Assembly (NCBI GenBank): GCA_009779265.1
Contig: WREP01000001.1
Location: forward strand, 62,001-126,000
Direction of reading: 5' to 3'
Origin: Betaproteobacteria bacterium
GTDB taxonomy: Bacteria; Pseudomonadota; Gammaproteobacteria; Burkholderiales; Rhodocyclaceae
DNA: 64,000 nt
A program made the translations under genes and the position numbers. Positions 1-64,000 of this stretch are shown here, piece after piece (the stretch's first letter is position 1; every line of letters starts with the position of its first letter). The notes beneath the pieces were generated by a model, which made no database searches, was not told the origin of the DNA, and was given only the letters and a program-made list of their open reading frames with translations.

Positions 1-71
1 GGAAAGCGCAATGCTTTCGACAGCGGCGGGAAGGACATCCTTATCCATCACCCATTCACTTTTTGGCAGAA

Positions 72-638
72 TCAGATCTTCGGCAGCGTCACCCCGATCT
101 GCCCCTGGTATTTGCCGCCGCGGTCCTTGTACGAAGTTTCGCAGATTTCGTCGGATTCGAAGAACAAGACCTGGGCGCAACCCTCGCCAGCGTAGATTTT
201 GGCCGGCAGCGGCGTCGTGTTGGAAAATTCCAGCGTCACATAGCCTTCCCATTCCGGCTCGAAGGGGGTGACGTTGACGATGATGCCGCAGCGGGCATAG
301 GTCGATTTGCCGAGGCAGACGGTCAGCACCGAGCGCGGAATGCGGAAATACTCGACGGTGCGGGCGAGCGCGAAGGAATTGGGCGGAATGATGCAGACAT
401 CGGCCTCGACCTCGACGAAGGATTTCGGATCGAAGGCCTTGGGATCAACCACGGTCGAGTTGATGTTGGTGAACACCTTGAACTCGCGCGCGCAGCGGAT
501 GTCGTAGCCGTAGCTCGACGTGCCGTAGGAGACGATCTTGCGGCCATCGACCTCGCGCACCAGTTCCGGCGAGAACGGCTCGATCATGCCATGCTCCGCC
601 GCCATGCGGCGTATCCACTTGTCCGATTTGATGGCCAT
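72..638 (-). CDS. dcd: dCTP deaminase
   Basis: [25 protein letters not shown]...[13 protein letters not shown]...GKSTYARCG; internal start chosen by family N-terminus. Confidence 0.93.
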
Positions 639-815
639 GTGCAGGCTTTCGTGCGGAAAAAGCGGAATTTTACCCGAAGCTGGACCACTATCCGGTTCAA
701 TTGCATGAACAAACGCATACCGGGCGGCGCGATCGGTAGCGGCGACGGCGACGTGGCGCGCATTGACTTTTGCCATCCCCGCCGGTATCGTCACCTGTTG
801 CTGGCGTTTCGCTGG

Positions 816-868
816 CCGCGCCGATTTGACTCTGCTTGCGGGCGCGCGACAAATGCCGCTAAAACGGG
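816..868 (+). ncRNA. SAM-II riboswitch aptamer (metX leader)
   Basis: CCGCGCCGATTTGACTCTGCTTGCGGGCGCGCGACAAATGCCGCTAAAACGGG matches the SAM-II pattern CGCGC-yGAUUUrAC-N-GCGCGyGAyAAAUG-N2-GCUAAAA-nGGG as recalled; P1 CGCGC/GCGCG pairs; lies upstream of metX. Confidence 0.85.
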
Positions 869-873
869 AACCG

Positions 874-907
874 CCCAGTTCGCGTTTTCGGCCAACTGGG
901 TTTTTTT
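874..907 (+). terminator. intrinsic terminator/attenuator between SAM-II aptamer and metX
   Basis: CCCAGTT-N13-AACTGGG followed by TTTTTTT, ending 16 nt before the metX ATG. Confidence 0.8.
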
Positions 908-922
908 GTTTTCGGGAATCGC

Positions 923-2047
923 ATGTCAGGACAATCCGTCGGCGTCGTCCATTCGCAGCGCGCCCATTTCGCGCAACCGCTGCTCTTGCACAGCGGCGGC
1001 GTGGTGCCGGCCTACGATCTGGTCTATGAGACCTACGGCACGCTCAATGCCGCCAAGTCGAACGCCATTCTCGTCTGCCACGCCCTTTCCGGGCATCACC
1101 ATGTTGCCGGCCATTATGCCGAGCAGCCGGAGAATGTCGGCTGGTGGGACAACATCGTCGGTCCCGGGCGGCCACTCGATACCGACCGCTTTTTCGTCGT
1201 CGGCGTCAACAATCTCGGCGGCTGTCACGGCTCGACCGGGCCGTCGAGCCTCAATCCGGCCACCGGCAAGCCGTGGGGCGCCGATTTTCCCATCGTCGCC
1301 GTCAGCGACTGGGTGCATGCCCAAGCGCGCCTGGCCGACCTACTTGGTATCGACAGTTGGGCCGCCGTCATCGGCGGCAGCCTGGGCGGCATGCAGGCGC
1401 TGCACTGGAGCATCTCCTACCCGGAGCGCATCCGCAACGCCATCGTCATCGCCGCCGCGCCGAAGCTGTCGGCGCAGAATATCGCTTTCAACGATGTCGC
1501 CCGTCAGGCCATCCTGACCGACCCGGATTTCCACGGCGGCCATTACTACGAGCACCATACCCGGCCGACGCGCGGCCTGCGTCTGGCGCGCATGCTCGGC
1601 CACATCACCTATCTGTCCGACGACCAGATGGATGGAAAGTTTGGCCGCGAGTTGCGCAACGGCTCGTTCTCTTTCGATTTCGATGTCGAGTTCGAGGTCG
1701 AGTCCTACCTGCGCTATCAGGGCGACAAATTCGCCGGTTATTTCGACGCCAATACCTATCTGCTGATGACCAAGGCGCTCGATTATTTCGATCCGGCGCA
1801 CGAAAACGACGGCAATCTGACGGCGACCCTGGCATGCAGCCGGGCCAATTTCCTGATCATCTCCTTCACCACCGACTGGCGCTTCACGTCGGCCCGTTCC
1901 AAGGAAATCGTCGCGGCGTTGCTGGCCAATGGCCGCGATGTCACCTACGCCGAAATCGACCTCAATTTCGGCCACGATTCCTTTTTGATGCAGGACGCCC
2001 ACTATCACGGCGTCATCGACGCCTGGCTGCGGAATATCAAGTTATGA
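923..2047 (+). CDS. metX: homoserine O-acyltransferase
   Basis: alpha/beta-hydrolase, [26 protein letters not shown] motifs. Confidence 0.95.
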
Positions 2048-2655
2048 CGCACATCCAGAACCGTCCGGATTTCGACGTCATCGCCGGCTGGATCGAGCCG
2101 GGCGACAAGGTGCTCGACCTCGGCTGCGGCGACGGCAGCCTGCTCCGGCATTTGATCGACAACCGCGGCGTGCGCGGCTGGGGGGTCGAGATCGACGACG
2201 ACAACGTCCTGGCGGCGATCAAGAACGGCATCAATATCATTCAAGGCAATCTGGAAAAGGGCCTCGACGAGTTCGCCGACCAGACTTTCGACCATGTCGT
2301 GCTGTCGCGCACCCTGCAAACGGTGCACCACACCGAAGCCATCCTGCGCGAAATGCTGCGCGTCGGGCGCGAGGCGGTTCTCTCCTTTCCCAATTTCGCC
2401 TACTGGAAGAACCTGCGCTCGGTGCTCGACGGCCGCATGCCGGTTTCCGAGGATCTGCCCTACCAGTGGTACGACTCGCCCAATGTGCGCTTTTTCACGC
2501 TGCTCGATTTCGAGGCGCTGTGCCGCCAGATGGGCTTCCTCATCCGCGAGCGCAAGGTGCTCGACGAGCACGGCGAGGCGGTGGACAGCGACGATGCGCG
2601 CGATCTCAATTTCCTCGGCAGCCTGGCGGTCTATCGCCTGACGCAGCAGCTCTGA
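2044..2655 (+). CDS. metW: methionine biosynthesis protein MetW
   Basis: [15 protein letters not shown], 4-bp overlap with metX. Confidence 0.95.
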
Positions 2656-3926
2656 TGCCGGCCTGGCTCGCCGCCCTGCTCAACCGGCGGATGCTGATTT
2701 GCATCTTCACCGGCTTCGCCTCCGGCCTGCCGCTGTATCTGTTGCTCAATCTGATCCCCGCCTGGCTCAAGACCGAAGGCTTGTCACTGGCCGCCATCGG
2801 CGCCTTCGCCCTGACCCAGTTTCCCTACACTTGGAAATTTCTCTGGGCGCCCCTGCTCGACCGCTACAGTCTCCTGCCCTGGCTTGGCCGGCGGCGCAGC
2901 TGGATGCTGGTTTCGCAAATCGGCCTGCTCGCCGTCATCGCCTGGTTCGGGCAGTTGGCGCCGGCCGGGAATCTGTCGCTGGTGATCGGTCTGACCGCGC
3001 TGCTGGCCTTTCTCTCGGCAACGCAGGATATCGCCCTCGATGCCTTTCGCCGCGAAATCCTGGCCGACGCGGAACTCGGCCTGGGCAACGCCATCCATGT
3101 CAACGCCTACCGCATCGCCGGCCTGGTGCCCGGCTCGCTATCGCTGATCCTTGCCGATCATCTGCCGTGGAACCAGGTTTTCCTGATTACCGCCGCCTTC
3201 ATGCTGCCCGGATTGCTGATGACCCTCAGCGTCGCCGAGCCGCGGGCCGCCAGTGGCACGCCGCGCACCCTGGACGAGGCCGTGATCGAACCCTTCCACG
3301 AATTTTTCACTCGCCACGGCGTGCGCTCGGCGCTGCTGGTGCTGACCTTCATCTTTTTCTACAAGCTCGGCGACTCGCTGTGCACCGCGCTGGCCACGCC
3401 CTTCTACCTGAGCATGGGCTACCAGATGACGGAAATCGGCGTCATCGCCAAGAACGCCGGGCTGTGGCCGATGGTCATCGGCGGCATACTCGGCGGCATC
3501 TGGATGCTCAAGCTGGGCATCAACCGGGCGTTGTGGCTGTTCGGCGTGGTGCAGGTTGTCACCATCCTCGGCTTCGTCTGGCTCTCCTGGCTCGGCCCGG
3601 CCCCATCCGATCCGGCGCGGCTGGTCGCCCTGGCCGGCGTCATCGCCGGTGAAGCCCTCGGCGCCGGGCTGGGCACCACCGCCTTCGTTGCCTTCATGGC
3701 GCGGGCCACGCACCCGGCCTACACGGCGACCCAACTGGCGCTGTTCACCAGTTTGATGGCGACGCCGCGCACCTTCATCAATGCCACGGCCGGCTGGCTG
3801 ATTGAGATTCTGGGCTGGACCTCATTTTTCTGGCTGTGCTTCGCGCTGGCCTTCCCCGGCATGCTGCTGCTGTTCAAGGTAGCGCCATGGAACGGCGACA
3901 GAAAGGCGCGGCCCGATTCCGCCTGA
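2655..3926 (+). CDS. AmpG-like MFS transporter
   Basis: FTGFASGLPLYLLLNLIPAWLKTEG...FPYTWKFLWAPLLDRY. Confidence 0.88.
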   Translation: MPAWLAALLNRRMLICIFTGFASGLPLYLLLNLIPAWLKTEGLSLAAIGAFALTQFPYTWKFLWAPLLDRYSLLPWLGRRRSWMLVSQIGLLAVIAWFGQLAPAGNLSLVIGLTALLAFLSATQDIALDAFRREILADAELGLGNAIHVNAYRIAGLVPGSLSLILADHLPWNQVFLITAAFMLPGLLMTLSVAEPRAASGTPRTLDEAVIEPFHEFFTRHGVRSALLVLTFIFFYKLGDSLCTALATPFYLSMGYQMTEIGVIAKNAGLWPMVIGGILGGIWMLKLGINRALWLFGVVQVVTILGFVWLSWLGPAPSDPARLVALAGVIAGEALGAGLGTTAFVAFMARATHPAYTATQLALFTSLMATPRTFINATAGWLIEILGWTSFFWLCFALAFPGMLLLFKVAPWNGDRKARPDSA

Positions 3927-3936
3927 TCTGGCAGCT

Positions 3937-4230
3937 TTAGCGAGCAGTTGCAAGCAGGCGCTGCGCAGAGCGCCAGCCGCGCCACAGGAAGAAACCGCGT
4001 CTGGCCCAGCGCCAGGCGCGACGCGGGCGGGTCAGGACGAGGGCAAAAACGGCGACGCCAGCCGCCGCCGGATGCTGCTTGAGCCAATCGACGCCGTGCA
4101 ACAGCGTGTCGCCACCGGCGCAAAACCGCTCAATGCCACCCGCATGCCCCGCCAGCAGCGCCCGCTGCGTAGCGATGCGCTCGCCCAGCGCGCCCCGGCG
4201 GGCGGCCAGTTCCAGCGCCTTGGCGCTCAT
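3937..4230 (-). CDS. YqjK-like small protein
   Basis: operonic with YqjE/YqjD-like genes; 97 aa. Confidence 0.55.
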   Translation of the reverse strand: MSAKALELAARRGALGERIATQRALLAGHAGGIERFCAGGDTLLHGVDWLKQHPAAAGVAVFALVLTRPRRAWRWARRGFFLWRGWRSAQRLLATAR

Positions 4231-4637
4231 TCCGGGGGCTGCCCGTGGCGCTGGCGCAGTAGCGCGATGTCGGCGTCCAGCTCGCTCAGGCTGTTGCGCA
4301 ACAGCCGACTCGGTTCAGCCGCCTGCCGCCTGAGCGAAACAGCCAGCAACAGCCCGCCACCGATAAAAAGGAGGGCAAACAGGCCAAAGACGAGTACCCG
4401 CTGCTCCCAGAAGATGAGCGCCAGGCAAAAGACGGCCATGATGACGCCGAGCGAGAGAAGAAAGGCCGCCATGACCGCCTTCGACCACAGCGACATCAGG
4501 CGGAGCTTTTCTTCCTCGATTTCGACGACCAGCAGTTCCAGCCGTGTCTGGCCGATACTCAGCAGCGTCGCCAGGGTGTTCTTGACGGAGGCAAAGACGC
4601 CCTGGCGGCCCCCGTCACCGTCTGCCTGTTGCGGCAT
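4227..4637 (-). CDS. phage holin family / YqjE-like membrane protein
   Basis: two TM segments, position in operon. Confidence 0.7.
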   Translation of the reverse strand: MPQQADGDGGRQGVFASVKNTLATLLSIGQTRLELLVVEIEEEKLRLMSLWSKAVMAAFLLSLGVIMAVFCLALIFWEQRVLVFGLFALLFIGGGLLLAVSLRRQAAEPSRLLRNSLSELDADIALLRQRHGQPPE

Positions 4638-4641
4638 GCGC

Positions 4642-4956
4642 TCAGCGCCGGCCGATCAGCACACCCAGCGCCAGACCGAGAGCGGCGGCGACGCCAACCG
4701 CTTTCCACGGCTCCTCATGAACGAAATCGTCGGTGGCGCGGGCGGCGGCCTTGGTCTTGTCGATCAGCGCGTGCTCCAGATCGACTAGGCGCTCCTTGGC
4801 GTCGCGCAAGCGAACGGACAAACGCTCGCGCACTTCACTGACCTTCTCGCCGGCCACGTGGGTCGTCGCCCGCAGCAATTCCTCGGTATCGGCAATGACG
4901 ACCTTGAGGTCGGAAACCAGTTTGTCTTTGTTGGTGGCGCTCAGTTGTTCGGACAT
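4642..4956 (-). CDS. DUF883 (ElaB/YqjD) family protein
   Basis: DLKVVIADTEELLRATT...EEPWKAVGVAAALGLALGVLIGRR. Confidence 0.85.
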   Translation of the reverse strand: MSEQLSATNKDKLVSDLKVVIADTEELLRATTHVAGEKVSEVRERLSVRLRDAKERLVDLEHALIDKTKAAARATDDFVHEEPWKAVGVAAALGLALGVLIGRR

Positions 4957-5018
4957 TTTCGACCTCTCGGGCAAATGGGTGGCTAAGGTGTTTAGGTTAG
5001 CCCCTCCGGGCGGTGAAA

Positions 5019-5810
5019 TCAATTTCCATCAGGTAACTGGCGGTAATCAACTGTCAAGGGCGCATGATCGGAAAAGCGTTGCGCCTTGTACACGTTTGCC
5101 GCCATCGCCCTTGCCGCCAAGTCCGGCGTGGCGATCTGGTAATCGATCCGCCAGCCGACGTTCTTGGCCCAGGCCTGGCCGCGGTTGCTCCACCAGGTGT
5201 AGGCGTCGCCGGTCGCTTCCGGGTACAGGCGGCGATAGACATCGACCCAGCCCAGTTCGGCGAAAACGCGGGAAAGCCAGGCGCGCTCCTCGGGCAGGAA
5301 GCCGGAATTTTTCTGATTCGACTTCCAGTTTTTCAGGTCAATTTCCTGGTGGGCGATGTTCCAGTCGCCGCAGAGCACGATTTCCCGACCCTCGGCGCGC
5401 AAGGCCCGGAGGTGCGGCAAGAAGGCGTCGAGAAAGCGGAATTTCGCTTCCTGCCGTTCCGGCGACGAGGAACCCGAGGGCAGATACAGGGAAATGACCG
5501 ACAAATTGCCAAAATCGGCGCGTAGATAGCGCCCTTCGGCGTCGAACTCGCCACCATCGAAACCCGCGATGACGCGCTGCGGCTCCTGTCGGCTCCAGAT
5601 GCCGACGCCGCTGTAGCCCTTTTTTTCGGCGTAATGATAGAAAGCGTGCATGCCGTCCGGCGCGCGCATCTCCGCCGTCAGGTCGCCGCCCTGCGCTTTC
5701 AGTTCCTGTAGTCAAACGATATCGGCTTGCTGCGCGGCCAGCCAGGGCAGGACATTTTTGTTCCAGGCGGAACGGATGCCATTGAGGTTCAAGGAGATAA
5801 TGCGTAACAT
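5019..5810 (-). pseudogene. exodeoxyribonuclease III with in-frame UGA at codon 33
   Basis: reverse strand reads [50 protein letters not shown]...; TGA at 5712-5714, frame intact before and after. Confidence 0.8.
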
Positions 5811-5859
5811 TCTTTGCTGTGCGCTCGCTTCCCGCGAGCCTTGGGAGATACGGAACAAC

Positions 5860-6501
5860 GTGGATTTTCGTCAGGACTTCATCGAATTCGCGCTCGCCTG
5901 CCAAGTACTGCGCTTTGGCGAATTCAAAACCAAGGCTGGCCGGCTGTCGCCCTACTTCTTCAACGCCGGCCTGTTTAATGATGGCCAGTCCATCGCCCGA
6001 CTCGCCGAATTTTACGCCAAAGCCGCCGAAGCCGGCGGCATCCGCTTCGACATGTTGTTCGGCCCGGCCTACAAGGGCATTCCGCTGGCCGCCGCAACCG
6101 TCATGGCCCTGGCCCAGCGCGGCAACAATTACCCCTTCGCCTACAACCGCAAGGAAGTCAAGGATCACGGCGAGGGCGGCCATACCGTCGGCGCGCCGCT
6201 GGCCGGGCGTGTGCTGATCGTCGACGATGTGATCTCCGCCGGCACCTCGGTGCGCGAATCGGTCGAACTGATCCGCGCGGCCGGCGCCACCCCGGCCGGC
6301 GTGCTGATTGCCCTCGACCGCCAAGAACGCGGCCAGGGCGAACTGTCGGCGGTGCAGGAAGTGAAACGCGACTACGGCATTCCGGTCATGGCAGTTGCCA
6401 CGCTCGGCGACCTCTTGGCCTACCTCGACTGGCATCCTGAATTCGCCGCCCACCGCGGCCAGGTCGCCCGCTACCGGGAACAGTACGGTGTCGATGTCTA
6501 A
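5860..6501 (+). CDS. pyrE: orotate phosphoribosyltransferase
   Basis: GTG start, [11 protein letters not shown]...[16 protein letters not shown]. Confidence 0.94.
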
Positions 6502-7147
6502 ACGACTGCTGCCGCTCCTCGCGCTGTTGCTGGCGCCGCTCGCCGCGGCGATGGGCGAGTTTTATTGCTGCCAGGATGCCAACGGCCAAAGCATTTGCGG
6601 CGACACCCTGCCCGAACGATGCCGCGGCCACGCCTACCGGATACTCGACCGCAACGGCAACATCATCAAGGAAATCGCCCCGCCGCTGACCCCGGAGCAA
6701 AAGGCCGAGCAGGCGATGGAAGCGCGCCGACGCAAGCTGGAAGAAGCCGCCGCTCGCGAACAGCGGCGTCTGGACAATGCCCTGCTCGACACTTACGCCA
6801 CGCCGCAGGATATCGATTTCGCCCAGCAGAAAGCGGAAAACGATGTCGATCTGGCCATCCGCAATGCCCAGGAGGTTTTGGCCGAGGCCCAGGACAAGCG
6901 GCAGAAACTGGCGGAGGAAGCCGAGTTCTACCAGAAGAAGTCCATGCCTTCCGAATTGCAGAACGATCTGCGGGCCACCGACCACGAAATCAAGGTGCAG
7001 CAGGAACTGATCGCCGTCAAGAAGCGCGAAAAGGCGGCCATCCGCGCCAAGTACGAAGCCGACCGAAAACGCTATCTGGAACTGACCGGCCGTAGATCGA
7101 CCGGCGCTACCATCACCCCGCCAAACTCTTCTGCAACGGCGCGTTGA
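6494..7147 (+). CDS. secreted DUF4124-like protein with coiled coil
   Basis: signal peptide, [21 protein letters not shown], Glu/Lys-rich helix. Confidence 0.6.
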
Positions 7148-7214
7148 CCCGCTGCGGGCGGCCTGCGTCGCCCACCCCCGGCCCGTGCCTGACGACATTT
7201 TTACGGGAGGTGAA

Positions 7215-7820
7215 ATGAAACTGTACTATTTCCCGGGCGCCTGCTCGCTGGCCTCGCACATCGCCCTGCGCGAAAGCGGCATGCCGTTCGAGATCGACAA
7301 ACTCGACCTCGCCACGCGGAAAACCGCGAGCGGCGAGGATTACCCGCAAATCAATCCGAAAGGCTATGTGCCGGCGCTCAGGCTCGACGACGGCAGCATC
7401 CTGACTGAAGGCCCGGCGATTCTCCAATACGTCGCCGACCGCAAGCCAGACATGCAACTCGCGCCGACGGCGGGCACGATGGGGCGCTACCGCCTGCAGG
7501 AATGGTTGACCTACATCGGCACGGAAATCCACAAGAGCTTCGGCCCGCTGTTCGGTACGCCATCGCCGGAAGTACACGAACAGGCTGTTACCCAACTGCA
7601 CCGGCGCTTCGCCTACGCCGATGCCTGGCTGGCGGACAAGGACTATCTGGTCGGCGGGCGCTACAGCGTGGCGGACATTTATCTTTTCGTGGTCAGCGGC
7701 TGGGGCGGCCATGTCGGTTTCGACATGAGCCCCTTCCCCAATGTGCAGAAGCACTCCGCCCGCATCGCCGCACGGCCGGCGGTGCAGGCGGCGCTGAAGG
7801 CGGAAGGGTTGATCGGGTAA
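7215..7820 (+). CDS. glutathione S-transferase
   Basis: MKLYYFPGACSLASHIALRE... GST N and C domains. Confidence 0.92.
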   Translation: MKLYYFPGACSLASHIALRESGMPFEIDKLDLATRKTASGEDYPQINPKGYVPALRLDDGSILTEGPAILQYVADRKPDMQLAPTAGTMGRYRLQEWLTYIGTEIHKSFGPLFGTPSPEVHEQAVTQLHRRFAYADAWLADKDYLVGGRYSVADIYLFVVSGWGGHVGFDMSPFPNVQKHSARIAARPAVQAALKAEGLIG

Positions 7821-7847
7821 TCAACGTTTGCCACAAGCCCGCACGCA

Positions 7848-7929
7848 TCTGGATTGCTTCGCTACGCTCGCAATGACAACCATTTCACCCCTCGTCATTG
7901 CGAGGAGCACAGCGACGAATCAATCCAGA
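7848..7929. repeat. REP-like palindromic repeat (CATTGCGAGGAGC... family), copy 1
   Basis: TCTGGATTGCTTCGCTACGCTCGCAATGAC ... GTCATTGCGAGGAGCACAGCGACGAATCAATCCAGA inverted arms. Confidence 0.85.
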
Positions 7930-7949
7930 AATGTGGATATTTGAACGCT

Positions 7950-9395
7950 CTAACCGGCCAGCCGGCGTTTCAGCACTTCGTTGAGCTGCGCCGGGTTGGC
8001 CTTGCCCTTGCTCGCCTTCATGGCGAGGCCGACGAAGAAGCCGAACACCTTGTCCTTGCCGCCGCGATACTCCGCCACCTGCGCGGGATTGGCGGCGAGG
8101 ATTTCATCCACGATTTTTTCTATCGCGCCGGCATCGGAAACCTGTTTCAGGCCCTTCGCCTCGATGATGGCATCGGCCTCGCCGCCTTCCGCCCACATGG
8201 CGCGGAACACCTCTTTGGCGCCGGCATTGGAAATGCTGCCATCGCCGATGCGGCGCAGGATGCCGCCGAGTTGCTGCGGCGTGATCGGGCATTGCGCCAG
8301 ATCCAGTCCGTCGCGGTTCAGTTGCGCGCTGACCTCGCCGAGCAGCCAGTTGGCGCAGACCTTGGCCTGACCCGGCGCGGCGGCCAGCGTCGCCGCGAAG
8401 AAATCCGCCGTCTCGCGCGAGGCGGTGAGCTGGCCGGCGTCGTAGTCCGGCAGGCCGAGTTCGGCCACGAAGCGCGCCCGCTTCGCCTGCGGCAATTCCG
8501 GCAGCGTCGCCCGCACCGCGTCCAGCCACTGTGGCGAAATCACCAGCGGCAGCAGGTCGGGATCGGGGAAGTAACGGTAATCGTGGGCGTCTTCCTTGCT
8601 GCGCATCATCCGCGTCTCGCCGCTGTCCGGGTCGAACAGCACGGTGGCCTGATGAATTTCGCGCCCTTCCTCGATTTCGTTGATCTGCCAGCGGACCTCG
8701 TAGTCGATGGCTTCCTTGAGAAAGCGGAAGGAGTTGAGGTTCTTGATCTCGCGCCGGGTGCCGAACGCGGCCTGCCCCTTGGGCCGCACCGAGACATTGG
8801 CGTCGCAGCGGAAGGAGCCTTCCTGCATGTTGCCGTCGCAAATGCCGATCCAGCGCACCAGGGTGTGCAAGGCGCGAGCATAAGCCACCGCCTCATCAGA
8901 GGAACGCATGTCCGGCTCGGAAACGATTTCGAGCAGGGGCGTGCCGGCGCGGTTGAGGTCGATGCCCGATTTGCCGTGGAAATCCTCGTGCAGCGACTTG
9001 CCGGCATCTTCCTCAAGATGGGCGCGGGTCAGGTTGATGGTCTTTTCATACGCCTTGTCGCCCGCGCCGACCTGCACGGTGATGGTCCCGCCCTGCACCA
9101 CCGGCAGCTCGAACTGGCTGATCTGGTAGCCCTTGGGCAGATCGGGATAAAAGTAATTCTTGCGCTCGAACACCGATTTCGGCGCGACCTTGGCGCCAAC
9201 CGCCAGCCCGAAGCGGATAGCGCATTCGACCGCCTGCCGGTTCAACACCGGCAGCACGCCGGGCAGCGCCAGACTCACCGCGTCGGCCTGCGTGTTCGGC
9301 TCGGCGCCGAAGGCGGTCGAAGCGCCGCTGAAAATTTTGCTGTTGGTCGAAAGCTGCGCGTGCACTTCCAGACCAATCACGATTTCCCACTGCAT
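7950..9395 (-). CDS. gatB: Asp/Glu-tRNA(Asn/Gln) amidotransferase subunit B
   Basis: [17 protein letters not shown]... Confidence 0.96.
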
Positions 9396-9420
9396 CATGG
9401 TTTCATCCGTTCGATACGTG

Positions 9421-10878
9421 TCAGGCGATGTCCGCCGGCTGCCGCCGGTGCCAGTCGGTCGCCTGCTGGAAACGGTGGGCCGCATTGAGCAAGCGGGCCT
9501 CGGCGAAATAATCGCCGATCAGTTGCAGGCCGACCGGCAGGCCGTCGGCGAAGCCGCAGGGAATCGACATGGCGGGCAGGCCGGCAAGGTTGACGGCAAT
9601 GGTGTAGATGTCGGACAGATACATCTGCACCGGATCGGCTGCCCGTTCGCCGAGCTTGAAGGCGGTCGACGGCGAGGTCGGCCCCATGATGAGGTCGCAG
9701 GATTTGAAAGCCTCGACGAAATCGGCGGCGATCAGGCGGCGGATGCGCTGCGCCTGGAGGTAGTAGGCGTCGTAGTAGCCATGCGACAGTACATAAGCGC
9801 CGATCAGGATGCGCCGCTTGACCTCGGCGCCGAAGCCCTGGGCGCGGGTTTTCATGTACATGTCGTCGAGGCTGTCGTAATCCGGGGCGCGATAGCCATA
9901 GCGCACGCCGTCGAAGCGCGACAGGTTGGAGCTGGCCTCAGCCGGCGCGATCACATAGTAGGCCGGCACCGACAGGTGGGAATTGGGCAGCGAGACCTCG
10001 ACGCTGACGGCGCCGAGTTTCTCGTATTCGCCGATGGCCGCCTGCACCGCGGCCATGACCGCCGGGTCGCAGCCAGCGCCGAAAAATTCCCGGGGCAGGC
10101 CGATGCGCAGGCCGGCCAGCGGCTTTTCCAGATCGCGGGCATAGTCCTCGACCGGGCGTTCGAGCGAGGTCGAATCGCGCGCGTCGAAACCGCTCATGGC
10201 ATTGAGCAGGAGGGCGCAATCCTCGGCCGAGGGGGCCATCGGCCCGCCCTGATCGAGCGAGGAAGCGAAGGCGATCATGCCGTAGCGCGACACCACGCCG
10301 TAGGTCGGCTTGAGGCCGGTGAGATTGCACAGCGCCGCCGGCTGGCGAATCGAGCCGCCGGTATCGGTGCCGGTCGCCACCGGCGCCAGACGGGCGGCAA
10401 CCGCCGCCGCCGAACCGCCGGAAGAGCCGCCGGGCACGCGCGTGCGGTCCCAGGGATTTTTCACCGGGCCGAAATACGAGGTTTCGTTCGACGAGCCCAT
10501 GGCGAACTCGTCCATATTGGTCTTGCCCAGCGAAACCATGCCGGCTTCCTGATGCAGTTTGGCGATGACCGTCGCGTCGTAGGGCGAGACGAAATTGGCC
10601 AGCATTTTCGAAGCGCAGGTGGTGGTCCAGCCCTGGGCGCAGAAAATGTCCTTCTGGGCAATCGGGATGCCGGTCAGCGGCCCGGCCGCGCTAGCGGCGA
10701 GGCGGGCATCGGCGGCGCGCGCCTGAGCCAGCGACTGCTCGCGGTCGACGGTGATGAAGGCATTGATCTCGGGATTCAGGCGGGCGATGCGATCCAGGAA
10801 CAGGCTCGTCAATTCGACGCTGGAAATTTCCCGGGCGGCCAACGCCTGGCCGAGTTGCCGGAGGCTTTTTTCTATCAT
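9421..10878 (-). CDS. gatA: Asp/Glu-tRNA amidotransferase subunit A
   Basis: amidase signature [33 protein letters not shown]. Confidence 0.96.
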
Positions 10879-11162
10879 TCGATCACCTTCGGCACGAGGT
10901 AAAGACCGGCCTCGGTTTCCGGCGCCACGGCCTGATAGGCGGCGCGCTGGTCGGCCTCGCTGACGATGTCGTCGCGCAGGCGCTGGCTGAATTCCTGGGC
11001 ATGAGCCATCGGCTCGACGCCCTGGGTGTCGACCGCCTGCATTTGCTCAATCAGCTTGAAAATTTCGTTGAGGTGGCCCCCGGTGGCGTGGGCCTCGGCT
11101 TCGCTGATCTCGATGCGGGCAAGGAGGGCGATCCGCTGGATCTGTTCTGGTGTGAGCGACAT
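10875..11162 (-). CDS. gatC: Asp/Glu-tRNA amidotransferase subunit C
   Basis: [23 protein letters not shown]. Confidence 0.94.
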
Positions 11163-11225
11163 GGGCTTGGAAAGACGGTTTTGGCGCATAAAGCCTGAAA
11201 AACGAAGCGTGGTAAGGTATCATGA

Positions 11226-12323
<1,098 letters not shown>

Positions 12324-12345
12324 ACGACAGCGCCGAGTTGACGCG

Positions 12346-13260
12346 ATGGCCGGCATCGACCACGCACCGCCGCCATTCTTCAAGCGCGGGCCGGCGCCCT
12401 TGGCGCTGTTGACTTTCTACCTGGCCATTTCGCTGGCCCTGTTCGTCGTCGATCTGCGCGTGCAGAGCCTCGGCCTCTTGCGCCAGAGCGTGGCGCTGGT
12501 CGTTGATCCGGTACAGCGCGTGGCGCAGATGCCGGGCAGCCTGATCGACCACGCCCTGGCCTACCTGGGCGACTTGCAGGAAATGCGCGCGGAAAACACG
12601 CGCCTGAAAGAATCCCAGTTGCTGACAGCGCCCAACCTGCTGCGTCTCGAACACCTGGAAGTCGAGAACGAGCGCCTGCGCCGCCTGCTCGCCGTCCGCG
12701 AGCGGGAAAAGGCGGGCGGCCAAGTGGCGCGCATTCTGTACACGGCGCGCGACCCCTTCTCCCGCCGCGTCGTCATCGACAAGGGCCAGATGGCCGGCCT
12801 CGTCGCCGGCCAGCCGGCCATCGACGAAGCCGGCGTGGTCGGCCAGGTGACCCGCGTCTTTCCCTTCTCGGCGGAAATCACGCTCATTACCGACAAGAAT
12901 CAGGCGGTGCCGGTGCAGATCGCGCGCAGCGGCCAGCGCTCGGTCGTTTTCGGCCGCGGCGACGGGCAACTGGATCTGCGCTACATCCCGGCCAATGCCG
13001 ATGTCCGCATTGGCGACCTGCTGGTGACCTCGGGCCTCGACGGCATTTTCCTGCCCGGCTTCCCGGTGGCCAGGGTAACCGCCGTCGAGCGCGACAGCGC
13101 CTACGCCTTCGCCCGCATCGCCGCCACTCCTTTGGCCGGCGTCGAGAATTTCGCCGAAGTCATGGTCATCGCGCCGCGTCAGGAAGCCTTGCCGCCCCCG
13201 CCGCCGGCGCCCGACCGGCACCCCGCCCCCCATGCCGCGAAGAAAGCCGGTAACCCGTGA
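12346..13260 (+). CDS. mreC: rod shape-determining protein MreC
   Basis: order and MreC fold sequence. Confidence 0.94.
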   Translation: MAGIDHAPPPFFKRGPAPLALLTFYLAISLALFVVDLRVQSLGLLRQSVALVVDPVQRVAQMPGSLIDHALAYLGDLQEMRAENTRLKESQLLTAPNLLRLEHLEVENERLRRLLAVREREKAGGQVARILYTARDPFSRRVVIDKGQMAGLVAGQPAIDEAGVVGQVTRVFPFSAEITLITDKNQAVPVQIARSGQRSVVFGRGDGQLDLRYIPANADVRIGDLLVTSGLDGIFLPGFPVARVTAVERDSAYAFARIAATPLAGVENFAEVMVIAPRQEALPPPPPAPDRHPAPHAAKKAGNP

Positions 13261-13781
13261 TCCAACCGACCTTCACCTCGTCCCGCATCCTGCTGCCGGT
13301 GCGCCCGTGGTTCATCGCCGTCAGTCTGTTCGTCGCCCTCCTTGCCAACCTGCTGCCGACCGCCTGGTGGCCGGGCGTTCCCGACTGGGTGGCGCTGGTT
13401 CTCTGCTTCTGGAGCGTGCGCGAGCCGCGTCGGGTCGGCATGGGCTGGGCCTTTGTCCTCGGGCTGGCGATGGATGTCGCCGACGGCGCGGCGCTCGGTC
13501 AGCACTGTTTCGCCTATGTGCTGCTGGCTTACGGCACGGCGGCCCTGTCGCGGCGCATTCTGTGGTTCCCGCTGGCGCAGCAGGCTCTACAGGTCTTGCC
13601 GCTGCTCCTCGGCGCGCAGTTGCTGCAACTCGCCATGCGCCTCGCCGCCGGCGCCGATTTCCCCGGCTGGAGCTACCTGATCGGCCCGCTGATCGCCGCC
13701 CTGTTATGGATTCCCGGCACCTTCCTGCTGCTCCTGCCGCAGTACCAGCCGGTCGAGCGCGACGAGAACCGGCCGCTATGA
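13257..13781 (+). CDS. mreD: rod shape-determining protein MreD
   Basis: hydrophobic, overlaps mreC. Confidence 0.92.
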   Translation: MIQPTFTSSRILLPVRPWFIAVSLFVALLANLLPTAWWPGVPDWVALVLCFWSVREPRRVGMGWAFVLGLAMDVADGAALGQHCFAYVLLAYGTAALSRRILWFPLAQQALQVLPLLLGAQLLQLAMRLAAGADFPGWSYLIGPLIAALLWIPGTFLLLLPQYQPVERDENRPL

Positions 13782-13799
13782 TTCGCCCCTGATCCGCCG

Positions 13800-15728
13800 A
13801 TGAGCGATTTCTACCACGACGAGCAGGATAGCGACCGCTTTCGTCGCCGCCTGCTGGTGGCCGGAGCCGTGGTTCTGCTCGCCTTTCTGCTGCTCTTCAG
13901 CCGCTTCTTTTATCTGCAAGTGCTGCGCCACGCCTATTACACGACGCGCGCCGAGAGCAACCGCATCTCACTGGTGCCCATCGTGCCCAACCGGGGCAAT
14001 ATCGTCGATCGCCACGGCGTCATCCTGGCCCGCAATTATTCGGCCTTCACACTGGAAATCACGCCCTCGAAAACCCTCGACCTGGAGACGACCATCGACG
14101 GCCTGGCCGGGATTGTCGAAATCCAGGCCAAGGATCGCCGCCGCTTCAAGCGCCTGCTTAAGGAATCGAAGACCTTCGAGTCGATTCCCATCCGCACCCG
14201 CCTCTCCGACGTGGAAGTGGCCCGTTTCACCGCCAACCGCTTCCGTTTCCCCGGCGTCGAGGTCAAGGCCCGGCTCTTTCGCCAGTACCCGGAAGGCGCG
14301 CTGGCCGCGCACGCCATCGGCTACATCAGCCGCATCAACGCCAAGGACGAGGAGGCCATCGAGGACAAGGGCCAAACCGCCAATTACAAGGGCACCGACC
14401 ACATCGGCAAGATCGGGCTGGAAGCGAATTACGAATACGAGTTGCACGGCACCGCCGGTTACGAGCAGGTCGAGGTCGATTTCGTCGGCCGCGCCGTGCG
14501 CGTGCTGTCGCGAACGCCGCCGGTGTCCGGCAACAACCTGACGCTGACCCTCGACAGCAAGCTGCAAAAAATCGCCGAACAGGCCTTCGGCGGCCGGCGC
14601 GGCTCGCTGGCGGCGATCGACCCGAGCAATGGCGCGATTCTGGCACTGGTTTCGTCACCGGCCTTCGATCCCAACCTGTTCGTCGACGGCATCCGCTTCG
14701 ACGACTGGGACGATCTGAACAACAACCCCGACAAGCCGATGCTCAATCGCGCCATTTACAGCGCCCATCCGCCCGGCTCGACCTTCAAGCCGCTGATGGC
14801 GCTCGGCGCGCTGACCAGCGGCAAGCGCACGCCGGCTTACGCCATCGCCGATCCCGGCTATTTCGATTTCGGCAACCGCCGCTTCATGGATGACAAGGTC
14901 GGCGGCCACGGCGCGGTGGACATGTTCAAATCCATCGTCGTCTCCTGCAACACCTACTACTACAGGCTGGCCAACGACATGGGCATCGACGCCATCGCCC
15001 GCTTCATGGGCGATCTCGGCCTCGGCAGCAAGACCGGCATCGACATTCCCGGCGAGGCCAGCGGCATCCTGCCGTCGCCGCAATGGAAGCAGCGGCGCTA
15101 CACGAAGAAGGAACAGCAAAGCTGGTTTCCCGGCGAAACCATCTCGGTCGGCATCGGCCAGGGCTACAACGCCTATTCGACGCTGCACATGGCGCATGCC
15201 CTGGCCAATGTGGTCAATTACGGCACGGTTTTCCGCCCGCATCTGGTGCGCACCGTCAGCAATCCCAACAGCGGCGAGGCGCGCGCCATCGAGGCCGACC
15301 CGGTACGCCAGATTGCGCTCAAGACCGAGCATGTCGACCTCATCAAACGAGCCATGGCCGGCGTCGTCAAGGAGGGCACCGCTTCCCGCGCCTTTGCCGG
15401 CGCCGCCTACCAGTCCGGCGGCAAGACCGGCACCGCCCAGGTCTTCAGCCTGCGTGGCGGCAAGTACGTCGCCGGCCAAGTGCGCGAACGCCTGCGCGAC
15501 CATTCCTGGTACATCGCCTTCGCGCCGGTGGATCAGCCGCGCATCGTCCTCGCGGTGATGGTTGAAAACGGCGGCTTCGGCGCCCAGTCGGCGGCGCCCA
15601 TCGCCCGCCAGGTGTTCGACTACTACCTGACCGGCCAGGCGGCTACCGGCCCGGCGCCGGAAAGCGAAGCGCCGGGCGAGGCCAGCGACGGCCCGCTGTT
15701 CGAGGATGAGCCGCATGAAGGCGATTAA
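13800..15728 (+). CDS. mrdA: penicillin-binding protein 2
   Basis: SxxK HPPGSTFKPL, YQSGGKTGTAQ. Confidence 0.95.
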   Translation: MSDFYHDEQDSDRFRRRLLVAGAVVLLAFLLLFSRFFYLQVLRHAYYTTRAESNRISLVPIVPNRGNIVDRHGVILARNYSAFTLEITPSKTLDLETTIDGLAGIVEIQAKDRRRFKRLLKESKTFESIPIRTRLSDVEVARFTANRFRFPGVEVKARLFRQYPEGALAAHAIGYISRINAKDEEAIEDKGQTANYKGTDHIGKIGLEANYEYELHGTAGYEQVEVDFVGRAVRVLSRTPPVSGNNLTLTLDSKLQKIAEQAFGGRRGSLAAIDPSNGAILALVSSPAFDPNLFVDGIRFDDWDDLNNNPDKPMLNRAIYSAHPPGSTFKPLMALGALTSGKRTPAYAIADPGYFDFGNRRFMDDKVGGHGAVDMFKSIVVSCNTYYYRLANDMGIDAIARFMGDLGLGSKTGIDIPGEASGILPSPQWKQRRYTKKEQQSWFPGETISVGIGQGYNAYSTLHMAHALANVVNYGTVFRPHLVRTVSNPNSGEARAIEADPVRQIALKTEHVDLIKRAMAGVVKEGTASRAFAGAAYQSGGKTGTAQVFSLRGGKYVAGQVRERLRDHSWYIAFAPVDQPRIVLAVMVENGGFGAQSAAPIARQVFDYYLTGQAATGPAPESEAPGEASDGPLFEDEPHEGD

Positions 15729-16818
15729 ACGTTTCCTCCACGGCATCGTCGCCCATCTCGACATGCCGCTTTTGCTGATCGTCCTGGCGCTCATGACCGT
15801 CGGCCTCATGACCGTGTTCTCGGCCACCTCCAGCGATGGCTTCGACAAGCTCGACAAGCAGTTGATCAACATGGCCGTGGCCAGCGCCTTCATGCTGCTG
15901 ATCGCTCGCACCCCGCCGCAGACGCTGATGCGTTTCGCCGTGCCGCTCTATGTCGTCGGCGTCGCGCTGCTGCTCGGCGTGGCCTTGTTCGGCGTCGTCG
16001 TCAATGGCTCGCGGCGCTGGCTGTCGCTTGGCATCATCCGCATCCAGCCTTCGGAGATCATGAAAATCGCCATGCCGCTCATGCTCGCCTGGTATTTCCA
16101 CAAGCATGAGGCGATGCTCAAGGCGCGACACTTCGTCATCGCCTGCGTCATCCTGCTCCTGCCCATCGCTTTCATCCTCAAGCAGCCCGATCTCGGCACC
16201 TCACTCCTCATCGCCGCCGCCGGATTTTTCGTCATCTTTCTCGCCGGCCTGCCGTGGAAAGTGATATTCGGCCTCGCCGCCGCCGTCGGCGCCGCCCTGC
16301 CGCTCGTCTGGACGCTGATGCACGATTACCAGCGACGGCGGGTGATGACCCTGATCGACCCGACTTCCGATCCGCTCGGCGCCGGTTACCACATCATCCA
16401 GTCGACCATCGCCATCGGTTCCGGCGGCGGCGTCGGCAAAGGCTATCTCGGCGGCAGCCAGACCCATCTCGAATTCATCCCGGAAAAGCACACCGACTTC
16501 ATCTTCGCCGTCTTCTCCGAGGAATGGGGACTGCTCGGCAACGGCGTCCTGCTCCTGCTGTTCACGCTGCTCATCGGCCGCGGCCTGATGATCGCCGCCA
16601 GCGCCCCGACGCTCTTCTCGCGCCTCCTGGCCGGCGCCATCACGCTGGTTTTCTTCATCTACGCCTTCGTCAACATGGGCATGGTCTCGGGTATCCTGCC
16701 GGTCGTCGGCGTACCGCTGCCCTTCATCAGCTATGGCGGCACCGCCCTGGTCACGCTGATGCTCGGCATCGGCATCCTCATGTCCATCCAGACCCACCGC
16801 ATGCTGGTCAAAAAATGA
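15715..16818 (+). CDS. rodA: rod shape-determining protein RodA
   Basis: SEDS family, FVNMGMVSGILPVVGVPLPFISYGG. Confidence 0.95.
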   Translation: MKAIKRFLHGIVAHLDMPLLLIVLALMTVGLMTVFSATSSDGFDKLDKQLINMAVASAFMLLIARTPPQTLMRFAVPLYVVGVALLLGVALFGVVVNGSRRWLSLGIIRIQPSEIMKIAMPLMLAWYFHKHEAMLKARHFVIACVILLLPIAFILKQPDLGTSLLIAAAGFFVIFLAGLPWKVIFGLAAAVGAALPLVWTLMHDYQRRRVMTLIDPTSDPLGAGYHIIQSTIAIGSGGGVGKGYLGGSQTHLEFIPEKHTDFIFAVFSEEWGLLGNGVLLLLFTLLIGRGLMIAASAPTLFSRLLAGAITLVFFIYAFVNMGMVSGILPVVGVPLPFISYGGTALVTLMLGIGILMSIQTHRMLVKK

Positions 16819-17771
16819 AGATCCTGCGCCTACTCCTCCTGCTCCTCTCCGCCCTGCTGCTCGCCGCCTGCGGCAGCACGCGCATTTCCTCCGGCAGCGG
16901 CGCGAAGGCGACATCGCCGACGGCCAAATCGACAACGACCTCGACGCGCGGCGGCGGCTACTACAAGGACGACGGCCCAGGCGACGAGATTCCCGACAAT
17001 CTCGACGCCATCCCCGACGCCGAACCGAAATGGGAGCCGCTGCACAAACCGGCGACCCGCCCCTACATCGTGCTCGGCCGGCAATACGTGCCCAACACCA
17101 GCTTGAAGCCGTACAAGGCGCGCGGCGTCGCCTCTTGGTACGGCAAGCGCTACCACGGCCAGAAAACATCGAATGGCGAAATCTACGACATGTTCGCCAT
17201 GACCGCCGCCCACCCGACGCTGGCGCTGCCCTCCTACGTGCGCGTCAGCAACCCGCAGAACGGCAAGGTCGTGGTCGTCCGCATCAACGACCGCGGCCCC
17301 TTTCACGCCGGCCGCATCATCGACCTTTCCTACGTCGCCGCCTACAAGCTCGGCCTGATCGACGGTGGCAGCGGCATGGTCGATGTCGAAGCCATCCTGC
17401 CCGGCAGCGCCTCTGCCCCGAGCGCTCCGCTCACGCCAAGCACGCCCGTCACGCTGCCGGCACCCGCCCCCAACGCCCCGTCGCCCGCCGCCGAAAACGA
17501 CGAAATCACCCGTCTGGCGCTGGCCGACGACGACGCGCCGCCCGGCATTTACCTGCAACTCGGCGCCTTCGCCAATCCCGACAATGCCGAAAACCTGCGC
17601 AACCATCTGACACGCGAACTGGACTGGCTGGCCGAACCGATGGTCATCCGCCCCGGCAACGGCGTCCACCGCCTGCAACTCGGCCCCTACGCCAGTCGCG
17701 GCGAGGCCGAGCAGGTCGCCGAAAAAATCCGCGCCAGTCTCGGCGAGCGGCCGACCATCGTCACGCGCTGA
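16815..17771 (+). CDS. rlpA: septal ring lytic transglycosylase RlpA (DPBB + SPOR)
   Basis: lipobox LLAAC, GVASWYGKRYHGQKTSNGE, C-terminal SPOR. Confidence 0.93.
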   Translation: MKILRLLLLLLSALLLAACGSTRISSGSGAKATSPTAKSTTTSTRGGGYYKDDGPGDEIPDNLDAIPDAEPKWEPLHKPATRPYIVLGRQYVPNTSLKPYKARGVASWYGKRYHGQKTSNGEIYDMFAMTAAHPTLALPSYVRVSNPQNGKVVVVRINDRGPFHAGRIIDLSYVAAYKLGLIDGGSGMVDVEAILPGSASAPSAPLTPSTPVTLPAPAPNAPSPAAENDEITRLALADDDAPPGIYLQLGAFANPDNAENLRNHLTRELDWLAEPMVIRPGNGVHRLQLGPYASRGEAEQVAEKIRASLGERPTIVTR

Positions 17772-17777
17772 TGCGCT

Positions 17778-17791
17778 TTGACCGCGATCAA
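17778..17791. promoter_or_regulatory. FNR/ANR-like box upstream of ubiU
   Basis: TTGACCGCGATCAA vs TTGAT-N4-ATCAA; -10-like TATACT at 17802-17807. Confidence 0.5.
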
Positions 17792-17819
17792 CGGCCTGAC
17801 CTATACTAATTAGTTCGAC

Positions 17820-18842
17820 ATGATGGACGCACCCATGAACCAGTTGCCTGATCTGGTCTGCCCCGCCGGCAGCCTGCCGGCGCTCAGGGCGGCCGTGGAT
17901 AACGGCGCCGACGCCGTTTATCTCGGCTACCGGAACGACACCAACGCGCGCAATTTTCCCGGCCTCAATTTCGATGCCAAGAACATGGCCGAGGGCATCC
18001 GCTATGCCCACGGCAAGGGCCGCGAGATCTTGCTGGCGATCAACACCTTTGCCCAGGCCGGTCGCGTCGGCGACTGGCAGCAAGCCATCGACGCCGCCGT
18101 CGATCAGGGCGTCGATGCCATCATCCTCGCCGATGTCGGCCTCCTCGACTACGCTTGCAAACGCCATCCGCACCAGCGTCTGCATCTGTCGGTGCAAGGC
18201 TCGGCCACCAGTTACGAGGCGATCAATTTCTGCCAGCGCGAATTCGGCGTCCGCCGCGCGGTCTTGCCGCGCGTGCTGACCTTGCCCCAGGTCGAGCAGG
18301 TGATCCAGAACACGACGGTGGAAATCGAGGTCTTCGGCTTCGGCAGCCTGTGCGTCATGAACGAGGGCCGTTGCTGGCTGTCTTCCTACGCCTGCGGCGA
18401 ATCGCCCAATACCGTCGGTGCCTGCTCGCCGGCCCGCTACGTCAAGTGGGACAAGCAGCCGGGACGCATGGACACGCGCCTCAACGGCGTTCTCATCGAC
18501 CGCTTCGGCGACGACGAACCGGCGGGTTATCCAACGCTGTGCAAGGGCCGCTTCGAGGTGGCGGGCGAAACCTATTACGCGCTGGAGGAACCGACCAGCC
18601 TCAACGTGCTGCCGATCCTGCCGGAAATCATCAAGATCGGCGTGCGCGCCATCAAGGTCGAGGGCCGCCAGCGCAGCCCGGCCTACGTCACCCAGGTGAC
18701 GCGCACCCTGCGCGCCGCCCTCGACGCGCTGCGCGACGGCGGCGAGCGTTACCACGTCAAGCCTGCCTGGCAGGCGGAACTGGCCAAGGTTTCCGAGGGC
18801 AGCCAGGCGACCCTGGGCGCTTACAACCGGCCGTGGCGATGA
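17820..18842 (+). CDS. ubiU: O2-independent ubiquinone hydroxylation protein UbiU (U32 family)
   Basis: [23 protein letters not shown]...[10 protein letters not shown]; Cys motifs. Confidence 0.93.
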
Positions 18843-18849
18843 GGTTCGC

Positions 18850-19758
18850 ATGAAGATTGCACTAGGTCCCCTGCTCTGGTTCTGGCCCAAGGCCGAGGTC
18901 ATGGATTTTTACGCCGAGATGGCGCAAAACCCGGCGCTTGACATCATCTACGTCGGCGAGGTCGTCTGCTCGCGCCGCCAGCAACTGCGCACCGCCGACT
19001 GGATCGGCCTGGCCCGCGACCTGACCGACGCCGGCAAGGAAGTCGTCGTTTCGGCGCAGGCCCTGCTCGAATCGGAAAGCGATTTGAAGGCGCTGCGCCG
19101 CCTGATCGACGAAGCCGGCTGCAAGGTCGAGGCCAACGATCTGGGCGCGGTCAATCTGGCGCAGGGTCACGCGGGTGGTTTCGTCGCCGGGCCGCATCTG
19201 AACATCTACAACGAGGCGACGCTCGCCACCTTCGCCCGCTACGGCATGAAACGCTGGGTGCCGCCGCTGGAAGCGCCACGCTCGCTGATCGAGCCGCTGC
19301 ACCGGAATAGGCCGGATGGCGTCGAAACCGAGGTGCTCGTTTTCGGCAAGATTCCCCTGGCCTTCTCGGCGCGCTGCTTCACCGCCCGCCATTACGAGTT
19401 GAACAAGGACGACTGCCAGTTCAAGTGCCTCGATCACGCCGAGGGGCTGACGCTGAAAACGCGCGAAGGGCAGGATTTCCTCACCATCAACGGCATCCAG
19501 ACCATGTCGGCGCAAAGCTACTGCCTGCTGCACGAAATCCCCGACATGCTGGCGCTGGGCATCGACATCATCCGCCTGAGTCCGCAGCAGCAACACATGG
19601 CGGCCATCATCGCCGCCTTCGACGCCGCCCGTAACGGCCAGCCCGTCACAGCGGACAGCAGCGCCTGGAGCAGCAGCGGCCTGGTCGACGGCTACTGGTT
19701 CGGCGATGCCGGCATCGTCCAGCACCACGCCCAAGCCCTCGCCCGTCTGGGCGCCTGA
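18850..19758 (+). CDS. ubiV: UbiV (U32 family)
   Basis: adjacent U32 paralogue, [14 protein letters not shown]. Confidence 0.93.
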
Positions 19759-19781
19759 CTAGAGGTTCAAATGTCGCCATT

Positions 19782-19856
19782 TCTGGATTGCTTCGTCACT
19801 TCGCTCCTCGCAATGACTGGAATAACCGTCATTGCGAGCGCAGCGAAGCAATCCAG
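19782..19856. repeat. REP-like palindromic repeat, copy 2
   Basis: TCTGGATTGCTTCGTCACTTCGCTCCTCGCAATGAC ... GTCATTGCGAGCGCAGCGAAGCAATCCAG. Confidence 0.85.
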
Positions 19857-19885
19857 TTGCGTGCAGTTTTGAGGGAAAAACCACC

Positions 19886-20341
19886 ATGAACGCCCAAGTC
19901 ACCGTGCCCAAGTTCCGCCTGCCCTCCTTCATCGCCCGCCTCGGCGGACGGCTGCCGCAATGGCCGCATACGCTCACTCTCGTCGCCGCTCTCAACGCGG
20001 CGCAGAAAATGAAGCTGCTGCCGGCCAGCGAATTGGCTCCGCTCGAAGACAAACTGTTTCGCGTGCGCGTCCTCGACACTGGCGGCGAAGCCACCTACAC
20101 CTACCGCGATGGCCTGTTCCGCCCGGTCTTCCGCCCCGAACGCGAACCCGACCTGGCCTTCGCCGCCGATCTCTCCGCCTACCTGCAACTGCTCACCCGC
20201 CAGGAAGACCCGGACACCCTGTTCTTCAAGCGCGAACTGGAAATCACCGGCGACACCGAACTCGGCCTCATCGTCAAAAACATGCTCGACGCCATCGAGT
20301 GGCCCAGCCTGCCGCGCTTGCCTTTGACCACCCCGCATTGA
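19886..20341 (+). CDS. ubiT: UbiT, SCP2-domain ubiquinone accessory protein
   Basis: SCP2-like domain following ubiUV. Confidence 0.85.
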   Translation: MNAQVTVPKFRLPSFIARLGGRLPQWPHTLTLVAALNAAQKMKLLPASELAPLEDKLFRVRVLDTGGEATYTYRDGLFRPVFRPEREPDLAFAADLSAYLQLLTRQEDPDTLFFKRELEITGDTELGLIVKNMLDAIEWPSLPRLPLTTPH

Positions 20342-20396
20342 ACCCGGCAAGCCGCCCGCCGTTCTCTCAAGTGAGAACAGCAGCGGCAGGGGTCAC

Positions 20397-20424
20397 AAAA
20401 AAACGGGAGGCCGCGGCCTCCCGT
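20397..20424 (-). terminator. intrinsic terminator of phaC
   Basis: ACGGGAGGCCGCGGCCTCCCGT perfect hairpin followed by T7 on - strand. Confidence 0.8.
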
Positions 20425-20448
20425 TGGTTTTGGCGTTAATACACCGCT

Positions 20449-22284
20449 TCAGGTCTTTTTCTGGGCATCCAGACGGAATTTGACGTAGCTGCCGGGCGCT
20501 GCTTCGATGACTTTCAGCGGGCCGGATTCCGACTGGCGCGCCTTGACCTTGGCCGCGCCGCCCGGCAGTCCGGTGACCCACTGGTGCCAGTGCGTCCACC
20601 ACGAGCCGGCGTTTTGCGTGGCGCCGGCAAGGAAATCTTCCGGGCTTTCCGGCAGCTTGCCGTCGGTGGCTTCGTTGGTCCAGTAGCCGTATTTGTTGGC
20701 GACCGGCGGATTGACGATGCCGGCGATGTGGCCGGAACCGCCGAGGACGAACTTGGTCGGGCCGGAGGGCAGGCGGGCGCCCATGTAGGTGCTCTTCCAG
20801 GGCGCGATGTGGTCCTCGATGGTGGAGATGAAATAGCACGGGGTCTTGACCTTGCCGATGTCGATCTTGACGCCATCGAGGGTAATGCCGCCCGGCTCCT
20901 TGAGCTGGTTGGCCAGATACATGTTGCGCAGGTAGAAGCTGTGCATGGCGGCCGGCATGCGCGTGGAATCGGAGTTCCAGTAGAGCAGGTCGAAGGGAAA
21001 AGGCTCCTTGCCCATCAGGTAGTTGTTGACGACGAAGGACCAGATCAGGTCGTTGGCGCGCAGCATGTTGAAGGTGCCGGCCATTTCCGAGCCTTCCAGG
21101 TAGCCGCGCTCGTTCATCCGCTTTTCGAGGCCGGAAACGGCGCCTTCGTCGAGGAATACGCCCAGTTCGCCGGGTTCGGAAAAGTCGATCATGGTGGTGA
21201 AGAAGGTCGCGGTATTGACGCGCTTGTCCTTCTTGGCCGTCATGTAGGCAAGCAGGGTCATGAGCAGGGTGCCGCCCAGACAGTAGCCGGCCATGTTGAC
21301 GCTGTTCTCGCCGGTCTGGGCGCAGACCTGGTTGAGGGCTTCGAGCGCGCCTTCGCGCAGGTAGTGCTCGTAGCTTTTCTCGGCCAGTTTTTCATCCGGG
21401 TTGACCCAGGACATGATGAAGGTGGTGTGGCCTTGCTCGGTTGCCCACTTGACCAGCGAATTCTTTTCGCGCAGGTCGAGGATGTAGTACTTGTTGATCC
21501 ACGGCGGCACGATGAGGAAGGGCTTCTTGTATTGCTCCGGCGTCTGCGGGTCGTACTGGATCAACTGGAACAGTTCGTTCTGGAAAATCACCTTGCCCGG
21601 CGTCGTGGCGACGTTCTTGCCCATCTCGAAGGCTGAGGTGTCGGTCATGCGGATGCGCAATTGGCCATCGCCGGCTTCGACATCGTGGAGGAGATTGTTC
21701 AGACCCTTGAGCAGATTCTTGCCGTGGCTGTTGACCGTTTCGCGGAAGACTTCCGGGTTGGTCAGGGCGAAATTGGAGGGCGACAGCGCATCAATGTACT
21801 GGCGGGTGAAGAAATTGACCTTCTGCTGCGTCTGCCCGTCCAGGCCGTCGATGTCGCTGACGGAATCATGGATGTGGCGGGCGGTGATGAGATAAGACTG
21901 CTTGATGAAGTCGAACAGAAAATGCTCTTCCCATTCCTCGTTCTTGAAGCGGTTATCGCCTTTTTTCGGCGCCGCGACCGGCGCCGGCACCGGCAAGCCC
22001 ATCATCTTCATCGAGGTGTTTTGCCACAGCGAGAAGTAGTCCCACATCATGTTCATCTGGGTCTGCGCGATCTTGTACGGATTGGCTAAAAGACGCGCCG
22101 ACAGATCCATGAAAGCGCGGGCCACGCCGAGTTCGTCGCTGGGGGCATCGACGCCCTCCTTGGTCTGCTTTTCCATGAACTGACCAATCAGCCGCGAGGC
22201 GCGCTGCGCCACCTCGGCATAGGTCTTGGCCATCTCGGCCGGATTGTGCAGGCTGCAACCCTGTTCTGCGGTTTGTTGCGACAT
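20449..22284 (-). CDS. phaC: class I poly(3-hydroxyalkanoate) synthase
   Basis: VPPWINKYYILDL, AGYCLGGTLL lipase-like box. Confidence 0.95.
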   Translation of the reverse strand: MSQQTAEQGCSLHNPAEMAKTYAEVAQRASRLIGQFMEKQTKEGVDAPSDELGVARAFMDLSARLLANPYKIAQTQMNMMWDYFSLWQNTSMKMMGLPVPAPVAAPKKGDNRFKNEEWEEHFLFDFIKQSYLITARHIHDSVSDIDGLDGQTQQKVNFFTRQYIDALSPSNFALTNPEVFRETVNSHGKNLLKGLNNLLHDVEAGDGQLRIRMTDTSAFEMGKNVATTPGKVIFQNELFQLIQYDPQTPEQYKKPFLIVPPWINKYYILDLREKNSLVKWATEQGHTTFIMSWVNPDEKLAEKSYEHYLREGALEALNQVCAQTGENSVNMAGYCLGGTLLMTLLAYMTAKKDKRVNTATFFTTMIDFSEPGELGVFLDEGAVSGLEKRMNERGYLEGSEMAGTFNMLRANDLIWSFVVNNYLMGKEPFPFDLLYWNSDSTRMPAAMHSFYLRNMYLANQLKEPGGITLDGVKIDIGKVKTPCYFISTIEDHIAPWKSTYMGARLPSGPTKFVLGGSGHIAGIVNPPVANKYGYWTNEATDGKLPESPEDFLAGATQNAGSWWTHWHQWVTGLPGGAAKVKARQSESGPLKVIEAAPGSYVKFRLDAQKKT

Positions 22285-22299
22285 TTGTGAACTCCTCTG

Positions 22300-23343
22300 T
22301 CAATGCGCGGCGGCGTGTTCCCGCGGCCGCTGAAATCGAATCACGCCGTCGGCGTCGACGCTGCGCGACAGCCGCCCGGTTTGTTCCAAGTGGTTGAGAT
22401 GGGCGATCGCCTCGCCCATGGCGAACATCGTTTGGTGGACATCGAGCGCCTGCTGGAACAGCACGTCGAGCACGCCGGCCGCGCTCTGCGGCGCGTTCTG
22501 ACAATAGGCATCCAGCACGCCCAGGCGTTCGACGTGATGCGTGTGCAGCGCCCGCACCCGCGCCGCCATGCCGTAAAAAGGCAGCCCGTGCGAAGGCAGA
22601 ACCAGGGTTTCGTCATCGGCAATTTCACGCTCCAGATCGTCCAGCGAATCCAGATACCAAGCCAGCGCGTCGGCATCGGGGGTGGCCGCGAATACACTGA
22701 TATTGGTGGAAATTTTTGGCAACAGCATATCGCCTGAAATTAACACGCCCAGTTCCGCACAGTAAAGCGCCAGATGCTCCGGTGCGTGGCCGTGGCCGAC
22801 CAGCGCCCGCCACGCGCGGCCGTCGATGGCGAGGCGCTGGTTGGCGAAAAGGCGATGGTAGTGCTCGGGCAGCGCCGGCACCGCCTTGCGGTAGCCGGAA
22901 CCGCGCCCGGCGAACTGGCCCAGGCGCGCCTCGTCCAGGCCGTGCCGGCGGAACTGCTCGACCATGAAGGAGGAACCGTGGCCGCCCGTCTCGTGCCATA
23001 CCGCATGGGCGGTGAGGAACTCGCCGCTGGTCATGCACAGGACGGCGCCGGTTTCTTCCAGCAGCCAGGCGGCAAGGCCGAAATGATCGGGATGGAAGTG
23101 GGTAACGATCAGCCGACGCACCGGCCCATCGAGGTCGGCGATGATCCGCCGCCAAATAGCGCGCGTCGTGTCGTCGGGAAAGCCGGTATCGACGATGCTC
23201 CAGCCGTCGCCGTCGCGCAGCAGCCAGAGATTGACGTGATCGAGCTGGAAGGGCAGCGGCATGCGCAGCCAGAAAACGCCGGGAGCAACCTCGCTGCGCT
23301 CGCCGGCGGCCGGCGGCTGGGCCTGGGGATACCGCAGGAGCAT
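22300..23343 (-). CDS. MBL-fold metallohydrolase
   Basis: VTHFHPDHFG metal-binding motif. Confidence 0.88.
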   Translation of the reverse strand: MLLRYPQAQPPAAGERSEVAPGVFWLRMPLPFQLDHVNLWLLRDGDGWSIVDTGFPDDTTRAIWRRIIADLDGPVRRLIVTHFHPDHFGLAAWLLEETGAVLCMTSGEFLTAHAVWHETGGHGSSFMVEQFRRHGLDEARLGQFAGRGSGYRKAVPALPEHYHRLFANQRLAIDGRAWRALVGHGHAPEHLALYCAELGVLISGDMLLPKISTNISVFAATPDADALAWYLDSLDDLEREIADDETLVLPSHGLPFYGMAARVRALHTHHVERLGVLDAYCQNAPQSAAGVLDVLFQQALDVHQTMFAMGEAIAHLNHLEQTGRLSRSVDADGVIRFQRPREHAAAH

Positions 23344-23386
23344 GAAATTACATTCAATTGGGGGCAGGCAGGGTACCATACAGCTT

Positions 23387-24529
23387 ATGACCATGATCAT
23401 ACGCCCCCTCACCGCCGCCGATACTGACGCCCTTGAGCAGGTTCGCCAGTTTTGCCGCAATTACGCCGCCTGGCTCGGCGTCGACCTGTCCTTCCAGGAT
23501 TTCGACCAGGAAATGGCGACCCTGCCCGGCGCTTATGTCGAGCCGGACGGCCGCCTCTTCTGTGCCGAAGTCGAAGGCCGGCCGGTCGGTTGTGTCGGCG
23601 TCCGCCAATTCTCCCCCGGCATCTGCGAAATGAAGCGCCTCTACGTCGAGCCGGCCGCGCGCGGCTGCGGCATCGGCCGGGCGCTGGCGCTGGCGGCGAT
23701 CAAGGCGGCCAAGGCCATCGGTTACAAACGTCTGTTACTCGACACCCTGCCCAACATGCGCATAGCCGTGAAGTTGTACCGCGAACTGGGCTTTTGCGAG
23801 ACGCCGGCCTATTACCCGACGCCGGTCGAAAATTCCGTATTCCTCGCTCTCGACCTCGACAATTGGTCGGAGGCGGAGATGCGCAACGAGAACCTCTCCC
23901 GCCTGTTCGACTTCAACCGCGCCTGGGCGCGCCAGATGCGCGAGATCGACCCGGACTATTTCGACAAGCTGGCCCACCTGCAGACCCCGGAATTCCTCTG
24001 GATCGGCTGCTCCGATTCGCGCGTGCCGGCCAACCAGATCGTCGGTCTCTTGCCCGGCGAAGTGTTCGTGCATCGCAATGTCGCCAATGTCGTCGTCCAT
24101 ACCGACCTCAACTGCCTGTCGGTGATCCAGTACGCGGTCGATGTGCTCAAGGTCAAGCACATCATGGTCGTCGGCCACTACGGCTGCGGCGGCGTGCAGG
24201 CCGCGCTCAACCGCAGCCGCGTCGGTCTCGTCGACCTGTGGCTGCGCCACGTGCAGGATGTGCGCAACAAACATGCCGCCGCCATCGACAATCTGGCGGA
24301 GGAAAAGCGCCACGACCGCCTGTGCGAACTCAACGTGCTCGAACAGGTCGTCAACGTCTGCCACAATACCGTTGTCCAGGACGCCTGGTGCCGCGGCCAG
24401 CAACTCACTGTGCACGGCTGGATCTACGGCCTCCGGGACGGCCACGTGCACAATCTCGGCATCACCGTGGACAAGCCCGACGATCTGGCGGCCCGCTACG
24501 CGGCGGCGCTTGCGGCGATTGAGGATTGA
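23387..24529 (+). CDS. GNAT acetyltransferase - beta-carbonic anhydrase fusion
   Basis: N-terminal GNAT (ARGCGIGRALALAAIKAAK), C-terminal beta-CA (FLWIGCSDSRVPANQIVGLLPGEVFVHRNVAN, GHYGCGGVQAA); no stop between. Confidence 0.9.
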   Translation: MTMIIRPLTAADTDALEQVRQFCRNYAAWLGVDLSFQDFDQEMATLPGAYVEPDGRLFCAEVEGRPVGCVGVRQFSPGICEMKRLYVEPAARGCGIGRALALAAIKAAKAIGYKRLLLDTLPNMRIAVKLYRELGFCETPAYYPTPVENSVFLALDLDNWSEAEMRNENLSRLFDFNRAWARQMREIDPDYFDKLAHLQTPEFLWIGCSDSRVPANQIVGLLPGEVFVHRNVANVVVHTDLNCLSVIQYAVDVLKVKHIMVVGHYGCGGVQAALNRSRVGLVDLWLRHVQDVRNKHAAAIDNLAEEKRHDRLCELNVLEQVVNVCHNTVVQDAWCRGQQLTVHGWIYGLRDGHVHNLGITVDKPDDLAARYAAALAAIED

Positions 24530-24572
24530 TTTTCCGCACTCCCACAACGAACCCGCAAGGAGAGAATCCAAC

Positions 24573-25763
24573 ATGCAAGATCCTATCGTTATCGTTTCCG
24601 CCGCCCGCACCCCGATGGGCAGTTTCCAGGGCGCTTTTGCCGGCCTGACCGCCGCCAATCTCGGCGCCGTCGCCATCAAGGCGCTGGTCGAGCGCGCCGG
24701 CATCGACGCCAGCCTGGTCGACGAAGTGCTGCTGGGCTGCGTGCTGCAAGCCGGCCAAGGCCAGGCGCCGGCCCGCCAGGCCGCGTTGCAGGGCGGGCTG
24801 CCGCTCTCCGCCGGCTGCGCCACCATCCACAAGGTCTGCGGCTCGGCCATGAAGGCCACCATGCTCGGCCACGACGGCATCCTCGCCGGCTCCTACAACG
24901 TCGCCGTGGTCGGCGGCATGGAGTCGATGACCAACGCCCCCTACTTGCTGCCCAAGGCGCGCGGCGGCTACCGCCTCGGCCACGGCCAACTGCTCGACCA
25001 CATGTTCCTCGACGGTCTGGAGGACGCCTATTCTCCGGAAAGCCGCGGCCGCCTGATGGGCACTTTCGCCGAGGAATGCGCCGCCAGCTATGGCTTTACC
25101 CGCGCCGCCCAGGACGAATTCGCGGTTCGCTCGACCCAGCGCGCCATCGCCGCCAGCAATGACGGCAGCTTTACCTGGGAAATCGCCCCGGTCACCGTCA
25201 CCGGCAGGAAGGGCGATGTCGTCGTGGACAAGGACGAAGGCCCGTTCGCGGTAAACGTCGACAAGATCCCGACGCTCAAGCCAGCCTTCAAGAAGGACGG
25301 CACGGTTACCGCCGCCAATTCCTCGTCCATTTCCGACGGCGCCGCCGCGCTCTTGCTGATGCGCGCCTCGCAGGCCGAAAAACTGGGCTTGCAGCCGCTT
25401 GCCCGCATCGTCGGCCACGCCACCAATGCCGGCCTGCCGGCGCTGTTCCCGTCGGCTCCGGTCGGCGCCATGCAAAAACTGTTCGCCAAGACCGGCTGGA
25501 CGACCGATGCGGTCGACCTGTACGAAATCAACGAAGCCTTCGCCGTGGTCACCATGGCCGCGTTGCACGACCTCAAGCTCGACCCGGCCAAGGTCAACGT
25601 GCATGGCGGCGCCTGCGCCCTCGGCCACCCGATCGGCGCTTCCGGCGCCCGCATCATGGTCAGCCTGCTCGGCGCGCTGAAGAAATACGGCAAGAAGCGC
25701 GGCGTCGCCGCCCTGTGCATCGGCGGCGGCGAAGCCACGGCTCTGGCGGTGGAAATGCTCTGA
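24573..25763 (+). CDS. acetyl-CoA C-acetyltransferase (thiolase)
   Basis: KVCGSAMKAT, NVHGGACALGHPIGASGARI. Confidence 0.94.
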   Translation: MQDPIVIVSAARTPMGSFQGAFAGLTAANLGAVAIKALVERAGIDASLVDEVLLGCVLQAGQGQAPARQAALQGGLPLSAGCATIHKVCGSAMKATMLGHDGILAGSYNVAVVGGMESMTNAPYLLPKARGGYRLGHGQLLDHMFLDGLEDAYSPESRGRLMGTFAEECAASYGFTRAAQDEFAVRSTQRAIAASNDGSFTWEIAPVTVTGRKGDVVVDKDEGPFAVNVDKIPTLKPAFKKDGTVTAANSSSISDGAAALLLMRASQAEKLGLQPLARIVGHATNAGLPALFPSAPVGAMQKLFAKTGWTTDAVDLYEINEAFAVVTMAALHDLKLDPAKVNVHGGACALGHPIGASGARIMVSLLGALKKYGKKRGVAALCIGGGEATALAVEML

Positions 25764-26681
25764 ATGCCGGCCCCGCACGGCCTGGCGCTGACCTACGTCA
25801 AGCTGGTGCTGGCGATGGCCATGTGGGGCGGCACCTGGATCGCCGGGCGAATCATCGCCCGCGAAGTCACAGCGCCGCTGGCCGTGGCCGCGTTGCGTTT
25901 TGTCGTCGCCGGCCTGATCGTGGCCGGCGTCATGCTCTTGCGCGGCAGCGGCATCCCGCTGCCGCGCGATGGCAAAACCTGGGGGCTGGTTTGGGCCTTG
26001 GGCTTTTTCGGCATTTTTCTCTATGCCATTTGCTTCTTCTACGGCCTGCAACACATTTCCGCCGGGCGCGGCGCTCTGGTCGTCGCCCTTAATCCGGTGG
26101 TCATCCTGCTGCTCGCCTGGCTCGCCGGCAAGGACCAGATGACGCCGAAAAAGGCGCTCGGCTGCGCCATCGCGCTGGCCGGCTGCCTGACGGTGATCGG
26201 CAACGGCGACCCGCTGTCCCTGCTGCGCGGCTCGGTCGGTATCGGCGAATGCCTGATCGTCGGCTGCGTGCTGTGCTGGACCGCCTACACCTTCATCGGC
26301 TGGCGGGCGAGCAGCCATTTCTCGGCGCTGGCGACAACGCTCTACGCTTGCTTCACCGGCGCCGTGTTGCTCGGCTTGGCGGCCCTGACGCAGGGCGCTA
26401 TTATGATCGAAGAATGGTCGTGGCGAGTGTGGGGCAGCATGTTGTTCCTCGCCGTGTTCGGCACGGCCATCGGCTATACCTGGTTCACCGCCGCCGTGCA
26501 GCAATTGGGCGCTGGCCGCGCCGCGATTTTTATCAACCTGATACCGGTTTTCGCCGTACTGCAAGCCGCCCTGCTACTCGACGAACGCCCCGGCCCGTCG
26601 GTACTCGGCGGCGGGCTGCTGGTCATCACCGGCGTCTGGTTGACCACTTTGCAAAAATACACTCGAGAGGAAGCAACATGA
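25764..26681 (+). CDS. EamA/DMT-family transporter
   Basis: ten TM, MWGGTWIAGRIIAREV. Confidence 0.88.
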   Translation: MPAPHGLALTYVKLVLAMAMWGGTWIAGRIIAREVTAPLAVAALRFVVAGLIVAGVMLLRGSGIPLPRDGKTWGLVWALGFFGIFLYAICFFYGLQHISAGRGALVVALNPVVILLLAWLAGKDQMTPKKALGCAIALAGCLTVIGNGDPLSLLRGSVGIGECLIVGCVLCWTAYTFIGWRASSHFSALATTLYACFTGAVLLGLAALTQGAIMIEEWSWRVWGSMLFLAVFGTAIGYTWFTAAVQQLGAGRAAIFINLIPVFAVLQAALLLDERPGPSVLGGGLLVITGVWLTTLQKYTREEAT

Positions 26682-27814
26682 TACTCACGCAAGAACAGGA
26701 AATGATCCGCGACTCGATGCGCGCCTTCTCTCAGGAGCGCCTGGCGCCCTTCGCCGCCGAATGGGACAAGAACCACACCTTCCCGGCCGAGGCTCTGAAG
26801 GAACTCGGCGAACTCGGCGCCATGGGCATGGTCGTGCCCGAGGAATGGGGCGGCGCCGGCATGGATTACATGTCGCTGGTACTGACGCTGGAAGAAATCG
26901 CTGCCGGCGACGGCGCCACCTCGACCATCGTCTCGGTGCAAAACTCGCTGGCTTGCGGCATCACGCAAAAGTACGGCAGCAAGCAGCAGAAGGAGAAATG
27001 GCTGAAGTCGCTGGCCCGCGGCGAGAAACTCGGTTGCTTCTGCCTGACCGAGCCGCACACCGGCTCCGACGCCGCCGCCATCACCACCCGCGCCGACCGC
27101 GACGGCGATTTCTTCGTGCTCAACGGCGTCAAGCAATTCATCACCACCGGCAAGCATGCCCAGATGGCCATCGTCTTCGCCGTCACCGACAAGGCCGCCG
27201 GCAAGAAGGGCATTTCCTGCTTCCTGGTGCCGACCGACACGCCGGGCTTCATCGTCGGCCGCACCGAGGAAAAGATGGGCCAGCATGCCTCCGACACCGT
27301 GCAGATTCTTTTCGAGAACTGCCGCCTGCCGGCCTCGGCGCTGCTCGGCAAGGAAGGCGATGGCTACCGCATCGCCCTGTCCAACCTCGAAGCCGGGCGC
27401 ATCGGCATCGCCGCCCAATGCATCGGCATGGCCCGCGCCGCGTTCGAGGCCGCTGTGCGCTATGCCAAGGAACGCATCACCTTCCGCGTGCCGATCATCG
27501 AGCATCAGGCCGTCAGTTTCCGTCTCGCCGACATGAACACCCTGCTCGACGCCGCCCGCCTCATGGTCTGGCGCGCCGCCGCCCTGAAGGATGCCGGCAA
27601 GCCCTGCCTGAAGGAAGCCTCGATGGCCAAGATGTTCGCCTCGGAAGCCGCCGAGAAAATCGCCTCCGACGCCATCCAGATCCACGGCGGCGTCGGCTAT
27701 ACCCGCGACTTCCCGGTCGAGCGCATCTACCGCGACGTGCGCATCAGCCAGATTTACGAAGGCGCCAACGACATCCAGCGTCTGGTGATCGGCCGCACCA
27801 TCGCCAGCGAGTAA
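26678..27814 (+). CDS. acyl-CoA dehydrogenase
   Basis: CFCLTEPHTGSDAAAITT, QIHGGVGYTRDFPVERIYRD. Confidence 0.95.
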   Translation: MILTQEQEMIRDSMRAFSQERLAPFAAEWDKNHTFPAEALKELGELGAMGMVVPEEWGGAGMDYMSLVLTLEEIAAGDGATSTIVSVQNSLACGITQKYGSKQQKEKWLKSLARGEKLGCFCLTEPHTGSDAAAITTRADRDGDFFVLNGVKQFITTGKHAQMAIVFAVTDKAAGKKGISCFLVPTDTPGFIVGRTEEKMGQHASDTVQILFENCRLPASALLGKEGDGYRIALSNLEAGRIGIAAQCIGMARAAFEAAVRYAKERITFRVPIIEHQAVSFRLADMNTLLDAARLMVWRAAALKDAGKPCLKEASMAKMFASEAAEKIASDAIQIHGGVGYTRDFPVERIYRDVRISQIYEGANDIQRLVIGRTIASE

Positions 27815-27836
27815 TCCCGCCCGACCAGAAACCGCG

Positions 27837-27965
27837 ATGAACGCGCCGCTCGACTTCTGGTTCGATTTTTCCAGCCCCTACGGCTATCTGTTGAGCGCGC
27901 GCATCGACGCCCTTGCCGCCCGCCACGGGCGCAAGGCGCGTTGGCTGAAAACGGGCGGCTTTTGA
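27837..27965 (+). pseudogene. 5' remnant of 2-hydroxychromene-2-carboxylate isomerase (DsbA-like)
   Basis: MNAPLDFWFDFSSPYGYLLSARIDALAARHGRKARWLKTGGF*; only 42 codons. Confidence 0.7.
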
Positions 27966-27966
27966 G

Positions 27967-28793
27967 TTGAAGCGCCTGCGGCTCATCGTCCGGCTGACCG
28001 TAATCAGCTTGGCCGTTTGGAGCTTCGGCTTTGAACCGGGCTGGCTGCAACAGCGCGAGCTGGCGCTGACGGCGGCAGGCTGGTCCGGCCCGACGCTGAC
28101 CATCGCCGTCGCCGCCGATCTGCACAGCGGCGCGCCGCACGCCGGACTACCGATGTTGCGCCGCGTCGTCGACCAGCTCAACGCCAGCCGGCCCGACCTG
28201 ATCCTGCTGCCCGGCGATTTCGTGATCCAGCATGTGCTCGGCGGCGAGCCGCTCGCACCCGCCGCCATCGCTGGTGAACTCGCCCGCCTCAAGGCGCCGC
28301 TCGGCGTCTATGCGACGCTTGGCAACCACGACTGGTGGCATGACGGCGAACAGATCCGGCAGGACTTGCAAAGCACCGGCATTACGGTGCTGGAAAATGC
28401 CGCCGTGCCGCTGCCGACGGCAGCGGGTTCGTTGTGGCTGGCCGGCATCGGCGACGACATGAGCGGCCATGCCCGGCCAGAGCAGGCTTTCGCCCAGGCG
28501 CCGGAAGCGGCGTCGCTGATCGTCATGATGCACGACCCGGCCAACGCCCCGGCCCTGCCCGCCCGCACCCTGGTCGCCTTTGCCGGCCATACGCACGGCG
28601 GCCAGTTCCGCCTGCCCTTTGTCGGCGCCCTGGTCACGCCCGGCGCCTCGCCGCTGCGCCATGCCTATGGCTGGATCCCCGATGTGCCAGCGCCGACCTT
28701 CGTCACTGCCGGCGTCGGCACCAGCATTCTCCCCATCCGCTTCAACTGCCCGCCGGAAACCATCGTCCTGCGGCTAACCGGCAAAACCCCATC

Positions 28794-28797
<4 letters not shown>
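27967..28797 (+). CDS. metallophosphoesterase
   Basis: [27 protein letters not shown]. Confidence 0.92.
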
Positions 28798-29393
<596 letters not shown>

Positions 29394-29549
29394 GCGCCCG
29401 ACTCAGAGCAAGCGCACGAAGCTTGGCGCATCCTGCTGCCTGACCTTTCCCCTGTGCACAAACCCTGACTTTAGCGTAGCATTGAAAAAGACAGCGGCGG
29501 GTTGCTGCTGACGGCCCGGCGCAATCCCGAGCCCCACGAGATAATACAA

Positions 29550-29966
29550 ATGTCATACGAAATCGTTTGGGAACCCGAAGGCGTTTTGGTGACTTTTTCC
29601 GATCGCATCACGCCCCCGGATCTGCTCGCTTCGGCCGGTCGAATGCATGCCGATGCCCGCTTCGACGAGGGGCGCTATGTCATCTACGATCTGCCGGAGA
29701 GCGCCGCGGACACTTTGTCGGAAGACGTCTTCGTCGAACTGTCGGCCCTGCACTACGGCGCCTACCTCTCGCACCCGAATTGTCGGATCGTTTTCCTGAC
29801 CAGCGACACGACCCTCGGCCAGTTGATCCTGAAGATTCTCACGGCGCCAGAACTGGTTTCCTACCCGATCGCGGTGATCGATTCACTGACCACCGCCCGC
29901 GACTGGCTGGACAAGCAGCCGAACCTGCACCTGACGAGCAGCATCATGGGTTTCCGGCTGCGCTGA
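29550..29966 (+). CDS. SpoIIAA/STAS-like hypothetical protein
   Basis: MSYEIVWEPEGVLVTFSDRIT... Confidence 0.5.
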   Translation: MSYEIVWEPEGVLVTFSDRITPPDLLASAGRMHADARFDEGRYVIYDLPESAADTLSEDVFVELSALHYGAYLSHPNCRIVFLTSDTTLGQLILKILTAPELVSYPIAVIDSLTTARDWLDKQPNLHLTSSIMGFRLR

Positions 29967-29993
29967 TTGCAATCGAGCCTGCCGCGAAACTGC

Positions 29994-30980
29994 ATGAACT
30001 TTCTCTCTGCCATCGTCGATTTTCTCAAGCCTGTACCGCCGATTGATCCGCAACTAGCCGATGCGCTGACCCGGGTTGCCGCGAAGGTCGATCCGCTACT
30101 GCGCGCCGCCGGCCAATTCGATCAGCGTCTGGCCACGCCATTGACCCATGCCCTCGATTACTGCGCCAATCTGGTCGACGCGCTGCCGGGGCCGACCACC
30201 ATCGACCGCCAATCCTTCGCCGACAATCCACTGGTTCATGCGCTGTTCGCCACCGCCGACGATATCGACCAGATGCTCGGACGCAGCCAGGCGGTGCGCG
30301 ATTTCCTGAGCAGTCCGGCCTCGTGGGAGGCAGATCATTTCCACGCCGTGCTGGTGGCCCGCCGCCAGGAAAAACAGCAACTCGGCATGAAGTGCCGCGG
30401 CGATATGATCGAGAACGACGTGCCGCAACGGGTACTGTTTTTCTCCAACCAGACGCTGACCGAGCCGCGCTGTGATCTCGACGACCTGCGCATGCGTCTG
30501 CGCGAGCGGGCGCTGGAAAGCCTGCTGCACACCTTCCAGACGCACCTCAAGGCCCTGCGCGACGAACGCAATGGCCTGCGCGCCGATGCGCAAAGCGAGC
30601 GCGCCCATCTCACCGTATTGCACAGGATCGCCGCCGACACCGAGTTCGAGGTGCGCACCCGCCACCTGAGCGAACTCGACGCCCGCCTGCAACAGATATC
30701 CGAAACCCTGACGCCCGAATCACTGCTCGACGCACTCGGCGATTTTCTGCTGGCGCCGGAATCGGCGCTGTGCCTGACGCCATTCAGCATCAGCATCGAC
30801 CGCCTCGGCATCGTCCACAATCCAGACGACGACGCTGGCGTTCACACCCTGCACTTCCCGGAACTCAGAACTCGCGACCAGCGTCTCCACCTCGCCATGC
30901 TTGCTCGCATCAGCCGCGAAGAAGCCAGCGAGGCGGTCAAAACCGTGCGCGACCAGCAACAGCGCTTCATACTCATCTGA
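29994..30980 (+). CDS. conserved hypothetical protein
   Basis: 329 aa, good codon structure; start uncertain. Confidence 0.6.
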   Translation: MNFLSAIVDFLKPVPPIDPQLADALTRVAAKVDPLLRAAGQFDQRLATPLTHALDYCANLVDALPGPTTIDRQSFADNPLVHALFATADDIDQMLGRSQAVRDFLSSPASWEADHFHAVLVARRQEKQQLGMKCRGDMIENDVPQRVLFFSNQTLTEPRCDLDDLRMRLRERALESLLHTFQTHLKALRDERNGLRADAQSERAHLTVLHRIAADTEFEVRTRHLSELDARLQQISETLTPESLLDALGDFLLAPESALCLTPFSISIDRLGIVHNPDDDAGVHTLHFPELRTRDQRLHLAMLARISREEASEAVKTVRDQQQRFILI

Positions 30981-31178
30981 ATGAATACGCCGGAAGAAAG
31001 TTTTTATGTCTGCGTCGGCATCTGCATGGCCGACCCCGATTCCGGGCATTGTCTTGGCTGCGGTCGGCCGCCGCCGAGCCGCAGCGAACCGGCACAGCCG
31101 GCGGATCAGCCGGCCTGCGTCTCCCCGGATGCCCTTACTGCGGCAGCGCCCGCTGCACCAGACGCACCCAGTAATTGA
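30981..31178 (+). CDS. DUF1289 family protein
   Basis: CVGICMADPDSGHCLGCGR cysteine motif. Confidence 0.75.
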   Translation: MNTPEESFYVCVGICMADPDSGHCLGCGRPPPSRSEPAQPADQPACVSPDALTAAAPAAPDAPSN

Positions 31179-32295
31179 CGCCGAGAGCAAGCAATTCGTC
31201 ATTGAAGTCGTAATACGGATTGTGCAGCGAGCCGCCGCCGACACCATTGCCGAGCCAGGCATAGCAGCCCGGCTTCTCGCGCAACATGTAGGCGAAGTCT
31301 TCCGCTCCCATCGACGGTAGTGCGTCGGTAAGCACACACTCCTCACCCAGCGCGGCAGCGGCGACTTCCTGGCAGAAGCGGGTTTCGGCCGGGCTGTTCA
31401 CGGTCGGCGGATAACGGTGGTCGAAATGCACGCCGATCTGCGCCCCGTTGGCGGCGGCGACGCCGCTGCACAGGCGCTCGATGGCGCGCTCGATCGCCTC
31501 CTGCACCTCGGCCTTGAAACTGCGAATAGTGCCGCGCAGCACGACTTCCTCGGGAATCACGTTCCAGGCCTCACCGCCGTGGAACTGGGTGACGCTGACC
31601 ACCGCCGCTTCGCCGGGGTGCAGATTGCGGCTGACCACCGTTTGCAGCGCCTGCACCAACTGCGCCCCGGCGACGATGACATCGACGCCCTGATGCGGCA
31701 TGGCGGCGTGGCAGCCGTGGCCGCGCACGCTGATTTCAAAGGTGCAGGTGCCAGCCATCACCGGCCCCGGCAGCACCATCATCTGACCGACCGGAAGGCC
31801 CGGCCAATTGTGCAGGCCATACACCGCATCGACCGGAAAGCGCTCGAACAGGCCGTCCTCGATCATCACCGCAGCGCCGCCTTCCGATTCCTCGGCCGGC
31901 TGAAAAATGAAGGCGACGCTGCCGGAAAAATCGGGATGCGCCGCCAGATAGCGGGCCGCGCCGAGCAGCATGGCGGTATGGCCATCGTGACCGCAGGCAT
32001 GCATCCTGCCCGGATGTTTCGATTGATGCGGAAATTGGTTCAATTCGGTGAGCGGCAGCGCATCCATGTCGGCGCGCAGGCCGATCATGCGCGGCGAGTT
32101 ACCCGCTTTGAGCACGCCGACGACGCCGGTGCCGGCCATGCCGCGCTGCACTTCCAGCCCGTAGCGCGCCAGTTCGGCCGCCACCAGATCGGCGGTACGG
32201 CGTTCGTCGTAAGCCAGTTCCGGGTGGGCGTGAAGATCACGCCGCAAGGCCGTCAGTTCGGCGAGAAAGGGCAATTCGAGCAGAGTTGGTGGCAT
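31135..32295 (-). CDS. M20 family amidohydrolase
   Basis: HPELAYDE, ACGHDGHTAMLLGAA, MGAEDFAYML. Confidence 0.93.
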   Translation of the reverse strand: MPPTLLELPFLAELTALRRDLHAHPELAYDERRTADLVAAELARYGLEVQRGMAGTGVVGVLKAGNSPRMIGLRADMDALPLTELNQFPHQSKHPGRMHACGHDGHTAMLLGAARYLAAHPDFSGSVAFIFQPAEESEGGAAVMIEDGLFERFPVDAVYGLHNWPGLPVGQMMVLPGPVMAGTCTFEISVRGHGCHAAMPHQGVDVIVAGAQLVQALQTVVSRNLHPGEAAVVSVTQFHGGEAWNVIPEEVVLRGTIRSFKAEVQEAIERAIERLCSGVAAANGAQIGVHFDHRYPPTVNSPAETRFCQEVAAAALGEECVLTDALPSMGAEDFAYMLREKPGCYAWLGNGVGGGSLHNPYYDFNDELLALGVNYWVRLVQRALPQ

Positions 32296-32383
32296 GGTCG
32301 TTTTATATTGATCGGGCGGCGCTCACCCAAATCTATCATGCCCCGGCTTGCGGGGGCGCAGCGCCTTGATTATCCTGCCCCAC

Positions 32384-33232
32384 ATGCAACTCATACTCAT
32401 CAGCGGCCTCTCCGGCTCCGGCAAATCCGTCGCCCTCCATCTGCTCGAAGATTCCGGCTATTACTGCGTGGACAATCTGCCGGTGGCGATGCTGCCGGTA
32501 TTACTCCACATGCTCCAGGAGGGGGAGCACACGCGCAAGGTCGCGGTGGCCATCGACGCCCGCTCCGGGCGCGGCATCGAGCGCCTGCCGGAAAAACTGG
32601 TAGAACTGGCGGAAGCGGGCATCGACCCGACTCTCCTCTATCTGCACGCCGATGGCGAAACCCTGCTCAAGCGTTATTCCGAATCGCGCCGCCGGCATCC
32701 GCTGGCCGACGCCGGGCGGACGCTGGAAGAAGCCATCCGCCGCGAGCGCGAATTGCTCGAACCCATCGGCAGCCTTGGTCACCGCATCGACACCAGCAAG
32801 CTGAAACCGGCAGCGCTGCGCGAATGGGTGCGCCAGTTCATCGAGGCCGAGCCAGGCCAGGGCCTGACCCTGATGTTCGAATCCTTCGGCTTCAAGCACG
32901 GCATTCCGCTCGACGCCGATCTGGTCTTCGATGTCCGCTGCCTGCCCAATCCGCACTACGACGCGGCGCTGCGCCCGCTCACCGGACGCGACCGGCCAGT
33001 CATCGAATTTCTCGAAGCCGAGGCCGAAGTCCTGCGCATGCGCGACGACATCGGCCGCTTCATCAGCGACTGGCTGCCCGCCTACATCCGCGACAGCCGC
33101 GGCTATCTGACGGTTGCCATCGGCTGCACCGGCGGTCAGCACCGCTCGGTGTACATCGCCGAATGGCTGGCCCGCGAATTCGCCAGCCACGCCCGGGTAC
33201 TGGTGCGCCACCGCAGCCTGGCCGGCAGTTGA
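32384..33232 (+). CDS. rapZ: RNase adapter / nucleotide-binding protein RapZ
   Basis: [29 protein letters not shown]. Confidence 0.95.
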
Positions 33233-33606
33233 AACCCTGGCTGGCCCTGCTACGGCCCGGCGACTGGCTGGTCATCGCCGCCGCCGCCCTGCTCGTCGGC
33301 CTGAGCATCCCGCGCTTCTGGCAGGGCGGCCTCGGCGAGCGCGCCATCATCCGCCAGGAAGGCCGGATTTTCGCTGAAGTCGATCTGCACGCCCGGCGCC
33401 AACTGGAAGTCGCCGGGCCGCTCGGCATCACCCACATCGCCATCGAACCCGGCCGCGCCCGCATCGTCAGCGACCCCGGCCCGCGCCAATACTGCGTGCG
33501 CCAAGGCTGGCTGACGCGCCCCGGCGAAATCGCCATCTGCGCTCCCAACCGCGTCAGCCTGCAAATCGCCGGGCGTACCCGCCTCTACGACTCTCTCAGT
33601 TATTAG
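33229..33606 (+). CDS. NusG domain II-containing protein
   Basis: TTG start overlapping rapZ stop; [39 protein letters not shown]. Confidence 0.82.
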
Positions 33607-33634
33607 AGCGGCTTTGATGCAAATACAGACATGA

Positions 33635-34003
33635 AGTACCGCCCTCTCCCGCCCCTTCGGGGCACCCTGCCCAAGAATCGATTCAGTGAAGCGAAATGTG
33701 CTGACAAGGCGGCTTGCCTGTGCTCTCCCTCCCCCCTCGCGGGGGAGGGCCGGGGAGAGGGGGAGGTTGGGGCGGGCTTCAAGCCTGTCCTTACAGAGGA
33801 TGCGCGGCGCAGGCAAGCGCAATGGGCGAACCAGCTGCCGTCTCCCTTGCCGCCTCCCCCTCTCCCCTGGCCCCTCCCCCGCGAGGGGGGAGGGGAACAT
33901 CGGTCTTCCGCGCCAGCCTCTGGTTCTGCGGTGCAAGCCGACAGCGCCGCGCTGCATCAGTCTCTCCCACAAGTGGGAGAGGGGCCGAGGGAGAGGGCGC
34001 CGC
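33635..34003. repeat. G/C-rich hairpin repeat family 1, copy A
   Basis: CTCCCTCCCCCCTCGCGGGGGAGGG..GGGGAGAGGGGGAGGT / CCTCCCCCTCTCCCCTGGCCCCTCCCCCGCGAGGGGGGAGGGG plus CAGTCTCTCCCACAAGTGGGAGAGGGG. Confidence 0.8.
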
Positions 34004-34557
34004 CGCGCGCAAAGCACTCCGAACTCACCGTCACCGCCGAAGACCGTCGCGTCGCCTGGCTGGCCACCGCCGCCGTCGGCCTGTCGCTGGTCGATGCCGC
34101 CATTCCGACGCCGCTGCCGGGCGTCAAGCCGGGCCTCGCCAACATCGTCACCCTGGTCGTGCTGCTGCGTTACGGCTGGGGTACCGCCGTCTGGGTCAGC
34201 ATCCTGCGCGTGCTGGCCGGCAGCCTGCTGCTCGGTCACTTTCTCGCCCCCGGCTTCTTTCTCTCGCTCACCGGCGCCCTTTTCAGCCTGTTGACGCTCG
34301 GTCTGGCCCGGCATCTGCCGGCGCGCTGGTTCGGCCCGGTCAGTCTCTCGATATTCGCCGCCTTCGCCCACATCGGCGGCCAGTTGCTGCTCGCCCGCCT
34401 GTGGCTGATCCCGCACGACGGCGTCTTTCTGCTCGCCCCCCTGTTCGCCGCCGCCGCCCTCGTCTTCGGTATCCTCAACGGCCTGATCGCGGCTAAACTG
34501 CTGACTGAAACTATCCGCGAAGATTCACCGTGCCCCCAACCATCTGCCTCGCCCTGA
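33973..34557 (+). CDS. Gx transporter family (Hpre_diP_synt_I-like) membrane protein; start uncertain
   Basis: [38 protein letters not shown] open upstream through repeat to 33631. Confidence 0.75.
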
Positions 34558-35138
34558 CCGGCGCATCCGGCATCGCCTACGGCCTGCGCCTGCTCGATTG
34601 CCTGCTCGCCGCCGGCTGCCGCGTGCAACTCTTGTACTCGCAGGCGGCGCAGGTGGTCGCCCGGCAGGAAGTAGCGCTAGAACTGCCGTCGCGCCCGGCC
34701 GAAGCCCGCGCCGCCCTGCTGGCCCGCTTGGAGCCGGCCAACCCGGAATTACTGGCCGTGTACGGCCGCGAGGAATGGTTCGCGCCGCTCGCTTCCGGCT
34801 CCAATCCGCCCGCCGCGATGGTCGTCTGCCCCTGCTCGATGGGCACCCTGGCCGCCATCGCCCAAGGCTTGGCCGACAACCTGATCGAGCGCGCCGCCGA
34901 CGTGATGCTCAAGGAAGGGAAAAAGCTGATTCTGGCGCCGCGCGAAACGCCGCTTTCCGTCATCCATCTGGAAAACATGCTGCGCCTGGCGCGCGCCGGT
35001 GCGACGATCCTGCCGCCCTGCCCTGGCTTCTACCACCAGCCGCAGGCCGCCAGCGATCTCGTCGATTTCGTCGTCGCCCGCATCCTCGACCAATTGGCCG
35101 TGCCGCATACGCTATTACCGCGCTGGGGAACGGAATAA
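34530..35138 (+). CDS. ubiX: flavin prenyltransferase UbiX
   Basis: [37 protein letters not shown]. Confidence 0.95.
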
Positions 35139-35767
35139 TGGGCTGGTTCGACTTCACCCGCGCCGCTGGCGCCGCCGTCGAAACGCTGCGCCTGCCGCTG
35201 TTTCCGCTCAACGCCGTGCTTTTCCCCGGCAGTCTGATGACGCTCAAGGTTTTCGAGCAGCGCTATCTCGACATGACCGCCGATTGCATGAAACAAGATA
35301 AACCCTTCGGCATCTGCCTCATCGCCAGCGGCGGCGAAACCGGCAGCGCCGCCGTGCCGCACCCGGTCGGCACGCTGGCCAGCATCGCTACCTGGGAGAT
35401 GGAACAGCTCGGCATCCTGCTCATCGGCGTCAAGGGCGGCCGGCGCTTTCGCATCATCGAGTCGCACGTCGGCCCGGCCAATTTGCTCGAAGCCACGGTC
35501 GAACTGCTGCCCGAACCGCCGCCGCTGCCGCCGCCGCCCGAACGGCAACGGCTGCTGCCGCTGCTCCAGCGCATCGTCAAGGACATCGGCCCCAAGCGCA
35601 TCCCCGAACCGCACCGCTTCGACGACGCGGCCTGGGTCGGCTACCGCATCACCGAAGTCCTGCCCATCCAGAACCTCGCCAGGCAAAAACTCCTGGAACT
35701 CGACGACCCGCTGGCAAGGCTGGAAATCCTCGAAATCTATCTCGATCAGCACAAGCTGCTGGGGTGA
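35138..35767 (+). CDS. LON peptidase substrate-binding domain protein (host gene of insertion hotspot)
   Basis: LPLFPLNAVLFPGSLMTLKVFEQRYLDM. Confidence 0.9.
   Translation: MGWFDFTRAAGAAVETLRLPLFPLNAVLFPGSLMTLKVFEQRYLDMTADCMKQDKPFGICLIASGGETGSAAVPHPVGTLASIATWEMEQLGILLIGVKGGRRFRIIESHVGPANLLEATVELLPEPPPLPPPPERQRLLPLLQRIVKDIGPKRIPEPHRFDDAAWVGYRITEVLPIQNLARQKLLELDDPLARLEILEIYLDQHKLLG
35630..35767 (+). repeat. 3'-end repeat of LON-domain gene, copy 1 (46 codons, in intact gene)
   Basis: GCCTGGGTCGGCTACCGCATCACCGAAGTCCTGCCC...CTGGGGTGA. Confidence 0.95.
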
Positions 35768-35886
35768 GGGTGAGCGATTTTCCTGACGGGCCATGACAAG
35801 TCGGGCCATGTCGGGCGAGCGCGGAGACCCTGGGGTCTGGTGGGATAATGCGGGTTTTCCGATTCCGCGCGAAACCTGATCTGCCC

Positions 35887-37061
35887 ATGAAATCATTCGA
35901 CGATCCCCAAGCATCGCTGTTCCCGGATGACCCCGCGCCAGCGCGCCAGGAACGCCCGTCGGCCAAGAGCCGGCTGCCGGCCGCCAGCATCGTGAGCAAA
36001 ACACCGGCGCTTCTGGGCAAGGAGCAAAAAGCGTTCAACAACCTGCTCAAGAAGATTGAAGCCAAGCGGAATTTGATCGCCGACTGGGAAACCGCGATCG
36101 CCGCATTCAAACAACGCTATACCAACGATCTGCTCCCATTGCAGGAGCGGAAAATCGAGCGCACCCTGGCAACGGTTCGCGCGTTCGACCAGGCGCATGG
36201 CTTCAAGGGCATCACGAAAACCGAAAAGAAAAAACTTGTCATCATCATCCTGAACCTGGTTCAGGAGATTCTGGAGTGGAGGGACGACGCGGAATGCAAG
36301 GCGCTGTATGCGAAATACAGTCAATCCGATTTCGACGAGGAACAAGCCGCGCAGCGAGCCGCGGAACAGGAAGGCAAGAGAATGATCCTGGAAAACGTTT
36401 TCGGTCTGAACCTCGACGACGTGGACCTCGATTCGGCGGAAAGCGCCATTGAACACATCACCGAACAACTCCTGGCGCGCGAGGATGAGCGCCAGGCAAA
36501 ACAGGCCATGCGCAAGAAAACCGCCAAACAACTTGCCCGGGAGGCGCAACAGGAGGAAGAGGAAAAGCAGATCAGCCAGTCGATTCGCGAGGTCTACCGC
36601 AAGCTGGTCGGCGCGCTGCACCCGGACCGCGAAACCGATCCGGAAGAAAAACGGCGCAAGACCGAATTGATGCAACAGGTCAACGAGCTTACGCCAAGGG
36701 CAATTTGCTCGAACTGCTTGAATTGCAACTACGGCTGGAGCACATCGACCAGGCGCATCTGGCGTCGCTCGATCCGCAAAAACTCAAGCGCTATGTTCAG
36801 ATTCTGAAAGACCAGCTCGCCGAGCTGGATCTGGAAATCAGCCATCTGACGGGAGAATTCGCTGACGAATTCAATCTGTTGCCCTACGCTCTCCCAGCCC
36901 CCAAACAACTGACATTGCTGATCGACAGAGACATCGAGGCGTGCGAATACGCGCTCACATTATTGGATGCCATGCTCGCCGATGCCAAGTATCCGCAGCG
37001 CATCAAGGCGTGTCTCAAAACAATCCGCTTGCAGCGGACGAGAGCGCAGGCATTTTATTAA
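35887..37061 (+). pseudogene. J-domain (DnaJ-like) protein, frameshifted near 36684-36690
   Basis: two overlapping ORFs; one-base gain restores IREVYRKLVGALHPDRETDPEEKRRKTELMQQVNEAYAKGNLLELLELQLRLEHI. Confidence 0.75.
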
Positions 37062-37067
37062 ACCCCA

Positions 37068-37178
37068 GTCCTGCCCATCCAGAACCTCGCCAAGCAAAAA
37101 CTCCTGGAACTCGACGACCCGCTGGCAAGGCTGAAAATCCTCGAAATCCACCTCGATCAGCACAAGTTGCAGGGTTGA
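37068..37178 (+). repeat. 3'-end repeat of LON-domain gene, copy 2 (37 codons)
   Basis: VLPIQNLAKQKLLELDDPLARLKILEIHLDQHKLQG*; about 7 differences from copy 1 over 111 nt. Confidence 0.95.
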
Positions 37179-37203
37179 GCGAACGCTCCGCAAGCTCCGA
37201 TTT

Positions 37204-37229
37204 ATCGGTATTTATTGACAAATACCGAT
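37204..37229. other. perfect 10-bp inverted repeat
   Basis: ATCGGTATTT-ATTGAC-AAATACCGAT. Confidence 0.8.
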
Positions 37230-37298
37230 ACAGGATGAAACGAAATAACCCCAGGCAACGCACATTTGCCTGAAGCGCCCAAGCGTACTGGCATCTCC

Positions 37299-38204
37299 TC
37301 ACATCACGTCAATGTATTGATGAATCCGGGCTATCAGGGCATTGAAATCCGGCTGGCCCTGGTAGTACAGCGCCTGCGTCTTGCGGTACTCCCTGGCGAA
37401 GCGTTCACGCTGTGCGGAATCGGCAAGGAGAAAGGCCGGGTTTCTTGCAATCACCTGCTCGTCGTCACTCCGGAAGCGTTCGGCCTTGCGCTCCTGGTAG
37501 GCCGGCTCCCGCATGAACGCCCGTATCTCCTCAAGGCCAAGAAGGCAGTACGCATCGTAGTAGTGTCGAAGGAAATTGCCGGGGAGCGTTTCTGCCTCGC
37601 CCAGGCGACGGTATTTGGTGGAAATCGTCTGAAGCTTCTCGACAAAGGTGTATGCCGGCGCGTAGCAGGGTACGGCTACCGCACGGTTATCGAACACGGT
37701 GACGCCTCTGTCCCTGGCTACATCCAGCGCCCATGACGAGATGATGACCGCCCGATTGGGCGCTGTGTCATCAAACCCCAATTCCAGCAAAATGCCATCC
37801 CTGATACCGGCCAAAGCCGTTGCGCGCGGCGAGTAGATCAAGCGAATACCGGCACTGCGCATCTTGTCATCATCAAACTGCGTGTCGCGCTCAACCCTGT
37901 CGATACCCGGAATGCTGATACGCGCCGCCAAGCTGTCGTAATACATGCGGCGCGAACGAACGTGCGTCGGCTTGTCTTGATTACGACCCGTCTTCACATC
38001 CATGTCGGCAGGCGGCTCGATGCGGATGTCGATGTCTTCGGAGAAACGATGGATAACGCCAAAGCCCTTTGACAAGGACGTCCCGCCTTTCAGTTCAAAT
38101 TGGAAACCCTGTGCCTGCAAACCCCACAGGCAATGCATGATCCAGTAATCCTTCTCGACCAGCATGGGATCAAGGCTCCGTTCAGCAGCGACAAGCGCAA
38201 GCAA
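37299..38204 (-). CDS. AbiEii/AbiGii-like nucleotidyltransferase toxin
   Basis: LKGGTSLSKGFGVIHRFSEDIDI NTase motif; start may be a non-ATG codon slightly upstream. Confidence 0.88.
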   Translation of the reverse strand: MLALVAAERSLDPMLVEKDYWIMHCLWGLQAQGFQFELKGGTSLSKGFGVIHRFSEDIDIRIEPPADMDVKTGRNQDKPTHVRSRRMYYDSLAARISIPGIDRVERDTQFDDDKMRSAGIRLIYSPRATALAGIRDGILLELGFDDTAPNRAVIISSWALDVARDRGVTVFDNRAVAVPCYAPAYTFVEKLQTISTKYRRLGEAETLPGNFLRHYYDAYCLLGLEEIRAFMREPAYQERKAERFRSDDEQVIARNPAFLLADSAQRERFAREYRKTQALYYQGQPDFNALIARIHQYIDVM

Positions 38205-38235
38205 CTGAGCAAAATCTTTCCGTGCATGCAGGAAA

Positions 38236-38847
38236 TCAGGCTCTCATCCACTCCCTGATGCGTTTGCGTGTCACCGCGTTGCCAAAACTGCCGGCAGCGC
38301 GTTGCAGGCGAACGGGGTCGAACGAAGACAGTTTGCTGCGCGCCTGACACAAGACTGCATCACGATCCTCAGCCAACTCATCGAGGTTGTTCAGCAGATC
38401 GACATACAGAAACTCGGGGGTCAACTTCTTTGGAAAACGCGGCTTCATGCGGAAATCGAACTGCCTGCCGCCGAGCCGGAAAACACCATGACGCTTGTGG
38501 TTGTAGACCAGGGTACGGTTATAGAGTTGGGTGGTGCCAAGGCCAACAGCGTTGTAGGCCGAAGGCGAAAACACCAAAAATTCCTTGTCGCGCAGAAACC
38601 CCTCCACCAGTTGATCGTCAGCCGGCGGCAACGGGCCAAAACCGGACTGTTTCGGCGCGTGGTAAAGCCCTTGGGCAAGCTTCTTCAGCTTTCCTGCCGC
38701 CACCAGTTCACGGAGATGCCTATCCACTGCGGTAGACAGACGCGCGAGTTCCTCCCGCCGATAAACACGGCCGGCCTGCAACTTGCCTGCAAGACAAGCA
38801 GCGGCGCCCCGGATGGGCTTTACGAAAGGTGGAACGGTCGTTGCCAT
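38236..38847 (-). CDS. AbiEi-like / DUF6088 antitoxin
   Basis: winged-helix N-term and AbiEi-like domain directly upstream of AbiEii. Confidence 0.82.
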   Translation of the reverse strand: MATTVPPFVKPIRGAAACLAGKLQAGRVYRREELARLSTAVDRHLRELVAAGKLKKLAQGLYHAPKQSGFGPLPPADDQLVEGFLRDKEFLVFSPSAYNAVGLGTTQLYNRTLVYNHKRHGVFRLGGRQFDFRMKPRFPKKLTPEFLYVDLLNNLDELAEDRDAVLCQARSKLSSFDPVRLQRAAGSFGNAVTRKRIREWMRA

Positions 38848-39046
38848 GCCTGATTCTTCATTGAGATTTCATGCATTTTATCGCATTCTGCCAGACAGGT
38901 CAGTTTCGGTCAGAAGCGCCAGTGCGCGGATCATGCTGCCCCAACCAGCGATCACCCTGGCGTCTGATCGCACCAGTTGGCGCGGTTCCGATTCTTCGTG
39001 TTTGACCCGTCGTCGAAACGGCTTTCAAACCCGCCTCTACACAGCG

Positions 39047-39184
39047 GCTTGGGTCGGCTACCGCATCACCGAAGTCCTGCCCATCCAGAACCTCGTCAAG
39101 CAAAAACTCCTGGAACTCGAAGACCCGCTGGCCCGCCTGGAAATTCTCGAAATCTGCCTCGATCAGCACAAACTACTGGGGTGA
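39047..39184 (+). repeat. 3'-end repeat of LON-domain gene, copy 3 (46 codons)
   Basis: AWVGYRITEVLPIQNLVKQKLLELEDPLARLEILEICLDQHKLLG*; about 12 differences from copy 1 over 138 nt. Confidence 0.95.
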
Positions 39185-39211
39185 GCGGGGCTATTGGTCG
39201 GCGACGGGCCT

Positions 39212-40948
39212 TCATGTGGATGGCGGTGCCGGGACATTGGCGTGCAGGAATTCCAATAACTGATTCGCCGCAGCCCGCGATTCAAGATCAGGGCTACCAT
39301 TGGCATAGGCTTTATGTTCGATAATAGAAAGTTTGTTGTCGTTTTTCTCTATATGAACCGTGCCTTTTCGCTTTCCATCCGTGGCACGTAGAGAGTAAAT
39401 GAAATTATTGCCTGAAGCACATAAAGAGGCATGACTAAAGACACAATGGCGCATTACACGCCCCTCTTCAAGCAGCATGGCTGAGTCAGTAAGCTCATAA
39501 GCAAATAGTTTTTCCACAGCCATTGGCGAGCCTAGGAGTGCGGGCCAAGATAATTTTTCAGCGCCATTTTCCCTCTCCCATTGCTGAACATGCCATAGCT
39601 CTGAGGCAACGAAAGCCGATTTCAGCCCGTCCGCGCAAACCATTTCCTTGAACAAATTCCCGATTAATTTACATGAAATTGGTTCATTAGGGCCGATATT
39701 TTGCATTGTGCGGCACAAAATAAAATCAGTTATCCCATCAAATGGGTCTTCCTCATTATGCGTGGGGCACAAACGCCTGAGCAATCGCCTTGCACATTTA
39801 ACCCCGTTGTTAAAAAGCTCAGCCGACAGGCGCTTTATGAAAGCAGAATCCTCGTCGAGTCGCAAGTGCCAAAGAATCCAAAATCCTATGTTTAGGATAA
39901 AATCAAAATCTTTACTGCATATTTTCGGTTGGTGATCTGGTTTCATCCCATCAATTAGGCATAGTATCGCCCTGATGAGGTCGCCTACCAAGTCAAGTTC
40001 GGCAAGTTGATTAAGATCTAGGCCAAGAAAGGAGCGCTTGGGCAACCGCCTTATCGTATGCGACTGCACACTGTAGTACTGCGCAAATGTGCGCAGCACG
40101 GAATGCCCGGCGTCGATTGCTTCACCAACGCTCAATGGCAAGAATTCGAGAACAGGAATAATCCACGGGAAGGCAGTTATCGCTTGCATCCGATATTGCG
40201 GGTGCCTGCCCGTGGTTACCCATGAGAGAATATCGTCCCAGCGATCATCACAAACGCTCAATGGCAAAAATTCAATCTCACGAACAATCCATGGAAAATC
40301 ATTTATCACTTGTAGTCGATATTTTGGGTGCCTACATGCATTTACCCACAAAGCAATGCTACTTGGTAAAACATCATTTGAGTCATAAGATTTCTCGAAT
40401 AGTCGCCTTTGGAACACCCCCCCATTCATTACAACTTCTTCCACCTCTACCTCCAATTGACGGCCGTTAGATAATTGGATCATTGCCATTCTTGGTGATT
40501 TATCTCCCACATCACTCAGCAGACCAAAAAGCTTATCGAAACACGGCACGCCAAACAGATATTCCTTTATTGCACCTAAAATAAAATCTTTCGTTGGGGA
40601 AAGGTGGCTCTCAGAAACAATCTCGGCAGTAAACATCGGCGGAAATAGCCAACCTGATCGGATGCGCTGCCCAATCGTCAATTTTCGATTCTCCACGCAC
40701 ACTCCTCTAGCGAGCGACGGGATTATAATTTCTGGGTGACTGAATCGACCTGACACTCGCGCCACTTCAATCTGGCCTGCCGTATACTCGATCCAGAAAT
40801 AACTTGTAGACCAAATGTGCGATTGGCTTGCTTTTGTATGTTGAATAGAAAACCAAAGCGCTTGCGAAATTTCTGCGCATGGGCGCACCTCGTGGCCATG
40901 ACGAATTTCAATAGGCAATTCATCAAAGTTGACATCAAAAGAGGTCAT
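39212..40948 (-). CDS. PcfJ-like domain protein
   Basis: C-term ELTDSAMLLEEGRVMRHCVFSHASLCASGNNFIYSLRATDGKRKGTVHIEKNDNKLSIIEHKAYANGSP. Confidence 0.65.
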   Translation of the reverse strand: MTSFDVNFDELPIEIRHGHEVRPCAEISQALWFSIQHTKASQSHIWSTSYFWIEYTAGQIEVARVSGRFSHPEIIIPSLARGVCVENRKLTIGQRIRSGWLFPPMFTAEIVSESHLSPTKDFILGAIKEYLFGVPCFDKLFGLLSDVGDKSPRMAMIQLSNGRQLEVEVEEVVMNGGVFQRRLFEKSYDSNDVLPSSIALWVNACRHPKYRLQVINDFPWIVREIEFLPLSVCDDRWDDILSWVTTGRHPQYRMQAITAFPWIIPVLEFLPLSVGEAIDAGHSVLRTFAQYYSVQSHTIRRLPKRSFLGLDLNQLAELDLVGDLIRAILCLIDGMKPDHQPKICSKDFDFILNIGFWILWHLRLDEDSAFIKRLSAELFNNGVKCARRLLRRLCPTHNEEDPFDGITDFILCRTMQNIGPNEPISCKLIGNLFKEMVCADGLKSAFVASELWHVQQWERENGAEKLSWPALLGSPMAVEKLFAYELTDSAMLLEEGRVMRHCVFSHASLCASGNNFIYSLRATDGKRKGTVHIEKNDNKLSIIEHKAYANGSPDLESRAAANQLLEFLHANVPAPPST

Positions 40949-40988
40949 TGATTTTCCTCTTGTCAGGCAAGGCACAATTGTTTCGCGC

Positions 40989-42023
40989 TCAACCAACTTC
41001 CACGAATTCGCCATTGGCGTCGAGTTCATACCAGGAGTCCGGCTTGATGCCGTTCTCGCCTACCTTGCTGGCGCGGATGTGGATCAAGTGACCCATACTG
41101 GTTTCGATGCCGTCGCGGTGACAGAGGACGATGGCGCCGCCGCTTCCCGCGCGGGCGCGGCCCCGCACACCGAGCGAGGCGGCGATGGATTCGGCGCTGT
41201 TGACTTCCGCACGGGAGTAATCATTCGCATTCAGGGCAAGCGCGCTGTAGCCCGTGTTCTCGGCAACCGAGAAGCAACCTGCGGTCATGGCAACCGAAGC
41301 CTCGCCGGTGTTCGTGGCGACTGCATGGTTGCCCGTATTCACGGCAACCGATTCGAAACCTGTGTTCGTGGCTGCTGATTCGCTGCCCGTGGCCGTGGCA
41401 ACAGAATACTTGCCCTTGTTCGTAGCAACCGTGCCGTCGTCCGTGGTCGCGGCGATCGAGTGTCTGCCCGTATTCGTGGCGATGGAATTGTCACCCGTGC
41501 TCACGGCAATCGAGCAGTTGCCTGTGTTCGTGGCAACCGAGTTGAAACCTGCGTTGGCGGCAACCGAATAGTCGCCCGTGTTCGCAGCCACCGTTTGAGT
41601 GCCGGTATTCGTGGCAACGGAATAATCCCCAGCGACAAGGGTTTGCTCGCTGGATTTTTCCAATTGGCCCCAAACCCAATCGACTGTATGAGCGATCAAT
41701 TCCGGCAGACCGATTTCGGCCTCTACGGTGATCGTCGAGCTGGCGATCCTGTAGCCAAAACAGCCATCCCGTTTGATCTTGCCAGACGCTTTGACCACGG
41801 CGAAGCGGCTATCGACAGGGCCGTAGTTGGTGAAAATATCGAGCGGATAGATGCAGGAGTGAAACCCGCCCTTGTTGAGCGCCACTTTGCCTTCGTGCTG
41901 GTAAGTCTTGCCGATTTCGTACTGAAAGCACCAGTGGCCTTTCAGGTTTTTGTCGAAGCCTTTGTAGGCGGTGATTGCCTCATTCATCGTTGTACTCCGG
42001 ATTGTTGCTTCTTCAACACTCAT
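40989..42023 (-). CDS. DUF7666-like protein with nonapeptide repeats
   Basis: AITAYKGFDKNLKGHWCFQYEIGKTYQHEGKVALNKGGFHSCIYPLDIFTNY; SVATNTGxx repeats. Confidence 0.7.
   Translation of the reverse strand: MSVEEATIRSTTMNEAITAYKGFDKNLKGHWCFQYEIGKTYQHEGKVALNKGGFHSCIYPLDIFTNYGPVDSRFAVVKASGKIKRDGCFGYRIASSTITVEAEIGLPELIAHTVDWVWGQLEKSSEQTLVAGDYSVATNTGTQTVAANTGDYSVAANAGFNSVATNTGNCSIAVSTGDNSIATNTGRHSIAATTDDGTVATNKGKYSVATATGSESAATNTGFESVAVNTGNHAVATNTGEASVAMTAGCFSVAENTGYSALALNANDYSRAEVNSAESIAASLGVRGRARAGSGGAIVLCHRDGIETSMGHLIHIRASKVGENGIKPDSWYELDANGEFVEVG
41215..41630 (-). repeat. 27-bp tandem coding repeat (about 15 x 9 aa)
   Basis: SVATNTGTQ/TVAANTGDY/SVAANAGFN/SVATNTGNC/... Confidence 0.88.
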
Positions 42024-43042
42024 GGTTCGCTCTCCTTGCCTGCATACAACTTTACGGATCTCCCGGCATCCTGCCGAAACGCAAGGCGCAGATGTTCCGG
42101 TTCCAGAATCTCGACATGCGGGCCAAAGCCGCGTATCCACCACGTCAGCCTTTCGCTGTCCCAGGCCGTGAAGCGAACGGTGAGATTTTTGGCGCTTTCG
42201 GTCACGATGCTTTGCGTTTCGTTGACCGGCGTTTCCAGCAGATGCGCGCCCCATGCGTGATCGAAGCGCAGGACGACCTCAATTTTCTTGCCCGCTCCCG
42301 GATAGTCGAAGGCGCTGTCATCCTCGATATGGGATTTCAGGGAGAAGTTCCTTGGATAAGAAAACGGCCTCTCCATCGTGGCGGCCTGAATGCGGTCGAT
42401 GCGGTAATGGCGGATGTCTGGGGTGCCCGGCTGGCGGGCAACGAGGTAATGCAGCCGGTTGCGCGTCACCCAGCCCAGCGGCTCCACCAGAATCGTCCGT
42501 TCCGCATCCGTGGCGCGACGGTAGCGCAAGGACAAGCGGCGAGCCTTGAACAAGGCCATCGACACCGTTTCCGCCACGGCAGGGGCCACGGGCGGCGGCA
42601 GGCGGGAAAAGCCCTCATCCAGCACGGCGATGCGATTCACCCAGCCATTGTGCTCATTGCCGACAGGCGTTTTTTCCAGCCGTTGCCGCGCGGCGTAACA
42701 CATGGGGTTCAATTCGGACCGCACCGCCCAAGGCAATTGATAAGCCTTGGCGGCAATGCTCAGCACGCGCAGGGCCAGAGCCTCGTCCAGCGTCATGCGC
42801 TTTTGCGCGCTGGCGGCGATGCCGCCGACGCCGGGATGCTTGTGCCAATAAAGGTGCCGCCCCTGGCGCTCCGAATAAGCCAGCCCCTCGTCTTCCAGCC
42901 GTTGCAGGGCACGGCGGGTCGACTTGAGCCATGTCGTTTCCATGCCAAGGGCGCACAGCTTTTCCTGCAACCGGGCGGTCGTGATGCCGGCTTGCCCTTC
43001 ATCGGGCAGCACATTGAGCAGCAGGGTTTGGGTCAGTTTCAT
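42020..43042 (-). CDS. WYL-domain transcriptional regulator
   Basis: N-term wHTH, WYL core RRLSLRYRRATDAERTILVEPLGWVTRNRLHYLVARQPG; ATGA overlap with downstream gene. Confidence 0.88.
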   Translation of the reverse strand: MKLTQTLLLNVLPDEGQAGITTARLQEKLCALGMETTWLKSTRRALQRLEDEGLAYSERQGRHLYWHKHPGVGGIAASAQKRMTLDEALALRVLSIAAKAYQLPWAVRSELNPMCYAARQRLEKTPVGNEHNGWVNRIAVLDEGFSRLPPPVAPAVAETVSMALFKARRLSLRYRRATDAERTILVEPLGWVTRNRLHYLVARQPGTPDIRHYRIDRIQAATMERPFSYPRNFSLKSHIEDDSAFDYPGAGKKIEVVLRFDHAWGAHLLETPVNETQSIVTESAKNLTVRFTAWDSERLTWWIRGFGPHVEILEPEHLRLAFRQDAGRSVKLYAGKESEP

Positions 43043-43064
43043 GAGTTCATCCTATCGCGTGACG

Positions 43065-43152
43065 GGGACACGAATTGTCCCTCTCGATGGTCAATATGCC
43101 AACCGGGCCATGTCGAGAAGCTCCGCCTGAAGCAAGCGGCGCGGAGCTTCTC
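43065..43152. promoter_or_regulatory. divergent promoter region with two inverted repeats
   Basis: GGGACA-CGAAT-TGTCCC (43065-43081) and GAGAAGCTCCGC-N14-GCGGAGCTTCTC (43115-43152). Confidence 0.55.
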
Positions 43153-43224
43153 TGACGGGGCGGGCGGTCGAGGGCGATCTTTCTTCCCCCGCCGCCAGCG
43201 GCAAGCCATCACGGGAGCAGAAAA

Positions 43225-45282
43225 ATGGACGAGAAAGAGAAACAGGTCATCCTTTATTACCTCAACAATTTGAGTAAATCATCGCTTCCCGGAAGCAAGG
43301 AGGACGACCTGCTTACTTGGGTGGAGTGGGTATCGCAAGATTTGCTCGGCAGGAATCTTGAGAAAGAATGGGATTTGCGCGGGCGCGCGTACAAGTTGGT
43401 TGTCGATGAAGATGGCCGTGAAATGTATGTGAGCCCAGACCATGGCAGCGACGAGGAAGAGGCGAAGAAATTGCCGCGCGACATGAAAACACTGCGCGGC
43501 ATCTTCGCCGGGCAAGCAATCGTCGACATTACCCGAGAGGGTTACGACAAATCCATGGATGCCCTGTTTGCCGCATTCGGCATCGAGCCTGACTTTCAGG
43601 CAGTATTGCGCTACATGACCTATGGCCAATTGCTGCCCTTGATGCGCAATTTATATTTGAAAATCACAGGCGCATACAAAGACAACAGGTTTGAGTATGG
43701 GACATTTTCCGCGGCGGCAAACGTGCCAACCTTCATTATAGAAAAGAGCTTCAATTTTGACAGTCCGCTGCTGTCAAATGGCGTCGTCATCAAGGACAAC
43801 GCGGGGAACATTGGTCTTTCCGATTCATTTCATCGAGTGCTCCGCTCTACGCATGACAGCGTGGCGGAAATAAGGAAAATCCTGCTTGGCGAACCGCCTG
43901 TTGCCACGTTGAGGCGCGACAATTTCAAATATATCGAGGATGATTACCTGCATATTCGCGCGATTCTCGGCAATGCCATCAAGGAAGGCAGGCGTGGCGT
44001 GAACATCCTGTTGTACGGCCTTCCCGGAACCGGGAAAAGCGAGCTTTGCAAGACCCTCGCCAAGGATATTGGCGTTGATCTTTACGCCATTTCGGAAAAT
44101 TCTGGCAACAACCGGGCAGCAAGGGCATCCGATCTGTCGCTGGGAGAAACCCTGCTTGCCGGCAACGCCAATGCCGTAATCATGTTCGACGAAGCGGAAG
44201 ATGTCTTTTGCGCCAATCAGTTCTCGGAAAAACAGGACTCCAAGCTCTATTTCAACCGCATTCTGGAAAGAAACAAAACGCCCGTCATCTGGATTACCAA
44301 CAACATCGAGGACATGGACGCGGCCTATATTCGCCGCTTCGCCTACGCCCTTGAAGTCAAGAAACCCGATCAGGCCGCCAAACGGACGATCTGGCAAAAC
44401 ATTTGCGCCCGCCACCACGTCGAACTTTCAGACGAGCGGATTGCCGATTACGCCCGGCGATACGATGTCGCGCCCGCCTTCATCGACACGGCGGTCGGCG
44501 CGGCTCAACTGGTTAAATCCGCCGATGCCATAGAGCGGACGATAGACAGTCTGCAAAAAGCGACGCTGGGTTACATTCCACGGAAAAAGGACGAGAGCGG
44601 CAGCCCCTTCATGCCCGAACTCCTGAATGCCGACACGGACTTGAGCGAACTGGCCGAGCGGCTGGTCAGCAAAAGCAGTCGCAGATTCTCGCTCTGCCTG
44701 TACGGCGCGCCGGGAACCGGCAAATCCGCCTTCGCCCGCCATCTGGCCGAATTACTGGGCCTGGAAGTCATCCAAAAACGCGCCAGCGACCTGATGAGCC
44801 GCTGGGTGGGCGGAACGGAAAGAAACATCGCGCAAGCCTTCAACGAAGCCCACGCGGCAAGAGCCATGCTGATATTCGACGAGGCCGACAGCTTTTTGCG
44901 CGATCGCAAAGGCGCCCATCATGGTTGGGAAATATCGCAGGTCAACGAAATGCTGACCTGGATGGAAAGCCATCCCTACCCCTTTATTTGCACGACCAAT
45001 CTCATGCAGGAGTTGGACGAGGCAAGCCTGCGCCGTTTCACCTTCAAGGTTGAATACGGCTTTTTGAAATTGGCGCAGGTCGAGCTTGCGTTCAGGCACT
45101 TCTTCGGAGCCGAGGCCGAAATGCCACTATCGCACCTCACCCACCTCACACCCGGAGATTTCGCGGTGGTCAAGGGCAAACAGGATATCCTCGACATCAC
45201 CGACAAGCCCGAGCTTGTCCGTATGCTGGAGCTGGAGCAGGCGGCGAAGGGGGTCAGGATGGGGAGGATGGGGTTTGTGTGA
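43225..45282 (+). CDS. tandem AAA+ ATPase (two AAA modules)
   Basis: Walker A GLPGTGKSELC and GAPGTGKSAFA; Walker B AVIMFDEAEDVF and AMLIFDEADSFL. Confidence 0.9.
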   Translation: MDEKEKQVILYYLNNLSKSSLPGSKEDDLLTWVEWVSQDLLGRNLEKEWDLRGRAYKLVVDEDGREMYVSPDHGSDEEEAKKLPRDMKTLRGIFAGQAIVDITREGYDKSMDALFAAFGIEPDFQAVLRYMTYGQLLPLMRNLYLKITGAYKDNRFEYGTFSAAANVPTFIIEKSFNFDSPLLSNGVVIKDNAGNIGLSDSFHRVLRSTHDSVAEIRKILLGEPPVATLRRDNFKYIEDDYLHIRAILGNAIKEGRRGVNILLYGLPGTGKSELCKTLAKDIGVDLYAISENSGNNRAARASDLSLGETLLAGNANAVIMFDEAEDVFCANQFSEKQDSKLYFNRILERNKTPVIWITNNIEDMDAAYIRRFAYALEVKKPDQAAKRTIWQNICARHHVELSDERIADYARRYDVAPAFIDTAVGAAQLVKSADAIERTIDSLQKATLGYIPRKKDESGSPFMPELLNADTDLSELAERLVSKSSRRFSLCLYGAPGTGKSAFARHLAELLGLEVIQKRASDLMSRWVGGTERNIAQAFNEAHAARAMLIFDEADSFLRDRKGAHHGWEISQVNEMLTWMESHPYPFICTTNLMQELDEASLRRFTFKVEYGFLKLAQVELAFRHFFGAEAEMPLSHLTHLTPGDFAVVKGKQDILDITDKPELVRMLELEQAAKGVRMGRMGFV

Positions 45283-45438
45283 GGATGCTCCGTCAGACAC
45301 ATGTATGATCTTGATGTATGCTGCATAGTGCATCCCACACATCATTCGCATCCCGCCGCAAGAAAGAAGGATGGGTTATGATATGTGATTCTTCAACCCA
45401 AGAAGTTGCAATCTCAACCATTGAAAGGCTGGAGTAAA

Positions 45439-46149
45439 ATGAAAACAGAATTGTTTTTGCACGCCTCGAAATTCCAAGGGTTTAATGATCGTAATGGTAT
45501 CTTTTTGTGTGGGTACGAATGGGGAGGTGACGATGGCGGCGATAACCCGGATTTGGTGGATCGCCTGCGAAATATTCAGCACACATTTTCCAATAAAGCG
45601 CTGGCTAATGGAAACGTAGCGTTAAATTGGAAATATGACCGAAACATTATAAAGTGGTTCAGGCTGTGGGGGCACCCTTTATCAACTGACGCACTTGGCG
45701 GCGATTTTGAAAAGACTATTGTTCAGAACAATTGGTGCGACACCCAAGCCAAACACATGAAGGGCGTTGACATTTCGAAGAAATTACTTGAGCAGAAGCA
45801 TGTCGACAATTTTCTCTCTATCGTGGAGGCACTGCGGCCCAAAGTGATATTCCTTTTTGGCATCAGACAAATTGAATGCCTGCAATCTCCTAAAATCCTT
45901 TCACGACTCGAGTCAATCGTTGGTAAGTGCCAAGTGTATAAGCAACCTAATATCAAACCTTTCCCTTGTGGTAGAAAATTCAGGGTAGGGTTCCAGACAT
46001 TTGAAAATGTCGAAGTCGTCGGCTTGCCACACCCAAGCGGCAGCATAGGGATGCAGGATGACTACATAGCCTCGTTCAAAAACGAAATTGGAGGGATTTT
46101 GTCTGAATTCAAAAAATCGAAAGGGATAAAATCGCGGGAGGATGGGTAG
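45439..46149 (+). CDS. uracil-DNA-glycosylase-fold-like protein 1
   Basis: IFLCGYEWGGDDGGDN ... VIFLFGIRQIECL ... VVGLPHPSGSIG. Confidence 0.5.
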   Translation: MKTELFLHASKFQGFNDRNGIFLCGYEWGGDDGGDNPDLVDRLRNIQHTFSNKALANGNVALNWKYDRNIIKWFRLWGHPLSTDALGGDFEKTIVQNNWCDTQAKHMKGVDISKKLLEQKHVDNFLSIVEALRPKVIFLFGIRQIECLQSPKILSRLESIVGKCQVYKQPNIKPFPCGRKFRVGFQTFENVEVVGLPHPSGSIGMQDDYIASFKNEIGGILSEFKKSKGIKSREDG

Positions 46150-46193
46150 AGCGCGGGTAGGATGGGCAGAGTGAGGCGAAACCCACCCTACGG
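46141..46193. repeat. GTAGGATGGG(T/C)AGAG...CGAAACCCA palindromic repeat, copy 1
   Basis: GATGGGTAGAGCGCGGGTAGGATGGGCAGAGTGAGGCGAAACCCACCCTACGG. Confidence 0.75.
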
Positions 46194-46260
46194 CTCCTAT
46201 TTACATGCAACCTGGGTGGCGCAAACTGCTCACGCGCAATCAACATAGGAGGATCAGCAC

Positions 46261-46908
46261 ATGAAGCACATTCAGGACTTCGTTCACTTTTCAGAGAAGA
46301 CTCTTTCCTCCATTTTGAACGAAATCGGGGGAACTCTCTATAGCTCAAAGGATTCCCTCAAACGTGGAGATATTTACATATTGGGTATTAACCCGGGCGG
46401 AGAAGGAGGCCAAACAATTGGAGACAATTTAAAGGAACTGCCTCAAAGGACACGGAATGCTTATCTGGATGAGGCTTGGGAATGGCCTCTCGGCCAAGCT
46501 CCTTTGCAGAGGCACATAAAACGGCTTGCTGACGCCCTTGGCTATGATTTGAGAGATGTGTGTGCCAGCAATTTGATATTCAAACAAAGCCGCAACGAGA
46601 GCGGCGTAAATAATAAAGACGCCGATACTTGTTGGCCTGTTCATGAGAAAATCCTGAAGATTGTTCAGCCAAAATTGATCTTGGCATTTGGAAACACTCC
46701 TTACGACTACCTGAATAAAAAACTTAATACAATGCACTCACCAGAGGAGTTGTTTCAGCCAGCGCATGGAAAACGGAAGTGCCGCGCATTCAAGGGCTAT
46801 CTACCAGAAACAGGCTTATCATTTTTTGTTGTTGGAATCCCTCATATGAGCCGGTACGACCCTGCAAAAAGGGGAGATATAATACGTTGGTTAAAATCCA
46901 TGCTTTGA
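46261..46908 (+). CDS. uracil-DNA-glycosylase-fold-like protein 2
   Basis: IYILGINPGGEGGQT ... LILAFGNTPYDYL ... VVGIPHMSRYDP. Confidence 0.55.
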   Translation: MKHIQDFVHFSEKTLSSILNEIGGTLYSSKDSLKRGDIYILGINPGGEGGQTIGDNLKELPQRTRNAYLDEAWEWPLGQAPLQRHIKRLADALGYDLRDVCASNLIFKQSRNESGVNNKDADTCWPVHEKILKIVQPKLILAFGNTPYDYLNKKLNTMHSPEELFQPAHGKRKCRAFKGYLPETGLSFFVVGIPHMSRYDPAKRGDIIRWLKSML

Positions 46909-46947
46909 ATAGCACGTGGTCGCTCAGGTGACATTGCCATTAGCGCG

Positions 46948-47033
46948 GTAGGATGGGTAGAGCAAAGCGAAACCCATCAAAAAAACCGTTGCGCCTTGTA
47001 ACGATGGGTTTCGCTTCGCTCTACCCATCCTAC
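46948..47033. repeat. GTAGGATGGGTAGAG palindromic repeat, copy 2
   Basis: GTAGGATGGGTAGAGCAAAGCGAAACCCATC ... GATGGGTTTCGCTTCGCTCTACCCATCCTAC. Confidence 0.88.
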
Positions 47034-47083
47034 AGTTCTTGGATTGCGCGGGGGAATACGCCCAATAAGTGCCAAAGCGGTTT

Positions 47084-47521
47084 TCAGGCGTCTTTCAGCC
47101 TGTCAAGCAACTTTTTATGTTTAATTGCCTGCTCTCTGGCTGCTTCACTCCAGGAAAGATCTGCTGCCAGAACCTTTCTCATCCCGTTGGCCTGCGGCGC
47201 CGACACCACGCCGGCCCGCTCCATCCGTACGAGCAGGCGGTGGGCGCGGTTGTAACCGATGCACAGATGGCGTTGCACCAGCGAAATCGAAGCATGGCGG
47301 TGCTGGCGCACCAGATCGCAAGCCCGGTCGTACAAGGGATCGGATTGGGCGTCGCCGTTCTGGTTTTCGGTCACGCGCGGCGCTTCATGCTTGCCGTCAG
47401 AAACAGTCATGTCACGATTTTGAGCCATTGCGGCGGAAGCTTTTCCGACCAGCGCGCTGGCAAACAGCGTGCGCACGAAAGTCCGGCGCGATGTTTTGGG
47501 GACGGCAGGTAATGTTGGCAT
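47084..47521 (-). CDS. orphan FtsK gamma-domain protein
   Basis: [58 protein letters not shown]. Confidence 0.82.
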
Positions 47522-47615
47522 GGGAAGTCTCCTTTCGGTGGTGCATGAAAGGTAGTCCTCCAGAGGGTCAGTCCTTGTCCCTCTGCGGCAAGTAGCGCCA
47601 TGAGAGCGCTGACCC

Positions 47616-48383
47616 CTATTTCCCACTTCCGATCAAATCCGCCAGTGCTTTCCTGGTTAGTTTGAGGGTGACTGGTCTGTTGTGGAAGGATGAATACGCC
47701 AGCACCCTCTTCAACGCTCCTTCCAGTTCGCGGACGTTGGAGCGCAGGTGCTTGGCGATGAAGAGGGCCACTTCGTCCTGAAGTAGGATGCCTTCGGCCT
47801 CGGCTTTCTTTTGCAGGACGGTGATGCGCATTTCCAGTTCGGGCGGCTCGATCTGCACTGTCAGGCCACAGTCGAAGCGGGTCACCAGGCGCTTGTCAAG
47901 GCCATTGATATTCTTCGGATAGGTATCGCAGGTGATAACGATCTGCTTGTGCGCTTCGATCAACGCATTGAAAAGAAAGATGAATTCCTCCTGAGTGCGG
48001 CTCTTGCCGCTGAAGAAGCGCACATCGTCAAGCAGCAGCACGTCGAGCGAGCGATAAAGGCGCTTGAAACTGTCGAAGGATTTTTGTTGGTAGGCGCGAA
48101 CCACGTCTGAGTAATAGTCATCGGCATGAACGTAACGCACCGCCTTGCCCGGATTCTCGTCGATGATGGTATTGCCGATGGCGTGGATCAGGTGGGTTTT
48201 GCCAAGGCCCGTGCCGCCATAGATGAACAGCGGGTTGTAAACGGCGCCCGGATTATGGGCGACTTGGACGGCGGCAGCGTGGGCGAGGTCGTTGGCCTTG
48301 CCAATCACCAGATTGTCGAAGTTGAAGGTCGGGATCAAGCGCGATTTTTCGTAATCGCTGCCACGACGCGATGTTTGGGGCAT
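47616..48383 (-). CDS. truncated DnaA-like AAA+ protein (no domain IV)
   Basis: [52 protein letters not shown]...; ends right after domain III. Confidence 0.88.
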
Positions 48384-48483
48384 TGGAAGTCTCCTCGACA
48401 GAAATGGAACAGCCCGTTCCTTATGAAGGAAAGGCTAGACTTCCAAGAGAACATTCCTTGTCCCCCTGCGGGGTCGGACCACA

Positions 48484-49959
48484 TCACTCCGCCGCTTCCG
48501 CCACCTCCCAACCTCCCCCAACCGCCTTGATCAGCCCAACGCTGGCCGCCAGGCGGCGGTTGCGGATATTGAGGAGGGTGTTTTCGGCATTGAGCAGGGT
48601 GGTTTGCGCCTGCACGACATCGAGGTAGCTGACGGTGCCGGCGCGGTACTGGTTGCTGACGATGGTGAGCGAGGTGTTGGCGGCGTCGCGGGCTGCTTGC
48701 TGGACTTGTTGTTCTTCGGCGAGGACGCGCAGGGCGACGAGGTTGTCTTCGACTTCCTGGAAGGCGGCGAGGACGGTTTGGCGGTAGGTGGCGACTTCGG
48801 CGTCCCAGGCGGCTTCGGCGCCGCGTTTGGCGGCGCTGCGGGCGCCAGCGTCGAAGAGGGTGGCGGCGAGTTGCGGGCCGAACGACCAGATGCGGTTGGG
48901 CAGCGTCAGCCAGTCGGCGAAGGTGGGCGATTGATAGCCGCCTTGCGCGCCCAGGGTGAGGCTGGGGAAGAAGGCGGCGACGGCGACGCCGATCCGGGCA
49001 TTGGCGGCGGCCATGCGGCGCTCAGCGGCGGCGATGTCGGGGCGGCGTTGCAAGAGGGTGGAAGGCAGGCCGGCGGGAACTTCCGGCGCGGTTTCGCTGA
49101 GCGGTCCGGCGGCGAGCGCGAAATCCGCTGGCGCCTTGCCGACGAGCAGCGCGATGGCGTGTTCGGTCTGGGCGCGTGAGAGGCCGCTGTCGAGCAGACT
49201 GGCGCGGGCCGATTGCAACTGGCTGTCGGCCTGGGCGACGTCGGCCGGGGTAACGACGCCGCTGGCCAGCCGGTTGCGCGTGATTTGCAGGGCGCGTTCG
49301 TAGGCTTGCGTGGTTTCAGTGAGCAGTTGTTGTTGGGCATCCAGCGCCCGCAACTGGAAATAGCTGGCGGCAAGCTGCGCCCGCGCCGCCAGACGGGCGG
49401 CCTCGAAATCCGCCGCGCTGGCTTCTTCCGCCGCGCTGGCGGCTTCGCGGCTGCGGCGCAGGCCGCCCCATACATCGAGTTCCCAGGCGGCGCTGAGCAT
49501 GGCGCTGTGGCTGTTGCGTATGCCGGTGTCCGCGCCGCTGCGGGCGCGGGTTTTGCCAACGCTGGCCCCAACAGTCGGCCACAGCGCGGCCCCGGCCTGG
49601 GCGGTGAGTTCGCGCGCTTGGCGGTAGCGGGCTTCGGCGATCTGGATGGTGTAGTTGTCGATGTCGACGCGGCGCATCAAATCGTCGAGCGTGGCGTCGC
49701 CGAATACCGCCCACCAGTTGCCGCGCGGCAGATCGTCTTGCGGCGTGGCGGGCTGCCAGCCGTTGGCCTCTTTGTAGGCTTGTGGCGTTGGGGCGTCCGG
49801 CTTGACGTAATCGGGGCCGACGGCGCAGGCGGTGAGGAGCAGGGTCGCGGCGAGGGAAACGAAAAAACGTCGCCGCGACGGGCTGATGCGCCCCTCCCCC
49901 CTCGCGGGGGAGGGGTCGGGGGAGAGGGGGAGGTGGCAAGGGAGACAGTGGTCCAGCAT
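48484..49959 (-). CDS. efflux outer-membrane lipoprotein (NodT/TolC family)
   Basis: TACAVGPDYVKPDAPTP; start in repeat copy C. Confidence 0.87.
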   Translation of the reverse strand: MLDHCLPCHLPLSPDPSPARGEGRISPSRRRFFVSLAATLLLTACAVGPDYVKPDAPTPQAYKEANGWQPATPQDDLPRGNWWAVFGDATLDDLMRRVDIDNYTIQIAEARYRQARELTAQAGAALWPTVGASVGKTRARSGADTGIRNSHSAMLSAAWELDVWGGLRRSREAASAAEEASAADFEAARLAARAQLAASYFQLRALDAQQQLLTETTQAYERALQITRNRLASGVVTPADVAQADSQLQSARASLLDSGLSRAQTEHAIALLVGKAPADFALAAGPLSETAPEVPAGLPSTLLQRRPDIAAAERRMAAANARIGVAVAAFFPSLTLGAQGGYQSPTFADWLTLPNRIWSFGPQLAATLFDAGARSAAKRGAEAAWDAEVATYRQTVLAAFQEVEDNLVALRVLAEEQQVQQAARDAANTSLTIVSNQYRAGTVSYLDVVQAQTTLLNAENTLLNIRNRRLAASVGLIKAVGGGWEVAEAAE

Positions 49960-50214
49960 GTGTCCGGTCTGTACAGGGGCTAGGGAAAGGGAGGAGTGGC
50001 GGGGAATGCGCCTTTCTCCGGTGAACCTCCCCCTCTCCCCAACCCCTCTCCCGCGAGGGGAGAGGGGCTTCAAGGGCGCAGATTGAGCCTTTTGCGATAA
50101 CCCCCTTGCGGGGAGAGGGTCGGGGTGAGGGGCTGTGGCGTGAAATTCCGCGCAAGCATTCTGATAACCGACACCCCTCACCCTGGCCCTCTCCCCGCCA
50201 AGCGGGGCGAGGGA
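49891..50214. repeat. G/C-rich hairpin repeat family 1, copy C
   Basis: CCCCTCCCCCCTCGCGGGGGAGGGG..GGGAGAGGGGGAGGT ... CCTCCCCCTCTCCCCAACCCCTCTCCCGCGAGGGGAGAGGGG + further CTCACCC/GGGTGAG arms. Confidence 0.8.
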
Positions 50215-50362
50215 ATACGGGGAGCGGGGAGTTTTTCGCTCTGCGCATTTATGAGATTGCCTTGGGGAGAGGAATTGCCCCACTCGCCGAAGAACAGCCA
50301 TCGTGTGAAGCCAAGCTGTTTTGGCGCGGGGCGGGATGATGAGCACGGTTTTCATGTCGGTT

Positions 50363-53300
50363 TTACAGTGCGGCGGGCTGCGGTTCGGGAGTGTGCCGGG
50401 CGGCGCGGCGGCGTTCGTTCCAGAGGCGCAGGCGGTCGAGGTAGAGGTAGACGACGGGCGTGGTGTAGAGGGTGAGTAACTGGCTGATGAGCAGGCCGCC
50501 GACGATGGCGATGCCGAGCGGCTGGCGCATTTCGGCGCCTTCGCCGTAGGCGACGGCGAGCGGCACGGCGCCGAAGAGGGCGGCCATGGTGGTCATCATG
50601 ATCGGGCGAAAGCGCAGTACGGCGGCTTGATAGATGGCGTCGCGGCTGGAGAGCTTTTGCTCGCGTTCGGCGGAGAGCGCGAAGTCGATCATCATGATGG
50701 CGTTTTTCTTGACGATGCCGATGAGCAGCAGCACGGCGATGAGGGCGATGATGGAGAACTCGGTATTGAACAGCATCAGCGCCAGTAGCGCGCCGACGCC
50801 AGCGGATGGCAGGGTAGAAAGAATGGTGATGGGGTGGATGAGGCTTTCATACAGGATGCCGAGCACGAGATAGACGGCGATGAGAGCGGTGAGGATGAGA
50901 ATCGGCTGGCTCTCCAGCGATTGCTGGAACACCCTGGCCGTGCCCTGGAAATTGCCATGCACCGAGCTCGGCACGCCGATGCGCGCCATGGCATCGGCGA
51001 CGGCGTTGGTGGCTTCCGACAGCGAAACATTGGGCGAGAGATTGAAGGAAATGGTGCTGGCGACAAACTGGCCTTGATGGCTGACGGAGAGCGGCGTCTT
51101 GTCCGGCCGCCATTTGGCGATGGCGGCGAGCGGCACGGCCAGTCCGCCGGGCGCGATGACGTAGGTGTCATGCAGCGTTTCCGGGCTTTCCAGATAGCGC
51201 GGCGCGAATTCCATGACGACGCGGTACTGGTTGAGCGGATTGTAGATGGTCGATACCTGGCGCTGGCCGAAGGCGTCGTTGAGGATGGAATCCACCTGCC
51301 GCGCAGTGAGGCCGAGGCGGTAGGCGGCGTCGCGGTCGACTTCGAGCGTCGTCTGGATGCCGCCTTCCTGCTGGTCGGTGTTGACGTCTTGCAATTCCGC
51401 CAGTTGTGACAGCGCGATGCGGATTTTCGGCTCCCATTCGCGCAGAACGGGCAGTTCGTCGGCTTGCAGGGTGTATTGATATTGGGCGTTGCCCTGGCGG
51501 CCGCCAACGCGGATATCCTGCTCCGATTGCAGGAAAAGCTGCGCCCCGGGAATGACCGCCGTTTGGCTGCGCAGCCGGTTGATGACCTGATCGGCGCTGT
51601 CCTTGCGCTCGCTGCGCGGCTTCAGGCCGACGAACACGAAGCCGCTGTTGCGCTGGCCGCCGCCGGTGTAGGCGGTGACGACATCGACCGCCGGGTCCTG
51701 ACGCACGATCTCAACGAAAGCCGTCATTTTTTGCCGCATCGCCTGAAAGGAAATGGCTTGGTCGGCCTGCACGAAGCCTCGCATGCGGCCGGTGTCCTGC
51801 TGCGGGAAAAAGCCCTTGGGCACGATGACGTAAAGCACCACATTGAGGACGATGGTGGCGAACAGGGTAAGCATGACGAGGCGCGGATGGCGCAGGGCCA
51901 CGGTCAGGGTGCTGGCGTAACCGGCCGCCAGACGTTCGAGAAAATGCCCGATGGCGCGGGCGATACGGCCTTCCCGGCGTTCGCGCCGGGCTTTTAACAG
52001 GCGCGAGCACATCGCTGGCGTGGTCGTCAGCGAAACCAGCAGCGAGACGAAAATGGCCACCGAGAGAACGAGGGCGAATTCGCGGAAGAGTCGGCCGACG
52101 ATGCCGCCCATGGCCATGATCGGGATAAAGACGGCAACCAGCGACAGGCTGATCGACAGCACCGTGAAGCCGACCTCGCGCGCGCCGCGCAGGGCGGCTT
52201 CGCGCGGGGTCATGCCGGCCTCGATATGGCGCGAGATGTTTTCGAGAACGACGATGGCGTCGTCGACGACGAAACCGGTGGCGACGGTCAGGGCCATCAG
52301 CGACAAATTGTTGAGCGAGAAACCGGCGAGGTACATGACGCCGAAGGTGCCAACCAGCGAAACCGGCACCGCCACGCTCGGAATCAGGGTGGCGCGACCA
52401 TTACGCAGGAACAGGAAAACGACGAGGATGACCAGGGCGATGGAAATCATCAACGTCAATTCCACGTCGCGCAGCGAGGCGCGGATGGTGGTGGTGCGAT
52501 CCTGCGCCACTTCCAGATCGACCGCCGCCGGAATCGAGGCGCGCAATTGCGGCAGCAGCGCCTTGACGCGATCCACCGTGTCGATGATGTTGGCCCCCGG
52601 CTGGCGGTTGAGGATGAGCAGCACCGAAGGCCGGCCATTGACCATGCCGGCGTTGCGCACATCCTGCACCGAGTCGATGACTTCGGCGACATCGCCGAGA
52701 CGCACCGGGGCGTTGTTTTTCCACGAAACGATGAGCGGCATGTATTCCGCCGCCGTGCGCGCCTGATCGTTGGCCTCGATCTGCCAGCGGCGCGTGTCGT
52801 TTTCGACGAGGCCCTTGGGCCGGTTGGCATTGGTCGCCACGATGGCGTTGCGCACCGCCTCCAGCGAAATGCCGGCGTGGGTCAGCGCCAGCGGGTCGAG
52901 TTCGACACGCACCGCCGGCAACGAACTGCCGCCCACGCTTACCTGACCGATGCCATTCACCTGCGACAGCTTCTGCGCCAGAACGGTCGAAGCCACGTCG
53001 TACATCTGGCCCTGCGTCATCGTCGCCGACGTGAGGGTGAGGATCATGATCGGCGCGTCGGCCGGATTCACCTTGCGGTAGGTCGGGTTGTTCGGCAGGC
53101 TGCTCGGCAACAGGCCCCTCGCCGCGTTGAGCGCCGCCTGCACGTCGCGCGCCGCGCCGTCGATGTCGCGGTTCAAGTCGAACTGAATGACCACGCGCGA
53201 ACTACCGAGCGAACTCGACGAGGTCATCTCGGTAATGCCGGCGATGCGGCCGAGCGCCCGTTCCAGCGGCGTCGCCACGGTTGCCGCCATGGTTTCCGGG

Positions 53301-53464
53301 CTAGCCCCGGGCAGCGAGGCGGAAACCGAAATGGTTGGAAAATCGACCTGCGGCAAGGGCGACACCGGCAACAGGGCAAAGCCGAGAAAGCCGGCCAGCG
53401 CCACGCCCAGCGTCAGCAACGTGGTAGCCACCGGACGGTCGATGAAGGGCGCGGAGAAGTTCAT
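50363..53464 (-). CDS. RND efflux permease (MdtC-like)
   Basis: 1033 aa AcrB/MdtC family. Confidence 0.93.
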
Positions 53465-53509
53465 GCGCGGGCGCTTCCTAATTCCATTTCATGGATGGCT
53501 TTGTCAGCA

Positions 53510-53854
53510 TCAGGCAAAAATCACATCGAGCCGCCCCCCGCGTGCTCTGGAAGGCCGGGCCGGGCCAACTACGATCTGCACATCGCGGCCCAACAGGTTC
53601 AGGCATTCGAGCATCTTGGCCTGGCTGATGCCGCGAAACTGACCGCGCAGCATCTTGGAGAGCTTGGGTTGGGACATCCCCAACACTTCGGCGGCCTGCT
53701 GCTGCGTCCACCGGCGTGACTTGATGATCTCCTCGATCTTCATGGAGAGTTGGCACTTGATCAGCATTCCATCGGCATCCGGCATATCCAGGTCGGCATA
53801 CACATTGCCCGAGCTTTCTTCAATTTCAATGCCGTCGATTACGCGCGTTTTCAT
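53510..53854 (-). CDS. XRE-family antitoxin (HigA-like)
   Basis: RRWTQQQAAEVLGMSQPKLSKMLRGQFRGIS HTH. Confidence 0.85.
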   Translation of the reverse strand: MKTRVIDGIEIEESSGNVYADLDMPDADGMLIKCQLSMKIEEIIKSRRWTQQQAAEVLGMSQPKLSKMLRGQFRGISQAKMLECLNLLGRDVQIVVGPARPSRARGGRLDVIFA

Positions 53855-54227
53855 CGCCTGACTCCTTTGCCAGCGCCTCGGCCACTCTCAACCTGGCGCG
53901 AATGATGTCCATATCCTCTTTCGGCGTTTCAATCCCGCGCTTGCTCTTTTTCTGGAAGCAATGCAGAACGAACACCATACCCGCGAACTTCACCGTATAG
54001 ACGGCGCGGTAGGTGCCATCGGAATCGTCCTCGACGATCTCCAGGACCCCCGCGCCGCCGAAACCATGAAGCGCTTTGGCTGCTTCATGCTTGCCGCCGA
54101 ACTGCGCCACTCGCAGCGCTTTGCCAAAAACGCTCCGTACCTCCTCGGGCAAAGCCTTCATGTCCCGTTTCGATCCCCCGATCCAGTACAAGGGCTTCGC
54201 GGCGGGCAGCGGCGATATTTTTGCCAT
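53826..54227 (-). CDS. RelE/HigB-like (Gp49 family) toxin
   Basis: GGSKRDMKALPEEVRSVFGKALRVAQFGGKHEAAKALHGFG...YRAVYTVKFAGMVFVLHCFQKKSKRGIETPKEDMDII. Confidence 0.9.
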   Translation of the reverse strand: MAKISPLPAAKPLYWIGGSKRDMKALPEEVRSVFGKALRVAQFGGKHEAAKALHGFGGAGVLEIVEDDSDGTYRAVYTVKFAGMVFVLHCFQKKSKRGIETPKEDMDIIRARLRVAEALAKESGDENARNRRH

Positions 54228-54269
54228 GGTCGTATTATGCCTCTATGGGCCTAAGAATCAATTCCTGCA

Positions 54270-57200
54270 TCAGGCCGCCTCCGCAGCGGAAATGCCGCGC
54301 AACCGCCGGCTAAGGCGGTCGAAGGCGAGGTAGATGACCGGCGTGGTGAAGAGCGTCAGCACCTGACTCACCAGCAAACCGCCGACCATCGTCACGCCGA
54401 GCGGATGGCGCAATTCGGAACCGACGCCGCCGCCGAGCATGAGCGGCAGCGCGCCGAGCAAGGCGGCCATGGTTGTCATCAGGATGGGCCGGAAGCGCAG
54501 CAGGCAGGCTTCATAAATCGCCTCGCGCGGCGGCTTGCCTTCCTTGCGTTCGGCTTCGAGCGCGAAGTCGATCATCATGATGGCGTTTTTCTTGACAATG
54601 CCGATGAGCAGGATGACGCCGATGATGGCGATGATGTCGAGGTCGTTTTGCGTCAGCATCAGCGCCAGCAGTGCGCCGATAGCGGCGGAGGGCAGGGTCG
54701 ACAGGATGGTGACGGGGTGGATGAAGCTCTCGTACAGCACGCCGAGCACGATGTACATGGTCACTACCGCCGCCAAAATAAGCCACAGCGTATTGGACAG
54801 CGACGCCTCGAAGGCATTGGCCGCGCCCGCGAAATGGGTGCCGATGCTGGCCGGCAGGCCGAGTTCGTCTTCCGCCGCGCGGATCGCCTTGACCGCCGCG
54901 CCCAGCGAGGACCCCGGCGCCAGGTTGAAGGAAATGGTCGCCGCCGGAAACTGGCCGAGGTGATTGATCGCCAACGCCCCCGGCTGTTCGATGACGCGCA
55001 CCACCGAGGACAGCGGCACCTGCACCCCGCCCGCCGTGGCGACGTGGATTTGCCCGAGCGCCTCCGGCCCCTGGGCGAATTGCGGCCCGACTTCAAGCAC
55101 GACGCGGTACTGGCTGGCCTGCGTGAAAATGGTCGACACTAGGCGCTGGCCGAAGGCGCTGTAGAGCGCGTTGTCGATCTGGGCCACGGTGATGCCCAGC
55201 CGTCCCGCCGCTTCGCGGTCGATCTGCACCATCGCCTGCAAGCCCTGCACCTGCAAATCGCTGGCGACATCGGCCAGGAGCGGCTCCTGCTTGAGCCGCT
55301 CGACCAGTTTTGGCACCCATTCGGCGAGCAGGTTGGCGTCGGCGTCTTCCAGCGTGAACTGGTATTGCGTGCGGCTGATGCGATCCTCGATGCCGAGATC
55401 CTGCACCGGCTGCATGTAGAGCGTGATGCCGGGTATCCCGGCGACGCGCTGCTGGATGCGGCGGGCAATCTCGGCGGCATCGCCGTCACGCTGCGCCTTG
55501 GGCTTGAGGTTGATCAGCATGCGGCCGCTGTTGATGGTGGCATTGGCGCCGTCGATGCCGATGAAAGAGGAAACGCTGACCACCGCCGGTTCTTCCAGCA
55601 CGGCAGCAGCCAGATCGCGCTGGCGTTCGGACATGGCGGCGAAGGACACGGTCTGCTGCGCTTCGGTGACGCCCTGAATGACGCCGGTATCCTGCACCGG
55701 GAAAAAGCCCTTGGGCACGACGAGGTAGAGCAGCACGGTCAGCGCCAGCGTGCCGACCGCCACCGCCAGCGTCGCCCCCTGGCGTTCGAGCACCCAGGTC
55801 AGCATGCGGCCATAACTGGCGATCATGTCCTCGAAAAACTTCCCGGCGGCGTGATAGAAGCGGCCTTGGCGCTCCTCCGGCACATGCTGCAAGAGGCGCG
55901 CGCACATCATCGGCGTCAGCGTCAGCGAAACGACGGCGGAAATGAGGATGGCCACCGCCAGCGTAATGGCGAATTCGCGGAACAGCCGCCCGACCACATC
56001 GCCCATGAACAACAACGGAATGAGCACGGCGACCAGCGAGAAAGTCAGCGAGATGATGGTGAAGCCGATCTGCGCCGAGCCTTTCAGAGCAGCCGCCATC
56101 GGCGGCTCGCCTTTCTCGATATAGCGGGCGATGTTCTCGATCATGACGATGGCGTCATCGACGACGAAGCCGGTGGCGATGGTCAGCGCCATCAGGGTCA
56201 GGTTGTTGAGCGAGAAACCGGCAAGATACATGACGCCGAAAGTGCCGACCAGCGACAGCGGCACCGCCACGCTGGGAATGACAGTGGCGGAAAAATTGCG
56301 CAAAAAGACGAAGATCACCATCACCACCAGGGCGACGGCCAGCATCAGCTCGAACTGCACGTCCGCGACCGAAGCGCGGATGGTCACCGTGCGGTCGGTC
56401 ATGATCGTCACCTTGAGCGCCCCCGGCAGCGACGCCTGCAATTGCGGCAGCAAAGCTTTGATGCGGTCGACCACCTCGATCACGTTGGCGCCAGGCTGGC
56501 GCTGGATATTGACGATAATGCCCGGCTCGGTATTCGCCCAGGCGGCCAGCCGATTGTTCTCGGCGTCATCGACAATCTCGGCAACGTCGGCAAGGCGCAG
56601 CGGCGAACCGTTGGCGTAGGCGATGATCATGTCGCGGTACTCGGCGGCGGAACGCAACTGGTCGTTGGCGTCGATGGTCGAAGCGCGCTCCGGCCCGTCG
56701 AAACTGCCCTTGGCCTGACTGACGTTGGCATTGCCGATGGCGATGCGCACATCGTCGATGGCCAGCCCGCGCGCCGCCAGCGCCTGCGGATTGACGCGGA
56801 TGCGCACGGCCGGCCGCTGGCCGCCCGACAAACTGACCAGACCGACGCCCGGCAATTGCGAAATTTTCTGCGCCAGCCGCGTATCGACCAGATCCTGCAC
56901 CTTCGGCAGCGGCAGCGTGTCGGACGTCACCGCCAGCGTCAGCACCGGCGTATCGGCCGGATTCACCTTGTTATAAATCGGCGGATTGGGCAAATCGGCC
57001 GGCAACAGCGAACCCGCCGCATTGATCGCCGCCTGCACCTCCTGTTCGGCAACATCGAGGGGCAATTCCAGACTGAATTGCAAGGTGATGACCGAAGCCC
57101 CGCCCGAACTCGTCGAACTCATCTCATTCAAGCCCGGCATCTGCCCGAACTGCCGCTCCAACGGCCCGGTGACGGAAGACGTCATGACCTCCGGGCTGGC

Positions 57201-57359
57201 CCCCGGATAGAGCGTAACCACCTGAATGGTCGGGTAATCCACCTGCGGCAAAGCCGAAATCGCCAGCAGCCGATAAGCCACAATGCCCGCCAGCAAAATC
57301 GCCAGCATCAGCAGCGAAGTCGCCACCGGACGTTCGATGAAGAGGCGGGAGGGATTCAT
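54270..57359 (-). CDS. RND efflux permease (MdtB-like)
   Basis: 1029 aa MdtB family. Confidence 0.93.
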
Positions 57360-57414
57360 GCGGGGCTTTCCATCTTCTGCCGCCTGCGCCGGGCGATGAA
57401 CTCAATCCGCGCGC

Positions 57415-57716
57415 TTGAAGCCCCTCCCCCCTCGCGGGGGAGGGGTTGGGGAGAGGGGGAGGTGCAGATGGGCGCGAGCATCAGGTTTGGCAAGGCCCGT
57501 AAACCCGTTGTCCTCTGTCGGGATGGGTTTGAACCCCGCCTCAACCTCCCCCTCTCCCCCGGCCCCTCCCCCGCGAGGGGGGAGGGGAGCGTCGGACTTT
57601 CACGGTAGTCTCCGGTTCCGGGGCGCAAGTTGGCAGCGCAGCGCTGCATCAGTCTCTCCAGCTTGCGGGAGAGGGTGCCCCGTAGGGGAGGAAGAGGGCA
57701 GTGCATCATGGCCTGA
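57415..57716. repeat. G/C-rich hairpin repeat family 1, copy B
   Basis: same arms as copies A/C; right part shares GCATCAGTCTCTCC and core matches copy A in reverse complement. Confidence 0.8.
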
Positions 57717-57741
57717 ATCAAACCCACACCCGTCGCCTCGC

Positions 57742-59055
57742 TTACTGCGCGGGCCTTGCCGTCGCGCCCGCGCCGCCGCGTGGGCTGCCTGCACCGCCCT
57801 CGCGTCCGCCCTTGCGCGTGCCGCCGCCGGTCATCGCCTTGACCGCTTCTTCCCGGCTGACCGGCTCGATTTGCGCGCCTTCGCGCAATTTGTCGGTACC
57901 GTCGACAACCACCTGCTCGCCCGGTTGCAAGCCGGATTCGATGATGGTGCGCTCGCTTTCGCCCGGCCCGATGCTCACCGGACGCATGCTGACCGTCTTG
58001 TCGGCGTTCGCCACATAGACGAAGGTGCCGGGCGCGCCGCGCAGGACGGCGGCGCTCGGGGCCACGACCGCGTCGCGGCGCAGGTCGAGTTGCAGGCGGA
58101 CGGCGACGAATTGGTTGGGGAACAGCCGCGCATCGTCATTGGCGAATTCGGCCTTGAGCTTGACCGTGCCGGTCGCCGGGTCGATCTGGTTGTCGACGGT
58201 AAGCACCTTGCCGCGCGCCACTGGGCGCTTGCTGTCCGGCGCCAGCGCGTGCACGGCCAGACCGGCGCCGCCGTCGGGCAAGCGCAAGAGCGCCGTCAAC
58301 TGGCCCTGCGGCAAGGAAAAGACGACGTCGATGGGCTGCACCTGGGTGATGACGACCAGACCGTTGGCATCCGAGGCGTGCACCATGTTGCCGACATCGA
58401 CCTGACGCAGGCCGAGCTTGCCACCCACCGGCGCGGTGACGCGGGAATAGGTCAGTTGCAGTTGGGCGCTGTCGATTGCCGCCTGATCGGTTTTCACCGC
58501 GCCCTCGTATTGCCGCACCAGCGCCTCCTGGGCATCGAGTTGCTGGCGCGTGGCCGAATCCTGTTCGACCAAGGTGCGGTAACGTTCCAGATCCTGTTGG
58601 GCGTTGAGCAGCAGAGCGCGGTCGCGCGCCATCTGGCCTTCGGCCTGCGCCAGTTGCACTTGAAATGGCCGCGGGTCGATCTCGGCCAGCAGGTCGCCGG
58701 CCTTGACCGTTTGCCCCTCGCGGAACAGGAGGCGCATCAACTGGCCGTCGACGCGCGGCCGCACCGTCACCGTGCTGCGCGCCGTGACGGTGCCGATGGC
58801 ATCGAGATAGACCGGCATATCGGCTTTTTCCACCGGCGCGACGATGACCGGCTGCGGTCGGTCCATGCCCCCGCCGCGCTGCCCGCCGCCACTGCCTCCG
58901 GGCGGTCTGGCCGCGCCGGCAGTCGCCGGTTCCTGTGGCCCGGGCTTCATCACTAGCCACACGCCGCCGCCCGCAAGGGCCAGCAGCAAAACCCAGACGA
59001 ACGGGCGACGATAAAAGGGTTGGGCCTTGGCGGCGGCGGAAAGCTCGGAAGACAT
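57742..59055 (-). CDS. RND periplasmic adaptor (MdtA-like)
   Basis: HlyD/MFP: VEKADMPVYLDAIGTVTARSTVTVRPRVDGQLMRLLFREGQTVKAGDLLAEIDPRPF. Confidence 0.93.
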   Translation of the reverse strand: MSSELSAAAKAQPFYRRPFVWVLLLALAGGGVWLVMKPGPQEPATAGAARPPGGSGGGQRGGGMDRPQPVIVAPVEKADMPVYLDAIGTVTARSTVTVRPRVDGQLMRLLFREGQTVKAGDLLAEIDPRPFQVQLAQAEGQMARDRALLLNAQQDLERYRTLVEQDSATRQQLDAQEALVRQYEGAVKTDQAAIDSAQLQLTYSRVTAPVGGKLGLRQVDVGNMVHASDANGLVVITQVQPIDVVFSLPQGQLTALLRLPDGGAGLAVHALAPDSKRPVARGKVLTVDNQIDPATGTVKLKAEFANDDARLFPNQFVAVRLQLDLRRDAVVAPSAAVLRGAPGTFVYVANADKTVSMRPVSIGPGESERTIIESGLQPGEQVVVDGTDKLREGAQIEPVSREEAVKAMTGGGTRKGGREGGAGSPRGGAGATARPAQ

Positions 59056-59270
59056 GTCAGATGACCAGTGAGAGCAAGGAAGGGCCGGGCCACGTAAAAC
59101 GGTTCACCAGCAGCGCCAGGAAAGCCTCGGCTTGAAAGCCGCCATGAATATCACGGGTCGGCCCGGTTGTACAATTTCAGATTGTTTCCGGCTGTAACAC
59201 GATTGATGCCGCACCGCATTCGCCGCCCGGCGATTAGCGGCGCGCTAACTTCAACGAACCGCCGCCCGCT

Positions 59271-59708
59271 TCAGGTCGAGCCGCCTTTCAACATAGCCCG
59301 AAGTTCGCGCAATTGCCGCTGTTCCTGGCGGCGCTTGCCGGCATCGCGGGCGATGGCGACAGAGCCGATGGCCTGGCCAGCGGCGTCGGCGATGACGGCA
59401 AAGCTCATTTCGACATAGATGTTGCCGCCGTCGGCGGTCAGCGCCTTGGTCATGGTCGCCCGGCCGGCGAGCCGCGTAACGCCCGTCTGCATGGCGCGCT
59501 CGAAGCCCGCCCAGTGCGGATCGCGCAGATTTTCCGGAATAATCAGGTCGAGACTCTGGCCGAGCACGGCGTCCGGCGCATGGCCGAACAGCGCGGCGGC
59601 AGCGGCGTTCCAGCGGACGATGCGGCCCTGGCGGTCACAATAAATCAGGGCATCGGCCATCTGCTCCAGGCACAGGCGGTCGATATCGGGCGGGCTGCTG
59701 ACGTTCAT
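59271..59708 (-). CDS. PAS-domain protein
   Basis: LIYCDRQGRIVRWNAAAAALFGHAPDAVLGQSLDLIIPENLRDPHWAGFERAM. Confidence 0.88.
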   Translation of the reverse strand: MNVSSPPDIDRLCLEQMADALIYCDRQGRIVRWNAAAAALFGHAPDAVLGQSLDLIIPENLRDPHWAGFERAMQTGVTRLAGRATMTKALTADGGNIYVEMSFAVIADAAGQAIGSVAIARDAGKRRQEQRQLRELRAMLKGGST

Positions 59709-59823
59709 GCTGACCTCCGTGATTTGGGCAAAGCAGCGTCATTATCCGTCAAACCTTCGCCAACGAATCCGCCTTCGCCGCGACAGCAGGGCAGTCGCAT
59801 GAATGCCGTTGTCGTTGCCGGCA

Positions 59824-59935
59824 ACCCCTCCCCGCCCCTCCCCTGCTTCGCAAGGGAGGGAGAAAACCGGCGCGCGCTGCAAGCTTAGCCCCCTCCCTTG
59901 CGGGCGAAGCCCGGAGGGGAGGGTCGGGGAGGGGT
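59824..59935. repeat. CCCTCCCC inverted-repeat element family 2, copy 1
   Basis: ACCCCTCCCCGCCCCTCCCCT ... AGGGGAGGGTCGGGGAGGGGT. Confidence 0.8.
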
Positions 59936-60047
59936 GGGTTTTATGGCGTCAGCATTCATGTGATTACCTTCGCCGTGACAGCGAACAAAACCCGGCTGCG
60001 GCGTTAAGATAGCCGCCCCAGTACTCATCACGCATTTGGAGATAGTC

Positions 60048-60821
60048 ATGAGCGAGTTCGTCCTCAGCGAAACCATCGGCAAGGTCGGCCTGATCCGCCT
60101 CAACCGCCCGCAAGCCCTGAATGCCCTCAACGCCGAGGTGATGGCCGGCATCGCCGCCGCCGTCGATGCCTTCGAGGCCGACGCCAATATCGGCTGCATC
60201 GTCCTCACCGGCAGCGAAAAAGCCTTCGCCGCTGGCGCCGATATCGGCGCGATGAAGGATTACGACTACATGCACGCCTACCAGAATGACTTCATCACCA
60301 ACGGCTGGGAACGCATCAAGAGCGCCCGCAAGCCGGTAATCGCCGCCGTCGCCGGCTTCGCCCTGGGCGGCGGCTGCGAACTGGCGATGATGTGCGACAT
60401 GATTTTCGCCGCCGACACGGCCAAATTCGGCCAGCCGGAAATCCGCCTCGGCACCATGCCCGGTCTCGGCGGTTCGCAGCGCCTGCCGCGTGCCATCGGC
60501 AAGGCCAAGGCCATGGACATGTGCCTGACGGCACGCATGATGGATGCTGCCGAGGCGGAAAAAGCCGGCCTCGTCGCCCGCGTCATTCCTGCCGATCAAT
60601 TGCTCGACGAAACCCTGAAAGCCGCCGCCACCATCGCCGATTTTTCGCTGCCGGTGGCGATGATGATTAAGGAATCGGTCAATCGCGCCTACGAGTCGTC
60701 GCTGAACGAGGGCCTGCTGTTCGAGCGCCGCGTCTTCCACGCCACCTTCGCGCTGGAAGACCAGAAGGAAGGCATGGCCGCCTTCATCGAGAAGCGCAAG
60801 GCGGCTTTCAAGAACCGCTGA
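60048..60821 (+). CDS. enoyl-CoA hydratase
   Basis: [36 protein letters not shown]. Confidence 0.94.
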
Positions 60822-60866
60822 GGCGGTTCGGAAGTCCTCTTGAAAATGTCACGTACGGCAAGAAAC

Positions 60867-60991
60867 ACCCCTCCCCGACCCTCCCCTGCGCTTGCGGCGC
60901 AAGGGAGGGAGAAAAACCGCGGCGCACGCAAGCTGCTGGCTTTACTCCCTCCCTTTAGGGCGAAGCCCGAAGGGGAGGGTTGGGGAGGGGT
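60867..60991. repeat. CCCTCCCC inverted-repeat element family 2, copy 2
   Basis: ACCCCTCCCCGACCCTCCCCT ... AGGGGAGGGTTGGGGAGGGGT. Confidence 0.8.
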
Positions 60992-61014
60992 ATCCTGAAT
61001 TTCACTCAAGGTTT

Positions 61015-61617
61015 TCAAAACCGCCAGCCGAAGCGCTTGAGCAATTCGCCGGTTTCGCACAGCGGCAGACCCATGACGCCGCTGTAACTGCCGGCGAGAT
61101 GCTCGACGAACAGCCCGGCGCGGCCCTGGATGCCGTAGGCGCCGGCCTTGTCCATCGGCTCGCCGCTCATCACGTAACGGCGGATTTCTTCCTCGGCGAG
61201 CGCGCGAAAACGCACTTCGCTGACCGACAGCATGTATTCGGTGCGTCCCAGGTGGGTCACGGCGACGCCGGTCAGCACGCGGTGGCTTTGTCCCGAAAGC
61301 TGGCGCAGGATGTCGGCGGCGGCGTCGGCATCGGCGGGTTTGCCGATGACCCGCCCGGCAAATTCGAGCGCCGTGTCGGCGGCCAGCACGGGCCGGGAGG
61401 GCAGACGCCGCTCGGTGACGATGCGCAGGCCGTTCTCCGCCTTGCTTCGGGTGATGCGCTCGACGTAGGCGGAGGGATCCTCGCCGCCGCTGGGCGTTTC
61501 GTCGATTCCGTCGTCGCCTCGCGTGCCCTCGCGGAAGATCAGGGTCTCGAAGAGGACGCCGATCTGGCTGAGCAATTCACGCCGGCGCGGGCTACGGGAA
61601 GCGAGATAAAGGCGCAT
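61015..61617 (-). CDS. maf: Maf nucleoside triphosphate pyrophosphatase
   Basis: MRLYLASRSPRRRELLSQIG. Confidence 0.95.
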   Translation of the reverse strand: MRLYLASRSPRRRELLSQIGVLFETLIFREGTRGDDGIDETPSGGEDPSAYVERITRSKAENGLRIVTERRLPSRPVLAADTALEFAGRVIGKPADADAAADILRQLSGQSHRVLTGVAVTHLGRTEYMLSVSEVRFRALAEEEIRRYVMSGEPMDKAGAYGIQGRAGLFVEHLAGSYSGVMGLPLCETGELLKRFGWRF

Positions 61618-61657
61618 GGACGCGTAGTGTAGCGGCAGCTTCGCACTTTGTCTCTAT

Positions 61658-62128
61658 TCAACCTTCGCGGTGATAAGGATGGTTTTTCAGCACGCTGACG
61701 GCGCGGTACAACTGTTCGCACAGCAGGAGGCGCGCCAGACCGTGCGGCAGGGTCAGACTGGACAGGCGCAGGCGGTCGTCGGCCTGCCGTTTCAACTCCT
61801 CGTCGAGGCCGTCGGCGCCGCCGATCAGCAAGGCCACATCACGCCCGTCGCGCATCCAGTTTTCGAGCCGACGGGCCAGTTCGAGCGTGGTCAGATCGTC
61901 GCCCTTCTCGTCGAGTACGACGATGCGGCAATGCGCCGGCAGGGCCTCGCGGATGCGTTGTTTCTCGGCGGCCAGCAGTTGTTCGCGCTTTTTCGCGCCG
62001 CGCGGCTCGGGCTTGATCTCGGCGACGGTAAGCGGCAATTCGCGCGGCATGCGGCGCAGGTACTCGGCGCAGGCGGCATCGACCCAGGCTGGCTGGCGAT
62101 GGCCGACGGCCAGCACGCTTAACTTCAT
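61658..62128 (-). CDS. rlmH: 23S rRNA (pseudouridine1915-N3)-methyltransferase
   Basis: [39 protein letters not shown]. Confidence 0.95.
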
Positions 62129-62490
62129 CCGGCGGCAGCCTGCTCCGCCGCCTTGAGGAAGCGGGCCGGCGTCGTCTGCCACAATTCCTCAAGGTTGTAG
62201 TAGCGGCGCACCGCCGGCTGCATGACATGCACCACGATGTCGCCGAGATCAACCAGCACCCATTCGCCGGCCTCCTCGCCCTCGGTGGATAGCACCTCGG
62301 CGCCGGCCTCGCGCACCTTGTCCTGGACGTTGCGGGCAAGCGCCTTGACCTGGCGGTTGGAATCGCCGCTGGCGATAACCAGGCGCTCGAACATGGCGGT
62401 GAGTTTGCTGGTGTTGATGACTTCAATGTCCTTGCCCTTGATGTCTTCGAGGGCGTTGACGACGATTTTTTGCAGTTTGCGGGTATCCAT
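62125..62490 (-). CDS. rsfS: ribosome silencing factor
   Basis: [39 protein letters not shown]. Confidence 0.95.
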
Positions 62491-63179
62491 CAGGAATTTC
62501 GGTAAAGAGAATACGTTTGAATATAGTCGAGCACCGCGTCCGGCAGCAAGTAGCGGGCCGAACGGCCAGTCGCCCGCAAGTGGCGGATTTGCGTGGCGGA
62601 AATGGCCAACTGGGTCATGGCAAAGCTGACGATGTTACCAGCGGGCGCCGCCCGCAGCGCCGCAACGTCGCTTTGATGGCGGGCAGCGAATTCCGCCCGC
62701 AATGCCGGCGGCAAGGCCTCAGTGGCGACGGGAAAGCCGGGGCGGTGCGAGACGGCGATGTGGGCGAGGGCAAACAACTCACGCCAGCGCAGCCAGCCTT
62801 CCAACCCGGCGAAGGCATCGGCGCCGAGCAGCAGCACCAGCGGCAGATCGCCGCCCAGTTCGGCGCGCAGGCGTTGCAGCGTCGGCACCGTGTAGCTTGG
62901 CGCCGCCGCCTCGACTTCGGCGGCATCGACGAAAAAGGCGGGATTGCCGGCGATGGCGAGGCGCACCATGGCCAGCCGCCGTTCGCCTGCGGCCCCCGGT
63001 TCTTCCCGGTGCGCCGGCTGACCGGCGGGAATCCAGCGCACGCCACCGAGCGCCAATTGCGCGATGGCTTCCTCGGCCAGACGCAGATGACCGAAATGCA
63101 CGGGATCGAAAGTCCCGCCGAAAAGGCCGAGCGGCTCAGGCAATTTCGGAAATGCCGAAAATGTCGCGATAGCTGACAT
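62490..63179 (-). CDS. nadD: nicotinate-nucleotide adenylyltransferase
   Basis: LGLFGGTFDPVHFGHLRLAEEA; true start may be slightly downstream. Confidence 0.93.
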   Translation of the reverse strand: MSAIATFSAFPKLPEPLGLFGGTFDPVHFGHLRLAEEAIAQLALGGVRWIPAGQPAHREEPGAAGERRLAMVRLAIAGNPAFFVDAAEVEAAAPSYTVPTLQRLRAELGGDLPLVLLLGADAFAGLEGWLRWRELFALAHIAVSHRPGFPVATEALPPALRAEFAARHQSDVAALRAAPAGNIVSFAMTQLAISATQIRHLRATGRSARYLLPDAVLDYIQTYSLYRNS

Positions 63180-63936
63180 AGAAACTGGTAAAAATCACCG
63201 GCGCCACGACCAGCCCCATGAACACGGCCAGTAGCGAGCCAACGAAGCTGGCGACGACGGGAAAGAGGGCGAGCAAAAAGCCGAGCAGAATACCGGGCAG
63301 GATGCCGACGAAGAGCATGAGCGCCGCGCCGTAGGCAAGGAAAGCCCGCCAGTTGAGCCAGCAGGCAATGAAGCTGAAAAACAGCGCCTTGCCCAGCGGC
63401 TGGCGGTGCCAGGCGGCAAGCACCGGAGCAAACCACCAGGCCATCAGCACCGGCGTCGCCATGACCGCCACGAACAGCCCGGACAGCGTGAAATCGGCAT
63501 CCTTCAGGGCCGCTTCCCGCTCGGCGCGGTTGGCGGCCAGCAGGTAGCGCAGCAGATCGCCGCCGTCGATGAGCGTGGACAAGCCCAGGATGCCCAGCGT
63601 CACCAGCAGGTAGAGCATGCCGAGCGCCAACAGGGTGCGCGTGTTCTCGCGCAGCCCGCCGACCAGCGTCTGGATGCCGGCCATCTGACCATGCTCGACA
63701 TTGCGCGCCGCCTGCATCAGGCCGACCGAGAGGCCGGGCATGAGCAGCGCGGCGGCAACGACGCCGATCACCGGCAAGACGTTGAGAAAAGCCATGGTGA
63801 GCAGGTAGATCAGCACCAGCAACGCCAGCAGCAGCGGATTGCGGCGAAAGATGGCATAGGCGGCGGTCAGCCAGCGCCAGCCTTGGGCGGAAGATATGGT
63901 TTGGGCGCGCAAATCAGGCTCCAACGAAAATGTCAC
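63136..63936 (-). CDS. BPSS1780-like membrane protein
   Basis: multi-TM, GWRWLTAAYAIFRRNPLLLALLVLIY. Confidence 0.75.
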   Translation of the reverse strand: MTFSLEPDLRAQTISSAQGWRWLTAAYAIFRRNPLLLALLVLIYLLTMAFLNVLPVIGVVAAALLMPGLSVGLMQAARNVEHGQMAGIQTLVGGLRENTRTLLALGMLYLLVTLGILGLSTLIDGGDLLRYLLAANRAEREAALKDADFTLSGLFVAVMATPVLMAWWFAPVLAAWHRQPLGKALFFSFIACWLNWRAFLAYGAALMLFVGILPGILLGFLLALFPVVASFVGSLLAVFMGLVVAPVIFTSFYVSYRDIFGISEIA

Positions 63937-64000
63937 GGTAAGAAGCGTATACCGCGCCGGAAAGTACCGGCAACAGGAGCAGCAGGCCGAGGCCGAGCAG

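Follow-up and report, generated by a model that had tools for sequence, protein, structure and literature searches.

A probable SAM-II riboswitch controlling metXW by transcription attenuation in a Dechloromonas-like betaproteobacterium

The locus examined here lies at the start of a 64-kb stretch of DNA (hereafter the window) and contains two genes on the forward strand: metX at 923-2047, encoding a homoserine O-acyltransferase assigned to the succinyl type by NCBIfam (NF047916, 668 bits, cutoff 560), and metW at 2044-2655 (TIGR02081, 248 bits, cutoff 189.5), which overlaps metX and belongs to the same operon. The neighbouring genes are dcd, oriented divergently, and an AmpG-like gene 3' of metXW. 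Among the named isolates searched, the closest MetX protein was that of Dechloromonas agitata (86% identity).

A consensus scan placed a promoter at 763-791 on the forward strand, with a -35 element TTGACT (763-768), a 17-nt spacer and a -10 element TATCGT (786-791), from which a transcript start at about 798 is predicted. The same promoter block, TTGACTTTT...GGTATCGT, was found 5' of nearly all leaders in the host genus. Between promoter and aptamer lies a short hairpin, P0 (800-806 paired with 810-816, forward strand), which directly abuts the first aptamer helix. Nearly all leaders of the genus have a short hairpin of varying sequence in the same place, immediately on the 5' side of P1 (mean z -1.8 for 35 sequences, a few of them from other genera), and in this genus the transcript probably begins with P0. 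From position 817 the leader reads CGCGCC GAUUU GACUCUGC UUGC GGGCGCG CGACAAAUGCC GCUAAAACGGG, and 3' of the aptamer it continues with AACCG CCCAGUU CGCGUUUUCGGCC AACUGGG UUUUUUU. The metX start codon is an ATG at 923. Its probable Shine-Dalgarno sequence, recognized by its sequence GGGAA at 914-918 on the forward strand, is located outside the aptamer and 3' of the terminator, and relatives have CAGGA or CGGGA at this position.

The SAM-II aptamer spans 817-868 on the forward strand. Helix P1 is formed by 817-822 and 841-846, the third strand AUUU is at 824-827, and the P2 core pairs UUGC (836-839) with GC-U-AA (858-862), extended by an outer P2 at about 831-834/865-868; the pseudoknot partner strand as a whole is GCUAAAACGGG at 858-868. 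Searching the entire window with Rfam at gathering cutoffs returned no matches. With permissive settings, the model RF00521 (SAM_alpha, SAM-II) aligned over its full length with 29.3 bits (cutoff 36; E-value 5.9e-5 in 301 nt), and in a search of the genome this match was the sole one to RF00521 (E-value 1.2e-4). Relatives were then gathered using RF00521 together with an organism-naming pattern scan, and a covariance model, R1, was built from 51 diverse aligned sequences from which the genus-type GCUAAAACG sequences were left out; a few canonical copies from other loci of the genus were retained, so that R1 excludes the genus-type sequence and not every genome of the genus. R1 scored 62.4 bits on 817-866 (E-value 2.2e-16). 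The next best R1 match in the window, at 25644-25699, reached 15.7 bits (genome-wide E-value 0.25), and the R1 matches in the window other than that in the metX leader were regarded as chance. The preliminary description had tied the SAM-II assignment to the RF00521 cutoff, which the alignment formally misses. We attribute this shortfall to the Rfam model, because no more than 51 of the 135 Burkholderiales genomes with an RF00521 match exceed the cutoff and because R1 gives such a high score; the gathering cutoff itself is a curation threshold and not a biological feature.

The motifs AUUU, UUGC, AAAU and GCUAAA were invariant over the 51 other sequences and all are kept in the metX leader, as is the bulged U of SAM-II (U860). 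In P1, two pairs covaried in alignment A2 and both controls were exceeded, and for the whole structure 23 cells were altered on both sides, compared with 10.9 in shuffles; the P2 core did not vary and is uninformative by itself. The element is located where a SAM-II riboswitch is expected, in the leader of a methionine-pathway gene, and the genes downstream of homologous leaders include metX, metZ, metH, metY and metK. In the structure of the SAM-V riboswitch, whose core superimposes on that of SAM-II, the SAM site is formed by two U:A.U triples around the sulfonium of SAM and a bulged U pairs with the SAM adenine (PMC6061858). The residues likely to be equivalent in the metX leader, U826, U827, U836, U837, A861, A862 and U860, are all retained. 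Judged by sequence, 817-868 is confirmed as a complete SAM-II aptamer, as the preliminary description had proposed. A chance resemblance to SAM-II is ruled out by R1, a model without genus-type sequences. Two related classes were also rejected: the SAM-II long-loop model gave 15.1 bits (cutoff 44), and for SAM-V no match was obtained at E-values up to 10, with the Shine-Dalgarno sequence falling outside the aptamer. Compared with SAM-II as modelled in RF00521, the metX leader shares the H-type pseudoknot, P1, the four invariant motifs and the position ahead of methionine biosynthesis genes, and differs in its shorter loop (GACUCUGC), its GC-rich P1, the extra P0 hairpin of the genus and its betaproteobacterial, Dechloromonas-like host. 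SAM-V has a nearly identical SAM pocket and triple-helix core (PMC6061858); in contrast to the metX leader it is translational, with a short P2a that usually includes the Shine-Dalgarno sequence, and it has an extra P3.

An intrinsic terminator follows the aptamer at 873-907 on the forward strand. Its stem (873-880/894-901) consists of seven G-C or A-U pairs and one G-U pair (dG -14.5) and runs into a U7 tract at 901-907; the stretch 869-910 folded better than all of 200 dinucleotide shuffles (z -3.3). The CCCAGTT/AACTGGG stem and T7 run described previously are as stated, while the distance from the T-run to the ATG is 15 nt instead of the 16 given. A simple promoter and terminator scan called no terminator in the metX leader, probably owing to its loop-length limit of 8, which the 13 nt separating the outer arms exceed. 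Terminator-like hairpins followed by a T-run within 140 nt after the aptamer were found for 143 of 181 homologous aptamers (79%) and in 14 of 661 control windows drawn from the same loci (2%).

The preliminary description did not include an antiterminator, and adding it renders the mechanism concrete. The hairpin lies at 861-888 on the forward strand and pairs AAAACGGGAAC (861-871) with GUUCGCGUUUU (878-888) through ten pairs and one G-G mismatch (dG -10.1). It takes up the ligand-contacting 3' strand of the aptamer as well as the 5' arm and loop of the terminator, and because it shares both strands it excludes the pseudoknot and the terminator alike. The metX leader accordingly combines a terminator with a mutually exclusive antiterminator that overlaps the aptamer, an arrangement expected of an attenuation riboswitch. 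When growing transcripts were folded without the pseudoknot, which is outside the scope of the folding program, the antiterminator dominated for 3' ends at 888-899 and the terminator took over at 901. An equivalent pairing often recurs among 136 leaders with differing sequences (e.g., GCUAAAGCG...CGCUUUAGC), with a mean z of -1.43 (p 1.6e-10, 71 clusters below 70% platform identity) and 8.1 aptamer-strand bases paired, compared with 5.3 in shuffles. Leaders with this combination of aptamer, terminator and antiterminator are found in a range of Proteobacteria. In some relatives (e.g., the loci L004, L054 and L060) the aptamer strand had no clear pairing to the terminator. The antiterminator, as far as these leaders indicate, is a common and not a universal design, and the platform varies.

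Sequence and comparison with relatives, through the identity of the aptamer, its pocket residues, the terminator, the mutually exclusive pairing and the conservation of these elements, point very strongly to a SAM-II riboswitch that controls metXW by transcription attenuation. SAM-responsive termination of metXW, suggested in the preliminary description, is the best reading of a leader whose terminator and antiterminator recur among homologs; we infer the binding of SAM, the kinetic choice between folds and repression in vivo. RNA polymerase would initiate near 798, and P0 would be made first, followed by P1. With plentiful SAM, the ligand would bind the H-type pseudoknot as it forms and keep 858-868 within P2, so that the antiterminator pairing of 861-871 with 878-888 would be blocked and CCCAGUU (874-880) left free; the terminator could then fold and transcription would halt at the U7 tract ahead of metX. 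With scarce SAM, 861-871 would pair with 878-888 once the latter is transcribed, before the 3' arm of the terminator exists, and by occupying the terminator 5' arm the antiterminator would allow polymerase to read through into metXW. The predicted stabilities favour the terminator (-14.5) over the antiterminator (-10.1), so that a kinetic effect would be needed for read-through in the absence of SAM. For the SAM-II leader of metZ in Sinorhizobium meliloti, high SAM in cells led to more short terminated RNA and less mRNA, and promoter activity and RNA stability changed too (PMC9373788). That system, in which SAM-II is likewise followed by an intrinsic terminator, can by analogy be taken as a direct precedent for SAM-II termination control, in a different gene and an alphaproteobacterial host. 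The metX switch taken alone is an ordinary, well-formed riboswitch, and its antiterminator offers a precise, testable model of how SAM-II might control termination.

Three other explanations of the leader were weighed. The aptamer might act on translation with the hairpin being incidental, given that SAM-II can affect ribosome binding in S. meliloti metA (PMC9373788) and that the metK-type elements of the genus, described below, carry a hairpin able to pair near the Shine-Dalgarno sequence. We consider this very unlikely, as the metX Shine-Dalgarno sequence at 914-918 is past the terminator and outside the aptamer, the hairpin ends in U7 and beats every shuffle, and a terminator was found after 79% of the homologous aptamers but in only 2% of the control windows. 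It is also highly improbable that the aptamer is degenerate or shifted in ligand, retaining a SAM-II-like fold in a lineage that has lost the response to SAM: a low Rfam score and a weaker outer P2, which here contains U-G pairs and a C-A mismatch, would fit such a loss, but every pocket nucleotide is retained, 76 of 77 genomes from the genus carry SAM-II-type elements, and most metX leaders within the genus preserve P0 together with the aptamer and the switch pairing.

That the real feature is an antisense sRNA gene of family RF02424 (Bp2_Cand287_SIPHT), the likeness to SAM-II being secondary, we regard as scarcely credible. This model is associated with the same methionine-gene leaders in Burkholderiales and differs in being drawn on the strand opposite the SAM-II leader; it matched antisense to SAM-II leaders at seven loci (817-884 on the reverse strand of the window, L004, L051, L097, L107, L251 and L253), and an sRNA of the family has been seen by RT-PCR in Burkholderia (PMC3521395). 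At the metX leader, however, RF02424 scored 10.4 bits against a cutoff of 70, and the forward strand carries the conserved promoter as well as the aptamer, the terminator and the gene that follows. The authors of the family located Bp2_287 upstream of methionine genes and themselves proposed a cis-acting element for these genes (PMC3521395). RF02424, filed as an sRNA, may be the wrong strand of a SAM-II leader.

RF00521 matches were obtained in 135 of 300 Burkholderiales genomes, with 51 genomes above the Rfam cutoff, which consequently misses most betaproteobacterial copies. R1 matched in 114 of 150 Burkholderiales genomes; within the genus it matched in 76 of 77, and across the phylum in 85 of 299. 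SAM-II with terminators was already reported in beta-Proteobacteria in 2007 (PMC2258182). The switch is of a known kind that is common in Burkholderiales, and its host is unsurprising, contrary to the view that SAM-II in a betaproteobacterium merits special attention. Horizontal acquisition from Alphaproteobacteria was set aside as an unnecessary explanation of the host, the motif being present in most Burkholderiales.

In a previous comparative study, SAM_alpha was reported from Rhizobiales and Rhodobacterales alone, and a 'metXZ' element of beta-proteobacteria was presented as new and given no ligand (Leyn et al., 2014; PMC4239095). The published element has six conserved regions with a pseudoknot formed by regions 1-4 and 2-6, a terminator downstream and a suggested antiterminator, and it lies ahead of metXW in the majority of genomes, the downstream gene being metZ in Methylophilales, Nitrosospira and Thiobacillus (PMC4239095). 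In our SAM-II set, metZ was the downstream gene in Nitrosospira, Nitrosovibrio and Novimethylophilus, and metX in Dechloromonas, Thauera, Herminiimonas, Herbaspirillum and Hydrogenophaga. The two thus share the clade, the genes, two interleaved pairings and a terminator on the 3' side. Matched by its published anatomy and gene distribution, the 'metXZ' element is very probably SAM-II below the Rfam cutoff, which very likely gives a ligand, SAM, to an element that has been without one since 2014.

A second R1 match in the same genome (47.5 bits) was located about 60 nt before metK (L178 1501-1554; G000:C61:6320-6373), within a putative SAM-II-like element at L178 1495-1617, for which Rfam SAM-II gave no match even at an E-value of 5. 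The metK-type element was found in the 33 aligned metK leaders of the genus (within L219-L256) and at nine loci in other Burkholderiales families, all preceding metK (L292, L293, L298, L303-L308); at these nine loci RF00521 gave one weak match (19.8 bits, E-value 0.69). In alignment A5, P1 of the metK type shows covariation from U-A to C-G, and the P2 core does not vary. The P1 strand reads AUCGCC or CCGCC, most copies have AGUU instead of AUUU, and a predicted downstream hairpin would be able to pair at the GGAG Shine-Dalgarno sequence. According to our own mapping, the AGUU change would fall on the U whose partner is the U that binds the SAM adenine, and affinity or ligand preference may therefore differ. 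Beta-proteobacterial metK has been listed without a known regulator (Leyn et al., 2014; PMC4239095), and a search of open-licence papers for a SAM-II-like metK element found none. We tentatively suggest, with somewhat less than even confidence, that in Dechloromonas-like and other Burkholderiales the supply of SAM is under two related RNAs, with a SAM-II switch acting on transcription at metX and a so far undescribed SAM-II-like subclass at metK. The metK element is a more novel lead than the metX switch.

Several further arrangements were observed among the relatives. Tandem SAM-II-type aptamers occurred at L003, L027, L029, L249, L251-L253 and L301, where a terminator usually follows the first aptamer and a hairpin close to the Shine-Dalgarno sequence often follows the second. 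Similar tandem SAM-II pairs have been catalogued before (44 cases; PMC9481103), and the tandem and metK observations may be partly familiar to specialists. In several Burkholderiales (L003, L036, L056, L300, L301), a protein of about 105 amino acids that starts with MYDC or MFDC and has no Pfam match is encoded 3' of SAM-II-type elements. A gene that, by its sequence, looks like metN, the ATPase of the methionine ABC transporter, is preceded at L295 and L299 by a compact form of SAM-II that has a terminator and a shortened linker.
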